The position numbers and the translations under genes were made by a program. Positions 1 to 64,000 of a DNA stretch of 64,000 nucleotides are shown in pieces. Numbering within the stretch: the stretch's first letter is position 1; each line of letters begins with the position of its first letter. This DNA is from Rhodoluna limnophila (lineage in GTDB: Bacteria; Actinomycetota; Actinomycetes; Actinomycetales; Microbacteriaceae), in the NCBI RefSeq assembly GCF_005845365.1, contig NZ_CP040509.1, positions 1 to 64,000 on the forward strand, read 5' to 3'. Under the pieces are notes generated by a model. The model was not told where the DNA came from and did not search any database. It was given only the letters and a program-made list of their open reading frames with translations.

Positions 1-60
1 TTATCCACACATTATTCACATAGTGGATAACCTTGTGGAAAACTTGGCGTAGGGTAATGA
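1..60. promoter_or_regulatory. DnaA-box cluster upstream of dnaA
   Basis: A perfect DnaA box TTATCCACA lies at 1-9. Three one-mismatch boxes follow: TTATTCACA at 12-20, and in reverse orientation AGTGGATAA at 22-30 and TGTGGAAAA at 34-42. This arrangement upstream of dnaA fits autoregulation by DnaA and may be an outer part of the bipartite origin. The window begins inside the region, so its full extent is not visible. Confidence 0.75.
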
Positions 61-100
61 TTTACTGGCAATCAGCCGGTTGCAGAAGAAGGCGTTTGAG

Positions 101-1534
101 ATGGCAGAAGCAGATGTAGTCACAGGTTTGTGGCACTCGCTGATTACCAAACTCAACAACGATGAACGCCTAACCCCTCAGCTCCTGGGCTTCTTGAGCC
201 TGGTTGAGCCAAAAGGTGTTCTTGGCGAAACTCTCTATCTAGAGGTTCCAAACGAACTAACCCGCGAAATGATCCAGCAGCGTATGCGCCCCTTCATCCA
301 AGAGGCCATGGCAATAAACGCTGAATTCGGCGGGCCAATTAACTTTGCAACCGTAGTGAATCCAGATATCGAGGCAAATTTTGTTCCGGCAACTCCGGCA
401 GTTACGCCTGAGTCAAACTGGCCGCCTCTAAACCCAGCCGGAACTCCAGTTACTTTTCCAGATTCTGTATCCACTGGCCCGGCGACAACATCTGGATTCG
501 AAACTCGGCTAAACCCTAAGTACACCTTCGATAACTTTGTTACAGGTGGGTCAAATAGATTTGCCCACGCAGCTTCATTTGCAGTAGCCGAAGCACCGGC
601 CAAGGCCTACAACCCGCTATTTATCTATGGTGATTCAGGGCTGGGTAAAACCCACCTGCTGCATGCCATTGGCCACTACGCATTGAACCTTTACCCACGA
701 ATCAAGGTCCGCTACGTATCCAGTGAAGAGTTCACGAACGACTTCATCAACGCCATTCAAAACAACCGCACTGGCATGTTCCAAGCTGAGTACCGTGACA
801 TCGATGTTCTTCTAATCGACGACATTCAGTTTTTGCAGGGTAAAGATCAGACCCAAGAGGCGTTTTTCCACACTTTCAACACCCTGCATGATCACAACAA
901 ACAGGTTGTAATTACCTCTGACCTTCCTCCAAAGCAACTAACTGGCTTTGAAGACCGCATGGTTTCTAGGTTTGAGTGGGGTCTTCTCACTGACATTCAG
1001 ACTCCAGAGCTCGAAACCCGCATCGCAATCCTTCGTAAGAAGGCTGAGAATGACAAACTTCGCGTTGACGACGACATCATCGAGTACATGGCGGCTCGAG
1101 TTTCTTCAAACATCCGTGAGCTCGAAGGTACTTTGATCCGTGTAAACGCTTTTGCTGCTCTAAACCGCCAAAAGGTTGACATGCAGCTGGTTCAGACAGT
1201 TCTAAAAGACATTGTTCCAGTGGGTTCAGACCAGGTAATTGCACCGATTGAGATCATCAATGCAGTTGCCGCGTATTACAAAATCACCCCAGATGACCTT
1301 TACGGCTCCTCACGCATCGCAGCAATTGCATTGGCAAGACAAATTGCAATGTACATCTGCCGTGAGCAAACCAACCTTTCACTGCCAAAAATTGGCCAGC
1401 TATTTGGTGGCCGTGATCACACCACTGTGATGTATGCCCAGCGCAAAATTACCGAATTCATGAATGAACGCCGCTACGTCTATAACCAGGTAACCGAGAT
1501 CATTGCTCGTATCAAGACTGCATCAAAGGGTTAG
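101..1534 (+). CDS. dnaA: Chromosomal replication initiator DnaA
   Basis: DnaA is the AAA+ initiator that binds DnaA boxes, melts the origin and recruits the helicase. The 477-residue product has an N-terminal helicase/DciA interaction domain, a Pro/Thr-rich linker (about 90-145), an AAA+ core with Walker A GDSGLGKT (177-184) and Walker B DVLLIDD (from 235), and a C-terminal DNA-binding domain with the signature [13 protein letters not shown] (from 437). I chose ATG at 101 because AAGAAGG sits 8 bases upstream. An in-frame TTG at 80 would add 7 residues but lacks a comparable ribosome site. DnaA boxes lie on both sides of the gene, as expected for an autoregulated initiator next to oriC. Confidence 0.98.
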
Positions 1535-1562
1535 TAACCACAGAAAGTAATTACTCCGGCTC

Positions 1563-1592
1563 AACCACCACTCAAAAACTTGGGTGGTTTTG
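1563..1592 (+). terminator. Terminator after dnaA
   Basis: AACCACC at 1563-1569 can pair with GGTGGTT at 1583-1589, followed by a short T run. It sits 28 bases after the dnaA stop and separates dnaA transcription from the origin region. Confidence 0.6.
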
Positions 1593-2014
1593 TCATTTAA
1601 GGATCACTTGGGTGATTAATCCACAAAAATGTGGAGAAATAAACATATGAACATGTCTGTGGATAAGTCCGGATAACTAGCAATTAACAGTGCAATACGG
1701 ACGCTGGAGTTGTGATGACAAAAATTACAACTCACAGGCGGTCAAGTTATCCACAGAATAATCCACAAGTGTATAAACATCTAACACGGTTGTAGTTTCG
1801 TGAGAAACATTGAGAAGTTGCCAGTTATCCACATTTTCCACAGGTGTTAATAATGTTGTTTTAAATATTTAAAGATTTAGACAGATTCATAACTCTTGGG
1901 GTAAACACCAATCGGTGTGCAGAGGCTTGAAACCAAAGGTTTTAGGGCATAAATGTGCCAAGATTGAGGACTAGAAACTATTGCGCTCAAAGATGCGCAG
2001 ATTTGAGGTAAACC
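1593..2014. other. oriC: Replication origin oriC (dnaA-dnaN intergenic region)
   Basis: This gene-free stretch is dense in DnaA boxes. Perfect copies are TGTGGATAA at 1658-1666 (reverse) and TTATCCACA at 1747-1755 and 1825-1833. One-mismatch copies are TAATCCACA at 1617-1625 and 1759-1767, TGTGGAGAA at 1630-1638 and TTTTCCACA at 1834-1842. The last two boxes abut one another and are followed at once by an AT-rich run at about 1847-1880 that looks like the DNA unwinding element. The dnaA-oriC-dnaN order is the standard actinobacterial arrangement. The dnaN promoter should lie in the last 130 bases; I could not assign its hexamers. Confidence 0.9.
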
Positions 2015-3157
2015 TTGAAGTTCCAAGTCAACAAAGACGTGCTCAGCGAAGCTGTTTCTTTTGCTGTCCGCCTTTTGCCTCAGCGCACCACTTTGCCAAT
2101 TCTTGGCGGAATCCTGATCGAGGCAGATGCCAACGCACTTCGTCTATCGGTGTTTGACTACGAAGTATCAGCCCAGGCAGAAATCGTTGCCAAGGTAGAA
2201 ACCTCAGGACGAGTTTTGGTTTCAGGCCGTTTGCTTTCTGAAATTGCCAGCAAACTACCTAATGCACCGGTTGAATTTGCCACCGACGGTTCAAAAGTCA
2301 CCGTTTCATGTGGATCAACCAAGTTCTCACTTTTGACCATGCCGGTTGAGGAATACCCAACGCTTCCTGAAATTCCAGCTATTTCAGGCACCATTTCTGG
2401 CGAAGCTTTTGCCGATGCCGTTCACCAAGTGGCTGTTGCCGCTTCAAAGGATGACGTAACTCCGGTATTGACCGGTGTTCAGCTAGAAACCGGCGAAAAG
2501 TCAATTTCTTTTGTTGCAACCGACCGCTACCGCGTTGCACTGCGAGAAGCAGCCTGGGTAGCAAGCCCATCAGGCGCCGGATCAGTAGCACTGGTACCAG
2601 CAAGAACTTTGCAAGAAGTTGCTAAGACATTTGGTAACCAGGGTGAAATTTCTATTGCAATTGCTAAGACTGACGATCGCGAAATGATTGCTTTCAAGGC
2701 AAACAACAGATCAGTGACTTCATTGCTACTCAAGGGCAACTTTCCGCCGGTAAAGAGCTTGTTCCCAACTGACATCGATAACTTTGCCGTTGTTTCTACT
2801 GGTGATCTAGTTGATTCAACCCGTCGAGTAGCTCTAGTTCTTGAGCGCGAGAGCCCACTTCGATACAGCTTCAACGAGGGTGAGCTTTCATTGGAGGCCA
2901 CCGGCAATGAAACTGCTCAGGCGTCTGAAAACATCAATGCCGAGCTAACCGGAAAAGAAATTGTTGTTTCGCTCAAGCCGCAGTTCTTGATTGATGGCCT
3001 AGCCGGTGTTCACGGAGAATTTGTGAAAATTGCATTCACCAACAACGACAACCCAAACAAACCGGGTCCGGTTCTGATTTCTAGCCACGGATCAAAAGAA
3101 AAGACCGACTCTGACAGCTACCGTTACCTGCTTCAGCCAAACCTTTTGGTTCGCTAG
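2015..3157 (+). CDS. dnaN: DNA polymerase III beta sliding clamp
   Basis: DnaN is the ring-shaped clamp that tethers DNA polymerase III to DNA. The 380-residue length and three-repeat architecture are normal for the family. N-terminal text such as LLPQRTTLPILGGILIEA and FDYEVSA is characteristic, and the C-terminus YLLQPNLLVR resembles the usual clamp ending. The start is TTG at 2015, supported by GAGGT at 2005-2009 and by an N-terminus MKFQVNKDVL typical of the group. It precedes recF by 51 bases; no gnd gene intervenes, unlike in some relatives. Confidence 0.98.
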   Translation: MKFQVNKDVLSEAVSFAVRLLPQRTTLPILGGILIEADANALRLSVFDYEVSAQAEIVAKVETSGRVLVSGRLLSEIASKLPNAPVEFATDGSKVTVSCGSTKFSLLTMPVEEYPTLPEIPAISGTISGEAFADAVHQVAVAASKDDVTPVLTGVQLETGEKSISFVATDRYRVALREAAWVASPSGAGSVALVPARTLQEVAKTFGNQGEISIAIAKTDDREMIAFKANNRSVTSLLLKGNFPPVKSLFPTDIDNFAVVSTGDLVDSTRRVALVLERESPLRYSFNEGELSLEATGNETAQASENINAELTGKEIVVSLKPQFLIDGLAGVHGEFVKIAFTNNDNPNKPGPVLISSHGSKEKTDSDSYRYLLQPNLLVR

Positions 3158-3208
3158 GCACTAAAACAAAAGGCTGAATTACAAGAATTAGAAAAGGGCG
3201 GGCGTTAG

Positions 3209-4375
3209 ATGTACATAAAGCATCTTTCGCTCGCCCAATTTCGTAATTACAAAAGTGCAGAGCTTTCGCTTTCGCAAGGCGTCAACCTACTGGTTGGACC
3301 AAATGGCCAGGGCAAGACCAATCTGGTTGAGGCAATCCGCTATTTATCAACAATCAGTAGCCACAGAGTTGCGGGCTACCTTCCGCTGATTCAACAAAAC
3401 CAAAGCCAGGCGGTCATCCGGGCTATGGCAAGTTTTGATGAGCGCGATGTACTAATCGAACTTGAAATCAACCGGGATTCTGCCAATAAGGCCCGAATCA
3501 ATAAATCACCCGCCCCTAAAGTGCGCGACATCCTTGGGTTTGTAAATTCTGTTACATTCGCCCCAGAAGACCTAGACATCGTGAAGCGTGATCCAAGTAA
3601 TCGACGCGCTTTTATCGACGAACTTGTAATTCAGGTGTGGCCAAGATTTGCCGGTGTTTATTCAGATTATGAGCGTGTGCTGAAACAAAGAAACACTCTT
3701 CTAAAAACCGCCAGACAAACCGGAACCAAAGGTTCGGCTCTGAGCACACTGGATGCCTGGGATGCATCATTGGTTTCTTACGGATCTGAAATTATTGCCG
3801 CAAGGCTGGACCTGATTGAAAGATTGCGCCCACACCTTTTTGAGGCATACCAATCCATAGCGATTGCAAACAACGAGCCAAGGATTTTGGTCAAATCATC
3901 TCTATTGGGTGCCGCAATTGTGCAGTTTGATGAAGACTCTGAAGATTTGGAGTACATCAACACCTCTGATCGAACGGAAATAACCGAGCTGTACAGCAAA
4001 AAGTTGTCATTCGTTCGGCCAAAAGAGCTGGAGCGGGGAATTACATTAGTTGGCCCGCACCGCGATGACTTGGTATTGATGCTGGGAGACTTACCGGCCA
4101 AAGGGTATGCAAGCCACGGGGAATCTTGGTCTTACGCCCTGGCATTGAGATTGGCTTCAATTGCGCTGCTGCGCGCCGAAACCAGATCTGGCGACCCAAT
4201 TTTGATTTTGGATGACGTGTTTGCCGAATTGGACTCTGGGCGACGAGAGCGATTGGCCGGAATGGTAGCCAATAACGAGCAGGTTTTGATTACCGCGGCC
4301 GTAGCTGAGGACATCCCAAAGGCCCTTCAGGCCACAGTATTTAATGTAATTTCGGGCACGGTAGCCGGTGGATAA
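3209..4375 (+). CDS. recF: DNA replication and repair protein RecF
   Basis: RecF is an SMC/ABC-like ATPase that helps load RecA at single-strand gaps via RecFOR. The 388-residue protein has Walker A GPNGQGKT at residues 30-37, the signature region GPHRDD near 290, and a Walker B/D-loop ILDDVFAELD near 335. Start ATG at 3209 follows a GGGCGGG-rich stretch. The gene overlaps the next gene by 8 bases, which suggests translational coupling within dnaN-recF-dciA. Confidence 0.97.
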   Translation: MYIKHLSLAQFRNYKSAELSLSQGVNLLVGPNGQGKTNLVEAIRYLSTISSHRVAGYLPLIQQNQSQAVIRAMASFDERDVLIELEINRDSANKARINKSPAPKVRDILGFVNSVTFAPEDLDIVKRDPSNRRAFIDELVIQVWPRFAGVYSDYERVLKQRNTLLKTARQTGTKGSALSTLDAWDASLVSYGSEIIAARLDLIERLRPHLFEAYQSIAIANNEPRILVKSSLLGAAIVQFDEDSEDLEYINTSDRTEITELYSKKLSFVRPKELERGITLVGPHRDDLVLMLGDLPAKGYASHGESWSYALALRLASIALLRAETRSGDPILILDDVFAELDSGRRERLAGMVANNEQVLITAAVAEDIPKALQATVFNVISGTVAGG

Positions 4376-4853
4376 AAGAGATTTTGCCCAGGAGTTCTAT
4401 TGGAGAATGCGCGAGGCCGTTACCGGAAGGCTGAGCCGCGAAGCCAAGCGCATTGCCGAAAAAGAAAACGCCAAAAACTCTCGTCCTTTTGAGAAGGGGC
4501 GGGACATCATTGCCGCCGGAGACTCTATCGAGGGACTCTTAAAGTCATTCCGCTGGGAAAGTCAGCTTTCAGAGGCCGATCTATTCAATAATTGGGCCAC
4601 CGTGGTTGGCGAAACTAACGCTGCCAGCTCTCAGCCAGAGGCACTAATCAACGGGGTACTGACAATTAGGTGCAAGTCAACCGCCTGGGCCACCCAATTG
4701 AGACTCATGCAGACTCAACTTTTAGAGCAAATTAGAGCTGCTTTTCCGAAGCTTGAAATTACAAGTTTGAAGCTGTTGGGGCCGGATGCTCCGAGTTGGA
4801 AAAAGGGCCCTCGATCGGTGCCCGGAAGAGGCCCGAGAGACACCTACGGATAA
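4368..4853 (+). CDS. dciA: DciA family (DUF721) helicase-associated protein
   Basis: This 161-residue protein carries the DUF721/DciA domain (about 60-140, including LFNNWATVVGE and LTIRCKSTAWATQL). DciA is the helicase operator/loader used by bacteria that lack DnaC or DnaI, and it occupies this slot between recF and gyrB in many actinobacteria. The start taken is GTG at 4368, overlapping the recF stop; an internal ATG at about 4408 is possible. The C-terminal tail is basic and Gly/Pro-rich. Confidence 0.88.
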   Translation: MDKRDFAQEFYWRMREAVTGRLSREAKRIAEKENAKNSRPFEKGRDIIAAGDSIEGLLKSFRWESQLSEADLFNNWATVVGETNAASSQPEALINGVLTIRCKSTAWATQLRLMQTQLLEQIRAAFPKLEITSLKLLGPDAPSWKKGPRSVPGRGPRDTYG

Positions 4854-4898
4854 CCCCCGTTTTTGGGTGATTAAACCCCATCCTGATTGGCCCTTAAT

Positions 4899-4919
4899 CC
4901 GCGCTACGGCGCGGTTTTT
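4899..4919 (+). terminator. Terminator after dciA
   Basis: CCGCGC (4899-4904), loop TACG and GCGCGG (4909-4914) form a strong 6-bp GC stem followed by five T residues. This is a textbook intrinsic terminator ending the dnaN-recF-dciA transcript before gyrB. Confidence 0.9.
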
Positions 4920-5047
4920 GGTTCTCGACACAACGCACAAATACAGGGTTTTGTCAGGCCAAAAAGGTAGACTTCTTGATAGTTAGTTACCCCGAATATC
5001 AGTCGTCTACTGAAGCCGCATTTCACCGGGCCTAACCACGCGAATAA

Positions 5048-6994
<1,947 letters not shown>

Positions 6995-7032
6995 GCCGCC
7001 GACACCGACGAAAGATTTAGAGAAGAGACATC

Positions 7033-9579
7033 ATGGCTGACGAAACCACCAATGCAAGTGGACTAATCGACAATATTGAGCAGGTCGACCTTCAGGTCGA
7101 AATGCAGCGCAGCTACCTCGACTACGCAATGAGCGTTATCGTGGGCCGCGCCCTTCCAGACGTTCGCGATGGCCTGAAGCCAGTTCACCGCCGCGTTATC
7201 TATGCAATGTTTGATGGCGGTTACCGCCCAGACAAGCAGTTCTCAAAGTGCTCGCGCGTTGTCGGAGACGTTATGGGTCAGTACCACCCACACGGTGACA
7301 GCGCGATTTACGACACCATGGTACGACTTACTCAGGACTGGAACCTTCGCTACCCACTAATCTCAGGCCAAGGAAACTTTGGTTCACCGGGTAACGACCC
7401 TGCCGCTGCACCTCGATACACCGAGTGCCGCATGGCTCCTTTGGCCATGGAGATGGTTCGCGACATCGACGAAGAAACCGTTGATTTCCAGGACAACTAC
7501 GATGGCCGCACCCAGGAACCAACCGTTCTACCGAGCCGCATCCCGAACCTACTGGTCAACGGATCAATCGGTATCGCGGTTGGTATGGCCACCAACATTC
7601 CACCTCACAACCTTCGTGAAGTAGCCGATGGTGCTCAGTGGTACCTAAAGAACCCAGAGGCAACCCGCGAAGAACTGCTTGAGGCATTGATCGAGCGCAT
7701 CAAGGGCCCAGACTTCCCAACCGGCGCACACATTCTTGGCCGCAAGGGAATCGAAGAGGCGTACCGCACCGGTCGTGGCTCGGTCACCATGCGCGCAATC
7801 ATCAATGTTGAAGAGCTGCACGGCCGCACCTGTTTGGTTGTAACCGAGCTGCCTTACCAGGTAAACCCTGACAACTTGGCAGAAAAGATTGCCGGCTTGG
7901 TCAAGGAAGGCCGCCTTCAGGGCATCGCCGACATCCGTGACGAAACCTCAGGCCGTACCGGTCAGCGCTTGGTAATTGTGCTCAAGAAAGACGCTGTTGC
8001 CCGCGTTGTTTTGAACAACCTTTACAAGCTGACCCCGTTGCAAGAGAACTTCAGCGCAAACATGCTGGCTCTGGTTGATGGTGTTCCGCGTACCTTGAGT
8101 CTTGATGGCTTTATCAGCAACTGGGTTGAGCACCAGGTTGAGGTTATTGTTCGCCGCACCCAGTTCCGTCTGCGTAAGGCTGAAGAGCGTGCCCACATTT
8201 TGCGTGGTTACCTAAAGGCTCTCGACGCACTCGACGCCGTAATTGCTTTGATTCGCAAGAGCGCCAACGTTGAAGACGCACGCGAAGGCTTGATGGCCTT
8301 GCTGAGCATCGATGAACTGCAGGCACGTGCAATTCTGAACATGCAGTTGCGCCAGCTTGCAGCCCTTGAACGCCAGAAAATCATTGATGAAGCAGCCGAG
8401 CTTGAGGCTCAGATCATTGACTTCAAGGCAATCATCGCCGACCCAGTTCGCCAGCGCACCATCATCAGTGAAGAACTCGATGAAGTTGTGGCAAAGCACG
8501 GAGATGACCGCCGAAGCGCAATCATTGCTGGTTTCGACGGCGATGTTTCAGTCGAAGACCTGATTCCTGAAGAGGAAATGGTTATCTCTCTCACCCGCGG
8601 TGGCTACATTAAGCGCACCAAGAGTGACAACTACCGCCAGCAACACCGCGGCGGTAAGGGCGTTAAGGGAGCCAACCTTCGTGCCGATGACGTTGTTGAG
8701 CACTTCTTTGTGACCACAACCCACCACTGGTTGTTGTTCTTCACAAACAAGGGCCGCGTTTACCGCACCAAGGCCTATGAGGTTCTTGAAGGTGGCCGCG
8801 ACACCAAGGGACAGCACGTTGCTAACCTGCTTGCCCTTCAGCCTGATGAACAGATTGCCCAGGTTCTTGACCTTAAGGACTACCAGCAAGCACCATATCT
8901 CGTACTTGCCACCCGTGACGGTTTGGTCAAGAAGACCTCTCTCGATGCCTATGACACTGCGCGAACCGGCGGAATCATCGCGATCAAACTTCGTGAAGGT
9001 GACGAACTGGTCTCAGCGATGTTGGCATCTGAGGCAGACGACCTACTGCTCGTTTCTCACAAGGGTATGTCGATCCGATTCTCAGCCAGCGATGAAATGC
9101 TGCGACCAATGGGCCGCGACACTTCAGGAAACATCGGTATGAACTTCCGCGAGGGTGACCACCTACTTTCTGCAAGCGTGATCAATGACGCTGACGAAGC
9201 CTTTGTATTTGTGGTTACTGAAGGCGGATACGCCAAGCGCACCGAGGTTTCTCAGTACCGCCCGCAAAACCGCGGTGGTTTGGGTATCAAGGTAGCCAAG
9301 CTTGAAGAAAAGCGCGGAGACCTAGTTGGCGCAATCATCGTTGCCGAAGATGACGAAGTTCTTGTAGTTCTAGCCAGCGGCAAGGTGGTTCGTTCAGCTG
9401 TGAACGAGGTTCCAGCCAAGGGCCGTGACACCATGGGTGTTGTCTTTGCTCGATTCGAAGAGGATGACGTAATTCTCGGACTAGCGAAAAACACCGAACG
9501 CAATCTAGAGTCGAATGAGATTGCCGGCGATGACGAAGTTGAAGCCGCCGAAGTAGCCACTGAAGGAGCAGCTGAATGA
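7033..9579 (+). CDS. gyrA: DNA gyrase subunit A
   Basis: GyrA is the DNA breakage-reunion subunit of gyrase. The catalytic tyrosine lies in [10 protein letters not shown] (Tyr129), and the C-terminal beta-pinwheel carries a GyrA-box QHRGGKG starting at 537 (consensus QRRGGKG). In the quinolone-resistance region the stretch [10 protein letters not shown] keeps both the Ser and the Asp associated with drug sensitivity. The 848-residue protein ends in an acidic tail. Its stop overlaps the start of the next gene (ATGA), indicating coupling. Confidence 0.98.
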
Positions 9580-10013
9580 AAGAACGCCTAAAGGCCGCAG
9601 CCAAGAGCGCCGCATCGCGCGCAACCGGTCCGGCGCCAAAGCAGGTAAAGCTGAAGCTGGTTCAAATTGGCTTCTGGTCAGCTGTTAAGGCAGGCCTGCT
9701 AGTCACCATTGCCACTGGCATTGCCATGATTGTTGGTTTTTTCTTGATCTGGCTTGTGGTCAGCAGCACCGGATTGTTCGGTAGCTTGAGCACGCTAATC
9801 AACGGAATCATCGGTGGCGGAAGCGGCACAACTGAGGCGGGCGTAAACGTTGCCGAGCAGCTGAGCTTGCCACGAGTGATGTCATTTGCCATCACTACAG
9901 CACTGTTCAACATTGTGATCGGAACCCTGCTAACCGGTATTTCTGCAGCAATTTACAACGTGATTGCTCGTCTAACCGGCGGAATCTCAGTTGGTTTTAC
10001 CAACGACCAGTAA
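9576..10013 (+). CDS. DUF3566 transmembrane protein
   Basis: This 145-residue protein belongs to the actinobacterial DUF3566 family, regularly found just downstream of gyrA. After a basic N-terminal segment there are two strong membrane segments (about 40-65 and 105-135), with a Gly/Ser-rich loop between them and the characteristic [14 protein letters not shown] before the first. Function is unknown; linkage to gyrase suggests coexpression rather than a shown interaction. Start ATG overlaps the gyrA stop. Confidence 0.85.
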
Positions 10014-10031
10014 CTAAGTTCTTCTGTGACT

Positions 10032-10060
10032 TTGCACTCATAAATAAATTCGTGTAAAGT
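10032..10060 (+). promoter_or_regulatory. Promoter of tRNA-Ile
   Basis: TTGCAC at 10032-10037 and TAAAGT at 10055-10060 are separated by exactly 17 bases, close to the housekeeping sigma consensus. The tRNA begins 15 bases after the -10 element. The same -10 sequence occurs before tRNA-Ser(TGA). Confidence 0.75.
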
Positions 10061-10074
10061 CATAGAGGTTCTAC

Positions 10075-10151
10075 GGGCCTATAGCTCAGGTGGTTAGAGC
10101 GCTTCACTGATAATGAAGAGGTCGGAGGTTCAAGTCCTCCTAGGCCCACCA
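10075..10151 (+). tRNA. tRNA-Ile (GAT)
   Basis: The cloverleaf is complete: acceptor GGGCCTA/TAGGCCC, anticodon arm CTTCA-CTGATAA-TGAAG with anticodon GAT at 10109-10111, T-arm GGAGGTTCAAGTCCTCC, discriminator A and encoded CCA. With tRNA-Ala it forms the pair found after gyrA in other actinobacteria; no rRNA genes accompany it. Confidence 0.97.
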
Positions 10152-10217
10152 GGAAGCTTCTTCACCAAAAGAAGGTTCTGAACCGCAGAAACACAAAGAT
10201 TCAAAGCACCAAGACCC

Positions 10218-10293
10218 GGGGATTTAGCTCAGTTGGTAGAGCACCTGCTTTGCAAGCAGGGGGTCAGGGGTTCGACCCCCCTAATCTCCACCA
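10218..10293 (+). tRNA. tRNA-Ala (TGC)
   Basis: Acceptor GGGGATT pairs with AATCTCC (one G-T pair). The anticodon arm CCTGC-TTTGCAA-GCAGG has anticodon TGC at 10251-10253, and the T-arm is GGGGTTCGACCCCC. Discriminator A and CCA are encoded. A terminator follows within 10 bases. Confidence 0.97.
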
Positions 10294-10300
10294 AAAATAA

Positions 10301-10330
10301 AATGCCTCCCATTTAGGGGGGCATTTTTTT
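10301..10330 (+). terminator. Terminator after tRNA-Ala
   Basis: AATGCCTCCC (10301-10310) pairs with GGGGGGCATT (10315-10324, one G-T pair) and is followed by a run of T residues. It ends the tRNA-Ile/tRNA-Ala transcript. Confidence 0.9.
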
Positions 10331-10433
10331 ACACTGCACGTGCCAGCAAGGGCTGTTTTACGCTGGTGTTCACTGCAGAAATCTAAAAAGTGACAATGCC
10401 ACATTGCTGGTGGTTGTCTGGAGTGGGATTCAT

Positions 10434-10925
10434 ATGAATCGGCAACGAAAAGTCCATATGATGAGAGCACCCCTTTTAGCCCTGATTATTTTGGGTGTTC
10501 TCAACATCGCGATCATTGAGCCCGCCATCTCTTGGAGTTTTAGAGAATCAGGCGCATCGAATCTTTCGAATGCCAACTGGGTGGCAGTTTCCGTGTCCCT
10601 AGCAATCTGGATAATAATGGCGATAGTTGTTAGCACTTCAGTCCTGATTGCTCAGGAGTTCGTAACACGAAGGGTTGGACCGGGTACTGACAGGCAAGCG
10701 CTTCTCTGGGCCGTGCGCCTAGCGGGGCTGGCCCTGATAATGTCCGGTTATCTATTACCAATTTGGGCTGTTGATTTTGCCACCTACAGAGTCGACCAAG
10801 GTCAAGGAACCAACCTGATATCGATTGGTGTGGTAACTGCTTCTCCCATCTGCCTGGCAGCTGCACTGATTATTTTTGTAGTCTGCATTCTCAGACGAAA
10901 GTTAACATTTGGGAATAGTCGCTAA
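10434..10925 (+). CDS. Hypothetical four-helix membrane protein
   Basis: A 163-residue product with four hydrophobic segments (near residues 12-30, 45-70, 90-110 and 128-150) separated by short polar loops, ending in a basic tail. I recognise no family. Start ATG at 10434 is supported by GGAG at 10420-10423; a second ATG pair 24 bases later is possible, and an upstream start at 10404 is less likely. It stands alone, between the tRNA terminator and the SDR gene. Codon use looks less GC-biased at third positions than in neighbouring housekeeping genes, so it may be an accessory gene. Confidence 0.65.
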   Translation: MNRQRKVHMMRAPLLALIILGVLNIAIIEPAISWSFRESGASNLSNANWVAVSVSLAIWIIMAIVVSTSVLIAQEFVTRRVGPGTDRQALLWAVRLAGLALIMSGYLLPIWAVDFATYRVDQGQGTNLISIGVVTASPICLAAALIIFVVCILRRKLTFGNSR

Positions 10926-11004
10926 GAAACATTTGAAAATACTCGAGTCAGTCGCGTAGCTTTTCCTGAAGCACCGGAACCTCTGCCATCAGTAAACTTG
11001 AGCC

Positions 11005-11754
11005 ATGACTAACTCATTCGCTGGTAAGCACGCTTTTGTATCTGGTTCATCACGAGGCATTGGCGCACAAGTTGCCCAGATGCTGGCTGCGCAGGGCGCA
11101 ACCGTGGCCATCAACTACCGCGACAAGGTGGTTCGCGCCGAAAAGATTGCAAACCAGATCATCGAAGCCGGCGGCAAGGCCATCGTGGTTGGTGCAGATC
11201 TAACCGATTACTCAAGTATTGACGCTTTGGCGGCAACCCTAAAGGCTGAATTTGGTGGCCTAGACCTTTTGGTTCTCAACGCTTCTGGCGGTATGGAGAC
11301 TGGCAAGGGCGAGGATTACGCGATGAAGCTAAACCGCGATGCACAGGTAAACCTTGTGAAGACCGCTTTGCCACTGATGAACGCTGGCTCACGCATTGTG
11401 TTCGTCACCAGCCACCAGGCGCACTTCATCCGCGAAACTCCAACCATGCCTGAGTACGTGCCAGTTGCTCTCAGCAAGCGCGCCGGCGAAGACGCTCTTC
11501 GCGACATGATTCCTGAGCTAACCGAAAAGGGCATCGAGTTTGTAGTGGTTTCGGGAGACATGATTGAGGGGACCGTGACGGCTACCCTGCTTGACCGCCT
11601 AAACCCAGGCGCCATCGATGCTCGTAAAGAAGCTGTCGGCAAGCTCTACAACGTAGAAGAATTTGCCGAAGAGATCGTCAAGGCTGCCTCAGCGCCGGTA
11701 CCAGCAGACAACACCGTCTTGGTTGGCGACACCGGTTACTTCACTAAGAAATAA
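11005..11754 (+). CDS. SDR family oxidoreductase
   Basis: A 249-residue short-chain dehydrogenase/reductase with an N-terminal Rossmann fold. The cofactor motif is SGSSRGIG (13-20), and the structural motif is NASG (from 92). The catalytic region has Ser136 and then Tyr151 and Lys158, spaced Y-x6-K as in FabI/InhA-type enoyl reductases rather than the usual Y-x3-K. An aromatic or basic cluster after the Rossmann turn (NYRDKVVRAEK) suggests NADP(H). The substrate is unknown. A 56-codon membrane gene follows 11 bases downstream and may be cotranscribed. Confidence 0.88.
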   Translation: MTNSFAGKHAFVSGSSRGIGAQVAQMLAAQGATVAINYRDKVVRAEKIANQIIEAGGKAIVVGADLTDYSSIDALAATLKAEFGGLDLLVLNASGGMETGKGEDYAMKLNRDAQVNLVKTALPLMNAGSRIVFVTSHQAHFIRETPTMPEYVPVALSKRAGEDALRDMIPELTEKGIEFVVVSGDMIEGTVTATLLDRLNPGAIDARKEAVGKLYNVEEFAEEIVKAASAPVPADNTVLVGDTGYFTKK

Positions 11755-11765
11755 GGTTGCCGATC

Positions 11766-11936
11766 ATGAACCCGATTTTGCCAACTACCTATGACGCCCT
11801 TTGGGCCGTTCTGGCTGTGCCGTTCGTGCTATTCATGCTGGCCTTGCCAGTAATCGTGATTGTGATTTTAATCAGAGTGAATCAGATCAAGAAGTACTTG
11901 GAGCAGCTCGTCGCCGACCGCAAGACGAATAGTTAG
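11766..11936 (+). CDS. Small single-pass membrane protein (56 aa)
   Basis: An ATG at 11766 opens a 56-residue frame ending at TAG 11934-11936. The protein has a polar start (MNPILPTTYDALW), one long hydrophobic stretch of about 26 residues (about 14-39), then a basic amphipathic C-terminus with IKKYLEQLVADRK. A weak AAGG lies in the preceding gap. Placement 11 bases after the SDR gene on the same strand, and a coherent membrane-protein composition, argue that it is real. No function is recognisable. Confidence 0.6.
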   Translation: MNPILPTTYDALWAVLAVPFVLFMLALPVIVIVILIRVNQIKKYLEQLVADRKTNS

Positions 11937-11981
11937 CGCAAAGCCGACTGAAATGGCTTGGCTTGGCAGGCGAACCCGCTT

Positions 11982-13196
11982 TTAGTGGCCTGAGCCTGCG
12001 CCCTTAGTGTTGCCTGCGCCGGTAGCAAAGATGAAGGTTACGATTAAAGCACCGACAATCACAAAGAACATGTTGGTGACTCCCCAGGCCTGACCCAAAA
12101 AGCCGAGCAGTGGTGGCCCGACCAAGAAGGCCAGGTAACCAGCGCTGGCCACGAAGGCAACTTTACGCGCCGGGTTTTCACCCTGACCTGCGGCCGAGAG
12201 ATAAAGCGGAAAGCCAAGTGCCACACCGCAACCCCAAAGCATCGCGCCTAACCAGGCCAGGTAGAGATTGCCGCCAAAAATGATTAGCAGCAAGCCGATG
12301 ATTCCACCGAAGGCAAGCACCTGAAGGGTTCGCGCCTTACCGAATCGGTCGGCCAGGTTTCCGCCAAAGAAGCGAGTTAGGGTCATCGCTCCCAGCAATA
12401 CTGCGTAGGCGATGCCGGCGTTTGCATCAGTCTCTTGGTAGTCGTCGACCAGTGCGATGGTTAACCAGTCGTTTGATGCACCTTCAGCCAGCGTGATGCC
12501 CAGGATTCCAATCGCCAAGAAGATAATCCGGCGGTCTTTCCAGATGGTTGAGCGCGGCTCAAGCGGCTTTTGCCCTTTGGCAAGCTTTTCGCGGCGCTCT
12601 TCGATGCCGTTGCCGGCAGGCAAGAATCGCGCTGTAGTAAGCGGCACCACCATAGTGATTGCGCTCAAAATGATGATCTGCCAGAACAAATCGAAGTTGG
12701 TTTGCGTTGCCAGAATGCCAATGCCAGCACCTGCTAGCGAACCAATTGAGAACGCGGCGTGCATTTTCGGTAGCGCTGTTTTTCCAGTTGCCGACTCAAT
12801 AGCAGCGCCATCAACGTTGATGCCAACATCGGCGATACCCATACCCAATCCGGCTACCAGCGCAAAGACGGCGTAACCCACAGCGCTACCGTTGGCAATG
12901 AAAGAGACCTGGCCAACAAAACCAGCGGTGACGATGGTGACGCCGGTAATTACGGCAATCTTGGTGCCGAATCTGGCAATAAACCGACCCGCAAGAGTGA
13001 CCGAGGTAATTGAACCAATCGACCCGAAGAACAAAATTAGGCCCAGTTGTGATGTGGTCACATCAACGAGTTCACGCACCAGCGGCAAGCGAACCATCAG
13101 TGATGAAAAGGTCAGGCCAAAAATAGTGAAGTAAACCAGGATGGTGATGTGCCACGCCTTCGTGGCCCGCTGTGAAAGATCAGCTGCAAAAGTCAT
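11982..13196 (-). CDS. MFS transporter
   Basis: A 404-residue major facilitator with about 12 membrane helices. The loop 2-3 region GRFIARFGTK and the equivalent second-half motif GGNLADRFGKAR resemble MFS motif A, and the central loop (about 195-220) is charged. The general form resembles the YbjJ/fucose-permease-like group, but the substrate cannot be inferred. Start ATG at 13196. The LysE-type exporter gene lies upstream on the same strand with a 41-base gap. Confidence 0.88.
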   Translation of the reverse strand: MTFAADLSQRATKAWHITILVYFTIFGLTFSSLMVRLPLVRELVDVTTSQLGLILFFGSIGSITSVTLAGRFIARFGTKIAVITGVTIVTAGFVGQVSFIANGSAVGYAVFALVAGLGMGIADVGINVDGAAIESATGKTALPKMHAAFSIGSLAGAGIGILATQTNFDLFWQIIILSAITMVVPLTTARFLPAGNGIEERREKLAKGQKPLEPRSTIWKDRRIIFLAIGILGITLAEGASNDWLTIALVDDYQETDANAGIAYAVLLGAMTLTRFFGGNLADRFGKARTLQVLAFGGIIGLLLIIFGGNLYLAWLGAMLWGCGVALGFPLYLSAAGQGENPARKVAFVASAGYLAFLVGPPLLGFLGQAWGVTNMFFVIVGALIVTFIFATGAGNTKGAGSGH

Positions 13197-13237
13197 GGCT
13201 AAAGCCTATACCTGTCATTTGATTGGTTTTGTATTGA

Positions 13238-13846
13238 TCAACTTAGGTCGGTGAAGGCAAGTGAAACCGCAATAGCCAACATTACGACACCGATAAAAAC
13301 ATCGAGGACCCGCCAGAACACGGGCTTGGACATGAGCTTTGAGGCAGCGCGCGCGCCGAACCCGATGGTTGAGAACCAAACCACGCTAGCCACTGCGGCA
13401 CCGATGCCAAACAGCCAGCGAGCCTCGCCAAACTGAGCCCCGATGCTGCCCAAGAACAAAACCGTGTCTAGATAAACGTGCGGGTTTAGAAAAGTGAAGC
13501 CAACCACCGCACCGGCAACCGCCGCCGCAGACTTAGGGGCCTCTTGTGATGGCAGCAAAACCTCAGATTTAGTGGCCTGCCGGAAGGATTTGAACGCAAA
13601 CCACGCAAGATAGGCCACGCCAACCCACTTGATGATCACCAGCAAAACCGGAAGGCTACGAATAACCGCACCAAAGCCACCGATGCCGACTGCAATCAAC
13701 GCAGCGTCAGAGATCGAGCAAATCAGAACCACCATCAAAACGTGGTTGCGGGCCAGACCCTGCCGCAGGACGTAAGCGTTTTGGGCTCCAATCGCCATGA
13801 TCAGCGATAGCCCAGTAAGAAATCCAGTGCCCAAAACGTCCATCAC
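13238..13846 (-). CDS. argO: LysE/ArgO family amino-acid exporter
   Basis: A 202-residue inner-membrane protein of the LysE family with about six helices. The N-terminal signature MAIGAQNAYVLRQGL and the later FLNPHVYLDTVLFLGS are the conserved LysE/ArgO motifs, which indicate export of basic amino acids such as lysine or arginine. I saw no LysG/ArgP-type regulator beside it. The start taken is ATG at 13846; the next ATG (13843) is immediately after it. Confidence 0.88.
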   Translation of the reverse strand: MMDVLGTGFLTGLSLIMAIGAQNAYVLRQGLARNHVLMVVLICSISDAALIAVGIGGFGAVIRSLPVLLVIIKWVGVAYLAWFAFKSFRQATKSEVLLPSQEAPKSAAAVAGAVVGFTFLNPHVYLDTVLFLGSIGAQFGEARWLFGIGAAVASVVWFSTIGFGARAASKLMSKPVFWRVLDVFIGVVMLAIAVSLAFTDLS

Positions 13847-13902
13847 TGCAGTCTAACTTTCACTCACAGTCAGCTTTCAGTAATTTGTGATGCAATTGCC
13901 AG

Positions 13903-14472
13903 ATGAGACTTTCACGCCGTGTAGTTGTTGCAATATCAATCGCCTCGATTGCGGTCACCGCCTTGGCCGGTTGCACCGTAAACATCAATGCCCCGCAGGG
14001 GTCATCGCAGTCTGAAACCACAGACTTTAGCGGCATGGATATCATGTTTGCCCAGATGATGATTCCGCACCACCAACAGGCCGTTGACATGTCTACACTG
14101 GCTGAAACCAACACTAAGAACCAGGTAATTCTTGACTTGGCCGCGCAGATCAAGGGGGCACAGGCTCCTGAGATTGAACAGATGACGGCTTGGCTGAACG
14201 GTGCCGGGGCATCTATCGACATGGGTCACGATATGGGACATGACATGGGTGGCATGCTAAGTGACGAGCAAATGGAGCAATTGGCGGCTGCCAAGGGTGC
14301 TGATTTTGACCGCCTTTACCTTGAGGGGATGATTGAGCATCACCAAGGTGCCATTCAAATGACCAGCATGATCAAGGATTCTGCCAACGCCGAGGCTCGT
14401 GCCCTGGCTGATGCAATCATCACCTCGCAGACTGCAGAGATTGAATACATGCAGCAGCTGCTAGCCAACTAA
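13903..14472 (+). CDS. DUF305 lipoprotein
   Basis: A 189-residue DUF305 protein. A signal peptide ends in a lipobox TALAGC, so it is probably a surface lipoprotein. Two repeats of the family motif are visible: MMIPHHQQAVDMS and GMIEHHQGAIQMT. Between them is a His/Met-rich insert, MGHDMGHDMGGM. DUF305 proteins are ferritin-like four-helix bundles often linked to copper; the His/Met content fits metal binding, but the role is unproven here. A small membrane gene follows 36 bases downstream. Confidence 0.88.
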   Translation: MRLSRRVVVAISIASIAVTALAGCTVNINAPQGSSQSETTDFSGMDIMFAQMMIPHHQQAVDMSTLAETNTKNQVILDLAAQIKGAQAPEIEQMTAWLNGAGASIDMGHDMGHDMGGMLSDEQMEQLAAAKGADFDRLYLEGMIEHHQGAIQMTSMIKDSANAEARALADAIITSQTAEIEYMQQLLAN

Positions 14473-14508
14473 TGGCTTTGGGCTAGCCAGATAGGAAATA
14501 ATCAGGTT

Positions 14509-14766
14509 ATGCAGCCAGACCCATACATGTCCCTGTTCACAGTGATTAGCTTCACCATGCTTGGTTTTGGATCGGTCATTCTCAGTTTGGTTTCGAGAAT
14601 GGGAACCGGAAGTCAGCTTTGGTCGATCATCATGGGAGCTTCAACCCTGGCCGCCGGCACCTACATTTGGATGGCGATTGACCAACTTGGAGTGTTCCCG
14701 GCGTTACTTGGTTTTGTTGCCCTGATGATTGCGGTTACACAACCTCGGCGCCGATCAGGCGAATAA
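14509..14766 (+). CDS. Small membrane protein (85 aa)
   Basis: This 85-residue protein has three hydrophobic segments (about 8-28, 35-52 and 58-75) and a short basic C-terminus PRRRSGE. It follows the DUF305 gene on the same strand. Its 3' end overlaps the 3' end of the convergent oxidoreductase gene by 32 bases. The start may be ATG 14509 or the in-frame ATG 14527. No family recognised. Confidence 0.65.
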   Translation: MQPDPYMSLFTVISFTMLGFGSVILSLVSRMGTGSQLWSIIMGASTLAAGTYIWMAIDQLGVFPALLGFVALMIAVTQPRRRSGE

Positions 14767-15748
14767 CCTCTTCACAGACCTTTAGGTTGGCAATCGAGTC
14801 CTCATGTGATTCAAATGGTGATTCAAGTAAGCCCTGGTCAACAAAGCTAGCCAAGGCGGTGGCTTGGTAGGCCAGCCCTTCGTGGCCAATTGGGTTCGGG
14901 TCCCTCCAAACCTCAGTTTCAGCATAAAAATCAACCTCAGCAAGAGCCACCGATGATGGAATGCAGAATTCTGGACCAACGGTTAGCTTGGCTTTGGTGC
15001 CGGCAACTTGACCAACTGCCGGAATTGATGCGCGAGCAGACAACAAGATGTAAGCGCGGGCGCCATTGGCATAACCGAGCTGAACCGAAACCTCTTCTTC
15101 GATCTTGTCGGCGTTGAGTTTGCCCTGCGCGGTGATCGAGGTTGGGTTGCCCAGAAAACTCTGTGCAAAACTGACCGGATAAATACCCATGTCAAAAAAT
15201 GGGTCACCGTGGCCCTTTTTCCATAGGCGCGGAACCTCTAGGTTGGCCTGGCACATGCTGACGTTCACCATCTCGATTTCGCCAAGGGTTTCATCGGCCA
15301 ACAACTGGCGGATGATGTCGTACTGAGGCAGGTAACGAGTCCACATAGCCTCCATCGCCAGAACTCCAGCGGCCTTAGCTGCGGCAAAGATTTCGGCAGC
15401 TTCAGCAGCATCCAAGGTAATGGGTTTTTCAATCAAAACGTGCTTGCCAGCCGAGATTGCCTGTAACGCGTGATCACGGTGCTGAGTCGGCAGCGTCGGA
15501 ATGTAAATAACATCGATGTCTTCGCGGGCCAGAAGATCCTCGTAATTATCGTGTGACTCAATGCCGAACCGTTCGGCAAAAGCCTCGGCCTTGCCCGGTG
15601 TGCGAGAGGCCACGGCAACAATTTGCTGCTTGGTGTGCTTCTGTACGCCCGATACAAAAGCTTCGGCAATTCCGGCAGCACCCATCACGCCCCAGCGCAT
15701 TGAGGTGACTGATGCTGGGTCAATGATTTCTGGCGTAGGCAAATTCAT
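14735..15748 (-). CDS. Gfo/Idh/MocA family oxidoreductase
   Basis: A 337-residue NAD(P)-dependent oxidoreductase. The N-terminal Rossmann motif is GVMGAAGIAEAF, and the family signature EKPITLDAAEA (EKP, about 110-120) is present, followed by the C-terminal alpha/beta domain with the segment FDMGIYPVSFAQ. Members act on sugars, inositols or dihydrodiols; the exact substrate cannot be told. Start ATG at 15748. Confidence 0.9.
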   Translation of the reverse strand: MNLPTPEIIDPASVTSMRWGVMGAAGIAEAFVSGVQKHTKQQIVAVASRTPGKAEAFAERFGIESHDNYEDLLAREDIDVIYIPTLPTQHRDHALQAISAGKHVLIEKPITLDAAEAAEIFAAAKAAGVLAMEAMWTRYLPQYDIIRQLLADETLGEIEMVNVSMCQANLEVPRLWKKGHGDPFFDMGIYPVSFAQSFLGNPTSITAQGKLNADKIEEEVSVQLGYANGARAYILLSARASIPAVGQVAGTKAKLTVGPEFCIPSSVALAEVDFYAETEVWRDPNPIGHEGLAYQATALASFVDQGLLESPFESHEDSIANLKVCEEVIRLIGAEVV

Positions 15749-15800
15749 GGTTAGAGTTTATGCCTATTTGTTAGGACAAAGTGCTTCGAATTACAAAACA

Positions 15801-16850
15801 TTAAAGTGAACGCGCGATGATTTCGCGGGCCAGCTCATAATCAAGCCGGCGGCGGCGGCGCCCGTTTTTCATGTTTCCCTTGAATGGCGCCAACACCAAA
15901 TCGTGTGATTCAACGCGAATAGAGTTGAGCAGCTGATTGGCTCGAATTACAAAACCCGGCAGCTCAGCATCACTCAGGGTCGGCAGCTCTAGGTAGGTCA
16001 TCAGGCGTGAACTGACCTTGACACGACTGCGCGGGTAATCAAAGTCTTCGGCCAGCAGAAACTCAATCGGGGTATTTCCATCGGCGCCGTCAACCGCCCG
16101 CAGGCCAATTCGTCCATCGGGAATGTTGAAGTGCGCTGGTTTTCCGCGGCGTCCACCTTTACCGCGGCATTCCATAATCTGGGCCAGCGAGCCAATCAGG
16201 CGTTCGTTTATAAACACCGATCCTGCGCCGGCAACGGTAGCCGGCCCAAAACAAGCCACCAGCGCAGGGGCATCGGTGTCATCAAACAGCTGCCCCTCAA
16301 TAACTGAGATAACTGCCAGCCGATCTTTAGGAAAGGTCGAGAGCAAGAAGGTTTCAGGCAAAATCGCCACCACATAGTCTGCCGAGGCCAGGCAGCGGTC
16401 CAAAGCCAGCTTCCAGAGATTGTCGTAACCCTGCTTGAAATAGCTGGCAACAATTGAATTGACACCTTTGCGCTTGGCCGAATGATTAGCCAAATAAGGG
16501 GGATTGGTCACGATCACTGAGCGCTCTGGGTTTGGCACTTTCTTCAATGAATCGTTTACTGGCCATTGTCCGCCGGCGATGTCGAATCCTCTGGTCTCCA
16601 CCCCATAGGTCTCGGCAAGCACTTCAAGTAGGTGGCCATCTCCGGCAAAAGGGTCCAACACCGATGCTCTCTTGCCACCTGAGGTTTGCTCCAGAAATGC
16701 GAATGACAAGAATTCTTTGACCGGCTGATTCAGCCAGCGGTCATCGGTGGTAAAAAAGGTGCCGCGAGAGACTTTTTCGGCATCAATTTGAACAACTCGA
16801 CCAAGTTGAACGGAAACCAGCATCTCTCCAACTGGTCGCCTTTTTGCCAT
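15801..16850 (-). CDS. Solitary N6-adenine DNA methyltransferase (NPPY type)
   Basis: This 349-residue protein has the SAM-binding motif I DPFAGDG (66-72) and the catalytic motif IV NPPY (116-119), the order and spacing of gamma-type N6-adenine methyltransferases such as Eco57I/TaqI relatives. A variable C-terminal half would hold the target recognition domain and ends in a very basic KNGRRRRRLDYE region. I placed the start at ATG 16850 (MAKRRPVGEM), because longer versions would run into the divergent cyclophilin gene starting at 16894. No restriction endonuclease gene is adjacent, so it appears to be an orphan methylase; an RNA or protein substrate cannot be excluded. Confidence 0.8.
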   Translation of the reverse strand: MAKRRPVGEMLVSVQLGRVVQIDAEKVSRGTFFTTDDRWLNQPVKEFLSFAFLEQTSGGKRASVLDPFAGDGHLLEVLAETYGVETRGFDIAGGQWPVNDSLKKVPNPERSVIVTNPPYLANHSAKRKGVNSIVASYFKQGYDNLWKLALDRCLASADYVVAILPETFLLSTFPKDRLAVISVIEGQLFDDTDAPALVACFGPATVAGAGSVFINERLIGSLAQIMECRGKGGRRGKPAHFNIPDGRIGLRAVDGADGNTPIEFLLAEDFDYPRSRVKVSSRLMTYLELPTLSDAELPGFVIRANQLLNSIRVESHDLVLAPFKGNMKNGRRRRRLDYELAREIIARSL

Positions 16851-16893
16851 CTCACTAGTCTGCCAGAGAGTGCTGCCGTGAGAGAATAAAGGA

Positions 16894-17424
16894 ATGACTG
16901 CACACACTTCTGTAGCGACCATTCACACAAACCATGGCGCAATTAAAATCAACCTTTTCGGAAACCACGCACCTAAGACTGTCGAGAACTTCGAGGGTCT
17001 AGCAACCGGTTCTATCGAGTGGCGCGACCCTCGCACCGGCGCGGTTCAGACCAACAAGCCGCTATACAACGGCGTGATCTTCCACCGCATCATCTCTCAG
17101 TTCATGCTTCAGGGTGGAGACCCAACCGGCACCGGTATGGGTGGCCCTGGCTACCAGTTTGGCGACGAAATAAACGCTGAATTGAACTTCAACGAGCCTT
17201 ATAAGTTGGCCATGGCAAACGCCGGACCAGGCACCAACGGTTCACAGTTCTTCATCACCACCGCTCCGACCACCTGGTTGTTCGGCAAGCACACCGTATT
17301 CGGTGAGGTTGCAGACGAGGTATCGAAGAAGGTTGTTGACAAGATTGAAGGCGTTGAGACCGACGGTCGCGACAAGCCACTGGTTGACGTAATCATCGAA
17401 TCAATCACCATCGAGAAGATCTAA
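16894..17424 (+). CDS. ppiA: Cyclophilin-type peptidyl-prolyl isomerase
   Basis: A 176-residue cyclophilin that catalyses cis-trans isomerisation of proline peptide bonds. Conserved blocks include FHRIISQFMLQGGDP, GTNGSQFFI and WLFGKHTVFGEV, containing the active-site Arg, Gln and Trp/His positions. No signal peptide is visible, so it is cytoplasmic. The rhomboid gene follows after 6 bases, as in other actinobacteria. Confidence 0.95.
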   Translation: MTAHTSVATIHTNHGAIKINLFGNHAPKTVENFEGLATGSIEWRDPRTGAVQTNKPLYNGVIFHRIISQFMLQGGDPTGTGMGGPGYQFGDEINAELNFNEPYKLAMANAGPGTNGSQFFITTAPTTWLFGKHTVFGEVADEVSKKVVDKIEGVETDGRDKPLVDVIIESITIEKI

Positions 17425-17430
17425 TTTTTC

Positions 17431-18081
17431 TTGAAAAACATCTTTAAGCGTTCACCAGCCCGAGTAACCCTCGGGCTGGTTTCGCTTAACCTTGCCATCT
17501 GGCTGCTTCAGATTTTCCCGGGTTCAAACCTCACTAGCCAGCTGGCCTTTGTGCCACTTTCGGTTTACACCGAGCCTTGGCGCATGATTACGGCTGGATT
17601 TGCACACAGCGAATCCAACCCGTTGCACGTGTTGCTAAACATGTACTCGCTTTACATCTTTGGTTCAATTCTTGAGCCGATGCTCGGACGACTCAGATTC
17701 CTAGCCGTCTGGCTGATTTCTGTTTTCGGCTCTTCGGTAGCGGTTATGTACCTTAACACCCCAGATACCTGGGTAATCGGTGCCTCTGGCGGAGTCTTTG
17801 GTCTGATGGCAGCCTATTTTGTGGTTTTGCGCGCAGTCGGCGAGAGATCTCAGAGCCTGCTTGGACTCATTGCGATCAACCTAGTCTTTGGCTTCATCAT
17901 GCCAGGCGTCAGTTGGCAGGCTCACCTTGGTGGACTATTTGCCGGTGGCGCGATGACTGCCGTTTATGCCAACACGCGCAACCGCAACCAACGCAGCACC
18001 CAGCTCATCGGGGCTATCGGTGTGGTTTTGGTGTTTGTGGCCCTAACTTTTTACCGCATGCAAACCATGCTCATGGGCTAA
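17431..18081 (+). CDS. Rhomboid family intramembrane serine protease
   Basis: A 216-residue protein with about six membrane helices. The catalytic dyad is visible: Ser119 in GASGGVFG and His165 in WQAHLGG. The HxxxN-type motif before it, LHVLLNMYSLYIFG, is also present. Rhomboids cleave membrane-anchored substrates within the bilayer. The start appears to be TTG at 17431, only 6 bases after the cyclophilin stop, which implies cotranscription. A bidirectional terminator follows. Confidence 0.92.
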   Translation: MKNIFKRSPARVTLGLVSLNLAIWLLQIFPGSNLTSQLAFVPLSVYTEPWRMITAGFAHSESNPLHVLLNMYSLYIFGSILEPMLGRLRFLAVWLISVFGSSVAVMYLNTPDTWVIGASGGVFGLMAAYFVVLRAVGERSQSLLGLIAINLVFGFIMPGVSWQAHLGGLFAGGAMTAVYANTRNRNQRSTQLIGAIGVVLVFVALTFYRMQTMLMG

Positions 18082-18107
18082 ACGCCCGCACCCCTCTAAG
18101 TCAAAGA

Positions 18108-18145
18108 AAAATCCCCCAACCGGCATCAGCCAATCGGGGGATTTT
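18108..18145. terminator. Bidirectional terminator between rhomboid and crgA
   Basis: AAATCCCCC (18109-18117) is complementary to GGGGGATTT (18136-18144). The hairpin is flanked by A residues on one side and T residues on the other, so it can terminate transcription from both converging genes. Confidence 0.85.
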
Positions 18146-18163
18146 CTAATTTTTAGGCTTGGA

Positions 18164-18415
18164 TTACTTCCAGCGAGTTGACATCATGAAGCCAACCATC
18201 GCAATGCCGAAACCAATCAGAATGTTCCAGTTTTCTAGGTTCCACGGGGTTCCTGCACCAAGTGGGAACTGCGCGCTGGTCACGTAGTAGGTGATGATCC
18301 AGATGAGGCCAAGCAGCATGAAACCAAACATGACCGGCTTGAACCAAGCTGGGTTTGGCTGATCTTCAGTGTTGGTGGCCTGTACCTTAGGCGCCTTGAT
18401 TTTCTTTTCAGACAT
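18164..18415 (-). CDS. crgA: Cell division protein CrgA
   Basis: An 83-residue CrgA homologue: a charged N-terminal tail, two membrane segments (about 25-47 and 62-80), and the characteristic ending GFMMSTRWK. CrgA is an actinobacterial divisome factor that interacts with FtsZ and the FtsI/PBP machinery. It lies near the pknAB/pbpA/ftsW cluster, as in Mycobacterium and Streptomyces. Confidence 0.93.
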   Translation of the reverse strand: MSEKKIKAPKVQATNTEDQPNPAWFKPVMFGFMLLGLIWIITYYVTSAQFPLGAGTPWNLENWNILIGFGIAMVGFMMSTRWK

Positions 18416-18474
18416 GAGGCAATTCTAGCGGGACACCGGCATTGCTCGCAGTTCCAAAGTAGGCTTAAGTCAAC

Positions 18475-19128
18475 ATGGTCAAGATTTTGGTACTCGACAA
18501 CTACGACAGCTTTGTTTACACGCTGAACGGTTATCTGCAGCAGCTTGGTGCAGAGACTGAGGTTTTGCGCAACGACATCGTGCCGGAGTCAGAGCTGCCT
18601 GCCCTGCTTGCCAAGTATGACGCCGTGCTTTTGAGCCCTGGCCCAGGTACTCCTGCCGAGGCCGGCCTAAGCATTCCGGTAGTCAAGCTGGCGTTGCAGA
18701 CTGGCCAGCCGGTTTTTGGCGTTTGCCTAGGTCACCAGTCCATCGCCGAGGCAATGGGCGCAACCGTGACCAGTGCGGAAGAACTGATGCACGGAAAAAC
18801 CTCTCAGGTTGCCCACGATAATTCTTTGATTTACCAGGATGTTCCGAACTCCTTCACCGCAACCAGATACCACTCGTTGGCGGTTGTAGATTCAACAGTT
18901 CCGGATGACTTGATTGTGACCAGCCGCACCGAAAAGGGTGAGAACTCAAAGGGTGGCGTGATTATGGGTCTGCAGCACAAGAGCCTGCCAATTTACGGAG
19001 TTCAGTTTCACCCAGAGTCGGTTATGACCCAGGGCGGCTACCAAATGTTGGGCAACTGGCTTGAGTCAATTGGCCTAAAGGGTGCTGCCGAGCGCGCTAA
19101 GTCGCTCAGCCCAATGGTTACTTTCTAA
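18475..19128 (+). CDS. pabA: Glutamine amidotransferase, anthranilate/ADC synthase component II
   Basis: A 217-residue class I glutamine amidotransferase. The nucleophile is Cys84 in FGVCLGH, the partner His179 and Glu181 are in FHPES, and the oxyanion motif is SPGPGTP. It delivers ammonia for 4-amino-4-deoxychorismate (folate) or anthranilate (tryptophan) synthesis. The sequence alone does not separate PabA from TrpG, and a dual role is common. It converges on pknB (3-base gap), exactly as trpG/pabA does in other actinobacteria. Confidence 0.9.
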   Translation: MVKILVLDNYDSFVYTLNGYLQQLGAETEVLRNDIVPESELPALLAKYDAVLLSPGPGTPAEAGLSIPVVKLALQTGQPVFGVCLGHQSIAEAMGATVTSAEELMHGKTSQVAHDNSLIYQDVPNSFTATRYHSLAVVDSTVPDDLIVTSRTEKGENSKGGVIMGLQHKSLPIYGVQFHPESVMTQGGYQMLGNWLESIGLKGAAERAKSLSPMVTF

Positions 19129-19131
19129 GCC

Positions 19132-21099
19132 CTATTGGGTTACTAAACACTCCACGTACAGGGTAATTGCTGATCCCTGCGGTGCTACACCTGCCGGAAT
19201 CGACTGGCCAATAACCGTGGTGCCCTTAGTTCCGGTGCACGGTTCCATGGTTCCGATAGTTGATGGAAGCGCTACGTCTGGGGCAGACATCGCCGAGCGA
19301 GCCTCAGCGATTCCTAGACCGGTTACATCAGGAACCATTACCTTGCCATCAGAGACGATGAGGTTCACGATGGTGCCCTCAGGTACCTGACTGTTCAGCG
19401 CCGGGTCTGACTCAATGACAATCCCGGCCGGAACCGTGGCGCTGTGAGCCTGAGTGATTGAACCTAATTCGAGCTTTACCGCTGCCAGTGCAGCCGCTGC
19501 CTCAGCCTCGGTCATTGTGGCCAAGGCCGGAACCTTGACTGTGTTTTTACCGCTCGAGACGTAGACCGTGATTACGGTGTTTGCTGGCACGTTGGTACCC
19601 GCAGGTGGATCGGTGCGGATAATTGTGTCAACCGGAACAGTGTCACTGGTTTCAGACATCTTGGTGACAATCAAACCCTGGTCGGTAAGGGTTGAATAGC
19701 CCACGTCGTAGGTCAGGTTGCTAACATCGGCAACCTTGGTGCCAACATCGGTAGGAATTGGAACTGGCGTTGAACTGATTGAGAAAAGCCAAATCAGCAA
19801 ACCAATCAAAACCACACCGACTCCAGAGCTGATACCCCAAAGCATTCCGTTTGAAGGGCGCTTTACCTCAGCAAATAGCGGTGCCGGAGTTGAGCCGGTG
19901 TTGGCCGGAATTGTGACTCCCAGGGTGTCAAACGGGTTGGTCGATGGGCCAGATGCTGATGCCATTGCTGCCACTGGTGCAGGTGCCGGAGCAGCTACTC
20001 GTTCAGGCTCAGGAGCGGTCGGCATGACGGCTGTTTTGTCTGAGGCAAACTCACCCAGCAAGGCTTCAAAATCGTCGTCGGCGTATGAGTTTTCTAGCAC
20101 CGATGCCTCTGCGGTGCCAGGTACTTCGGCAGCGATGACCTCTGGCTCAGGTGCTACCTCAGGCTCGACAACCGGCTCTTCAGCAATCGGTGTTTCTGGG
20201 GCAGCGATTACTGGAGCAGCAATGGTTGCTGGCGAACCGTTGGCTGCTGCCAAGACGTTCTCGCGGAATTCCTCAGCACTCTGAAAGCGCTCTTCGCGGT
20301 CTTTTGCTAGGGCACGAATGACAACCTGGTCCATTTCTGGAGTGACGCTTGGATCAAACTGCGATGGCGGAATTACTGCCTCTGAAACGTGCTGGTAGGC
20401 AACGGAAACAGCGGTCTCACCCTTGAATGGAGGGCGACCACAGAGCATTTCGTAAAGCAAAACACCGGTTGAGTAAAGGTCTGTTCTGGCGTCTACGGTC
20501 TCACCCTTGGCTTGCTCTGGTGAGAAGTACTGAGCAGTGCCCACGATGCCGCTGGTGTGCGCCATGGTTGCCGATGAGTCAGAGACGGCACGGGCAATAC
20601 CGAAGTCCATGACCTTGACCTGGCCGGCCTCGTTGAGCATGATGTTGGCCGACTTGATGTCACGGTGAACCACACCGGCGCGGTGTGAGAACTCGAGAGC
20701 GGTAAGTACGCCCGAAGCAATGTCCAGGGTTTCTTGAAGAGTTAGACGGCGTTCGTGCAGAAGATCGCGAAGCAGCTGGCCCTTTACGTACTCCATGATG
20801 ATGAACGGAAACTTGTGTGGGTTGCCGTTGATGTCGGTGGTTTCTTCTTCACCGGCATCGTAAACACGAACGATGGTTGGGTGCGCCATACGAGCCGAAG
20901 CCTGAGCCTCTTGGCGGAAGCGTGCCTCGAAAGATGGGTCGTTGGCCAAATCAGACTTGAGCAACTTGATTGCAACGGTGCGGCCTAGTCGGGTGTCAAC
21001 ACCCTCATAGACATCTGCCATGCCACCGCGACCAATGAGGTGTCCTACCTCGTATCGGCCTGCGATAACCCGCTGGTGCTCAGTCAATTCGTGCTCCAC
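19132..21099 (-). CDS. pknB: Serine/threonine protein kinase PknB with PASTA repeats
   Basis: A 655-residue membrane kinase. The Hanks-type domain (about 14-275) has the glycine loop IGRGGMADVYEG, catalytic HRDIKSANIML and DFG. A Pro/Ala-rich linker leads to one membrane helix (WGISSGVGVVLIGLLIWLF), then three extracellular PASTA repeats that bind peptidoglycan fragments. PknB regulates growth and wall synthesis. Start codon is uncertain: GTG 21099 has no obvious ribosome site, whereas TTG 21087 has GGAG six bases upstream. It is the last gene of the fhaA-to-pknB operon. Confidence 0.95.
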   Translation of the reverse strand: MEHELTEHQRVIAGRYEVGHLIGRGGMADVYEGVDTRLGRTVAIKLLKSDLANDPSFEARFRQEAQASARMAHPTIVRVYDAGEEETTDINGNPHKFPFIIMEYVKGQLLRDLLHERRLTLQETLDIASGVLTALEFSHRAGVVHRDIKSANIMLNEAGQVKVMDFGIARAVSDSSATMAHTSGIVGTAQYFSPEQAKGETVDARTDLYSTGVLLYEMLCGRPPFKGETAVSVAYQHVSEAVIPPSQFDPSVTPEMDQVVIRALAKDREERFQSAEEFRENVLAAANGSPATIAAPVIAAPETPIAEEPVVEPEVAPEPEVIAAEVPGTAEASVLENSYADDDFEALLGEFASDKTAVMPTAPEPERVAAPAPAPVAAMASASGPSTNPFDTLGVTIPANTGSTPAPLFAEVKRPSNGMLWGISSGVGVVLIGLLIWLFSISSTPVPIPTDVGTKVADVSNLTYDVGYSTLTDQGLIVTKMSETSDTVPVDTIIRTDPPAGTNVPANTVITVYVSSGKNTVKVPALATMTEAEAAAALAAVKLELGSITQAHSATVPAGIVIESDPALNSQVPEGTIVNLIVSDGKVMVPDVTGLGIAEARSAMSAPDVALPSTIGTMEPCTGTKGTTVIGQSIPAGVAPQGSAITLYVECLVTQ

Positions 21100-21149
21100 T
21101 CGTTGATAAAAAACATTTTCAGTCTAATGATTTGTGCTGCTATTTCGGG

Positions 21150-22529
21150 CTATTCGACCGGTGCACTTGGCGACTCAGTTGGTGCCGGAGTGCTGGTCGA
21201 AGGGCTTGGGCTTGGGCTAGGTGTGCCGGCCACGTAATAGGTAATTTCGATAGCCGAGCCTACCTTTAGCGTTCCGAGCGGAGTGCCCGCATATACGGTC
21301 ATCACGCGCGGGTCATCCTCGGCAACAACCTCACCGGCCACCGCATTTACAACCAGACCCATTAGGCCCAGTGATGCAGCAACATCGGTGACTTTTTTAC
21401 CTTGGATGTCGGACAGCAGAACCACAACTTCTTGGTTAGCCGAAGATGTTGGGCTTGGGGTAGCAGTGCCCGAATTGCTTGGGTTATCGGTTGGCGTTGG
21501 GCTTGGCGTAATGCCCGGCTGCAGTGAGGTAACCACAATTGCCACAACCACAGAAATCGCAGTCAGGGCTAATACACCGATGAGCGCAAACCAAGGCCAA
21601 ACCACCGGCGGCTTTTGGTTAGGTGCAGTTGTGGTCGGCAGTTCAAGAACAGCGGTGCTGTCGTTGATCACCGGCTGGTTGATCAGTTGTGTGGCCGCCG
21701 AATTTCTCGGGGCATTCGACATCATTGACTCAGCACGCTTGGCCAAAGCCAATGCAGACTCTGGCCTCTGGTTTGCCTTTTTAGCCAGGCAGGACATAAC
21801 CAAATTAGCTACCCGAGGGTCAATCCCTTCAGGCAACGGTGGCGGAGTCTGGTTGATCTGCGCCATGGCAATTTGCATCTGCGAGTCACCGGTGAAAGGT
21901 CGCTTGCCGGCCAAAGCCTCGTATGCCACGATGCCCAGTGAGTAGATGTCGGTAGACGGGGTAGCCGGTTTTCCGGTTGCCTGCTCGGGCGCAAGGTACT
22001 GAACGGTTCCCATCACCTGTCCGGTGGCGGTTAGACCAACCTGGTCGGCTACGCGAGCAATACCAAAGTCGGTAATTTTGACTTCACCGTCGGGGGTAAT
22101 CAGCAGGTTTCCTGGCTTTACATCGCGGTGCACCAAACCAGCCTCATGGGCTTCAAATAGGGCACGGCCAGTCTGCGAGATGATGTCTAGAACCTGTTCG
22201 GCAGGCAAGGTTTTTTGCGTTTCTAGAATCTTGGCCAGCGAATCTCCCGGAACAAGTTCCATAACCAGATAGGCAGAGCCTGAGTCTTCTCCGTAGTCAT
22301 AAACATCGGCAATGCCTGGGTGGTTAACCATGGCTGCATGGCGGGCTTCGGTGCGGAAGCGCTCCAAGAACCCGGGGTCACCCATGAACTCTTGCTTCAA
22401 AATCTTGATTGCCACATCACGAAGAATTACCTCGTCGTGCGCCTGCCAAACCTCACCCATTCCGCCGATTGCGATTCGACTGATGAGTTTGTATCGGCCA
22501 CCGTAAAGCTGACCTGCTTCTGGAATCAT
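21150..22529 (-). CDS. pknA: Serine/threonine protein kinase PknA-like with one PASTA-like domain
   Basis: A 459-residue kinase. The catalytic domain (about 10-275) has [23 protein letters not shown] and DFG. A membrane helix at about 312-335 is followed by a Pro/Thr/Ser linker, one PASTA-like unit ([20 protein letters not shown] onward) and a Pro/Ser tail. Position between pbpA and pknB matches PknA. The start ATG overlaps the pbpA stop (ATGA). An extracellular PASTA-like unit is not part of mycobacterial PknA. Confidence 0.93.
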
Positions 22530-23974
22530 TTCTTCAACACCGCCTGCATCACTTTTTTAGCCACCGGTGCAGCCAAAGAGTTTCCTCTTCCTGACTGACC
22601 GAGCCCCCCGCCGTCAGCGATTACAACGGCAACAGCAACCTGTGGGTTGTTGGCCGGTGCAAACCCTGTGAACCAAAGTGTGTATGGCTGGTCCGTGCCA
22701 TTTTGGGCGGTACCGGTTTTACCCGCTACCTCGACTCCGCTAATTCTGGCGTTCCCCGAAACACCATTAGAAACGGCGCCAACCATCATCTCAGTCATCG
22801 ATTTGGCCGTCGTGGCAGACATCGGTTGCGAGAAGACGCTTGGGCTTGGTTGGTGCAAAACCGAAAGGTTTGCGGTCAATACGTTTTCAATCAGGTTTGG
22901 CTGCATCAGTACGCCCTTGTTGGCGATTGCGGCACTAACCATGGCCATCTGCAGTGGGGTTACTCGAACATCAAACTGGCCGAAAGCTGAAAGTCCGGTT
23001 TGGGCATCGTCCATACCGCTCGGATAAACGCTGGCCACCGAGGTCATCGGAAACTCGATGTTTTTACTAAAGCCAAAGAGGCCAGCCTGCGAGCTAATCC
23101 GGTTTTGCTTCAGCGCAATTCCCAGCTGGGCAAAAGGTACGTTGCACGAAAGTCGCAGGGCATCAGCAATGCTTACGGTAGCCGCGCCACCACATTTACC
23201 CTCGCCTGAGTTCATCACAACGGTGCTGGTACCCGGCAGCGTGTACTTGCTTGGGTTCGGAAAAGTGCTGTCGGCGGTGTATTCGCCGCTCTCTAGAGCT
23301 GCGGCGGCAACTACCAATTTGAAGACTGACCCGGGTGCGTAGAGCTCGCTGTAAGCACGATTGAGCAGCGGACCGTCTTCATCCTCGATCAAAGCCTTGT
23401 AGTTGGCGTTCGAGGTAGCGCCATCGTGAACCGCCAACTCATTTGCATCAAACCCTGGCTTTGAGACCATCGCCAAAATGTTTCCGGTGGTTGGGTTGAT
23501 GGCAACGACCGCACCCTTTTTGTCGCCCAAGGCATCCCAGGCGGCCTTTTGAACATCTGGGTCAATCGTCAACTCAACAGACGCACCGGCAACCGGAGTG
23601 CCAGAGAGCAGTGCATTTATTTGTTCAAAGAACTGCGATGAATTTTGCCCGGTGAGGTAGCTGTTGGTTGCCGATTCGAGTCCGGTTGCACCTTGGTACA
23701 GGCTGAAGAATCCGGTGACCGAAGAGTACATTTCATCGGAGTAGACCCGGTTGTAGCGGTAGACATCATCAACCGGGATAGATTCGGCAATCGGCTTGCC
23801 GTCAACCAAAATCGATCCACGCTGGGTTTTGTAGCTGTCGTAAATTGAGCGCACATTTCGTTGGTCGGTGGCCAAGTCATCCGCTGAAATTACCTGAATT
23901 CCGGTGCTCGAAATGAAGAGGCTCAGGAACATGACAAAGATGACCAGGCTCACACGCTTAAGTTCGCGGTTCAT
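22526..23974 (-). CDS. pbpA: Penicillin-binding protein PbpA (class B transpeptidase)
   Basis: A 482-residue class B PBP with an N-terminal anchor helix (about 8-30). The transpeptidase motifs are SxxK with Ser216 and Lys219 (GSVFK), SxN at Ser276 (SCN), and KTG at 419-421. It cross-links septal or lateral peptidoglycan, probably with the adjacent FtsW/RodA-type glycosyltransferase. It overlaps both neighbours by 4 bases (ATGA), showing tight coupling in the cluster. Confidence 0.95.
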
Positions 23975-25344
23975 GCGGTCACCGACTTATTTCCGCTGTC
24001 CACAGTGTCAGAGATCCTCAGCAGCAATCCAACGATGATCCAGTTTGCCAACAGCGATGAACCGCCGGCCGCCAGCAACGGAGTGGTCAAGCCAGTTAGC
24101 GGCACCACTCGGGTAACGCCACCAATAACGATGAAGCACTGGAGTGCGATTACAAACGCCAATCCCGTGGCCAGCAGTTTGGAGAAGTCATCTGGGTGGT
24201 TGAAGCCGATGCGAATGCCGCGTGAAACGAGCAGTAGGTAGAGCGCAAACACGGCAAACAAGCCGATCAAGCCGATCTCTTCGCCGAGTGCGGCGATGAT
24301 GAAGTCGCTCTCAGCCAGCGGGACCAGCTGAGGTAGTCCGCCCCCGAGTCCGGTGCCGAGCAGTCCGCCGTGGGCTAGGCCAAAGATGCCCTGCGCAAGC
24401 TGGTAGCTACCGCCGGCGGCATCGTAGTTAGAAGCCAAGAACGGGTTGAGCCAAGAGTCAACGCGGCCCGAAACGTATTCCATCATTCGGCCCGCAACCA
24501 ATGCACCGGTTAGGAACATTGTGATGCCGGCGATTACGTAGATGGCCCGACCGGTTGCGGTGTAAACCAGCACGATGAAAATACCGAAGTAAAGCAGTGA
24601 GGTTCCGAGGTCGCGCTGCAGGATGAGCACCAAAAGGCTGGCACCCCAAATTACAAGAATTGGACCAAGTTCGCGGGCGCGAGGAATGCGCACACCGAGG
24701 ACTTTTCGGCCAACGATGGCAAGTGATTCGCGGCGAGTAACTAGGTATCCGGCAAAGAAAACCGTCAGGGCAATCTTGGCCAACTCACCTGGCTGAAAGG
24801 TTAGGTCGCCGATGGCAATCCACAACTGGGCTCCGTTGATGTTGCGGCCTAGGCCAGGAATCATCGGTGAAATCAGCAAACCAACGCCAACGATCATCGA
24901 GACGTAAACGTAGCGACGCAAGAACAAATGGCTCGGCACAAAAATGATGACCGCAGCCGCAAAAGCCATGGCAACCACTGTCCAAACAACCTGCTTTTCG
25001 GCAAAGAGTTCGGTGCCACCGTTGGCTATGGTCGCGAGGTCCAGTCGATAAATCATCGATAGTCCGAGGCCATTGAGAACCACCGCGATTGGCAAGATCA
25101 TCGGGTCTGCCTCGCTGGCGCGGCGGCGCAAAATGATGTGAATTACCAGGGCAAAGAATGCCGGTGGCAGTAGGTACAAGAAGATCTCGGGGGTCAGCAC
25201 CTTGAGAAGTGACAGCTGAATTTGTGACAACTCAAATGCGTTTAGGCCCACGGCAAAGGCAAGCAAAAATGCCTCGATGTTGCGATTACGAGGAACCACA
25301 CGCACGATTTTTGGCAGCGCTTCAGCGGCGTTCAATTTACTCAT
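23971..25344 (-). CDS. ftsW: FtsW/RodA/SpoVE family glycosyltransferase
   Basis: A SEDS-family membrane protein of 457 residues with about ten helices. Family motifs include WIAIGDLTFQPGELAKIAL, the ALGEEIGLIG region and the C-terminal GGSSLLANWIIVGLLLRIS. SEDS proteins polymerise glycan strands with a cognate class B PBP, here PbpA. I placed the start at ATG 25344 (MSKLNAAEAL), which overlaps the pstP stop by 8 bases; the longer upstream frame lies inside pstP. In this cluster the gene is often called rodA. Confidence 0.94.
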   Translation of the reverse strand: MSKLNAAEALPKIVRVVPRNRNIEAFLLAFAVGLNAFELSQIQLSLLKVLTPEIFLYLLPPAFFALVIHIILRRRASEADPMILPIAVVLNGLGLSMIYRLDLATIANGGTELFAEKQVVWTVVAMAFAAAVIIFVPSHLFLRRYVYVSMIVGVGLLISPMIPGLGRNINGAQLWIAIGDLTFQPGELAKIALTVFFAGYLVTRRESLAIVGRKVLGVRIPRARELGPILVIWGASLLVLILQRDLGTSLLYFGIFIVLVYTATGRAIYVIAGITMFLTGALVAGRMMEYVSGRVDSWLNPFLASNYDAAGGSYQLAQGIFGLAHGGLLGTGLGGGLPQLVPLAESDFIIAALGEEIGLIGLFAVFALYLLLVSRGIRIGFNHPDDFSKLLATGLAFVIALQCFIVIGGVTRVVPLTGLTTPLLAAGGSSLLANWIIVGLLLRISDTVDSGNKSVTA

Positions 25345-26596
25345 TCGGCACCACAGCATCTTGCAGTTGGCGCACCAAACGCATGGCCTCCTGCAGGTTG
25401 TCGGCACTGATCGACTGCTCTAGTCGCTGCTGGTAGTAAATGCTCAGGTCGGTGGCATCGATGTTGGTCTCTTGGTACACCTCAGAGAAAGTCAGGGGCC
25501 CAAGTGCCTCTTTGATGCCTTTGAAAACCGTAACGTGCCCGTTGGAAACACCGATGTAGAAGCGGGTCTGCGTGTACTCATAGGCCTTGACCACCAGGAA
25601 TGCCATTGCAGCCACCAGTGCCACCACGGTCAAAAGCTGGCGAATCTTGCGCCAACGAATCCGGCGGTGAGTTTCGCGCAGAATCTTCTCGAGGTATTCG
25701 TCTGATTCAGGCACGTAGTCGGCTGGGTCTTCAGGTCGGCGCAACAGCTCGGTGATGTTAAGCGGCTTGAGGATTCGCAGAATTCGGCGACCCTTGCGCT
25801 CATCAATCACGACCTCGTTCGAGCTTGAGCCCACAAAAACAGCGCTCGGAACAAAATCAGTTTTGGTCTGCGCGTCAACGATGTCCACAACGACAACGGT
25901 CACGTTGTCTGGCGCACCAAACTCAAGTGCCTCGCCCACCAAAAGGTCGGCTGCTTCTTCAGAGCCAATCTTCGAGAGCAAAATACCGTTCATGATGTCT
26001 TCGGGTACCGGGCCCGAGAGACCATCGGAGCAAAGCAACCAGCGGTCACCCGGCTTGGTCTCGAGAGTTTCAGAATCTACATCCGGGAACTCTTCAACAT
26101 CGCCGAGAACACGCATCAGCACCGATCGGCGCGGGTGAACCAAAGCCTCTTCAGGAGTAATGCGGCCGGTGTCTACCAATCGCTGAACAAAAGTGTGGTC
26201 GGTAGTTACCTGGGTGACTTTGCCGTCACGCGCTAGATAGATTCTTGAGTCACCGATGTGCCCGATGGTCACCTTGTTGCCAGTAATCAGCATGCCGCTG
26301 AAGGTTGTGCCCATTCCGGCAAGCTCTGGGTGGGCCTGCGCGGTTTCGCCGAGTACACCGTTGGCTTCCCAAATCACGTCGATGAGCGCTTTGGTTGCTT
26401 CCTCTGGCGAGGCATAGACGGTATCGATTTTTGCGATTCGCTGCGCACACAGGGCTGAGGCAATGTCTCCGCCGGCGTGGCCGCCCATGCCGTCGGCTAC
26501 GAAGAATAGGTTGTAGCCGGCATAGCCAGAGTCTTGATTGCTAGAGCGCACCCGACCAATGTCAGATGACGCAAAACTCAAGGGCTTGATCGACAT
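25337..26596 (-). CDS. pstP: PP2C-type serine/threonine phosphatase PstP
   Basis: A 419-residue phosphatase that reverses PknA/PknB phosphorylation. The PP2C catalytic domain occupies about 1-235, with metal-binding and family motifs VADGMGGHAGG, GHIGDSRIYL and GAPDNVTVVVVD. A charged juxtamembrane region leads to one membrane helix (about 317-338) and a short extracellular domain. It lies between fhaB and ftsW in the conserved order. Confidence 0.95.
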   Translation of the reverse strand: MSIKPLSFASSDIGRVRSSNQDSGYAGYNLFFVADGMGGHAGGDIASALCAQRIAKIDTVYASPEEATKALIDVIWEANGVLGETAQAHPELAGMGTTFSGMLITGNKVTIGHIGDSRIYLARDGKVTQVTTDHTFVQRLVDTGRITPEEALVHPRRSVLMRVLGDVEEFPDVDSETLETKPGDRWLLCSDGLSGPVPEDIMNGILLSKIGSEEAADLLVGEALEFGAPDNVTVVVVDIVDAQTKTDFVPSAVFVGSSSNEVVIDERKGRRILRILKPLNITELLRRPEDPADYVPESDEYLEKILRETHRRIRWRKIRQLLTVVALVAAMAFLVVKAYEYTQTRFYIGVSNGHVTVFKGIKEALGPLTFSEVYQETNIDATDLSIYYQQRLEQSISADNLQEAMRLVRQLQDAVVPNE

Positions 26597-26608
26597 TATT
26601 TATTTGAC

Positions 26609-27112
26609 CTAGGCTCGCAGCTCAAAAACGGTCTTGCCAACTCGAACCGGAGTGTTCAACTTGACCACCGCAGGGGTGCCGACTCGGCCGCCATCTAGGT
26701 AGGTTCCGTTGGTCGAATTTAGGTCCTGAATCAGCCAATCGTTGTTGATCAGCACCAACTTTGCGTGGTTGGTGGATGCGTATTCGTCGTCGACCACAAG
26801 GTCTGAGCTTTCGGCGCGACCGATGGTTAGTTCTCGGCGGTCAAGGTTGATTACCTGGCCGGTGCGGTCGCCATCGATAATCACCAGCTTGGTGGCATTG
26901 CTGCCGGATGACTCGGTTACCAGCGATTTTCCGGCTGGAGCAGCCGGTGCAACCGGTGAAGAAATTACCTGGGGTGCGTTGGCTTCGGCAACGCGGCTAA
27001 CCACTTTTTGACCAAAGAGGTCAGCACGAATTACAGAAATAATGCTGAAGACAAAAATCCAGAGAACCGCTAAAAATCCGGCTCTGACGATAAAGAGAGC
27101 TAACTCACTCAC
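26609..27112 (-). CDS. fhaB: FHA domain protein FhaB
   Basis: A 167-residue protein with an N-terminal membrane helix (about 5-28) and a C-terminal FHA domain (about 75-165) with the phosphothreonine-binding elements IGRAESSDLVV and LNSTNGTYLDG. FhaB/FipA links Ser/Thr kinase signalling to the division machinery. The start is GTG at 27112, overlapping the fhaA stop by 8 bases. Confidence 0.94.
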   Translation of the reverse strand: MSELALFIVRAGFLAVLWIFVFSIISVIRADLFGQKVVSRVAEANAPQVISSPVAPAAPAGKSLVTESSGSNATKLVIIDGDRTGQVINLDRRELTIGRAESSDLVVDDEYASTNHAKLVLINNDWLIQDLNSTNGTYLDGGRVGTPAVVKLNTPVRVGKTVFELRA

Positions 27113-27797
27113 TTGGCACCTGACTCTCGGTCACAGTTTTAGCGATGATTCGAAACACGTAGTCATTGCGACCGGCTGAAATTACGGTGTCGGCGTTGAT
27201 GCCAACCTCGGTAATTGGGCGGCCGCCAACTCGGGTTCCGTTGGTGCTGTTCAGGTCTTTTACAGCAGCGTTTTTGCCATTCCAAACAATCGCAAAGTGC
27301 TTACGGCTCAAACCGGTGTCATCAATTTGAATGTCGGCCGAGGCATCGCGGCCAATTGAGGTTTCACCCTCGCGCAGCAAAAAGCGCTTGCCGGCAACAT
27401 CCAGGGTAGGCATCCATTCGACCTGGTGCTTTTGAGTGTTCGAGCGGACTAGTACCTGACCCAGGTTCAAGCTGCCATCTTCGATAAGACGAATTCCGAG
27501 GGTCGCTCCAAATTGAAAACCCTGTTTGTTGGCGTGCTTGGTGGCGGCCTCGGTTAGCTCTTCGATCAGAGATTCACCGAGAGTAGCCATGCGCTTGAAA
27601 TCGGGGGTTGAGAGGCTAACCGTGAAGGTGTTTGGGGCCAGAATGCGGTCGCGGCTGAGAATGCTGGCCTTGGCATCCATCTCGGCACGGATGTGCCCTG
27701 AGATCTCCACAGGCTGGAGCTCAGACTTAAAGGTCTTCGTGAACGCGCCATTGACGACCCGTTCCAAACCCTTTTCAAAGTTCTCTAAAAAGCCCAC
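27105..27797 (-). CDS. fhaA: FhaA (DUF3662 plus FHA domain)
   Basis: A 230-residue protein with an N-terminal DUF3662 domain (FLENFEKGLERVVNGAF at the start) and a C-terminal FHA domain with IGRDASADIQI, LSRKHFAI and LNSTNGTRVGG. FhaA is a kinase substrate and adaptor, tied to MviN and wall synthesis in mycobacteria. I chose GTG 27797, which has AGGA just upstream and gives the usual family N-terminus. The frame extends to 27839, but those residues do not match the family. It is the first gene of the seven-gene operon. Confidence 0.93.
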   Translation of the reverse strand: MGFLENFEKGLERVVNGAFTKTFKSELQPVEISGHIRAEMDAKASILSRDRILAPNTFTVSLSTPDFKRMATLGESLIEELTEAATKHANKQGFQFGATLGIRLIEDGSLNLGQVLVRSNTQKHQVEWMPTLDVAGKRFLLREGETSIGRDASADIQIDDTGLSRKHFAIVWNGKNAAVKDLNSTNGTRVGGRPITEVGINADTVISAGRNDYVFRIIAKTVTESQVPSE

Positions 27798-27938
27798 GTC
27801 ATCCTTATCGTCGTTGAACAAGTTTACCTTCCGGCACACCTGAGAGGTTGCTGATAAAACACCCCCAGCATCCTGAGTTTTGCCACCTCGAGTTTGAGAT
27901 TTTTCTAGATTGAAAAGGTCCCCACGAAAGGAAAGAAC

Positions 27939-28511
27939 ATGAAGCTTAAAACCAAGCGTTCAGCGATTGCAGTCATCGGTGCCACCAGCATCCTGGCCTT
28001 TGCAGTAGCCACCCCATCTTTTGCACACGATCGAGTTTCTGGTAGCTCTACCGAGACCTCAAGCACCACTGAGGTTGAGGCAGTAAAGGCAAGCGTCACT
28101 GCAACCATTACCGCCGTTCCAACAACCGTCACCTCGGCAAAGGCTGCGGCACACGGCACCCAGTTCATCGTTTATAAATTGGCAGATGACGCCACAGCAG
28201 TCCCGGCAACCCAGCCAACCGTTGGTGGCAAGCGCATCCATGTGAAGTCTGGCACCCTGGCCGACGGCACATTGACCGGCGTTCTTGAGCTAAAGGGTGG
28301 CCTGGCTGCAACCACCACTAACTACGCGATTTACACCGCCGATGGCGCAACTGCAATTTTTGCAACCGTCACGGTAGATGCCACCGGCACCGTTGCCACG
28401 GCAACCACCTCGGCTGATGTCACTGCGGCCTACACCGCACCGACCGCCAAGGCCAAGTCCTCTGACGGCGTCAAAAAGGGAAAGCACGGCAAGAAACACG
28501 GACACCGCTAA
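27939..28511 (+). CDS. Secreted protein, Thr/Ala-rich with His/Lys-rich tail
   Basis: This 190-residue product has a clear signal peptide (basic start, hydrophobic core, likely cleavage after PSFA). The mature part is rich in Thr, Ala and Val, with alternating patterns suggesting beta strands, and ends in a basic KKGKHGKKHGHR tail. The ribosome site GAAAGGA is good. No family recognised. A metal- or polyanion-binding tail is inference. It is divergent from fhaA and is closed by a strong terminator, so it is probably monocistronic. Confidence 0.75.
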   Translation: MKLKTKRSAIAVIGATSILAFAVATPSFAHDRVSGSSTETSSTTEVEAVKASVTATITAVPTTVTSAKAAAHGTQFIVYKLADDATAVPATQPTVGGKRIHVKSGTLADGTLTGVLELKGGLAATTTNYAIYTADGATAIFATVTVDATGTVATATTSADVTAAYTAPTAKAKSSDGVKKGKHGKKHGHR

Positions 28512-28546
28512 ACCTCCTGTTAGCAGTAATTCCTCTCTCTAGTAAA

Positions 28547-28580
28547 TAGAAAACCCCGGGGTTGAGCCCGGGGTTTTCTA
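28547..28580. terminator. Bidirectional terminator after the secreted protein gene
   Basis: AGAAAACCCCGGG pairs with CCCGGGGTTTTCT across the loop GTTGAG. The A-rich/T-rich flanks make it usable from both strands, serving the secreted gene and the convergent trhO. Confidence 0.92.
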
Positions 28581-28611
28581 TTTAAGTTTTGGATCAGCTT
28601 GCCGCTTGCGA

Positions 28612-29523
28612 CTAGCCAACTTCTTGGGCGTGACGCTTGCCGCGAGTGTGGCTGGCCTTGTGCTCTGAATGCTTTGGGTCTGCATAGCAAGAGTCGCAAA
28701 GCAGAATCAAGTCTTTGCAGCCAACGTGAGAGCAGTTGCGGAAAGCGTTGGTTGCACCACCGCAACCCTCGCACTCACCGATGACCTTGGCTTCGTCAGA
28801 GAAGTCTTGAACCATTCGGTCGTCGAAGATGTAAAGCGAGCCTTCCCAAAGACCCTGGTCCTTGAACTTCTCGCCGTAGCGAACGATGCCACCATCGATT
28901 TGGTAGACCTCTTTGAAACCGCGGTTGATCATCACGGCTGAAAGAATTTCGCAGCGAATTCCACCGGTGCAGTAGGTGACGATTGGCTTGTCTTTTAGGT
29001 GGTCGTACTTTCCAGACTCAAGTTCTGCAACAAAGTCGTGTGAGGTCTGAACGTCTGGAACGATAGCGTTTTTGAATTTGCCGATTCGGGCTTCGAATGC
29101 GTTGCGGCCATCGAAGAAAATCACGTCATCGCCGCGCTCTTCAACCAGCTGGTTTACCTGGGCTGGCTTTAGGTGCTTGCCGCCATTGGTGATGCCAGAT
29201 TTTTCTACAGTGATTTCATCCGGGGTGGTGAACGCCACTAGCTCGCTGCGGTTCTTGACCGACAGGCGAGGAAAGTCGTTTCCGGTTCCGTCTGACCACT
29301 TGAAATCGATCTTGCCGAAGCCCGGGTACTCGCGTGTTTGACGAACGTACTTCTTGAGCGCCATCATGTCGCCGCCAAGGGTGCCGTTGATGCCGTGCTT
29401 TGAGACGATGATGCGACCCTTGAGTCCAAGTGACTCGCAGAGGGTCTTTTGCCAAAGCTTTAGAGCAACAGGGTCGGCAACCGGCGCAAAGCCGTAATAC
29501 AAGATGATTTTTTGTAGGTCCAC
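28612..29523 (-). CDS. trhO: tRNA uridine(34) hydroxylase TrhO (rhodanese family)
   Basis: A 303-residue YceA/TrhO protein. TrhO makes 5-hydroxyuridine at the wobble position of tRNA. The N-terminal acylphosphatase-like domain contains [11 protein letters not shown], and the rhodanese domain (about 115-215) has the catalytic Cys185 in YCTGGIRCE. The C-terminus carries a cysteine-rich zinc-type segment (CEGCGG, CSHVGC, CDSC). Length is usual for the long form of the family. Confidence 0.93.
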
Positions 29524-29563
29524 GCTCCTAATTCTACTCTTCGGGGCGATTTAGGATAAGGGG

Positions 29564-31534
29564 ATGAGTATCAACCCTTGCCTTGACCCAGCCGAGTTCG
29601 ACAAGAACATCCGCCCTCAAGATGACCTATTCCGATACACCAACGGAAAGTGGTTGGCTGAAACTGAGATTCCTGCAGATAAGGGCATCTACAGCAGTTT
29701 TCACATGCTCGCCGATGATGCCGAGGCTGCGGTCCGAATCATCCTTGAAGAAGCAGCGGCAAACCCTCAGCCGGGTGTGAGTCAGCAGATCGGTGACCTC
29801 TACGCTTCTTTCCTTGATGAGGCTCGAGCCAACGAGCTGGGTGCTGCGCCTATCGCAGCTGACCTAAAACTAATTGAGCAGATACGTCAGATTGACGACG
29901 CAACTGCCCTGTTGGGTGAGTACGAGCGCAGTGGTTTTAGCGGCCTGTTTGGCATCTGGGTAGACAACGATGAAGGAAACCCAGACCGATACATTGTGAA
30001 CCTGGCTCAGGGTGGTCTTGGCCTGCCAGATGAGGCCTATTACAAGGATGAAAAGCACGCTGAAATTCGCGAAGCGTATGTGCCGCACATTGCTCAGATG
30101 TTGACACTGGCTGGCTGGGATGCCGAAAAGGCCGCAGTCGACGCAAGACACATCATGGCGTTTGAAACCGCACTGGCTGCCGTCCACTGGACCAAGGTTG
30201 ACAGCCGTGATGCCGAGAAAACCTACAACCTCACCGCCCGTGCGCACCTGGACGCATTGACCCCAACCTTTGACTGGAACATTTGGCTTGGAGCGGCAAA
30301 GTTTGACGCCAAGATTTTGGCTGAGACCAACGTTTGCATGCCGAGTTTCTTTGAGGGTCTCGAGCAGATTTGGAACGCTGCCAACCTCGAGCAGATCAAA
30401 CTGTGGCTGGCCTGGCAGGTAATTAGAAGCAACGCCGGTTTGCTCAGTGACGAATTTGTCAACGAGCGTTTTGCGTTCTACGGCACCAAGCTAGCGGGCA
30501 TCCCGGTTAACCGTGAACGCTGGAAGCGCGCGGTTTCTTTGGTCGAGGGTTCGATGGGTGAGGCAATCGGCAAGATCTATGTCGAGAAGTACTTCAGTGA
30601 ATCAGCCAAGGCGCGCATCGATGAGTTGGTCAAGTTTGTGACCGAGGCTTACCGCGTCAGCATTAACAACCTTGACTGGATGACTGAAGAGACCAAGGCC
30701 AAGGCGTTGGCCAAGCTGGATAAGTTCACGCCAAAGGTTGGCTACCCAAATAAGTGGAAGGACTACAGCAGCATCGAGATCAAGCGCGATGACCTGGTGG
30801 GCAACACTCGCCGAGTCTCAGCCTGGGTCGCAGCTACTGAGATGGCCAAAATCGGTGCACCGATTGACCGCGATGAATGGTTCATGAGCCCTCAGACAGT
30901 CAACGCTTATTACAACCCTGGCTTCAACGAAATTGTGTTCCCGGCCGCAATTTTGCAGGCACCGTTCTTTAGCCCAGATGCCGATGACGCCACCAACTTT
31001 GGCGGCATTGGCAGCGTAATCGGTCACGAAATTGGTCACGGATTCGATGACCAGGGTTCGAAGTATGACGGAGACGGCAAGCTGGAATCATGGTGGAGTG
31101 AGGCTGACCGCGAGGCTTTCGAAGCCCGCGCGGCCAAGCTAATTGCTCAGTACAACGAACTGACCCCGCACCAGTTGGTAGACAAATCTCACAAGGTAAA
31201 TGGTGAGCTCACCATCGGTGAAAACATCGGTGACCTTGGCGGCTTGTGCATTGCACTCAAGGCCTACGAGATGAGTCGTGAGGGCAAACCCGGAGATGAC
31301 GTGATTGATGGCATGACCGGTGTTCAGCGCGTGTTCTTGTCTTTGGCTCGTATCGAGAGCTCGAAGGGTCGCGATGAAACTGTGATTCAGCGTCTGGCCA
31401 CCGACCCACACTCACCGCCTGAGTTCCGCTGCAACCAGATTGTGCGCAATGTTGATGCCTTCTACGAGGCGTTTGATGTCAAGCCGGGCGACGCCCTCTG
31501 GCTAGACCCTGCCGACCGCGTCACCATCTGGTAA
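29564..31534 (+). CDS. pepO: M13 family zinc metallopeptidase (PepO/neprilysin-like)
   Basis: A 656-residue M13 peptidase. The zinc motif HEIGH begins at His488, the third ligand is Glu553 in GENIGDLGG, and the C-terminal substrate region FRCNQIVRNVDAFYEAF is conserved. No signal peptide is present, so it is probably a cytoplasmic oligopeptidase, as for other bacterial PepO proteins. The thioesterase gene follows 3 bases downstream. Confidence 0.95.
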   Translation: MSINPCLDPAEFDKNIRPQDDLFRYTNGKWLAETEIPADKGIYSSFHMLADDAEAAVRIILEEAAANPQPGVSQQIGDLYASFLDEARANELGAAPIAADLKLIEQIRQIDDATALLGEYERSGFSGLFGIWVDNDEGNPDRYIVNLAQGGLGLPDEAYYKDEKHAEIREAYVPHIAQMLTLAGWDAEKAAVDARHIMAFETALAAVHWTKVDSRDAEKTYNLTARAHLDALTPTFDWNIWLGAAKFDAKILAETNVCMPSFFEGLEQIWNAANLEQIKLWLAWQVIRSNAGLLSDEFVNERFAFYGTKLAGIPVNRERWKRAVSLVEGSMGEAIGKIYVEKYFSESAKARIDELVKFVTEAYRVSINNLDWMTEETKAKALAKLDKFTPKVGYPNKWKDYSSIEIKRDDLVGNTRRVSAWVAATEMAKIGAPIDRDEWFMSPQTVNAYYNPGFNEIVFPAAILQAPFFSPDADDATNFGGIGSVIGHEIGHGFDDQGSKYDGDGKLESWWSEADREAFEARAAKLIAQYNELTPHQLVDKSHKVNGELTIGENIGDLGGLCIALKAYEMSREGKPGDDVIDGMTGVQRVFLSLARIESSKGRDETVIQRLATDPHSPPEFRCNQIVRNVDAFYEAFDVKPGDALWLDPADRVTIW

Positions 31535-31537
31535 AAA

Positions 31538-32089
31538 ATGAATCTCTGGATCCGCCTGGCCTATGCAATGTTGTCGTGGCGAAGCCGCTCGAAGCTAAGT
31601 TGGCAGGAGGTTGGCCGCCGCAGTTTTAGGGTTTGGCCAACTGATCTGGATGTGTTCAACCACATGAACAACGGCATCTTTTTGTCGTTGCTCGACCTAA
31701 GCCGCCTTGACCTGTCTTACCGTTCTGGGCTTTGGCAGGCCTGGAAGAAGCTTGGTTGGTATCCGGTAGTGGTGGCTCAAACCATCACCTACCGTAAGTC
31801 GCTAACCCCTTGGCAAAAGTTTGACATCGAGTCCAAGGTGATTGGTTGGGATGACCAGGCTTTTTACTTTGACCAGCGATTCGTGGTCGGCGAAGAAATT
31901 TACGCTCGGGTAATTGTTCGCATTAGGTTCTTGAAAAAAGCTCGTGGAATTCTGGTGCCTGGTGAAGTTATTGAGGGCAGCGGTGGCTGGCACGGGCCAA
32001 AGCCAGAACTGCCACAGTGGGTTAAAGACTGGGCTCAGACCACGGCACTGCCAAAAGGCAAAGAGCCGGCTCCGAGTATCTGGCCTTAG
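31538..32089 (+). CDS. Hotdog-fold acyl-CoA thioesterase-like protein
   Basis: A 183-residue 4HBT-type hotdog protein. The signature WPTDLDVFNHMNNGIFL matches the catalytic-loop motif D-x-NxHMNNxxY of this subgroup, and the central strands are ordinary. Hotdog proteins of this type hydrolyse acyl-CoA or acyl-ACP, but the substrate is not deducible. The gene starts 3 bases after the peptidase stop. Confidence 0.82.
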   Translation: MNLWIRLAYAMLSWRSRSKLSWQEVGRRSFRVWPTDLDVFNHMNNGIFLSLLDLSRLDLSYRSGLWQAWKKLGWYPVVVAQTITYRKSLTPWQKFDIESKVIGWDDQAFYFDQRFVVGEEIYARVIVRIRFLKKARGILVPGEVIEGSGGWHGPKPELPQWVKDWAQTTALPKGKEPAPSIWP

Positions 32090-32092
32090 CGT

Positions 32093-32890
32093 TTAGTTTC
32101 CGCCGCTGGCCAACAGAGCCACAAATCCATCGGTGGCGGCTAACTCGCCATCGGGCAAAATAAAGATCGCTTCGATGCCGTCAACTTTATTAAGGTCGGC
32201 AATGGCTCTAGGGCCTTCGGCAAAAGCGGCGGTTGCCCAAATGTCTGCGGTGACTAAATCTTTGGCCACCACGCTAACCTGAAGCAACTCACGCGCCGGT
32301 GCTTTGCCCGAAGCCTTTGGGTTCCAGATGTGCTCGCCGCGTTCAGCTGATCCACTAGTTGCCAGCGCACGGTAATCGGTGTTGGCCAGGTCAATCACAG
32401 TTAGCACCCCAGCTTCTGGGCTGGCAATAGACACCGGTTTTGAAACACCGATGCGCCAGTCGCGCGCCTCGGTAACACCGTCGGCCAACCAAACGTCTCC
32501 GCCGGCGTTCATCGTAAAGTCATCGATTCCGGCGGCTACCAGCACAGATGCTGCTTCGGCAGCCGCCCAGGTTTTTACCAATCCGGATGGGTCAAAAGTA
32601 TTTTGTGGAGTCATGGCGCTGAACCAGCCGTTGGTCACCTTTTCCCAGTGGTCACAGGCGTCCCAAATTTCGGCAACCACCGGGGGCAGTGAGGCCAGGT
32701 TGGTCTCGCCTCGGGCCAGGCGACTGATTGGTGACTCTGGTTTATAGGTACTGAAAGTCTCATCTGCCTGGTGCAAGACCCGGCAGGCCTCGGCCAATAA
32801 CTCAGCCACTTGGGCTTCTGGCAACTCAGTTCGCCCCGCAAATCTGAAGGCAGTGCCCATACAGATTTCGGTGTGGTCAAAGGTGGTCAT
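32093..32890 (-). CDS. apbE: FAD:protein FMN transferase ApbE
   Basis: ApbE attaches FMN covalently to a threonine of target flavoproteins using FAD. The 265-residue protein has family elements near the N-terminus (DETFSTYKPESPISRL), TFDPSGLVKTWAAE, NAGGDVWL and DLVTADIWATAAF, the last being the usual metal-site region. No lipoprotein signal is evident. The start is either ATG 32890 (1-base overlap with the upstream stop) or GTG 32893 (4-base overlap). Its likely substrates are the two FMN-binding proteins encoded directly upstream. Confidence 0.92.
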   Translation of the reverse strand: MTTFDHTEICMGTAFRFAGRTELPEAQVAELLAEACRVLHQADETFSTYKPESPISRLARGETNLASLPPVVAEIWDACDHWEKVTNGWFSAMTPQNTFDPSGLVKTWAAAEAASVLVAAGIDDFTMNAGGDVWLADGVTEARDWRIGVSKPVSIASPEAGVLTVIDLANTDYRALATSGSAERGEHIWNPKASGKAPARELLQVSVVAKDLVTADIWATAAFAEGPRAIADLNKVDGIEAIFILPDGELAATDGFVALLASGGN

Positions 32891-33306
32891 CACTGCAGCT
32901 TCGATAGCGCGCTAGCCAGCGCCTCTTGATAGGCATCGGTGCTAAAGGTTGCTCCAGAGGCATTACCAAAGTCTGCGCTCTGGGCTTTAAGTGCAGCTGC
33001 GTTCAAGACCGGAAAAACCGCGTCATAACCATCGGTAGCGGTGGCGACTACCTCGTTGATGCTTTCGATTTGACCATCGGTAGCCGTAATTTCTAGCTGA
33101 ACCTCACCGTATCGGTACGTAATTGTGTCACCGGTTACGGTCTGCGTTGTGGTTGTGCCGTCGGCTGAGTCGCTGCCCAATTCTGGGTTCAGGATGGCGT
33201 TGATGCCAAAGCCTCCGCCGAGGCTAACTGCAGCCAGTGCGACTAACCCGCCAGCCCAGTTTCTTTTGGGTGCGACTGCCAAGAGTGGTTGATCAAAATT
33301 TAGCAA
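32890..33306 (-). CDS. FMN-binding domain protein with flavinylation motif (second copy)
   Basis: A 138-residue membrane-anchored protein: a short basic N-terminus, one hydrophobic segment (about 16-35), and an FMN_bind domain ending in SGATFSTDAY, where the Thr of SGAT (about Thr120) is the predicted ApbE flavinylation site. I placed the start at TTG 33306, which has GGAG 7 bases upstream; the frame extends to 33381 but has no better start. It overlaps the preceding FMN-binding gene by 14 bases and apbE by 1. Confidence 0.82.
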   Translation of the reverse strand: MLNFDQPLLAVAPKRNWAGGLVALAAVSLGGGFGINAILNPELGSDSADGTTTTQTVTGDTITYRYGEVQLEITATDGQIESINEVVATATDGYDAVFPVLNAAALKAQSADFGNASGATFSTDAYQEALASALSKLQ

Positions 33307-33853
33307 GAGCTGACTCCACTGCTTTTTTGAAGGCGTTTGTTGTGTAGGTGGCATTTGAGATGTTGCCAAAGTTGCTGCCATTTGCCTTGATGGCTGCGGC
33401 TACCAAACTCGGGAAAGCCTTGTCGCGACCATCTGATGACTCAGCCCGAAGCAGTTTGATCGTGGTGATCACATCACCCTTTTTAACCACCTCAACCTGA
33501 ACAAATCCGTAACCCTTACCCACGTCAATGACATCGCCGGTCTTGGTCACCGATGCTGTGCTGGTCGTGCCGCCGGTACCTGCGTTGGTGGTGGCAGAAG
33601 GCGCCGGAGTGCTTGTAGTTGTACCCGAAGCCTGGCCGGTTGCGGCTGGCTCCTTTGCTGCTGCTGACTCGCTGGCCGTAGGGGTTGGCTCGGCCATGAT
33701 CTGACTTGAGGCCGCGCCATCAGGGTTGGTTGATTCGGTCGCGCTAGGTTCAGCAAAGTTAAAGCCGGTCTCGGCAGTTAGGCCAATTTGATAGCTGGCT
33801 GCAAATAGGCCAAGACTCACCAAGCCAAGCGTTGATTTCGTTGCGGTTCTCAC
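33293..33853 (-). CDS. FMN-binding domain protein with flavinylation motif (first copy)
   Basis: A 186-residue protein with an N-terminal membrane/signal segment (about 8-27), a long Ser/Thr/Ala/Pro linker (about 35-105) and a C-terminal FMN_bind domain. Near its end, ISNATYTTNAF carries an S-x-A-T motif with the predicted flavinylated Thr at about 169. Start GTG 33853 overlaps the ferric-reductase stop (GTGA) by 4 bases. The linker suggests the flavin domain reaches outward from the membrane. Confidence 0.85.
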   Translation of the reverse strand: MRTATKSTLGLVSLGLFAASYQIGLTAETGFNFAEPSATESTNPDGAASSQIMAEPTPTASESAAAKEPAATGQASGTTTSTPAPSATTNAGTGGTTSTASVTKTGDVIDVGKGYGFVQVEVVKKGDVITTIKLLRAESSDGRDKAFPSLVAAAIKANGSNFGNISNATYTTNAFKKAVESALAKF

Positions 33854-35277
33854 CAGGAGTACTCCTCTGCGTGAATATTCTCTTCTGGGGTGCCGGAGCG
33901 AATAACGGACTTTCTTACAATCTTGGTCCAAGCCTCAGGGCCACAAACATAGACGTCAGAATCTGAGACCCAAGGTGCCATGACGGTTAGGCGGGCTTGA
34001 TCCGGAAGACCATCGGTGTCGTGGTTCATCCAAGAGCCATCTTTGCCGCGTGGGCCGGTAAGCACGTGCAACTGAAAGCCGCGACGTCGTGCAATTACCC
34101 GCACCTCTCCAAGCAGCGCTGCATCTTCATCGCTGCGCACTCGATAAATTATGGTGATGTCTCCTGGGCGGGCAGCCATTGATTCGGCAAGCGCGCGAAC
34201 CGGTGGAATACCAATTCCAGAGGCAATCAAAACCACCTTTTCTTTGGTGCGGCGTTCTTCGGTAAACACTCCGTATGGGCCTTCGACCATCACGCGGGTG
34301 CCAGGCTTTAGCTTCTGCAGCGCAGCCGTGTCGTCACCTCGGTTGCCGATGGTGAAGCGCATGAACTGGTTGTTCGGTGCCGCTGAGATTGAGAATGGGT
34401 GAGGTCTCCACCACTGCTTTGGGGTCAGCAAACGCAGCATGTAAAACTGGCCGGCTTGCCCACCAAGTTGTTCGATGTTTTTGCCGGTGATGTACAAAGA
34501 GGTTGCGTCACTCGACTCTGCCACGACAGCCTGAACGCTCAGGTTCATTTTGAAGCCACGGATAATCGGGGCGAGCACGCGGTACCAGATCAGGTTCACT
34601 GCAACGAATAGGTACAGGGTTACCCAAAAAATGGTTTGAACCGGTTTGCCGGCAATGTCGGTGCCGGAGGTAAAGATGTGAGGCACCGCCAATAGAACTG
34701 ACGCGTAAGACATCACGTGAACGATGTACCAGGCTTCGTAGCTCATTTTTCGGCGTGCAAAATTGAGCGAAGTAACGACCACCAAGATCATCAGAGCCAA
34801 GGCCAAGCTAGCGGTAAGCATGTCTGGAACATCGGTAATTAGGTAGGTCAACTCGGCAATTAGTGTGCGCCCATCGGTGATGGCCATGCCAATCAGTGAT
34901 GCCAAAAAGTGGGCCACGATGAAGTACAGAACCGGTTTACCCAAACGCTTGTGGGCCAGGGTTGCCTTGTCGTGTCCGTAAAACTTGTCGATCCAAGGCA
35001 CTCGTGCCACCAACAACATGTGAATCAAAAGCAGGTCGGTGCCGATAAGTGCGGTTAGTCGGCTGGCGGCATCGAGCGCTGAGGGAACATCGGTGATGTC
35101 TTTTAGTCCACCGGCAGCCAAAAACATAACAATGACCGCAACCACGCTGGCCCAGGCAATACCCTCGATGATGTCTTGGGCACGCTTGAGGCGCAAATAC
35201 TTGCGCACACCCAAACGGACTTTACCGTTGGGTTTCACGAGCTGCAGGTCTTTGAACATGCTTCTAATCTGACGCAT
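33850..35277 (-). CDS. Ferric-reductase-like membrane flavocytochrome with NAD(P)H:flavin domain
   Basis: A 475-residue protein. The N-terminal half has about six helices with candidate haem histidines (in LLIHMLL, FIVAHFL, WYIVHVM and AVPHIF). The C-terminal half is a ferredoxin-reductase module with the FAD motif HPFSIS, the NAD(P) motif ASGIGIPPVRAL, and a terminal CGPEAW. It should take electrons from cytosolic NAD(P)H and pass them across the membrane. It heads the operon with two FMN-binding proteins and ApbE. Start taken at ATG 35277; ATG 35259 is an alternative. Confidence 0.88.
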   Translation of the reverse strand: MRQIRSMFKDLQLVKPNGKVRLGVRKYLRLKRAQDIIEGIAWASVVAVIVMFLAAGGLKDITDVPSALDAASRLTALIGTDLLLIHMLLVARVPWIDKFYGHDKATLAHKRLGKPVLYFIVAHFLASLIGMAITDGRTLIAELTYLITDVPDMLTASLALALMILVVVTSLNFARRKMSYEAWYIVHVMSYASVLLAVPHIFTSGTDIAGKPVQTIFWVTLYLFVAVNLIWYRVLAPIIRGFKMNLSVQAVVAESSDATSLYITGKNIEQLGGQAGQFYMLRLLTPKQWWRPHPFSISAAPNNQFMRFTIGNRGDDTAALQKLKPGTRVMVEGPYGVFTEERRTKEKVVLIASGIGIPPVRALAESMAARPGDITIIYRVRSDEDAALLGEVRVIARRRGFQLHVLTGPRGKDGSWMNHDTDGLPDQARLTVMAPWVSDSDVYVCGPEAWTKIVRKSVIRSGTPEENIHAEEYSW

Positions 35278-35325
35278 GAATCTGGAAGTTTCCTGAATGA
35301 AGGCTGTAAGCGACCTCGGAGATTA

Positions 35326-35358
35326 AGTGTTTCACGAACGACCCACTCTCGAAACACT
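35326..35358. repeat. Inverted repeat between divergent operons
   Basis: AGTGTTTC at 35326-35333 and GAAACACT at 35351-35358 are perfect inverted copies separated by 17 bases. They sit in the 111-base gap between the ferric-reductase operon and the ATP-grasp operon, a position suited to an operator for either promoter. Confidence 0.5.
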
Positions 35359-35388
35359 CGCGCAACAACCGCTGGCTAATTTTTGAGC

Positions 35389-36999
35389 ATGGGAGATCTA
35401 TTCGAGAAATATCCCGTTGCGGTGCAAACCGATTCGGGGGATGGACGCGCGGGCAAGTTACCGGCGTTTGATGAAATGTTTGCGTCTGCTGGGCAGGTGC
35501 GGCCGAGTTACAAAAAGATTCACGAGACCCTGGCCTCGATGACTCAGGATGAACTGCGGGGCCGAACCAACGCCCTGGCTGATTCTTACCTGGCCCAAGG
35601 TGTGACCTTCGACTTTGCCGGCGAGGAGCGCCCGTTTCCGCTCGATGCTGTTCCGCGAGTAATCGACAAGAACGAGTGGAACTCACTCGAGGCCGGAATC
35701 AAGCAGCGAGTCAAAGTCCTCGAGGCTTTTCTAGCCGACATCTACGGCCCGCAAAACGCCATCCGTGACGGGGTTATACCCGCTGCACTTGTTGCATCAT
35801 CGGCCCACTATCACCGCGCTGCCCACGGAATTGACCCGGCAAACGGTGTGCGCATTCAGGTCAGCGGCATTGACCTCGTGCGTGACGAGTATGGAGCCTG
35901 GCGCGTGCTCGAAGACAATGTGCGCGTGCCCTCTGGTGTCTCTTACGTGATTTCAAACCGCCGCGTGATGGCGCAGACGCTGCCCGAGATTTTTCAACAG
36001 ATGCGTATTCAGCCGGTTGGTGAATATCCAAATAAGCTGCTCGCGGCCCTTAGGGCCTCAGCGCCATCGGGGGTTGAAGACCCGGTGGTTGTAGTGCTCA
36101 CTCCCGGTGTTTACAACAGCGCCTACTTTGAGCACACCTTGCTTGCTCGACTCATGGGTCTTGAGCTGGTCGAGGGCCGCGACTTATTCTGCTCGGGTGG
36201 CAAGGTTTACATGCGCACCACCGGGGGTGCTCGCCGAGTAGACGTTATCTATCGCCGCGTGGATGACGAGTTCTTGGACCCACTGGCCTTTCGAGCGGAC
36301 TCAGTGCTTGGGCCGCCAGGTTTGCTGACCGCTGCGCGACTGGGCAACGTGACCCTGGCAAACGCAGTTGGCAATGGTGTTGCCGACGACAAGTTGGTTT
36401 ACACCTACATGCCAGACCTCACCAAGTACTACCTTGGCGAGGATCCAATCATCGAAAACGTACAGACCTGGAGACTGGAAGAGAGAGACAGTCTCGAGGA
36501 AGTGCTGGATCGATTGGATGAACTGGTTGTCAAACCGGTTGATGGATCGGGTGGCAAGGGATTGGTGGTTGGCCCGCGAGCCAGCGCCAAAGAACTTGCG
36601 GATCTTCGCAAACGATTGATTCGTGACCCACGCGGATGGATTGCCCAGCCGGTGATTCAGCTGTCAACTATTCCAACGTTGGTCGACCAGGGTTTGCGCC
36701 CTCGTCACGCAGACCTTCGACCATTTGCTGTCAACGACGGCAACGATGTTTGGGTTTTGCCTGGTGGCCTGACCCGCGTAGCGCTCCCCGAAGGAGAGCT
36801 AGTTGTTAATTCATCTCAGGGTGGTGGTTCAAAGGACACCTGGGTCGTCGGTGTAGACAGGCCCAACGACATCCGGGCACTCAACACCAACTCACATGTT
36901 TCATCTGTAGTTGCCGGCCAGACTTCTGGCGATTCGGGATTCTCGCGTCAACAGGAACAGCAGCAGCAGTCCAATCAGGAGGCGCAGAACAATGCTTAG
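35389..36999 (+). CDS. Circularly permuted ATP-grasp protein (type 2, DUF404/DUF407)
   Basis: A 536-residue protein of the circularly permuted ATP-grasp type 2 family. Recognisable blocks include RPFPLDAVPRVI, DLVRDEYGAWRVLEDNVRVPSG (quoted in part), KPVDGSGGKGL (the nucleotide loop) and DLRPFAVND. ATP-grasp enzymes form amide or thioester bonds via acyl-phosphates. The product has a Gln-rich C-terminal tail. I chose ATG 35389 over TTG 35383. It forms a coupled trio with the alpha-E and transglutaminase genes, a conserved set proposed to make and process peptide conjugates of unknown chemistry. Confidence 0.9.
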   Translation: MGDLFEKYPVAVQTDSGDGRAGKLPAFDEMFASAGQVRPSYKKIHETLASMTQDELRGRTNALADSYLAQGVTFDFAGEERPFPLDAVPRVIDKNEWNSLEAGIKQRVKVLEAFLADIYGPQNAIRDGVIPAALVASSAHYHRAAHGIDPANGVRIQVSGIDLVRDEYGAWRVLEDNVRVPSGVSYVISNRRVMAQTLPEIFQQMRIQPVGEYPNKLLAALRASAPSGVEDPVVVVLTPGVYNSAYFEHTLLARLMGLELVEGRDLFCSGGKVYMRTTGGARRVDVIYRRVDDEFLDPLAFRADSVLGPPGLLTAARLGNVTLANAVGNGVADDKLVYTYMPDLTKYYLGEDPIIENVQTWRLEERDSLEEVLDRLDELVVKPVDGSGGKGLVVGPRASAKELADLRKRLIRDPRGWIAQPVIQLSTIPTLVDQGLRPRHADLRPFAVNDGNDVWVLPGGLTRVALPEGELVVNSSQGGGSKDTWVVGVDRPNDIRALNTNSHVSSVVAGQTSGDSGFSRQQEQQQQSNQEAQNNA

Positions 37000-37921
37000 T
37001 CGAATCGCAGAATCATTATTTTGGATTGGTCGCTACGTAGAGCGCGCCGATGGCACCGCACGCCTGCTTGACGTGCACCTGCAGCTTTTGCTCGAAGACC
37101 CGTGGGTTGATGAAGACACCGCTTGCCGATCGCTGCTGAAGGTTATCGGGGCAAATGCCGAGTACCCGCATCAGTTGACCCGCCAGGATTTGCTGAACAT
37201 TCTGTCGGTAGATCGTGGTGAAAGCAGCTCAATTGCGTCTTCGCTAACCGCCGCCCGTGAGAATGCTCGACGGGTGCGCGAGATTGTCTCTACCGAACTC
37301 TGGGAGTGCCTCAACACCACTCGATCAAGAATGCCCCGCAAGGTTTCTATCGACCGCGCGCACGACTTTTTTGGTTGGGTGCGTGAGCGTACTGCGCTCG
37401 CCGTAGGCATCGTCGAAAGCTCGACTTCGCGCGACGAGGCATGGACCTTCTTTACCCTTGGCCGCTCACTCGAGCGCGTGGACATGACCGCCCGCTTGCT
37501 GGCTACCTCAGAATTGACTGAGGCTAGCGGCCCATCTTGGACCACAATTCTCCGCAGTTGCGGTGCCTACGAGGCATACCTGCGAACCTATCGCGGTGTT
37601 CCTTCGGCCACCAACGCCGCTGAGTTTCTGCTGCTTGACCGCATCTTCCCTCGGTCGGTTGCCTTTGCGCTGGCGCGAGCCGAAAAGTGCCTGAGTGACT
37701 TGGCTCCTAGTTCTGACCGAGTGGGTGTCAGTGACGTTGCGCTCCGTCAGGTTGGCCAGCTCAGAAACAACCTCGAGTACCGTTCGGCACCAGACATCCT
37801 GGCAAACCTCACTCAAGAGATGCTCGAACTGCAGCGCGGGGTTGGCGAAATTTCTGAGTCAATCCGGTCACGTTACTTTCCGGTCAACGTGATGCCAACT
37901 TGGAACGGAGAGGTATCTTGA
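36992..37921 (+). CDS. Alpha-E domain protein (DUF403)
   Basis: A 309-residue all-helical protein of the alpha-E/DUF403 family, starting MLSRIAESLFWIGRYVERAD, the diagnostic opening. The family always accompanies circularly permuted ATP-grasp and transglutaminase-like proteins; its activity is unknown. ATG 36992 is supported by AGGAGG at 36977-36982 and overlaps the ATP-grasp stop by 8 bases. Confidence 0.92.
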   Translation: MLSRIAESLFWIGRYVERADGTARLLDVHLQLLLEDPWVDEDTACRSLLKVIGANAEYPHQLTRQDLLNILSVDRGESSSIASSLTAARENARRVREIVSTELWECLNTTRSRMPRKVSIDRAHDFFGWVRERTALAVGIVESSTSRDEAWTFFTLGRSLERVDMTARLLATSELTEASGPSWTTILRSCGAYEAYLRTYRGVPSATNAAEFLLLDRIFPRSVAFALARAEKCLSDLAPSSDRVGVSDVALRQVGQLRNNLEYRSAPDILANLTQEMLELQRGVGEISESIRSRYFPVNVMPTWNGEVS

Positions 37922-38760
37922 GTCGATATCGTATTGTTCACACCACCGGCTTTAAGTACCAGGGTGAAGTTGTGGCTTCATATAATGAGGCTCGGTTGCT
38001 GCCAATCCGCGATGAATCGCAGTTGGTATTTAGTGCCAAGCTTCAAATTCACCCCGATGGTGCCGCGCACGAATACCTGGACTATTTCAAAACCCGTGCG
38101 GTCATGTTTGAGGTGCTCGAGCCCCACACCGAGTTGAATATCACCGCCACCTCGGTGGTCGAGCTTCGCCCAACCGTAGAACCAATTCCCGGACTCAATT
38201 GGTCCGACCTCGCAATGGAAATTGTCAGTTCGCTCGAGCTAACCGATGCCGTTGGTCAGACCAAACGTACTCAGCCGGCCAATGATCTGGTGAAGTTTGC
38301 CAAGAAACTTGCCACCACCCACACTCCGCACGAAACCGCGCTGGCCATTTGCCACAAGGTGTTTCAAGACATGACCTACATGCACGGCGTGACCGGGGTG
38401 CACTCGATTGCTAGTGATGCCTGGTCAGAAAAAATCGGTGTTTGCCAAGATTTTGCTCACATCACCTTGGGGGCGATGCGAGCAGTGGGTATTCCGGCCA
38501 GATACGTAAGCGGTTATCTGCACCCTTCCACAGATCCAAAAATCGGCGAGAAGGTAGTGGGTGAGTCGCACGCCTGGGTTGAGTGGTGGGCCGGGTCATG
38601 GTTTGCCTTCGACCCAACCAATGACATCGATGTAAACACTCGGCACGTGGTGGTTGGGCGCGGTCGTGATTACGACGATGTTCCGCCTTTGCGAGGAGTT
38701 TTTGCCGGGCCGTTCAACTCAGAGTTGTTCGTTAGCGTGGAGATCACCAAAGAGGCGTAA
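37918..38760 (+). CDS. Transglutaminase-like cysteine protease family protein
   Basis: A 280-residue protein with the bacterial transglutaminase-like N-terminal domain and a papain-like catalytic core: Cys176 (GVCQDFAH), His218 (ESHAWVEW) and Asp232 (FDPTND). Such proteins hydrolyse or transfer amide bonds. The start is TTG 37918, preceded by GGAGAGG and overlapping the alpha-E stop (TTGA). It completes the ATP-grasp / alpha-E / transglutaminase trio. Confidence 0.92.
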   Translation: MSRYRIVHTTGFKYQGEVVASYNEARLLPIRDESQLVFSAKLQIHPDGAAHEYLDYFKTRAVMFEVLEPHTELNITATSVVELRPTVEPIPGLNWSDLAMEIVSSLELTDAVGQTKRTQPANDLVKFAKKLATTHTPHETALAICHKVFQDMTYMHGVTGVHSIASDAWSEKIGVCQDFAHITLGAMRAVGIPARYVSGYLHPSTDPKIGEKVVGESHAWVEWWAGSWFAFDPTNDIDVNTRHVVVGRGRDYDDVPPLRGVFAGPFNSELFVSVEITKEA

Positions 38761-38769
38761 TCTGTCGCT

Positions 38770-39654
38770 ATGACTGAATTGCCGATCGTACGCAGCTTCA
38801 AAGACGCCCAGGGTATCGAGATCACGTTTTATGAGTGGCCGGTAGCAAACCCAAAGGCATCAGTGCAAATAGTGCACGGATTAGGTGAGCACGCCCGCCG
38901 CTACGACCACGTGGCGGCTGCGCTGAATCGCGAGGGCTACAGCGTTTATGCTGACGACCACCGCGGTCACGGCCAGACCGGGCTTCGAATGACGGCCGAG
39001 GGAATCACAAAAAAGCAGGGCAACCTTGGCCCTGGCGGTATGGCGGCAGTCTTTGCTGGTGTTCGTCAGCTCAGCCACATCATCGTTGGTGAAAACCCCG
39101 AAGAGCCTCTGGTTATGTTTGGCCACAGTTGGGGCTCACTGATTGCCCAGCGCATTTTCAATAATTACAGCGATGAATATGACGCCCTAATTCTTAGCGG
39201 ATCCACCCTTGCGGTTCCGGGAATCTTGCCAAGCTCAGGTTTCAACAAGAAGTGGGATGCCACTCCAAATAAGACCGGCTACGAGTGGTTGAGTCGCGAC
39301 CCTGAGGTTGGTCGGGCATTCTTGGCCGATCCAAAGAATTTCCCAGAGAGCGCCCTTCAGGTCTTTGGTGTTCCAAACACCTTGCAGTTGCTGGGTGTAC
39401 CGAGCAAAAACATCGATAGCCATGTTCCGATTCTGCTCATCGCCGGCTCGGATGATCCGCTTGGTGGCGAGCGAGGCAACAAGCTTCTGCTCAATGCTTA
39501 TCGCCGATCAGGGGTCAAGGACATCGAGGCAATTATTTACCACGATGGCCGCCACGAGATGGTGAACGAGACTAACAAGGCCGGGGTGCTAGCCGACATC
39601 GTTGCTTGGATCAACGATCGGATGTTGCCGACCGAGCACCTCGACGAGGTCTAA
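38770..39654 (+). CDS. Alpha/beta hydrolase (monoacylglycerol-lipase-like)
   Basis: A 294-residue serine hydrolase. The nucleophile is Ser120 in GHSWGS, the acid is in the GSDDPLGG segment, and the His is in DGRHEMVNE. The N-terminal block QIVHGLGEHARRYDH and DDHRGHGQT resembles lysophospholipase/monoacylglycerol lipases. It starts 9 bases after the transglutaminase gene and may belong to the same transcript, although it is not a standard member of that cassette. Confidence 0.9.
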   Translation: MTELPIVRSFKDAQGIEITFYEWPVANPKASVQIVHGLGEHARRYDHVAAALNREGYSVYADDHRGHGQTGLRMTAEGITKKQGNLGPGGMAAVFAGVRQLSHIIVGENPEEPLVMFGHSWGSLIAQRIFNNYSDEYDALILSGSTLAVPGILPSSGFNKKWDATPNKTGYEWLSRDPEVGRAFLADPKNFPESALQVFGVPNTLQLLGVPSKNIDSHVPILLIAGSDDPLGGERGNKLLLNAYRRSGVKDIEAIIYHDGRHEMVNETNKAGVLADIVAWINDRMLPTEHLDEV

Positions 39655-39679
39655 ACCAAAAGGCGTAAAACTCGGCCAA

Positions 39680-40060
39680 TTACTCGGGCTTCTTGAGTCC
39701 TAGCTTTTCGCTGGCCTTTGCCACATTCGGCAGTCGGCAGGCGGCTGCTGCTTCTTCGATTGGGTTAAGCAGTAGGTCTTGGGTCTCAGGGTGGCGCTCC
39801 ATGTATCGCACCACGTAAGAGCAAACCGGAACAATCTTTGCCTTGCCCGCAGCGCGAACATCGGCGATGGCCTCGCGCATCAAAATTGCTGCAAGATTCT
39901 TGCCCTGCTGGGCTGGGTCAACCTCGGTGTGCACAAAGTGAATCTCTCCCGGCATCATGCTGTAGTCGGCATGACCCACTTTGTTGCCCTCGAGCCAAAT
40001 CTCGTAGCGGTGCAACTCGGTGTTGTGAATAACCTCTGGGTTCAATGCTTCAGCGCTCAT
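39680..40060 (-). CDS. GNAT-like N-acetyltransferase (YjdJ type)
   Basis: A 126-residue small acetyltransferase-like protein. The block HFVHTEVDPAQQGKNLA is the acetyl-CoA binding region, and VCSYVVRYMERHPE is the terminal motif of the short YjdJ-type GNAT family. I chose ATG 40060, which has AAAGAGG 8 bases upstream. The start codon lies only 17 bases from that of the divergent methyltransferase gene. Substrate unknown. Confidence 0.85.
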   Translation of the reverse strand: MSAEALNPEVIHNTELHRYEIWLEGNKVGHADYSMMPGEIHFVHTEVDPAQQGKNLAAILMREAIADVRAAGKAKIVPVCSYVVRYMERHPETQDLLLNPIEEAAAACRLPNVAKASEKLGLKKPE

Positions 40061-40077
40061 GCTGTTAACCTCTTTCT

Positions 40078-40953
40078 GTGCCGGCAAATAAAAACAAGCT
40101 CTTCTTCGGAGATAACCTCTCTGTGCTGAAGTCTATGCCCGACGAATCGGTACAGCTTATTTACATCGATCCGCCATTCAACACCGGCCGCACTCAATCT
40201 CGCGGCGGCAACTCCACCCGCCGAAGTGAGACCGGCAGTCGAGTTGGTTTCAAGGGTCAGCGCTACGAAATTGTTCGGTCAACCGTGCTGTCTTATGACG
40301 ATGAATTTGCCGATTACTGGGGCTTTCTTGAACCCCGATTAGAAGAGGCATGGCGCCTGCTAAATGAGACTGGCACTCTCTATTTGCACTTGGATTACCG
40401 AGAGTCGCACTACGCCAAAGTTTTGCTCGATGCTCTGTTTGGCAGAGAGTCATTTTTGAACGAAATTATCTGGGCTTACGACTATGGCGCAAAGTCGACC
40501 AAGCGTTGGCCTGCTAAGCACGACACCATCCTGGTTTATGTCAAAGACCCTGCCCAGTACTTCTTTAACTCAGCTGAGGTTGACCGCGAGCCATACATGG
40601 CACCCGGGCTAGTCACCCCCGAAAAAGCCGAACTTGGCAAACTGCCCACCGATGTTTGGTGGCACACCATTGTTTCGCCGACCGGTAAAGAGAAGACCGG
40701 TTACCCAACGCAGAAGCCATTGGGTATTTTGCGTCGAGTAATTCAGGCATCGTCAAAACCGGGAGATGTTGTTCTGGACTTTTTTGCTGGCTCGGGAACC
40801 ACCGGTGCCGCCGCAGCATCGCTAGACCGAAACTTTATTTTGGTTGATCAAAACCCTGAGAGTATTGAGGTCATAACTCAGCGCATGGCTAAGGCTGGCG
40901 TTGAGTTTGATTTGATCCGCGCACGCTCACCAAAAAAACCAGCAGCAAAGTAA
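40078..40953 (+). CDS. Solitary DNA methyltransferase (DPPF type)
   Basis: A 291-residue DNA adenine/cytosine-N4 methyltransferase of the N6_N4_Mtase fold. The catalytic motif DPPF (31-34) precedes the SAM motif FFAGSG (235-240), the beta-class order, and TQKP (211-214) is the usual element before motif I. The target recognition region lies between. No endonuclease gene is adjacent, so it is probably an orphan methylase. Start GTG 40078. Its last 65 bases overlap the convergent permease gene. Confidence 0.9.
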   Translation: MPANKNKLFFGDNLSVLKSMPDESVQLIYIDPPFNTGRTQSRGGNSTRRSETGSRVGFKGQRYEIVRSTVLSYDDEFADYWGFLEPRLEEAWRLLNETGTLYLHLDYRESHYAKVLLDALFGRESFLNEIIWAYDYGAKSTKRWPAKHDTILVYVKDPAQYFFNSAEVDREPYMAPGLVTPEKAELGKLPTDVWWHTIVSPTGKEKTGYPTQKPLGILRRVIQASSKPGDVVLDFFAGSGTTGAAAASLDRNFILVDQNPESIEVITQRMAKAGVEFDLIRARSPKKPAAK

Positions 40954-42472
40954 GCGCAATCAAAATGGCACAGACCGCCATTGCCATTCCGTAATTCACA
41001 GCACCTGGTCGCGAAATTAGTGAGTAGAGAATTGTCGGCAGAGTTGCCTGGTTTCCATATGCCAGCAATGATGCAGCGCCAAACTCACCGATAGAAACCA
41101 CAGCCGCGTATCCTGTTGCCGTGGCCAAAACGCCGCGAATCATCGGCGCTTCAATTTGCCACCAGATTTGCCCAGCAGAGGCGCCCTCGGTTTCGGCCGC
41201 TTCACGATGCTCCGAACCGATTGAAAGCAGCGCTGGGTAAACCAGGCGAATCACCAGGGGCAGAGCCATCAGTGCTTGAACCAGTGGCACAACTAGCCAG
41301 CTGGAACGAAGCGGCAGGGGTCCGCCGCCAAAGGTAACCAGGTAACCAAACCCGAGCACCACCGATGAGACTCCCATCGGAAGCAGGAACAGGGCATCAA
41401 GCGTGCGGTTTGAAAGTTTGGCAATTTTTGTGAGAGCTGGTCTAGACAGCAGGTAGGCAACCAGTGTGCCCAGAGCAACCGAAATTACAGTTGCAATTGC
41501 GGCATTTCGCAGGCTGTTGACTGCTGCGTTCAGCACAGTGATGTTGAGCAAATCGCGCTCACCGCGGGTACTCAAATTCTCAAAATTTTGCATACTCAAA
41601 ACGCCGTCAAAGCTGAATGATTTGGAAATCACCTGAGCAATCGGCCAGCCGATTAATCCCACGATAATTGCGCCGGTCACAACCACGGCCAACCAATCCC
41701 GCTTGTCTACTCTCGGCTTGTTTCCGCCTTCGTCTACCTGCTCAATGCCGACTGTTCCCTTTGTGATTCGGTCGCTGACGATGAAGGCCATCGCAGTTAG
41801 CAGGGTTTGAAATATGGCCAGAGCCGATGCCTTTGGAAGGTCAAGGTACTGAAGTGCGGCAATGCTAATTTCAGTTTCAATCGACTGAACCAGGCCGCCG
41901 CCGAGCACCAAAACAATTCCGTAGCTCGAAGCGCAGAACAAAAATGTTAGAGCCCCTGCCGACACCAGGGCCGGTTTAAGTTGTGGAAGTGAGATTGACC
42001 ACAGCGTGCGCAGGCGGCCGGCACCCGCGATTGCCGCTGCCTCCTCGGTCTCGACATCCATGGTTGCCCAAACGCCACCGAGAGTTCTGACGGTGATCGA
42101 GTAGTTGATGAATATGTGGGCCAAAATAATCAGCCAAATTGCCGGTAGGTCTCTGAAGCTGGTGAATGCAATAGCCACCACGATGGTCGGCAGAACCAGC
42201 GGAACGGTGACCAGTGCCCGGATGAATTTTTGGCCTGGAAATGACTTTCGATACAGCAGGTAGGCGCCTGGAATCCCAAGGACCAGGCATAGCAGTGTTG
42301 AAACTAGCGCCTGCCAAACCGTGAACCAAATAGCCCGCAGGCTGCTGGGTTCAGAAAAGGTTTCAATCCACTCGCTGGTGAATCCGGTTTGCAAAATGTT
42401 GGTCAGCGGCCAGTAGAACAGCACCCCCACAAAGAGTAGGGGCGCTGCCCACAGTGCTGACCTTTTGATCAT
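40889..42472 (-). CDS. thiP: Thiamine ABC transporter permease (ThiP-like)
   Basis: A 527-residue permease made of two fused BPD-type modules with about 12 helices, as in ThiP. EAA-like loops occur in each half (EEAAAIAGAGRLRTLW and REAAETEGASAGQIWW). It lies 15 bases downstream of the substrate-binding gene, and both follow a TPP riboswitch, which supports thiamine or TPP uptake. No ATPase gene follows: the 3' end runs 65 bases into the convergent methyltransferase gene. Confidence 0.88.
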   Translation of the reverse strand: MIKRSALWAAPLLFVGVLFYWPLTNILQTGFTSEWIETFSEPSSLRAIWFTVWQALVSTLLCLVLGIPGAYLLYRKSFPGQKFIRALVTVPLVLPTIVVAIAFTSFRDLPAIWLIILAHIFINYSITVRTLGGVWATMDVETEEAAAIAGAGRLRTLWSISLPQLKPALVSAGALTFLFCASSYGIVLVLGGGLVQSIETEISIAALQYLDLPKASALAIFQTLLTAMAFIVSDRITKGTVGIEQVDEGGNKPRVDKRDWLAVVVTGAIIVGLIGWPIAQVISKSFSFDGVLSMQNFENLSTRGERDLLNITVLNAAVNSLRNAAIATVISVALGTLVAYLLSRPALTKIAKLSNRTLDALFLLPMGVSSVVLGFGYLVTFGGGPLPLRSSWLVVPLVQALMALPLVIRLVYPALLSIGSEHREAAETEGASAGQIWWQIEAPMIRGVLATATGYAAVVSIGEFGAASLLAYGNQATLPTILYSLISRPGAVNYGMAMAVCAILIALTLLLVFLVSVRGSNQTQRQP

Positions 42473-42487
42473 GCAATCAATCTACGG

Positions 42488-43498
42488 TTAGTTGTTGCCG
42501 AAGATAGCTGACCATTTGACCAACCAGCCCATGCGGTTGGCTGCGATGTTTAGGTCTCCACCAACGGTGTTGGTTGCGGCCGGAGCAAACTGTGCCCAGG
42601 CTTCTGGCAAGGCAATACCCTCAGTCACCGGGTAGACATACATACTGTCTGGCAGCGCAGTTTGGAATGACTGACCAAGCATGAAGTCGATAAATTTCTG
42701 TGCACCGACTACGTTCTTTGCACCCTTGAGAACGGCTGCATACTCCCACTGTCTAAAGCAGCCATCCATGATTGAGGCGGTCTGGCTCTGGCCGTTGTCG
42801 CGTATTTCGAAGGCTGGTGATGATGAGTAGCTCAAGACAATTGGGTAGGCGCCCTGGCCGCTTGAGCCTGAGAAGTCAGTGAAGTAAGCGTCTTCCCAGC
42901 CCGATGCAATTTTGACTTTGTTTGCCTGCAGGTCAGACCAGTATTGCTCCCAGCCTGCCTCTCCAAAGGTTGCCACCGTGGCGGTTAGAAATGCCAAACC
43001 GGGTGACGAAGTACTTGGGTTGGTGAGTACGGTTAAGCCCTTGTATTCAGGCTTGGTTAGGTCGGCAAGTTTGGTCGGAGGCGTTAGGCCCTGATCAGCA
43101 AACCAAGCTTTGTCGTAGTTCAAGCAAACGTCGGCGTAGTCAATTTCGCGCAACGGGTTTTCGGCGTAGTCACCGGTGGTGTCAAAAATTTCAGCTTCGA
43201 TAGCTGCTGGCGCAAAGGTGTTGTCGATGCCGTAGACCAGGTCGCCAATCGGGGCATCTTTGGTCAAAACCAGTTTGTTGGTCATCTCGCCGGCATCGCC
43301 CGCTTTTACTTGGGTAACGGTAATGCCGGTTTCAGCCTTGAACTCTGCCAATAGCTCTTCGGTAAAGACCGCTGAGTCGTGGGTCACGATGGTCAGTTCA
43401 TTGGTTGAGGTTGGTCCGGTTGCGGCTGAGCATCCGGTTAGTGAAGTTGCTGCGATAAGACCGGCAACGGTCATGGTGATGATGTGTTTGATTTGCAC
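42488..43498 (-). CDS. thiB: Thiamine ABC transporter substrate-binding lipoprotein (ThiB-like)
   Basis: A 336-residue binding protein with a lipoprotein signal ending in SLTGC. The mature sequence (ELTIVTHDSAVF, GDLVYGIDNTFAPAA) matches the ThiB/TbpA group of extracellular solute-binding proteins. Start GTG 43498 is supported by AGGAGG 8 bases upstream. The gene is the first after the TPP riboswitch, so its translation is probably repressed by thiamine pyrophosphate. Confidence 0.9.
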   Translation of the reverse strand: MQIKHIITMTVAGLIAATSLTGCSAATGPTSTNELTIVTHDSAVFTEELLAEFKAETGITVTQVKAGDAGEMTNKLVLTKDAPIGDLVYGIDNTFAPAAIEAEIFDTTGDYAENPLREIDYADVCLNYDKAWFADQGLTPPTKLADLTKPEYKGLTVLTNPSTSSPGLAFLTATVATFGEAGWEQYWSDLQANKVKIASGWEDAYFTDFSGSSGQGAYPIVLSYSSSPAFEIRDNGQSQTASIMDGCFRQWEYAAVLKGAKNVVGAQKFIDFMLGQSFQTALPDSMYVYPVTEGIALPEAWAQFAPAATNTVGGDLNIAANRMGWLVKWSAIFGNN

Positions 43499-43501
43499 TT
43501 T

Positions 43502-43529
43502 CGTGCCCTCCTGAAATAGATAGGGCACG
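43502..43529 (-). promoter_or_regulatory. Shine-Dalgarno sequestering hairpin of thiB
   Basis: On the mRNA, CGTGCCCT (43529-43522) pairs perfectly with AGGGCACG (43509-43502), capturing part of the thiB ribosome site AGGAGG. Its upstream arm overlaps CCCGTG (43531-43526), which is complementary to CACGGG at the 5' edge of the aptamer (43627-43622). The two pairings are mutually exclusive, the layout of a translational expression platform. Confidence 0.7.
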
Positions 43530-43537
43530 GGTTAGAG

Positions 43538-43627
<90 letters not shown>

Positions 43628-43663
43628 TGTTTCAAGAATAAGCGTCCCCTTTATGATTGGGAA

Positions 43664-44704
43664 ATGATCTTGGGGAAATTAAATAAAGCAATTCTTGCGT
43701 CGGTCCTTGGTTTCGGGTTCTCGATTGTGCCAATCCAAAACACCTCACCTACAGTGGCGCATGCTTCGACGAGTGATGCATGGTTGCAAGCTGAACGCAG
43801 CGGGTCCGAAGTTCGACTTACTTGGTGGGTTGCTGATGGTGAGTCACAGGTTGAAATACTGAGGGCTGGACAGTTGATTTTTACAGGCACAGGAGACGGT
43901 TTTCTTCAGGATCGCACTGAAGTGTCAGGTGTAGAAAAGTATGAGATGGTCGTCACCTCTGAACAACCCACCTCAATGCAGAATTCAAATCCCACTGGAG
44001 ATGAATCCACTTCCGAAATTTATGAAAATTTGAACATTGTCGGCGTAGAAATTGGATCGTCTGCCGAATCAATAATGAGCTCGGAATCAGCAGTTGCTAG
44101 CCCATTGGGTAATGCAACGACGCTGAGGTATCAGACGTTTATCCCGGCACAATACATGAAAGCCCCGCTCGCTGGCTGTCAATACAGTGGGGCTTACGAT
44201 TATTACAAGGGTGACAATCGTTCATTTTCAACAAGTTCAACCGCGAGCTTTAGAACTAGATTTGACGTTTCAGTTACATGGGCATCCAGTGCACTTAGTA
44301 GTTTGAAGACAGTCGGACGCACCCACGTTTATCGGTTAGTTAATGGTTCCTATTTGCCCATCGACGATGACATTGCTTCAAAAGAGTCCATGGTTATGAC
44401 TCCAATAAGCACAACCCAAACTAAGGCAGTATTCCGCTTTCGGCAAGATGTAGGAAATCCTTTTTGCGCCTCGAACGGAATATTCTTTGACTTGACCGCA
44501 ACGATTTATAGGTCAGGCAGTTATTCCCTAAAGGGCACGCGATTGAGAGTGCCAAATCATGAGATTTACATAAAGGATTCAGACGAATCTGCCTGGACAA
44601 TCATTCTTAGAGATCCCTATTTAGATTTTGCTGGTTGCTTGACACCCGTTTTGTCAGGTGTAATTGGCTGCGAGGTAGATACCTACGAGTGGGGAACCCG
44701 ATGA
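43664..44704 (+). CDS. Secreted protein of unknown function with FN3-like N-terminal part
   Basis: This 346-residue protein has a signal peptide (cleavage probably after VAHA). The first 70 mature residues, with VRLTWWVADGESQVEILRAG and an ending KYEMVV, look like a fibronectin type III or related beta-sandwich. A Ser/Glu-rich linker and a larger beta-rich domain with four Cys residues follow. The start is ATG 43664; the frame extends to 43625 but would overlap the riboswitch. Codons are AT-richer than in neighbours. It overlaps the next gene (ATGA). Confidence 0.75.
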   Translation: MILGKLNKAILASVLGFGFSIVPIQNTSPTVAHASTSDAWLQAERSGSEVRLTWWVADGESQVEILRAGQLIFTGTGDGFLQDRTEVSGVEKYEMVVTSEQPTSMQNSNPTGDESTSEIYENLNIVGVEIGSSAESIMSSESAVASPLGNATTLRYQTFIPAQYMKAPLAGCQYSGAYDYYKGDNRSFSTSSTASFRTRFDVSVTWASSALSSLKTVGRTHVYRLVNGSYLPIDDDIASKESMVMTPISTTQTKAVFRFRQDVGNPFCASNGIFFDLTATIYRSGSYSLKGTRLRVPNHEIYIKDSDESAWTIILRDPYLDFAGCLTPVLSGVIGCEVDTYEWGTR

Positions 44705-45162
44705 ATAAACAGCCAAACGGCATCCGGTCGAAATTATTTAGGGCATCTCGGCAAATGCTGGTTATTTGTGTTGGAGGTTTTGCCGTTTCCGCATTAGCGG
44801 CTTGGCTAGTGCTCGTTGCGGGGGCGTTGGTTCGCGCCCATGCACCAGAGTCAGCGTGGAACCCATTCACTCCGGCGACATTGTTGCTGCAAGCAGCTGA
44901 GGCCTCAGTGCAGGCAGGTCGACCCTCGGTAGCGCTTCTGCTAATCACCTTGGGCCTAATTGCTGCTCGGAATGGCACCAAAGGTTTGAACATCGCAGTT
45001 GCTGTTTCTGCTGCTTCTACCCTGATTTCATTTCTTGTAACGACACTAATTTTCAAGTCAGAGCCTTACCTGATTTTCGCATTCACTGCCCTTACCTACT
45101 GGGCTCTTTGCGGCGTTCTAGTTCTCTGGATTTCAAAAAAGGTTTTCGCAAAACTACGCTAG
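44701..45162 (+). CDS. Hypothetical membrane protein coupled to the secreted protein
   Basis: A 153-residue protein with about four membrane helices (near 20-45, 75-90, 95-115 and 120-145) and a basic N-terminus. ATG 44701 overlaps the upstream stop by 4 bases, so the two products are probably made together. No family recognised; a role in exporting or anchoring the partner would be inference. Confidence 0.7.
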   Translation: MNKQPNGIRSKLFRASRQMLVICVGGFAVSALAAWLVLVAGALVRAHAPESAWNPFTPATLLLQAAEASVQAGRPSVALLLITLGLIAARNGTKGLNIAVAVSAASTLISFLVTTLIFKSEPYLIFAFTALTYWALCGVLVLWISKKVFAKLR

Positions 45163-45178
45163 TTTGCTCACTCTACGC

Positions 45179-46858
45179 CTAGTGCATGCTGGAGAGTTTT
45201 GCTTCAGCTGCAGCGTCATCATCTGCGGCGGCGGCGAAGCCCGCTTTGTCGCGCAGCGGGATCTCTTTGACAAAAAGAGTAAGCACAAACGCGATGGCAA
45301 TAATCGCAGCGGCCGATGTAAACACTACCGTTGATGACTCAACAAATGCCTGCTGAATCGGGTGGGCAATCTCTGGTGAGATTGTGTTCAAGAATGATGA
45401 GTCTGTGTTCACCAATTCACCTAGTCCACCCGGACCGGCTTCAGTCAAAATCTGATTCTCCGGCAGGTTTAGCAATTCAGGTTTTGCTTTCAGGGCTGCC
45501 GCAATCTGTTCGCCAATCCAGGTTGCTTTGTCGCTAAGCGCCGCAAATAGCAGCGAAATGAATACGGCAACACCCAGGGTTCCACCCATTTGTCTGAAGA
45601 AGGTTGCTGACGATGTGGCAACACCGATGTCTCGTGGGCCCACTGAGTTTTGTGCTGCGATGGTGAGCGTCTGCATTAGCTGGCCGAGGCCTAGACCTAG
45701 GAACACCATGCCGACTGAGATCTGCCAGATCTCCCACTCGATAGTCATCATCGAGAAATAAACGTATGACGCAGCCATCAGGCCGGTTCCGCCAATCAAG
45801 AAGCCCTTGTACTTGCCGGTTTTGCCGGTGATGATTCCAGAGCCCATCGATGCGGTCATCATTCCAATAGTCATTGGAATCATCAGTAGACCCGCTTCGG
45901 TCGGCGAAGCGCCCTTGGCAATCTGAAGTAGAAGTGGAATGGTCATCATTCCGCCGAACATTCCAACACCAACAATCACACCGATGATGGTGCTCATGCT
46001 GAAGGTTGATGACTTGAACAAGCTGAGTGGAAGCAGGGCATCGGTGCCCATTTTGCGCTCAACGAGAATGAACGCGATGATGCCGACTACACCGGTGGCA
46101 TACATGCTGATCGATAGGCTGCTGGTCCAACCCCACTCGCGGCCCTGTTCGGCAACGAGAAGCAGTGGCACCACAGCCATGATGATTGTTGCTGCACCCC
46201 ACCAGTCGATGCGCGATTTGCGAGCGGTGTGAGGGACGTGCAGAAATGACACGACCATCAGCATGGCCACGACACCGATTGGCAGGTTGATCAAGAAGAT
46301 CCAGCGCCAACCATCAATAAAGATGAACTGATTCATGTCTGCGAACAACCCACCGATTAGTGGGCCGAGCACCGATGAGGTGCCGAACACTGCCATGAAT
46401 GCACCCTGGTAGCGGGCGCGTTCGCGCGGCGGAACGATGTCGGCGAGGATGGTCAGCGAGAGGGTAAAAAGGCCTCCGGCGCCGACACCCTGTAGTGCTC
46501 GCCAAGCTGCAAGTTCAAACATCGATGCTGAGAATGCGGCTGCAACCGAGCCGACCACAAAGATTGTGATGGCTGCGATGAATAGTCGGCGACGGCCGAA
46601 GATGTCGCCGAGTTTGCCGTAGATCGGTGTGGTGATTGTTGATGTGATGAGGTACGCAGTGGTTGCCCAGGCCTGAAGTTCAAGACCCTGAAGGTCATCG
46701 GCAATGGTTCGCATTGCGCTGCCGACTACGCTCTGGTCGAGTGCCGAAAGGAACATTCCTGACATCAAGCCGGCCAGTACCAACATGATCTGTCGGTGAG
46801 TCATGACTCCGGTTTTTGCTGATTCTGCGGCGGCGGCTTTGCGCTCGGCACGTGCCAT
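45179..46858 (-). CDS. DHA2-type MFS multidrug efflux transporter
   Basis: A 559-residue EmrB/QacA-type drug:proton antiporter with about 14 helices. Motif A (GKLGDIFGRRRLFIA), motif C-like SVVGSAMRTIADDL and the LDQSVVG motif of helix 1 are visible. A C-terminal acidic tail follows the last helix. I chose ATG 46858 (MARAERKAAA); the frame continues to 47200 but only as an antisense shadow of the divergent carboxypeptidase gene. Substrate unknown. Confidence 0.9.
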   Translation of the reverse strand: MARAERKAAAAESAKTGVMTHRQIMLVLAGLMSGMFLSALDQSVVGSAMRTIADDLQGLELQAWATTAYLITSTITTPIYGKLGDIFGRRRLFIAAITIFVVGSVAAAFSASMFELAAWRALQGVGAGGLFTLSLTILADIVPPRERARYQGAFMAVFGTSSVLGPLIGGLFADMNQFIFIDGWRWIFLINLPIGVVAMLMVVSFLHVPHTARKSRIDWWGAATIIMAVVPLLLVAEQGREWGWTSSLSISMYATGVVGIIAFILVERKMGTDALLPLSLFKSSTFSMSTIIGVIVGVGMFGGMMTIPLLLQIAKGASPTEAGLLMIPMTIGMMTASMGSGIITGKTGKYKGFLIGGTGLMAASYVYFSMMTIEWEIWQISVGMVFLGLGLGQLMQTLTIAAQNSVGPRDIGVATSSATFFRQMGGTLGVAVFISLLFAALSDKATWIGEQIAAALKAKPELLNLPENQILTEAGPGGLGELVNTDSSFLNTISPEIAHPIQQAFVESSTVVFTSAAAIIAIAFVLTLFVKEIPLRDKAGFAAAADDDAAAEAKLSSMH

Positions 46859-46898
46859 AAAGGGGCATCGCTTTCTAAAGAAAAGTAGGCTTGGGACT

Positions 46899-47720
46899 GT
46901 GTTAAAGCCTAAGCCTCGATTTTGGAAACTTTTTCTAAGTACGCCAATCATTTTGAGCACGGTGCTATTCCAATTTGCCGGAAGTGCTGCTGAGACACCT
47001 GCGCCCGAGCCATCAAGTTCGGCATCGCCAACCGATTCAGCTAGTCCTTCGGCCTCACCAACCCCATCGGTTTCGCCTAGTCCTTCGGTTTCTCCGACAC
47101 CTACGACTTCTCCGAGCCCAACGGTATCCGCCAGCCCGCTCTTCAACATGAGGTTGCACCCAACGGCAAAAGCAGAGTCACTATGGGTTGTGGTCAACAA
47201 AAAGCGGCGATTGAATCCGGTGGCCTATGGGCCCGTTCTGCACTCGAAGATTAATCTTGCACCGCCGGCGGCTAGCGCATTTTGGGCTCTGAAGGCAGAG
47301 CTTCAGCGTCGCGGATTGGGCACGCTTTGCCTCAATAGCGGTTACCGCAGTTATGGTTCGCAAAAGAGCATTCACTCGGCCAGGGTGGCAGCGCTTGGAA
47401 AAATAGCCGGCGAAAATCTAGCTGCTCGGCCTGGTCACAGTGAACACCAAACCGGCTTGGCCGCAGATGTTTCGATTACTTCACTCGGATGCCGCATCGG
47501 AAATTTTGGTTCCACTGATGCTTATAAATGGATTGCTGCCAACGGGCATAAGTACGGATTTATCGTGCGGTATCCGTGGAAGTTGACTGACGTTACCGGC
47601 TACGTATGGGAGCCTTGGCACTTGCGATTTGTTGGCAAAGAGTTGGCGACTGAAATGAAGAATCGAAAGATCAAGACTCTAGAGCAGTTCTTCAGTTTGC
47701 CGTCTGCTCCAAGTTACTAA
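46899..47720 (+). CDS. M15 family D-alanyl-D-alanine carboxypeptidase (VanY-like)
   Basis: A 273-residue secreted peptidase. After an N-terminal signal/anchor segment there is a Ser/Pro/Thr repeat linker (about 35-85, units like PSPSVSPTP) that probably spans the wall, then a VanY-type domain. The zinc ligands and active site are in SGYRS, HSEHQTGLAADV and EPWHLRF. It trims peptidoglycan stem peptides. I favour GTG 46899 as start, which leaves 40 bases to the divergent MFS gene; the frame is open from 46803. Confidence 0.88.
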   Translation: MLKPKPRFWKLFLSTPIILSTVLFQFAGSAAETPAPEPSSSASPTDSASPSASPTPSVSPSPSVSPTPTTSPSPTVSASPLFNMRLHPTAKAESLWVVVNKKRRLNPVAYGPVLHSKINLAPPAASAFWALKAELQRRGLGTLCLNSGYRSYGSQKSIHSARVAALGKIAGENLAARPGHSEHQTGLAADVSITSLGCRIGNFGSTDAYKWIAANGHKYGFIVRYPWKLTDVTGYVWEPWHLRFVGKELATEMKNRKIKTLEQFFSLPSAPSY

Positions 47721-48140
47721 TTCTGGGGTTTGGCGTGGGCTCGGGCTTGGGCGTCGGCTTGGGCCTGTGGCCAGAGGTGTACTGACCTCGCTGGCGTTCA
47801 GCAAACCCCTCCATTTTTGACCAAATTGAGCACCTTCGCCCCCTTCAACCGGCTCAATTCCGACCAATTTTGCATAGTCAAAAAGCTGGGGGATGTCGCA
47901 GATTCGATGGCCGAAGGCCGGGGTTAATCTCGGCGGTTGTCACGGATGAACTGGCTAAAAGCCGGGCCCAAACCTGGCGTATGTGAGATTTCTGGATAGG
48001 CAAAATTGGGGAATTTTGGGCAGGTTTAAAGCGCTGAACCTACTCAGAATCTCTGAATCTGAATAGGTTCAGCGAATGGTTTGGGTAGGTATAGGCCGCT
48101 CAAATTTGAGAATTCGGCCGGATTAAAAAATACGAACTAA
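47721..48140. other. 420-bp gene-free region with inverted repeats
   Basis: No convincing gene is seen. The first 40 bases repeat GGCTTGGGC; their reverse complement reads as alternating Pro-Lys/Thr-Pro, possibly a decayed Pro-rich coding tail. AATTGAGC (47824-47831) and GCTCAATT (47852-47859) are inverted copies with a 20-base loop. CGCTGAACCTA (48032-48042) and TAGGTTCAGCG (48064-48074) form a perfect 11-bp stem around a 21-base loop that itself holds TCAGA/TCTGA. No T run follows either hairpin. Confidence 0.6.
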
Positions 48141-49763
48141 CTAACCGAGAACACCATCAACGAGGGCTTTTGCCTCAACCTGAACCTGCTTGAGGTGCTC
48201 AGCCCCCTTGAACGATTCACCGTAAATCTTGTACACATTTTCAGTACCAGATGGGCGGGCAGCAAACCAAGCGTTCTCAGTCTCGACCTTTAAACCACCG
48301 AGAGCTGCACCGTTGCCAGGTGCGTGAGTCAAAATCGCAGTGATTTTTTCGCCAGCCAATTCACTTGCGGTAACGGCCTCGGCAGACAATTTGCCCAACT
48401 TGGCCTTCTGCTCAAGAGTTGCCGGTGCATCGATGCGCTCATAGGCTGGCGCGCCGAACTTGTCGGTCAATTCGGCGTATCGCTGCGATGGCGTCTTGCC
48501 GGTAACCGCGGTAATTTCGCTGGCCAGCAGCGCCAAAATCAAACCGTCTTTATCGGTCGACCAAGCTTTTCCGTCGAGGCGTAAGAACGAAGCGCCGGCA
48601 GATTCTTCACCACCGAAACCAACTGATCCATCAATCAATCCCGGTACAAACCACTTGAAGCCCACCGGGACTTCAATCAGCTTTCTACCAAGGTCGGCAA
48701 CAACGCGGTTGATGATCGACGATGAAACCATGGTCTTGCCCACGGCGGCCGATGATGACCAACCCGGACGGTTTTGGTACAGGTAATCGATGCAAACCGC
48801 CAAAAAGTGGTTTGGGTTCATCAGTCCGGCATCGCGAGTCACAATTCCGTGGCGGTCCGCATCGGCGTCGTTTCCGGTTGAAATATCGAAGTTGGTGCGG
48901 CCCTCAATCAAACCGGCCATGGCGTGCGGCGAGCTGCAGTCCATACGAATCTTGCCGTCCCAGTCCAGGTTCATAAAACCAAACTGAAAATCAACATTCG
49001 GGTTCACCACGGTTAGGTTCAAACCGTAGCGCTCACCAATCGCGCCCCAGTAATCCACTGACGCACCACCCATTGGGTCGGCACCAATCGAAACCTGCGA
49101 GTCACGGATTGCATCCATGTTCAAAACCTGGCCGAGTTGCGAGATGTAGTTCTCGCGGAAGTTGAAGCCTTCTGCAGCAGGCTTGGCGCGCTTTACCTCA
49201 CGAAGCCCACCCAAGATAATTTCGTTGGCGCGAGCAGCAATCCAGTTGGTTGCGTCAGAGTCAGCAGGGCCTCCGTGAGGTGGGTTGTATTTGAAACCAC
49301 CATCTGTTGGCGGGTTGTGGCTAGGGGTAATTACCAGTCCATCGGCAAGCGAAGGATCATCGAGTGACTTGCCCAAGTTGTGATTGATGATGGCCACCGA
49401 AACCGCTGGCGTTGGAACGTAGCGCTCTTCAGCATCAATCAGAGTCGGCACACCATTACCTGCCAACACCTCAAGTGCGGTGACTTCAGCAGGCCCCGAA
49501 AGCGCGTGAGTGTCTTTACCCACATAAATCGGACCCTGGATGTTCTGCCCGCGACGGTACTCGACAATAGCCTGCGTGATTGCAGCAATGTGATCTTCGT
49601 TGAACGAGCCGTTTAGTGATGTTCCGCGGTGACCTGAGGTGCCGAAAGTCACCTTTTGTTCAGCGGTAGTTACATCGGGGTGAATTTCAAAGTACGCATC
49701 AATCAACTTGCTGATGTCAACTAGATCTGATGCCTGTGCCTTCTGGCCTGCTCGTTCGCTCAT
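48141..49763 (-). CDS. pgm: Phosphoglucomutase (alpha-D-glucose phosphate-specific)
   Basis: Interconverts glucose 1-phosphate and glucose 6-phosphate. The 540-residue length is standard. The phosphoserine site is Ser148 in TPSHNPP, the metal loop is DADADRHG near 303, the sugar-binding loop is [10 protein letters not shown], and the phosphate-binding region is [13 protein letters not shown]. Single gene with a divergent pheA 29 bases away. Confidence 0.95.
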
Positions 49764-49792
49764 GAAACTATTTTGGTGGCTAACCTAGTCTC

Positions 49793-50674
49793 ATGGCATC
49801 ACAGGCAAATAACTCTTTTGATTCGCACACCTACGCGTACCTAGGTCCAATCGGCACATTTACCGAAATGGCCCTCGCACAGGTGCCTGAAGCCAAGGGT
49901 GAAGAGTGGTTGCCAGTTGCCCACGTGCAAGAGGCAATTGACCACGTAATCTCGGGGCGGGCGTTTCGCGCAATCATCCCGGTTGAAAATTCCACCGATG
50001 GCGGCGTAACCGCAACCCTCGATGCCCTCGCTGCCACCGACAACATCCACATTTACGGTGAGTATTTGGTGCCGGTCACTTTCAACTTGGTAGCCAAGCC
50101 GGGTGTGGGGCTAGCCGAGATCAAGACCGTCTCAACCCACCCGGTCGCCTACGCGCAGACCCGCAAGTGGTTGTTCGAGAAACTCCCGCACCACACCTAC
50201 GTGCCGGCCAGCTCTACCGCTGCTGCCGCCGCCGCGCTGCTAGATGAGAATGCCGTGGCCGATGCCGCGATTGCCGCGCCAAGCATCACCGGTCACTATC
50301 AACTCGAGACCCTGGCCGAGGACATCGGTGTTCACAAGCACGCCGAAACCCGCTTCTTGCAAATTGGCCTAGAGGCAACCGAAGACAACGAGCACGCCGC
50401 GCCGCCGCGCACCGGGCACGACAAAACATCGGTGATTGTGGAATTGCCAGATGACCACCCGGGTGCACTGCTTGAGATTCTGCAGCAATTTGCCTCGCGC
50501 GGAATCAACCTGACCCGCATAGAAAGCCGCCCGGTTGGCGACCGCCTCGGGCGCTACCGATTCAACCTCGATGCTGAAGGTCACATCGATGACCCAGAGA
50601 TGGCAGCGGCGCTCGCCGGATTGAGCCAGCTCAGCGCAAACGTTGTGTTCTTAGGCTCGTACCCTAAAGCCTGA
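49793..50674 (+). CDS. pheA: Prephenate dehydratase
   Basis: Converts prephenate to phenylpyruvate in phenylalanine synthesis. The 293-residue monofunctional enzyme has the catalytic periplasmic-binding-like domain (YLGPIGTFTEMAL, STHPVAYAQ, TRFLQIG) and a C-terminal ACT domain (from about 208) with LPDDHPGALLEIL and RIESRPV for phenylalanine feedback. Its 3' end overlaps the convergent lipid kinase gene by 11 bases. Confidence 0.95.
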   Translation: MASQANNSFDSHTYAYLGPIGTFTEMALAQVPEAKGEEWLPVAHVQEAIDHVISGRAFRAIIPVENSTDGGVTATLDALAATDNIHIYGEYLVPVTFNLVAKPGVGLAEIKTVSTHPVAYAQTRKWLFEKLPHHTYVPASSTAAAAAALLDENAVADAAIAAPSITGHYQLETLAEDIGVHKHAETRFLQIGLEATEDNEHAAPPRTGHDKTSVIVELPDDHPGALLEILQQFASRGINLTRIESRPVGDRLGRYRFNLDAEGHIDDPEMAAALAGLSQLSANVVFLGSYPKA

Positions 50675-51632
50675 TAGTCACCGCACGAGGTTGAACTTCA
50701 AACTCAACCTCTAAGACAACTCCCATTGCGTCACCATCAAGCTGGATGAAGACTGGGTTATCAGGCGTGACACGAATCTTTTTGCCGTTTAGGTTCTCGA
50801 GCGTTTTTACATCTGCCGTGGCATCAATCAAGTGGCGCAACTGGCGGTTTTCGCGCAGTGAATTAATCCAAGTTACGCGACCCCAAAAATCAATCCAGTT
50901 CCAGAACCGGCGCGGCCCAACTGCTGCAACATCCAGCAACCCGTCATCCAGGCTGGCATCGGGCATCAGGGTAATTCGGCCGGGCAACCAACCAGCATTT
51001 CCAATAATCAGCGACACTACTTTTAGTCGGCGTGGTTCACGATTATCAACCGCCACCAGCATCCGCTCAAAGAGTGTCGGCAGAGCTCTCAGACCGCCCT
51101 CAACATAAGCCACCCAACCAATTGCACGCTTCAGCTTTGGGTCGGTTTTCTGCATGATTTTTGCATCAAGGCCTACGCCAGCCATGACCGAAAATACCTT
51201 CTCGGCTCGAATGCCATCTTCAAAAATAATTCGCGCCAAACCCAGATCAATCGGGTGCCGGTTGCCGACCAATCCACGCTTCACGGCCGTGGTCAAATCG
51301 CTGAGGTCAATGCTCAGATTTCGGGCCAAAACATTGCCCGTACCCGCCGGCAAAATACCCAACGTCACTCGGTCGCTCAGTCCGTTGAGCGTGATGGCTT
51401 CGACCACTTCACGAACCGTTCCGTCTCCTCCGCCAACCAAGATGTGGGTCGCGTTCTGTGCAATAGCTCGCAACGCTTGGGCGCCACCGCGCTCGGTCGC
51501 TGAGGTTGGCAGCCAAAGCGTCGGCTCCCAGCCAAGTGGCAACAGGGTCAAATTCACAGCAGCAGAAAGTTTGCGCCGGTTTATTTTGCCCGGATAGTAG
51601 ATCACCGCCGCGCGGTTTTTCTTTGCTGCCAT
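50664..51632 (-). CDS. Diacylglycerol/lipid kinase family protein
   Basis: A 322-residue DAGK-catalytic-domain protein with the nucleotide motif GGGDGTVREVV (67-77) and the following GILPAGTGNVLARNL. A C-terminal beta-sandwich domain includes VFIQLDGDAMG. Members phosphorylate diacylglycerol, undecaprenol-like or sphingoid lipids at the membrane; the exact substrate is not certain. Start ATG 51632. Confidence 0.88.
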   Translation of the reverse strand: MAAKKNRAAVIYYPGKINRRKLSAAVNLTLLPLGWEPTLWLPTSATERGGAQALRAIAQNATHILVGGGDGTVREVVEAITLNGLSDRVTLGILPAGTGNVLARNLSIDLSDLTTAVKRGLVGNRHPIDLGLARIIFEDGIRAEKVFSVMAGVGLDAKIMQKTDPKLKRAIGWVAYVEGGLRALPTLFERMLVAVDNREPRRLKVVSLIIGNAGWLPGRITLMPDASLDDGLLDVAAVGPRRFWNWIDFWGRVTWINSLRENRQLRHLIDATADVKTLENLNGKKIRVTPDNPVFIQLDGDAMGVVLEVEFEVQPRAVTIRL

Positions 51633-51682
51633 GCCATCAGCCTAACCAAGCCCAAGCAGCAAGCAAGCGGTAACCTTGAAGG

Positions 51683-52945
51683 GTGATTGACCTAAACCTG
51701 CTTAGAGAAAACCCGGATGCCGTTAAGGCCTCGCAGCGTGCCCGCGGAAACGATGAGTCGCTCGTTGATCAAGCCGTTGCCGCTGACGCAAATTGGCGCA
51801 AGCACCTGCAGGAGTTTGAAGCTCTGAGGGCCGAGCAAAACGCGGCAGCCAAACTGGTTGGTTCAGCGTCAAAAGAAGACCGCCCGGCGCTCATCGCAGC
51901 CGGTCAGGTTTTGGCCGAAAAGGTTAAGGCCGCCAACGAGATTGCCAACGCAGCCCAGGCCACCCTCGATGCCATCATCTGGAAAATCGAGAACGTTGTA
52001 ATCGAAGGCATTCCTTCTGGCGGCGAAGAAAACTTCACCGTAATTAAAGAGGTCGGCACCAAAGCAGCTTTTGATTTTGAACCGCGTGACCACGTTGCGC
52101 TGGGTGAACTTCTGGACATCATCGACATCGAGCGCGGTGTCAAAGTATCGGGCTCACGCTTTTACTTTCTGAAGGGTTGGGGCGCCCGACTAGAACTTGC
52201 CATGATGAACATGGCTCTAGATCTAGCTGCCAAAAACAACTTCACCGCTCTAGTTACGCCAACGCTGGTTCGCCCAGAGGTAATGGCCGGCACTGGTTTC
52301 TTGGGTGAGCACGCCGACGAGATTTACTACCTTCCTGCGGATGACCTTTACCTGACCGGCACCTCAGAGGTTGCCCTAGCTGGTTACCACCGCGATGAAA
52401 TCATCGACCTATCAAATGGCCCGTTGCGCTACGCCGGATGGAGCACCTGCTACCGTCGCGAAGCAGGCTCGGCTGGCCGAGACACCCGCGGCATTTTGCG
52501 CGTCCACCAGTTCAACAAGCTCGAAATGTTCAGCTACATCAAACCTGAAGATGCCGAGCAGGAGCACCTCAACTTGCTGGCCTTCGAAGAAGCCATGCTG
52601 CAGGCCTGCGAGTTGTCGTACCGAGTAATTGACACTGCTGCCGGCGACCTTGGTTCATCTGCTGCCCGCAAGTATGACTCTGAGGCATGGGTGCCAAGCC
52701 AGCAGACATACCGAGAGCTAACCTCAAGCTCAAACTGCACTACTTATCAGGCCCGCCGCCTCAATGTTCGATATCGCGATGAGAACGGCAAGACCCAGAC
52801 CGCTGCCACTTTGAACGGAACCTTGGCAACCACTCGTTGGTTGGTTGCAATTCTCGAAACCCACCAGCAGGCTGACGGTTCGGTTCGAATTCCAGCAGCA
52901 CTGCGCCCTTACCTTGGTGGCCAAGAATTCATCTCTCCTAAATGA
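51683..52945 (+). CDS. serS: Seryl-tRNA synthetase
   Basis: A 420-residue class II synthetase charging tRNA-Ser. The N-terminal coiled-coil arm covers about 1-110; class II motif 2 [15 protein letters not shown] and motif 3 [13 protein letters not shown] are present, as is TSEVAL. Start GTG 51683 ([10 protein letters not shown], the usual N-terminus) has AAGG directly adjacent, so ribosome-site spacing is poor. It overlaps the following HAD gene by 4 bases. Two tRNA-Ser genes lie in this window. Confidence 0.97.
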
Positions 52946-53787
52946 CCAAAGCAACCGGCAACGATCGCTGGCTGATCGGCATTGACATCGATGGCACGCT
53001 TGTGCACGACGACGGCTTTTTGTCGCCGGTCGTGGTTGAGCAGGTTCAGCGGGTTCGCGAACTGGGTCACGAGGTAATTGTTGCCACTGGCCGAAGTGCG
53101 GCCAATGCCATTCCGGTGGTTCGCGATGTGGGCATTCAGCATGGCGTCAGCATTTGTTCAAACGGTGCGGTGACGGTAGAAGTTGACCCTGCCCATGAAC
53201 GGGGCTTCACTACCCGTGAGGTCATTACCTTTGAGCCGGCAGAGGTTTTGCGCGAACTGATCGAGCACCTGCCCGACGCTCATTTTGCCGTTGAGGACAT
53301 CGATGGCAGTTACCGTTTTCACCGCCCATTCCCGGCCTATGCCCTTGGGGACCTAAACCACGAGACTCCGCTCGAAGACTTGATGGCTCACCCGGTAAGT
53401 CGCATTGTAGTTTTGTCACCAAACCATGAGGTCGATGAGTTCACCGCGCTAATTTCGAAGGTCGGCTTGCAGTCGGTTTCGTACGCCATCGGTTACAGCG
53501 CTTGGCTAGACATTGCCCCAGCTGGGGTCAATAAGGCCTCGGCGCTTGAGGTGCAGCGCGCTGCTCTTGGAATCAACCCAGCTCAGGTCATCACAATTGG
53601 CGATGGTCATAATGACGTCGAGATGTTTGAATGGGCCCGCGAGGGCGGCGGTTTGGCGTTTGCTATGGGCCAGGCGCCAGAAGCCGTAAAGGCTCGAGCC
53701 ACCGCGGTTACAGCGGCGGTTGAAGACAATGGCGTGGCTCAGGTGCTCGCAGGATTCGAAGGAATCTTGTTCAGCCGCGAGGCCTAA
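52942..53787 (+). CDS. Cof-type HAD-family phosphatase
   Basis: A 281-residue HAD hydrolase of the Cof/IIB type: motif [14 protein letters not shown] at the N-terminus, a cap domain in the middle, motif III Lys in the GVNKASAL block, and motif [13 protein letters not shown]. The substrate is probably a sugar phosphate or nucleotide cofactor. ATG 52942 overlaps the serS stop (ATGA). Confidence 0.92.
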
Positions 53788-53798
53788 AAAACTTTCTT

Positions 53799-53827
53799 TA
53801 GACAACCCTGCGTTTTTCAGGTAAAGT
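53799..53827 (+). promoter_or_regulatory. Promoter of tRNA-Ser(TGA)
   Basis: TAGACA at 53799-53804 (five of six bases matching TTGACA) and TAAAGT at 53822-53827 are separated by 17 bases. The tRNA begins 10 bases after the -10 element. Confidence 0.7.
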
Positions 53828-53836
53828 TGTCCGTAC

Positions 53837-53925
53837 GGAAGCGTGCCGGAGCGGCCGAACGGAACAGTCTTGAAAACTGTCGTCGTTAATAGCGACCGTG
53901 GGTTCAAATCCCACCGCTTCCTCCA
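53837..53925 (+). tRNA. tRNA-Ser (TGA)
   Basis: Acceptor GGAAGCG pairs with CGCTTCC. Anticodon arm ACAGT-CTTGAAA-ACTGT has anticodon TGA at 53871-53873. A long variable arm CGTCGTTAATAGCGACC and T-arm GTGGGTTCAAATCCCAC identify it as serine. CCA is encoded. The discriminator base reads as T, whereas bacterial tRNA-Ser normally has G. Confidence 0.95.
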
Positions 53926-53927
53926 GT

Positions 53928-53955
53928 AAAACCCTCGAGTCTCTCGAGGGTTTTT
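53928..53955 (+). terminator. Terminator after tRNA-Ser(TGA)
   Basis: AAAACCCTCGAG and CTCGAGGGTTTTT form a long stem with a three-base loop TCT, ending in a T run. Confidence 0.92.
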
Positions 53956-54019
53956 CTTTACCTGTTAATTTCCTTGGAGCCCTGTCTATCTTGGGCCAGT
54001 CAACTTAAACTAGAAGTTC

Positions 54020-55234
54020 ATGAAAAAGCCAGAACTCTTCGCGCGCCACGGGCGCATCCGTGTGCAATCAAAAGCCAGCGCATTCTGGGGTTTGTTCTTT
54101 AAGGCTGTCGGTATGCTAACCGGCGTGGCCGTTGCCATTACCGGTATCTCCATATGGGAGATCAGCAACACCATCAAGAACAATGGCATTGAAATTGCCG
54201 GCGCCACCGCCTTGACCCAAGCTGACCTCGACGGCCCAATCAACATGCTTTTGGTTGGAAGTGACACCCGCGAAGGCCAGGGTGGCGGCTACGGTAACGA
54301 CACATCGGTGTTGGCGGACGTAATCATCTTGCTTCACATTTCAGCTGACCGTAAAAATGCGGTTGCCTTGAGTTTTCCGCGCGACCTGCTAGTACCTTGG
54401 CCTGCTTGCCCAAGCACCTCAAACCCGCCGGGCCCTGGTTACCTAGCGCAAAGCCTTGGCCAAATTAATGCCACGATTGCTAACGGCGGCCCAGGCTGCA
54501 CGCTGTTGACCGTTGAGCAGCTAACCGGTGTCGACATTCCTTACCTGGCCATGATCGACTTCAAGGGTGTAATCGAGATGTCAAACGCCATCGGTGGTGT
54601 TGATGTTTGTGTTGCCGAGGAAATCAGTGACCCATACACCCAGACCTACCTTCAGCCTGGTGAATACACGCTTTCTGGCAAGGATGCTCTGCAGTTCTTG
54701 CGCACCCGTCACGGTGTTGGTGATGGCTCTGACCTCAGCCGCATTAGCAACCAGCAGAGCTTCTTGACCTCTTTGGTTCGCAAGGTCAAGAGCCAGGGCG
54801 TGTTGTCTAACCCGGTTTACCTTTACTCATTGGCCAGTGCCGCGGCTCGAAACATGCAGTTGAGTGAGAGCCTGACTGACGTCAACGTAATGGTGGCTTT
54901 GGCCAGTGCGCTCAAAGATGTTGAGCTAGACAAAATCACGTTCCTTCAGGTGCCTAGCCGCGGTGGCCTGCCAAAGCCTTACTCAGGTCGCGTTGCGCCT
55001 ATTTACGAGCAGGCCAATGTCCTGTTCAGCAAGATCGCCAACGATGAGCCACTTCTTGTAAGCGGTTCCAACACCGGTAGCGGTTCTGTGGTTGCCAGCC
55101 CGGCACCGTCGTCATCGGCAAGTGCCAGCCCAAGCCCAAGTGCTTCAAGCTCGGCAAGCCCAAGTGCTTCGGCCGAGGTATTGCCGGACTGGGCCCGCGG
55201 TACTAACGCTGCTGTCACAACCTGCTCTGGCTAA
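54020..55234 (+). CDS. LytR-CpsA-Psr (LCP) family protein
   Basis: A 404-residue membrane-anchored LCP protein. One N-terminal helix (about 22-46) is followed by the extracellular LCP domain with LLVGSDTREGQGG, LSFPRDLLVP and FLRTRHGVGDGSDLSR, holding the Asp and Arg residues that bind the polyprenyl pyrophosphate. LCP enzymes attach secondary polymers to peptidoglycan. A Ser/Ala/Pro tail (about 350-390) ends the protein. Start ATG 54020. Confidence 0.93.
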   Translation: MKKPELFARHGRIRVQSKASAFWGLFFKAVGMLTGVAVAITGISIWEISNTIKNNGIEIAGATALTQADLDGPINMLLVGSDTREGQGGGYGNDTSVLADVIILLHISADRKNAVALSFPRDLLVPWPACPSTSNPPGPGYLAQSLGQINATIANGGPGCTLLTVEQLTGVDIPYLAMIDFKGVIEMSNAIGGVDVCVAEEISDPYTQTYLQPGEYTLSGKDALQFLRTRHGVGDGSDLSRISNQQSFLTSLVRKVKSQGVLSNPVYLYSLASAAARNMQLSESLTDVNVMVALASALKDVELDKITFLQVPSRGGLPKPYSGRVAPIYEQANVLFSKIANDEPLLVSGSNTGSGSVVASPAPSSSASASPSPSASSSASPSASAEVLPDWARGTNAAVTTCSG

Positions 55235-55311
55235 CCTACATTTCTGCAAGCGCTAGGCATGGTTAGATTAAGTACTTTTATCAAAGCTCTTTTTGAACCC
55301 GAGGTAGAACT

Positions 55312-56973
55312 ATGGCTGAACACACTTTCTTGCGCGGACCTAAAGACTGGTGGCGTCAAGCTGTCGTTTACCAGATCTACCCACGCAGCTATGCCGATAA
55401 CAATGGCGACGGCATCGGTGACCTAAAAGGAATCACCAGCCGCGTTCCTTACCTAAAAGAGCTCGGCGTTGACGCTGTTTGGTTGAGCCCGTTCTACCCT
55501 TCAGAACTTGCTGACGGTGGTTACGACGTTGCTGACTACCGCAACATCGACCCTCGCATCGGAACCCTCGAAGAGTTCGACGAGATGCTTGAAGCGTTGC
55601 ACGCAGTCGGCATCCGTGTCTTTGTCGACGTAGTGCCAAACCACTCATCAGACCAGCACGAATGGTTCCAGGCTGCCCTCAAGGCGCCTAAGGGTTCACC
55701 TGAGCGTGACCGCTACATCTTCCGCGACGGAAAAGGTGAGAACGGCGAGATCCGTCCGTCAGAGTTGGCCAGCCACTTTGGCCCAACCGGCTGGACTCGA
55801 ATCACCGAGCCAGATGGCACTCCAGGCCAGTGGTACATGCACTTGTTTGCCAAAGAGCAGCCAGACTTCAACTGGGACAACCAAGAGGTCCGCGACGACT
55901 TCATCAAAACCATGCGTTTCTGGTCTGACCGTGGCGTCGACGGTTACCGCATCGATGTTGCTCACGCCTTGGTCAAGAACCTCAAAGACGGCCACCTGCC
56001 TGCCCGCACCAGCTTTGATCTTTCAGCCATGAAAAATGACGGCACTGATGACCTCTTTGACCGTGATGAAGTTCACGAGATTTACAAGTCATGGCGCCAG
56101 GTTTACAACGAATACGACCCGCCGCGCGTAGCTGTTGCTGAGGCCTGGGTTCACGCCAACCGTCGTGCCGCATACGCCAGCGAAGAGGGCCTAGGTCAGT
56201 CATTCAGCTTCGACCTAGCTTTCGAGCCTTGGAATGCCAAGAAGTTCCACGACACCATTGCTTACAACCTGGATGCATCTGCCAAGACTGGTTCTTCTAA
56301 CACCTGGGTTTTCTCAAACCACGACGTCATTCGCCACGCAACTCGTTTTGGTCTAGACGCCGAGTCTCTGAGCAACCTGCCTAAGTGGTTCCGTTCAGCA
56401 GATCGCGAATCAAAGATCAACAAGCCGCTAGGTTTGGCCCGCGCGCGCGCTGCAACCATGCTGATTTTGGCTCTACCGGGCTCGACATACCTGTACCAGG
56501 GTGAAGAGCTGGGTCTGCAAGAGCCATTGAACATTCCTTCGGACCAGATGCAAGACCCGCAGTGGTTCCGCAGCGAGGGTTCAATTAGCCGCGATGGCTG
56601 CCGTGTTCCGATGCCTTGGACCTCAACCGGTTCATCATTTGGCTTTGGCCCTGGCGGTGCGCACCTGCCGCAGCCTGAGTGGTTTAAAGACGTAAACGTT
56701 CAGAAGCAAGATGGCGTTGCCGGCTCAACCCTTGAGCTTTACCGCACCGCACTGATGCTTCGCAAGGGTCTAGTCTGTGCTGAAAAGTTGACCTGGAACA
56801 AGCACTGGTTCAACTCAAACGTGCTCGACTTTACTCGTCCAAACGGCTGGCGTTCGGTTACCAACTTCGGCAACCGCTCGATCAAGCTGCCTAAGGGCAA
56901 GGTCTTGCTGAGCAGCGGGCCTCTAGATGGCAACCGCCTGCCTGGCAACACCACCGTTTGGCTGCAGGGCTAG
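55312..56973 (+). CDS. GH13 alpha-glucosidase / oligo-1,6-glucosidase-like
   Basis: A 553-residue cytoplasmic glycoside hydrolase of family 13. Catalytic residues are Asp215 (YRIDVAH), Glu277 (VAEAW) and Asp338 (FSNHD); the N-terminal WWRQAVVYQIYPRSY and VVPNHSS are typical of alpha-glucosidases, oligo-1,6-glucosidases and trehalose-processing relatives. The precise linkage specificity is not certain. Single gene. Confidence 0.93.
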   Translation: MAEHTFLRGPKDWWRQAVVYQIYPRSYADNNGDGIGDLKGITSRVPYLKELGVDAVWLSPFYPSELADGGYDVADYRNIDPRIGTLEEFDEMLEALHAVGIRVFVDVVPNHSSDQHEWFQAALKAPKGSPERDRYIFRDGKGENGEIRPSELASHFGPTGWTRITEPDGTPGQWYMHLFAKEQPDFNWDNQEVRDDFIKTMRFWSDRGVDGYRIDVAHALVKNLKDGHLPARTSFDLSAMKNDGTDDLFDRDEVHEIYKSWRQVYNEYDPPRVAVAEAWVHANRRAAYASEEGLGQSFSFDLAFEPWNAKKFHDTIAYNLDASAKTGSSNTWVFSNHDVIRHATRFGLDAESLSNLPKWFRSADRESKINKPLGLARARAATMLILALPGSTYLYQGEELGLQEPLNIPSDQMQDPQWFRSEGSISRDGCRVPMPWTSTGSSFGFGPGGAHLPQPEWFKDVNVQKQDGVAGSTLELYRTALMLRKGLVCAEKLTWNKHWFNSNVLDFTRPNGWRSVTNFGNRSIKLPKGKVLLSSGPLDGNRLPGNTTVWLQG

Positions 56974-56990
56974 TTTTAGCCTGGGGTTTC

Positions 56991-57021
56991 GGTCCGGTTT
57001 AGTTTTCGACTAAACTAGACC
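56991..57021. repeat. Imperfect palindrome over the tRNA-Ser(GCT) promoter
   Basis: GTTTAGT (56997-57003) and ACTAAAC (57009-57015) are perfect inverted copies around TTTCG. The symmetry continues outward with GGTC (56991-56994) and GACC (57018-57021). The right arm contains TAAACT (57011-57016), the likely -10 of tRNA-Ser(GCT). No T run follows, so it is a poor terminator for the GH13 gene. Confidence 0.5.
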
Positions 57022-57028
57022 AGTCCGT

Positions 57029-57123
<95 letters not shown>

Positions 57124-57157
57124 CGGATGATCTAACAGGCCTTTAGCAAGCCTGGGG

Positions 57158-57186
57158 TTTACAAGCGTCGCTAGACCACGTAAACT
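57158..57186 (+). promoter_or_regulatory. Promoter of tRNA-Arg
   Basis: TTTACA at 57158-57163 and TAAACT at 57181-57186 are 17 bases apart. The tRNA starts about 50 bases past the expected start site, so the primary transcript has a leader containing the palindrome GTTGCCTAGGCAAC and a hairpin GCAGG/CCTGC. Confidence 0.7.
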
Positions 57187-57192
57187 ATCAAA

Positions 57193-57206
57193 GTTGCCTA
57201 GGCAAC
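57193..57206. repeat. Perfect 14-bp palindrome before tRNA-Arg
   Basis: GTTGCCTAGGCAAC is fully self-complementary and coincides with the predicted transcription start of tRNA-Arg. It could be a repressor site or part of the leader RNA. Confidence 0.5.
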
Positions 57207-57243
57207 ACCAACTAGTAATGCAGCAGGTTTTTAGCCTGCAAAT

Positions 57244-57316
57244 GCGTTTGTAGCTCAACGGATAGAGCATCTGACTACGGATCAGAAGGTTGGGGGTTCG
57301 AGTCCCTCCAAGCGCA
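57244..57316 (+). tRNA. tRNA-Arg (ACG)
   Basis: Acceptor GCGTTTG pairs with CAAGCGC (one G-T pair). Anticodon arm CTGAC-TACGGAT-CAG region has anticodon ACG at 57277-57279, T-arm GGGGGTTCGAGTCCCTCC, discriminator A; CCA is not encoded. The integrated element begins just past its 3' end, which makes it the probable attachment target. Confidence 0.95.
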
Positions 57317-57321
57317 CTGAA

Positions 57322-57354
57322 ATGGCGCGGTTCTCACGACCGCGTCATTTTTTT
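57322..57354 (+). terminator. Terminator after tRNA-Arg
   Basis: TGGCGCGGT (57323-57331) pairs with ACCGCGTCA (one G-T pair) and is followed by a long T run to about 57354. Confidence 0.88.
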
Positions 57355-57362
57355 ATGCCCAG

Positions 57363-57382
57363 GATTCCGTTTAGATTCCGTT
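57363..57382. repeat. Direct repeat beside the tRNA-Arg insertion site
   Basis: GATTCCGTT occurs at 57363-57371 and again at 57374-57382, 11 bases apart, one helical turn. The location between the tRNA terminator and the first element gene suits integrase arm-type or accessory-factor sites, but this is inference. Confidence 0.45.
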
Positions 57383-57400
57383 CCGCTTAAAATTGAGCGG

Positions 57401-58273
57401 CTACTTCCTGCGTGGGAATTCCCTCAATAACCAATCCCCCAAAAGGCCTGGATCATGCGCTGGGTCAGATATTTTTGGGAAAATCTCAAAAATTGTCTTC
57501 TCGGCGGCGCCAAATCGTGCAATACTTTTTGATGAAGAACGGTTCTTCCCTTCGCCTTTTAGGCCTACGGATGAATCGGGGCCAGAACCCATTGCTGCGG
57601 CAGGTTGTGGCCCCTTCTTTTTTAACTTCATGCCTAGAGATGCGTCGATTACTTCACAGTTATTGATGAAGGGGCGCACCCAGTCAATCTCATCCATAGC
57701 TACATAGCGTCGCATCGCCCACCCTGCTAAGTCAGGCCCCCACAGAAGCTTTTCTGCGCTTGGGCTGCCAGGGAACACTCGGAGGTTTCTAGGAATCAAT
57801 CCATCCCTCGACGCTCTAGAAAAGAGCGCTGCATCGGCGTTCCTGGTCTTGTTGTCTTCCCTGCGTTCGTAGACAACTAAATTGCAACCCATACTAGAGA
57901 GCCTGCTGACAATTTGAACTAAACACTCTCTTCGGGCGTGTTCTAAATCATCATCCTCGATTTCAACTTGAACCGAAACAACCAACTCAGATTCATGGTT
58001 AGCGAGAACAGCAATGAAGTCCTTGATTTTTTCCGTCTCGCCGTTCTTATACATTTCCGTTGTATGCCAACGATGGCCGCCCACGATACTGAAGTAGTCA
58101 TCGCGAAAGTCGATCAAATCCTCAACATCAAGAATCGTCGCGGTTACCGTATAAAAAGGGAATTCCTCGTCACGATTTGAACGATAGCTCTCATCGATGA
58201 ACCCAACTAGACCACGATGACGGGCGTATAAGCTCTGCAACATTTCTTGCAGGCGGCGAGCTTCAGGATGCAT
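57401..58273 (-). CDS. DUF3800-like protein
   Basis: A 290-residue protein resembling the DUF3800 family, which has an RNase H-like fold. The N-terminal acidic motif is GLVGFIDESY, and the later LLWGPDLAGWAMRRY corresponds to the family's D-L-x-A-x-x-x-R element. Acidic positions could form a nuclease site, but activity is not established for the family. It is the last gene of the integrase operon, 21 bases after the preceding gene. The start codon ATG 58273 lacks a clear ribosome site. DUF3800 genes are frequent on mobile elements and near defence genes. Confidence 0.7.
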   Translation of the reverse strand: MHPEARRLQEMLQSLYARHRGLVGFIDESYRSNRDEEFPFYTVTATILDVEDLIDFRDDYFSIVGGHRWHTTEMYKNGETEKIKDFIAVLANHESELVVSVQVEIEDDDLEHARRECLVQIVSRLSSMGCNLVVYERREDNKTRNADAALFSRASRDGLIPRNLRVFPGSPSAEKLLWGPDLAGWAMRRYVAMDEIDWVRPFINNCEVIDASLGMKLKKKGPQPAAAMGSGPDSSVGLKGEGKNRSSSKSIARFGAAEKTIFEIFPKISDPAHDPGLLGDWLLREFPRRK

Positions 58274-58294
58274 TACTTGAGTCTAGGGTGATGG

Positions 58295-59170
58295 TCACAG
58301 TGCCTTGCTGAAGCTCGGGTATTTGACCGAAGCAAGACCCTGTCTATACTTTGCTAACTGCACAACTGTTGTCAAGAAATAGAGACTGAGCTGGAAAAGA
58401 CTAGCGATTTCTACCTCGCTTGTAGAGATGTGAAATGTAGTGCTACTTGTTTCGTCATGGTCTTCGAGGGCGCGCCTATTGAGAAGCATTAATCCAGCAG
58501 AACTATTTGCGTGAGCTATGCCACTCGCGCTTTGCCACACGGTTGAGATGAGATTAATACCATCCGAGCCAACGCCTAAGTCTTGAAGCACCTGCCCTGA
58601 CCAGCGGACCCGAGCCTTGATACCAGGAGTTTGAATCTCTGAGTTTGTTATTGGGCTGAGGCCAAGGGATACAACCGTGTTGTTTATTTTTTTGAGTTTT
58701 ACCTCAAGGGTTGGGTTTGCTGAAATCTCGATATCCTCTAATGCGTTACAAAGTAGTTTTGCCCCTCTCGCAGCTTGAACGAGAACCCGCCTTCTTCGCT
58801 CCTGAGGGTCATCAGGGTCCAAGAACCACATTGCAAGACTCGCGTGTTCAAGCGCTGAACGCACAAGGGTGTAAGCCGCCAGGTTTGGAATCAAATCGGT
58901 AGCCGTCAAATTTCTTATCGTTTGCAAGTGGTCTATGCAGGAGCTCAACGCATATTGCACCTCGGTCGTGAGAAGGTAGGGTTTCAGTGCCAGGTCATCT
59001 AGCCCAATAGCCGAAGTCATTGATCGGTGCTGAAAGGTCGAAGAGAATTCCAGTACCAGAGCATCGAAATCTTGAAAAAGCGCACCTAGACGAGCGTGCG
59101 CCTCTACTACCTGGTCAAGTTTTGGGTGACGGTTAAAACTAGTGCCCTGCTGGGCTCCCTCCGACTTCAA
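58295..59170 (-). CDS. Unknown alpha-helical protein coupled to the integrase
   Basis: A 291-residue protein of unknown function, predicted mostly helical. The segment LVRSALEHASLAMWFLDP and a later GIAHANSS recall DUF5677/HEPN-like helical proteins (R-x4-H spacing), but this resemblance is weak and I do not assign the family. The start is TTG 59170 in the sequence TTGA, overlapping the integrase stop by 4 bases, which implies translational coupling. It is probably cargo. Confidence 0.6.
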   Translation of the reverse strand: MKSEGAQQGTSFNRHPKLDQVVEAHARLGALFQDFDALVLEFSSTFQHRSMTSAIGLDDLALKPYLLTTEVQYALSSCIDHLQTIRNLTATDLIPNLAAYTLVRSALEHASLAMWFLDPDDPQERRRRVLVQAARGAKLLCNALEDIEISANPTLEVKLKKINNTVVSLGLSPITNSEIQTPGIKARVRWSGQVLQDLGVGSDGINLISTVWQSASGIAHANSSAGLMLLNRRALEDHDETSSTTFHISTSEVEIASLFQLSLYFLTTVVQLAKYRQGLASVKYPSFSKAL

Positions 59171-60420
59171 GAGTTCCCCTCACGGTGAATGTGTGCACCG
59201 AGCTTGTCCATCCAAGCAGCAGTTTGCGCGGGGTAGGCATGCCCGTAAACATCCAGGGTCATTTTTGCTGAGGAGTGACCGAGGATTTTGGAAACTTCTG
59301 GGATAGGCGCCCCCAGACTCGCAAGCAATGAACCAGTTGTGTGGCGAAGCGAGTGAATAACAACATTCTTCATGCCCAGTTTCTCGGTAGCAGGCTTGAA
59401 GTACTTTCTGCGGAAGAATCCATAGTCAAGCGCCTGACCATTTGCGCCAGTGAACACCCAGTCTCTGCCCCGTTTACCCTCTAGCAGAGGCTTGATCAGT
59501 TCCATCGTGTTCTGGTCTAGCGGCACTTCACGTGCTTCTCCAGTTTTTGTTGTGCCTGGGATAAATTCACCATTACCGTCACGCAATTTCTTGCCAAACT
59601 CGTCAGTAGTCCAAGAGTGTGCGACCTTTACGATCTTGGAACCTAGGTCGAAATCCTCGACGCGCAACGCTAAGGCTTCGTTTACTCGTAGACCGCAAGT
59701 GCCGAGAAAGATGACCAGAGAACGATGCGGTCCGCACTCGTCAGCCAACGCATATAGTTCCTGAGCGGTTAGACCTTCCTTGGCTTTAGTCGTGATCTTA
59801 GGAAGTTTGATACCAACGGCAGGGTTTCGAGCTAGCAACTCATCTTCAAGCGCAGATAGAAGTATCTGGTGGAGCAGGCGATATGACTGGCGGATAGTGG
59901 TAGGACCTACGCCGTCATCGACTAAAGCCGCGACCCACTTCTTGATGTCAGAAGTTGTAATAGAGGTTAGTTTGCGCTCGCCGAATGCGGGAAGCAAGTA
60001 GAGCTTCAACTGGGAGTTGTATGTGCCGAGTGTTTTACCTGTGATGTCTAGCTTGCCTTTCTTCCACTCAACAACGAACTCGCTAAAAGTCACTCGTGCA
60101 GACTCGGAGTCGATTGGACGCCCATCCTCGGCTGCCAACTCTGCACGCGACATCCACTTATTTGCGCTGTCGACGTCATCGAAAGACTTGGTGTAAACAC
60201 CAGATTCGTCGATAAAAGTCGCCACCCACTTGCGCTTTTTGCGTTCGACACCTTCTGCACATCGATCGAGTTCACTCTTTAGATTGCGCTTCCAACGCTC
60301 GGCGTCTTCTTGACGCTCAAAGTTTCGAGATTCCTCTCCGCCGTCATGAAATAAACGCGCCTGCCACATTCCTGTCGGCAGCTGCTTGATTCCAGGAATG
60401 CGGTTGACTTGCTTCGGCAT
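59167..60420 (-). CDS. int: Tyrosine-type site-specific integrase
   Basis: A 417-residue phage-family integrase. It has an N-terminal arm-binding AP2-like region (about 1-95), a core-binding SAM-like domain (about 108-195) and a catalytic domain with Arg245 (GLRVNEAL), His356 and Arg359 (HSLRH), His382 (LGHSS) and nucleophile Tyr392 (DVYGH). All catalytic positions are intact, so it should be active. Its ATG overlaps the upstream gene stop by one base, and its stop overlaps the downstream start by 4. Confidence 0.96.
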   Translation of the reverse strand: MPKQVNRIPGIKQLPTGMWQARLFHDGGEESRNFERQEDAERWKRNLKSELDRCAEGVERKKRKWVATFIDESGVYTKSFDDVDSANKWMSRAELAAEDGRPIDSESARVTFSEFVVEWKKGKLDITGKTLGTYNSQLKLYLLPAFGERKLTSITTSDIKKWVAALVDDGVGPTTIRQSYRLLHQILLSALEDELLARNPAVGIKLPKITTKAKEGLTAQELYALADECGPHRSLVIFLGTCGLRVNEALALRVEDFDLGSKIVKVAHSWTTDEFGKKLRDGNGEFIPGTTKTGEAREVPLDQNTMELIKPLLEGKRGRDWVFTGANGQALDYGFFRRKYFKPATEKLGMKNVVIHSLRHTTGSLLASLGAPIPEVSKILGHSSAKMTLDVYGHAYPAQTAAWMDKLGAHIHREGNS

Positions 60421-61052
60421 TACTTACCCTTCTTTAAGAGTTCATTTTTAGCACGCACCTCTGACGCTTTAGGGATCGATCCATTTGCACGCCCTATCTT
60501 TACGCGAGACTCGACCGTTCCAACAGCAACATCCTGGAACGCTGCGATTGACTTCAATGGAGCTACTACAGCAAGGAACGAAGCCATGTTGAACAAGGCC
60601 TCGGTTTGCCTTTGAAGCGTAAGCCCTCCCGCACGTTCTGGAGCGAAGTGGTAGCGCATGTGTTCTTCAAATAGCCAACGTCTTGTTTCTACAGAAAGTG
60701 GCGGAACTTTTTCGCCCGCGCCTGGGGTAGTAGACAAGAACGCCGCCATTGGAACAACAAACTTGTCACCAAATATGCGTGCTTCTTCCAACATCGCGAT
60801 CTCGTTGCCACCCGAAAGAGGTACAGCTAGGTCTAGCAACATAGTCGGCAGCCCAGCCAATGATTGCCCTGAAACAATCCAGTGACAAAAGTTCCCAGTG
60901 GCAGTCTTCTTTAGTTCGGCTGTTGCGAATACCGCACCTCGCTCAAGCGCGAGATCGATTCTTTTAGCCGTTGGCGAACGTCGCTCCATGTTCATGAAAT
61001 CACCCGATACTCTCTTTTTATCGGCACATAGATGCCGTGGTAAACTAGCCAT
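60420..61052 (-). CDS. Element protein with possible C-terminal HTH, upstream of integrase
   Basis: This 210-residue protein has no family I recognise. The C-terminal part, FQDVAVGTVESRVKIGRANG, resembles the recognition end of a helix-turn-helix as found in actinobacterial regulators, and the tail is very basic. The start may be ATG 61052, whose site lies beside a palindrome, or ATG 60995 (MNMERRSPTA). It begins the four-gene minus-strand operon with int and is divergent from the small HTH gene, so a regulatory role is plausible. Confidence 0.65.
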   Translation of the reverse strand: MASLPRHLCADKKRVSGDFMNMERRSPTAKRIDLALERGAVFATAELKKTATGNFCHWIVSGQSLAGLPTMLLDLAVPLSGGNEIAMLEEARIFGDKFVVPMAAFLSTTPGAGEKVPPLSVETRRWLFEEHMRYHFAPERAGGLTLQRQTEALFNMASFLAVVAPLKSIAAFQDVAVGTVESRVKIGRANGSIPKASEVRAKNELLKKGK

Positions 61053-61055
61053 TAC

Positions 61056-61068
61056 GGTATAGCATACC
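61056..61068. promoter_or_regulatory. Palindrome (candidate operator) between divergent element genes
   Basis: GGTATAGCATACC is a perfect inverted repeat (GGTAT/ATACC around AGC) in the 43-base gap between the int operon and the excisionase-like gene. Such placement is typical of an operator or recombination-switch control site. Confidence 0.55.
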
Positions 61069-61095
61069 AGATAAATGAGAGACTAAGGAGATTGA

Positions 61096-61272
61096 ATGAG
61101 TAAGAGCTCACAGTGCCTAACTGTGGGGCAGTTGGCAGATCGCTGGCAGAAGAGTGACAAGTGGATCTATAGCAATTACCGACGCATCGGACTGAAGGTA
61201 CTGCCTATTGGTCAGCAGCTTCGCTTCCCACTCTGGGAGGTCGAGGCATGGGAGCTAGCCAACCTACGTTAA
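61096..61272 (+). CDS. Excisionase-like small HTH protein (58 aa)
   Basis: ATG 61096, with TAAGGAG at 61084-61090, opens a 58-residue frame ending at 61272. The sequence contains TVGQLADRWQKSDKWIYSNY and FPLWEVEAWE, the pattern of the HTH_17/Xis winged-helix family (a helix-turn-helix, then a wing with an R-F-P-L-W-E-V-E-A-W element). It probably directs excision together with the integrase and may regulate the element. Confidence 0.82.
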   Translation: MSKSSQCLTVGQLADRWQKSDKWIYSNYRRIGLKVLPIGQQLRFPLWEVEAWELANLR

Positions 61273-61278
61273 AGCGAA

Positions 61279-61300
61279 CGCTCGGGCGGCAACCCGAGCG
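61279..61300 (+). repeat. Hairpin after the HTH gene
   Basis: CGCTCGGG (61279-61286) and CCCGAGCG (61293-61300) form a perfect 8-bp GC-rich stem with the loop CGGCAA. No T run follows, so it may attenuate or stabilise the transcript rather than terminate it. Confidence 0.6.
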
Positions 61301-61342
61301 CTCAGTATCAGAAACCAAACTCTACGAAAAGAAAGGTCCGAC

Positions 61343-61582
61343 ATGGCCAATTTAACCACGACTCCCCAGGCGGGAGAAACCTGTTTATCAGCTCAGGAAT
61401 TGCATGTCTATCGACATGTAGATAGTGAAAAGCTGCGAAGCAAAGCCCTGTTCACAGGCACAACCCTTACGAATTGCGGTAACGGCGCTCGCGGCAGTTT
61501 TGCAAACCTTGTCGCTACTCATGAAAAAGCTCTAGTTTTTGCAAACCGCAACATGGTAGGCGGTGGCTCATGGATCGCCTAA
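61343..61582 (+). CDS. Hypothetical element protein (79 aa)
   Basis: A 79-residue unknown protein with a good ribosome site (AAAGAAAGG upstream of ATG 61343). It has no recognisable domain; it is rich in Thr, Ala and Gly. Its 3' end overlaps the primase-polymerase start by 13 bases, indicating that it belongs to the replication operon. Confidence 0.6.
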   Translation: MANLTTTPQAGETCLSAQELHVYRHVDSEKLRSKALFTGTTLTNCGNGARGSFANLVATHEKALVFANRNMVGGGSWIA

Positions 61583-62421
61583 ATCAAGCTCTCGCGTGGT
61601 CAAAGTTTCGCCCAGTGTTTCCCGCATATGAATCAGACACTTGGGTAGGCGGCAGTTTACATAAGCGCAAAAGCCCCGCAATTCGAAATGGTCATCTTGA
61701 CGCTACCCAAGAGGAACCACTAGTCCGAAGCATTTGGGCAGCTAGCCCTAATCGCCTAGTTGGAGTCTGGTTGGGTGACGAAATCGTGGTAAATGATATC
61801 GACGTTGATCTGGATAAGGCGGAAGACGGCTTCAATTTTCTTCTTGAAAACAATCTAGAAACACCTGAAAGCTATTCGCAAATCACACCGTCTGGCGGAA
61901 AGCACATTTTTTATCGCAATCCAGGAAAGCCACTAGGTCCAGACAACAACTACCGATCGCCCGATAAAAAGACAATCCGCACGGGGTTGGATCGAAAGAC
62001 TGGCAGTTCGTATGTCATTGCCTACTCGGATACTCCACCCAATTTCGCGGAACTCGCCGATGCTCCCCAGTGGCTGCTTGATGAAACAAAAACCGCGCAG
62101 CTTAACGAGTACTCAGGGACTTTAGCTGACTGGATTGAAAACCTGAATCCCGCAACTGCCGATTATCGAGTGGTGGACGCTATCAAGCGATTCCCGACCG
62201 AGGATTTCGATCACCAAGTAATGATCACCAAGCAGACCGAGCTCGTTCTACTTGGGGCAGCTGGACACCCAGGAATCGCCGAGGCGCTAGAGCTTTTCCA
62301 GGCGCTCTGGCTCTTTGGCGATTACAACACAAACGAATACCGCATCGAATGGACTGCCGCTCTAGAGGGAGCTGTCCGCAAATTTGGCGGCCCTGAAGCA
62401 AGCAAGGAAAAAAACAAATGA
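61570..62421 (+). CDS. Bifunctional DNA primase/polymerase (Prim-Pol domain)
   Basis: A 283-residue Prim-Pol protein. The catalytic metal-binding motif DIDVD (76-80) and the TPSGGKH motif (106-112) are intact, followed by the conserved region around RSPDKKTIRTGLD. Such enzymes prime and extend DNA during replication of plasmids, satellites and actinobacterial ICEs. It overlaps the following ATPase gene by 4 bases (ATGA). Confidence 0.9.
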   Translation: MDRLNQALAWSKFRPVFPAYESDTWVGGSLHKRKSPAIRNGHLDATQEEPLVRSIWAASPNRLVGVWLGDEIVVNDIDVDLDKAEDGFNFLLENNLETPESYSQITPSGGKHIFYRNPGKPLGPDNNYRSPDKKTIRTGLDRKTGSSYVIAYSDTPPNFAELADAPQWLLDETKTAQLNEYSGTLADWIENLNPATADYRVVDAIKRFPTEDFDHQVMITKQTELVLLGAAGHPGIAEALELFQALWLFGDYNTNEYRIEWTAALEGAVRKFGGPEASKEKNK

Positions 62422-63578
62422 ACGACAACAGCAAATCTGCCCAAACCCTAAAAATTGCGGCGCTCGCCGAAATCAAATACGAAGAGATGAAGGCTACTGA
62501 CGAGGCAAAGTCCAAAATCGCGTCTGAAAACTTCAACGGATCAATCGAACTGACACTCGAAGATTTGAAAGCTACCAAAGGCAGCTATCTGGTCGAAGAT
62601 CTGATTTTTGTCGAGTCGATTAACTTCATGATCGCACGACCCAATCTCGGCAAGACCTATGCCTATGTGGACATGAGCTGCCGCATTGTCTTTGAGCTTC
62701 CTTGGTTGGGCAAGCAAACGCGCTCAGGCAAGATCCTCATAGTTCTTGGCGAGGGTAAGGCGGGTTTTTATAAGCGTTTAGAGGCTTGGATTCAGGTACA
62801 CGGGTATGACATGGATGACCTGCGAGGGAAACTATTTTTCATCGATGGCGCCAATCTGTTCAACGATGAAAGCATCAAAAAGATTTCTGATGTAGCTAAC
62901 CGTGAAGCGGTGGATCTAATCATTTTTGATACCTGGGCGGCCACCTCGGGTGTCACCGATGAAAATGCGGGTGCATTGAATTCAGAGGCATTAAATCGCG
63001 CAGTCAAGATTCGCCCTGAATCAGCACTGCTATTCGTGCATCACCCAACGAAAAATACAGAGCAGACCGATCGCCCAGAAATGCGAGGATCAAGTGCTCT
63101 CAAGGGCCGCGCCGATTGTGTGATGACCATGTACGACGAAAGCAAGAGCTTCGTGCCAACCACGGGTGGAAAACAAGCCTGGATTGCGTTGTCCACTGAT
63201 TTTGCACATGGTGGCAAAAACCGCAATGCACTAACCGAAACCATTCGAGGGCTTTACCTTGCCGACATTGGAGAAGAGGGCAAGATCTTTACTCAGATTG
63301 AGTCTGAATCAATGTCGAAGCAAGCCTCTCGCGTGCGCGAGAAGTTGGTTGGCGTTATGACCGTGGTCGAATTCGCCAAAGCACTTCAAATGTCTGCGGC
63401 ATCAGCGCGACGTTACCTAGATAAGGCCACGTCAGAGGGGATTGCTGTCTGTCACAAGGGTGCAACGCCGACCGACGCAGATCGTTTTGAGCTGTCAGAA
63501 ACGGCAAAACGTTCAAAGGAACCGAACTTCGCCTACCTGGCTGAAGTAAACGAGATGAATAAGAAAAAGGAAATCTAA
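62418..63578 (+). CDS. RepA-like replicative AAA/RecA-type ATPase
   Basis: A 386-residue protein related to the RepA/AAA_25 helicase group. The P-loop reads ARPNLGKT (73-80), with Ala instead of the first Gly; Walker B is DLIIFDTWA with Asp171. The conserved HHPTKN and RGSSALKGRAD blocks match RepA-type hexameric helicases. A C-terminal winged-helix-like region (about 310-370) follows. With the Prim-Pol it makes a two-component replication module. Confidence 0.88.
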   Translation: MNDNSKSAQTLKIAALAEIKYEEMKATDEAKSKIASENFNGSIELTLEDLKATKGSYLVEDLIFVESINFMIARPNLGKTYAYVDMSCRIVFELPWLGKQTRSGKILIVLGEGKAGFYKRLEAWIQVHGYDMDDLRGKLFFIDGANLFNDESIKKISDVANREAVDLIIFDTWAATSGVTDENAGALNSEALNRAVKIRPESALLFVHHPTKNTEQTDRPEMRGSSALKGRADCVMTMYDESKSFVPTTGGKQAWIALSTDFAHGGKNRNALTETIRGLYLADIGEEGKIFTQIESESMSKQASRVREKLVGVMTVVEFAKALQMSAASARRYLDKATSEGIAVCHKGATPTDADRFELSETAKRSKEPNFAYLAEVNEMNKKKEI

Positions 63579-63580
63579 CT

Positions 63581-63988
63581 ATGGATGAAGAAATCACGGC
63601 ACGTCTACCTTTCGGGCCAGAACACCCCTGGTATGAGTTCGTGGCTGTTTATAAGCACCTGGCACTGAAGAAAACGCCGCACGGTGGGCTAAAGGAAGTA
63701 GCGGCCCGCTCAAGTTTGATCTCAGCAGGTTTGAAAATTAGCTCCACTTTCACTGAAACTCACGAGGTTGGTCGAATTAGCTTTCCGCTTTCTGATGTTG
63801 CCAAAGTTGGCAAGGAACTGCTGACCGTGCTTGAAGGTCGGGGGTGGGAACTGCTCACCCAGGGAAACGATCGTTTTGTTCTGAGAAAGTCGCTACCCCT
63901 ACAAAACGGTGAAACTACCATGCCTATGGCGTTTCTAAATGTCCTGCCACTGCTCGGAGTCAGCCCAAAACAGGACTGGTCAATCTAG
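63581..63988 (+). CDS. Hypothetical element protein (135 aa)
   Basis: A 135-residue protein of unknown function, starting ATG 63581, 2 bases after the ATPase stop. Sequence is mixed alpha/beta with no motif I recognise. Its position suggests it belongs to the replication operon. The stop is at 63986-63988, and 12 bases remain before the window ends. Confidence 0.6.
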   Translation: MDEEITARLPFGPEHPWYEFVAVYKHLALKKTPHGGLKEVAARSSLISAGLKISSTFTETHEVGRISFPLSDVAKVGKELLTVLEGRGWELLTQGNDRFVLRKSLPLQNGETTMPMAFLNVLPLLGVSPKQDWSI

Positions 63989-64000
63989 CCGCGTTTAGTA

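Follow-up and report, generated by a model that had tools for sequence, protein, structure and literature searches.

How are flavin-carrying proteins that appear to work outside the cell loaded with FMN, when the transferase encoded beside them has no recognisable export signal? This question is raised by a four-gene cluster in a 64,000-nucleotide stretch of DNA (the window) from the freshwater bacterium Rhodoluna limnophila. We think it probable, though well short of certain, that the cluster encodes a flavocytochrome that passes electrons out to two carriers, and that a leaderless ApbE would load both carriers with FMN in the cytosol before they are exported. The features concerned are as follows.

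35282–35298, minus strand: promoter-proximal 11-bp direct repeat ATTCAGGAAACTTCCAG, a weak copy of the relatives' conserved repeat (by eye).
33850–35277, minus strand: flavocytochrome with Ferric_reduct membrane, FAD and NAD(P)H domains (MsrQ-like/NOX-like; Pfam).
33293–33853, minus strand: FMN1, with a predicted signal anchor, a 75-residue linker rich in S/T/P/G/A and one FMN_bind domain (Pfam, hydropathy).
33347–33358, minus strand: SNAT, predicted FMN-Thr169 of FMN1.
32890–33306, minus strand: FMN2, with a predicted signal anchor, a 15-residue linker and one FMN_bind domain (Pfam, model).
32947–32958, minus strand: SGAT, predicted FMN-Thr120 of FMN2.
32093–32890, minus strand: ApbE, an FAD:protein FMN transferase that lacks both a signal peptide and a lipobox (Pfam PF02424, 108 bits).

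Gene calls and Pfam analysis confirmed the operon that an earlier note on this DNA had placed at 32093–35277. On the minus strand, the genes run in the order NAD(P)H/FAD/di-heme flavocytochrome, FMN1, FMN2 and ApbE, and the Pfam scores of all four products exceeded the curated cut-offs. The compact overlaps of 1–14 nt described in that note were borne out: the flavocytochrome and FMN1 genes share 4 nt (GTGA), FMN1 and FMN2 share 14 nt (the start codon of FMN2 being TTG), and FMN2 and ApbE share 1 nt with the ATG start of ApbE or 4 nt with the GTG start instead. In the 1.40 Mb genome, one ApbE gene, two FMN_bind genes and one PF01794 gene were found, all in the operon. The module had been ascribed to a known class, and it corresponds to the "MsrQ-like" flavinylated systems of Actinobacteria (PMC8238504). 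That class comprises PF01794 proteins encoded no more than five genes from an ApbE or FMN_bind gene, and in which, according to SignalP, one or more of the target genes encode a signal peptide or lipid site (PMC8238504). Here, the PF01794 gene lies within five genes of ApbE and FMN_bind genes, and the C-terminal NAD-binding domain, which is common in the class and not required, is present (PF00175, 30.7 bits; cut-off, 22).

The further idea that the whole module operates outside the cell survived only in part. A donor, two candidate carriers and ApbE are indeed combined in one module, but the idea fails for the modifying enzyme, because no export signal is present on ApbE. The overlap with the upstream gene fixes where ApbE starts, and its open frame extends just a few codons upstream of that start. 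Each of the family residues D100, G103, K106, G131, D132, H187, D216 and T220 is retained by at least 78 of the 80 sequences compared. None of the 79 ApbE genes lying downstream of an FMN gene passed the leader test at a hydropathy of 1.9, whereas 22 of 30 other ApbE of the phylum passed the same measure. These calls rest on hydropathy and not on a trained predictor, and the mark differs from that used for the FMN proteins (1.6); at 1.6, three of the 79 ApbE pass (L120, L123 and L139), and in these the signal seems to come from the domain's first strand. At further loci, no leader was found on any of the 12 informative ApbE copies, 10 of which come from one large-genome genus. Cytosolic members of the ApbE family are known (PMC12052999), and a literature search of main articles returned no account of a leaderless ApbE in Actinobacteria.

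The distribution of EetB (PF07456), a subunit of the FAD exporter, followed that of the leader. Among 128 scored Actinomycetota genomes, 57 have a leadered ApbE, and EetB was found in 45 of these, versus 0 of the 71 in which only leaderless ApbE was scored; these genomes are related, and kinship was controlled only by comparison within families, where mixed families split alike (leadered versus leaderless: 3/3 versus 0/8 in f42 and 9/9 versus 0/1 in f56). A PF07456 search of the R. limnophila genome itself found no EetB. The remaining 12 leadered genomes, 11 of them in family f28, have no EetB, indicating that other FAD sources exist, so the absence of EetB is not proof against FAD export. This leaves room for the alternative that ApbE acts outside: it would be exported despite lacking any recognisable signal and would load the carriers there, using FAD brought out by an unknown transporter. 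The characterised ApbE of extracytosolic systems do act outside, and the periplasmic form of Salmonella could not be replaced by a cytosolic form (PMC12052999). Nevertheless, the lack of leaders in both sets of loci and the complete lack of EetB from the leaderless genomes make such an arrangement unlikely.

Both putative carriers scored above the PF04205 cut-off of 22 bits (FMN1, 27.9; FMN2, 25.2). The modelled domain of FMN2 (pLDDT >90; anchor part, <50) was closest to PDB entry 8p2a, with a TM score of 0.87 (target). The sequence contexts of the predicted attachment sites are GNISNAT at Thr169 of FMN1 and GNASGAT at Thr120 of FMN2. Both sites had been described as matching the ApbE consensus; the SxAT part is present in each, but the full seven-residue consensus DxxSGAT (PMC12052999) is not, since the opening Asp is absent. 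None of the 76 Rhodoluna-group domains has this Asp, against 21 of the 52 other domains, and its replacement by Ala had a minor effect in K. pneumoniae (PMC12052999). FMN1 also has N in place of the consensus G. The SNAT sequence and the lost Asp weaken the flavinylation motif.

The maximum hydropathy was 2.01 in FMN2 and 1.54 in FMN1, the latter slightly below the mark; across the loci compared, 88 of 94 FMN1 proteins (F1) and 33 of 34 FMN2 proteins (F2) exceeded 1.6. The charge ahead of the hydrophobic segment was greater than the charge behind it in 114 of 128 F1 and F2 proteins, and the opposite was seen in one. The FMN proteins thus resemble anchored proteins of N-in/C-out orientation, and they lack a twin-arginine motif. 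The contrast between a long linker in FMN1 and a short one in FMN2, noted previously, proved systematic: in each of the 33 pairs, FMN1 had the longer linker (medians, 93 versus 22 residues), which fits one near-membrane and one far-reaching carrier.

Comparison of gene order with relatives, which the earlier note had recommended, revealed adjacent paired carrier genes only in the Rhodoluna (Luna-1) group of the sample, with 34 paired loci versus 9 distinct single-carrier loci. The FMN and flavocytochrome trees both separate this group from other genera; the FMN tree places single-carrier lineages first, and the flavocytochrome tree does not. One origin of the pair followed by losses, which are placed on the flavocytochrome tree, is a candidate reading of these data. 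The same losses and the existence of single-carrier relatives could also mean that FMN2 arose recently by duplication and has no role of its own, but the A-S/T of its attachment site is retained in 34 of 34 F2 and its short linker in all 33 pairs, so we regard this as improbable. No conserved enzyme adjoins the module in the Rhodoluna group; the upstream genes vary, and the downstream genes (thioesterase-like and M13-like peptidase, read by eye) lie on the opposite strand.

The flavocytochrome matched PF01794 (56 bits) and PF08022 (28.5 bits) in addition to PF00175. His 109, 123, 187 and 200 are invariant among 14 homologues and would form two bis-His heme sites, as expected of the MsrQ-like class. 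The model (pLDDT 87) had SpNOX (8qta) as its top PDB fold (E = 2e-18; TM score on the query, 0.66), and phmmer gave 8qt6 as the top match (E = 4e-16). No relative of the flavocytochrome was found in the viral contigs searched. The true start is probably 35259 rather than 35277, because in relatives 22 nt separate the end of the preceding repeat from that ATG. A regular expression written for the repeat matched 18 of 38 upstream regions from relatives but not the copy in the window, where the pattern is not enriched (6 matches versus 9.3 expected). A search of seven genomes yielded six matches versus two for the reversed control. Two of the six lie upstream of a DUF4190 membrane protein, which points to no acceptor, and this regulon route to the acceptor was dropped.

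Because SpNOX is the nearest solved fold, the flavocytochrome might be mainly NADPH-oxidase-like, reducing oxygen, with the FMN proteins releasing superoxide or peroxide outside. The conserved FMN and ApbE partners, however, are not known to belong to the solved SpNOX. Oxygen is consumed by SaFMN3 in its reduced form (PMC10339131), but such reactivity is common to reduced flavins generally, and we consider a main role as an oxidase distinctly unlikely. Our best guess for the external acceptor is ferric iron. Bifidobacterium breve mutated in apbE or in sifE, whose product is FMN-binding, shows sensitivity to chelators of ferrous iron (PMC5449479). In six of nine Cryobacterium loci (one of these checked by Pfam), the iron transporter gene VIT1 adjoins the module, and 153 VIT1 clusters are reported in PMC8238504. 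VIT1 is not discriminating, since 49 of the 59 relatives have it, whether or not they carry the module; in R. limnophila it is unlinked to the operon. MsrP was set aside as a partner, the search having given a single marginal PF00174 match (24.5 bits; cut-off, 24) in an unlinked 187-residue frame at 101923.

Taken together, the leaderless ApbE, the anchored carriers without a twin-arginine motif and the EetB correlation lead us to propose the cytosol as the site of FMN attachment. Export of the folded, loaded proteins via Tat is very improbable and was rejected as the main route for the Rhodoluna group, because, although TatC is present in this genome and in 55 of 59 genomes searched, and an RR pair occurs in 18 of 52 F1 outside the group (a fuller Tat-like motif in 3 of 52), neither FMN1 nor FMN2 of the window has RR, the Tat-like motif occurs in 0 of 42 F1 and 0 of 34 F2 of the group, and the positive region of F1 is very short. 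Sec is thus chosen by elimination. In the proposed mechanism, ApbE would transfer FMN from the cell's own FAD to the Thr of SxAT before export, so that no FAD exporter would be needed, and the FMN proteins would then leave by Sec as N-in/C-out signal-anchor proteins. Cytosolic NAD(P)H would reduce the FAD domain of the flavocytochrome, and electrons would traverse the membrane via the two bis-His hemes to the covalent FMN of the short-tethered FMN2 near the membrane, presumably then to the long-tethered, outward-reaching FMN1, and from the carriers to the external acceptor. Sec threads unfolded chains, and passage of an FMN-bearing chain through it is a point against cytosolic loading.

More tentatively, and with somewhat less than even confidence, we suggest that cytosolic FMN loading followed by Sec export applies to the flavocytochrome-type systems of Actinomycetota (and four Chloroflexota loci) and forms a second way of making such carriers, alongside that of Listeria, in which FAD is exported and loading takes place outside. 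Surface proteins that carry flavin occur widely, and the literature covered treats loading as an outside event requiring exported FAD. If cytosolic loading held for the whole branch, the site of cofactor addition would move inside, the FAD exporter would be unneeded, and the carriers would become a test case for Sec transport of a polypeptide to which a bulky cofactor is covalently bound. Natural transformation and gene replacement are both available in Rhodoluna lacicola (PMC11577799); therefore, the loading question is testable in the host genus.

Among known systems, the bacterial NADPH oxidase SpNOX (8qta, 8qt6) shares the predicted fold of the flavocytochrome, and to our knowledge it has no FMN carrier or ApbE partner. 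The Listeria EET system (PplA, FmnB, EetB/FmnA) also uses extracytosolic flavin carriers and an ApbE-type loading enzyme, but there the transferase lies outside the cytosol and depends on FAD exported by EetB/FmnA (PMC9973259), of which EetB was not found here. The cytosolic ApbE of Klebsiella pneumoniae likewise has no signal peptide; it modifies a fumarate reductase that is soluble and cytosolic (PMC12052999), whereas the targets here would be exported. SaFMN3 of Streptomyces azureus (8p2a) has the same domain fold as FMN2 and an N-terminal anchor, and its solved domain carries covalent FMN on Thr, but it has three domains on one chain rather than two proteins (PMC10339131). Related clusters in the large-genome genus combine a flavocytochrome, an FMN protein with up to three domains and a leaderless ApbE. 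The MsrQ-like system, frequent in Actinobacteria, likewise has a PF01794 and NAD flavocytochrome beside FMN_bind and apbE genes. The R. limnophila module differs from it in having two separate single-domain carriers, one on a long and one on a short tether, and a leaderless ApbE, of which no mention was found in the part of PMC8238504 covered.

Because an ApbE acting outside the cell needs FAD there, the presence of EetB (PF07456), which serves FAD export in Listeria according to passages of PMC9973259, is an independent test of where ApbE acts. In a sample of 296 Actinomycetota genomes, 142 carried ApbE and 48 carried EetB, and export leaders were scored in 128 of the 142, a leader being called at a hydropathy of more than 1.9 or, where a lipobox was present, of more than 1.3. 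EetB was present in 45 of the 57 genomes with at least one leadered ApbE and in 0 of the 71 with only leaderless ApbE among the scored copies; this class refers to scored copies, and some genomes carry further ApbE copies outside the scoring. Eleven of the 71, the genome of R. limnophila included, were entered by hand, and G186, in which the contig ends inside the gene, was left out. Before these changes the table read 45 with and 12 without EetB versus 0 and 61 (Fisher p = 8e-22, kinship ignored). At the family level, EetB occurred in at least one genome of 14 of 15 leader-only families and of 0 of 26 leaderless-only families. Two families (f42 and f56) hold both kinds of ApbE, and there EetB followed the leadered state (3/3 leadered vs 0/8 leaderless genomes in f42; 9/9 vs 0/1 in f56). 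Twelve leadered genomes, 11 of them in family f28, were without EetB, which counts against this reading of the test, and FAD routes besides EetB therefore exist.

The ApbE under study closes the following operon:

32093-35277, minus strand: flavocytochrome, FMN1, FMN2 and ApbE genes

Leaders of ApbE were sought from the most upstream start allowed by the overlap, using a 15-residue mean hydropathy with a mark of 1.9. This measure works, because 22 of the phylum's best 30 Pfam ApbE matches pass it. Among 83 distinct ApbE copies in the loci (near copies counted; L131 an uninformative fragment), none of the 79 downstream of an FMN gene reached the mark. At a mark of 1.6, three of the 79 passed (L120, L123 and L139), seemingly because of the domain's first strand. 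In the window, only a few codons are open upstream of MTTFDHTEICMGT. ApbE was likewise leaderless in all four Chloroflexota loci (L117, L125, L141 and L151). Of 16 further loci, two (L239 and L249) gave no match to ApbE, one (L243) contained a fragment and one (L253) lacked a flavocytochrome; a leader was found in none of the 12 informative copies adjoining flavocytochrome and FMN genes, 10 of which came from the large-genome genus g27. The window ApbE should be active, given that the family residues are kept in at least 78 of 80 copies.

In the proposed mechanism, FMN would be put on by ApbE inside the cell, ahead of export of the FMN proteins, and electrons would pass from NAD(P)H through FAD and two hemes to FMN2, then FMN1, then the acceptor. 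Sec may accept chains with bulky adducts. The minimal flavinylation motif is seven residues long (passages of PMC12052999), which would allow ApbE to act on a still-unfolded chain. Passages of three papers treat loading as extracytosolic, and in our literature search leaderless ApbE of Actinobacteria was nowhere mentioned, which does not prove that no such statement exists.

Sequence features point to an outward orientation of the FMN proteins. Hydropathy exceeded 1.6 in 88 of 94 F1 and 33 of 34 F2 proteins (FMN1, FMN2 and their counterparts), and the maximum in the window FMN1 was 1.54. Charge ahead of the hydrophobic segment was higher than behind it in 114 of 128 FMN proteins and lower in one. 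No lipobox was found in any of the 94 F1 and 34 F2 proteins, and a Tat-like motif occurred in 0/42 F1 and 0/34 F2 of the Rhodoluna group and in 3/52 elsewhere. At the expected attachment site, A-S/T was kept in 128 of 128 distinct FMN proteins, five of them recognised by inspection after falling outside the first search pattern. Asp as in DxxSGAT occurred in 0 of 76 domains from the Rhodoluna group versus 21 of 52 others, and the window FMN1 motif is SNAT. For a K. pneumoniae model protein, passages of PMC12052999 report minor effects on flavinylation of Asp to Ala and approximate halving by Gly to Ala. The motif data thus make flavinylation of both FMN1 and FMN2 likely, with FMN1 the less certain.

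Gene order was compared by one script in 120 loci (the window, 39 + 1 loci and 80 more, with some overlap; one locus without a scored flavocytochrome). The two-carrier arrangement singled out in the earlier note, in which one flavocytochrome gene is followed by separate FMN genes side by side, was found only in the Rhodoluna group, which held 34 paired and 9 single-carrier loci after removal of identical copies. The long and short linkers described there for FMN1 and FMN2 also recurred: of 33 pairs, all 33 had a longer linker in FMN1 than in FMN2 (medians 93 vs 22), and the contrast is therefore a rule of the group. Single-carrier proteins (n = 61) had a median linker of 69, and the short FMN2 tether therefore looks like the derived state. 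One genus with genomes of 8-10 Mb has, in the equivalent place, a single protein that carries between one and three FMN domains, and the two carriers are thus a split form of a known arrangement. On single versus multiple origin of the pairing, the FMN and flavocytochrome trees conflict. Cryobacterium loci L126 and L152 read flavocytochrome-FMN-flavocytochrome-FMN-ApbE, a tandem doubled pair before one ApbE. A divergent single-carrier locus (L068, genome G024) has ApbE on the opposite strand.

Two repeats lie upstream of the operon:

35282-35298: 11-bp direct repeats, TCNCAG-N5-TCNCAG type, also in relatives' upstream regions
35326-35358: inverted repeat AGTGTTTC / GAAACACT, found by eye between the operon and a divergent ATP-grasp-type gene

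In the Rhodoluna group, where a third unit is sometimes present, the direct repeats stop some 22-24 nt short of the flavocytochrome ATG, and a regular expression for them matched 18 of 38 upstream regions. The repeat looks like an OmpR/PhoP-family regulator box, and the 5' leader of the flavocytochrome gene that it precedes looks very short or absent. In two genomes of the Rhodoluna group (L255, L257), the same repeat also stands, with identical spacing, ahead of a gene for a small DUF4190 membrane protein. Among Arthrobacter-type loci, response-regulator and histidine-kinase genes lay directly upstream of the flavocytochrome gene in L118, L131 and L137 (by Pfam in L137), and a response regulator alone in L115 and L116. 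By eye, the arm of the inverted repeat was also recognised in some of the relatives that share this divergent ATP-grasp-type gene.

Neither the operon nor its conserved surroundings held a pointer to the acceptor. Ferric iron is favoured because B. breve mutants in apbE and sifE are, according to passages of PMC5449479, sensitive to chelators of ferrous iron, 6 of 9 Cryobacterium loci have VIT1 next to the module, and 153 VIT1 clusters are given in sections of PMC8238504. VIT1 is present in the R. limnophila genome, unlinked to the operon, and also occurs in 49 of 59 relatives. That genome (1.40 Mb, single contig, 99.94% complete; close relatives by sequence, Rhodoluna and Microbacteriaceae MAGs, as expected of a Rhodoluna-like, Luna-1 host) yielded no second ApbE, FMN_bind or PF01794 gene in our searches. 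At genome position 101923, outside the window, a 187-residue frame (L342) gave a marginal PF00174 molybdopterin-oxidoreductase match (24.5 bits).

All four operon genes scored above their Pfam cut-offs, and the overlaps of 4, 14 and 1 nt bear out the compact operon described earlier. With a PF01794 plus NAD-domain flavocytochrome adjoining FMN_bind and apbE, it is an MsrQ-like system as defined in passages of PMC8238504, which count 1797 such clusters in 1468 genomes, for the most part Actinobacteria, 1437 of them with the NAD domain. The flavocytochrome histidines 109, 123, 187 and 200 were unchanged across 14 homologues, and its model (pLDDT 87) is predicted to share the fold of SpNOX, the nearest solved structure (8qta, E = 2e-18). 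The FMN2 domain model (pLDDT > 90) was closest to SaFMN3 domain 2 (8p2a; 40% identity, TM 0.87 by target), a domain that carries FMN covalently on Thr (passages of PMC10339131). The SaFMN3 anchor is described in the same passages and taken as in line with extracellular transferases, a view with which the leaderless ApbE of related clusters is at odds.
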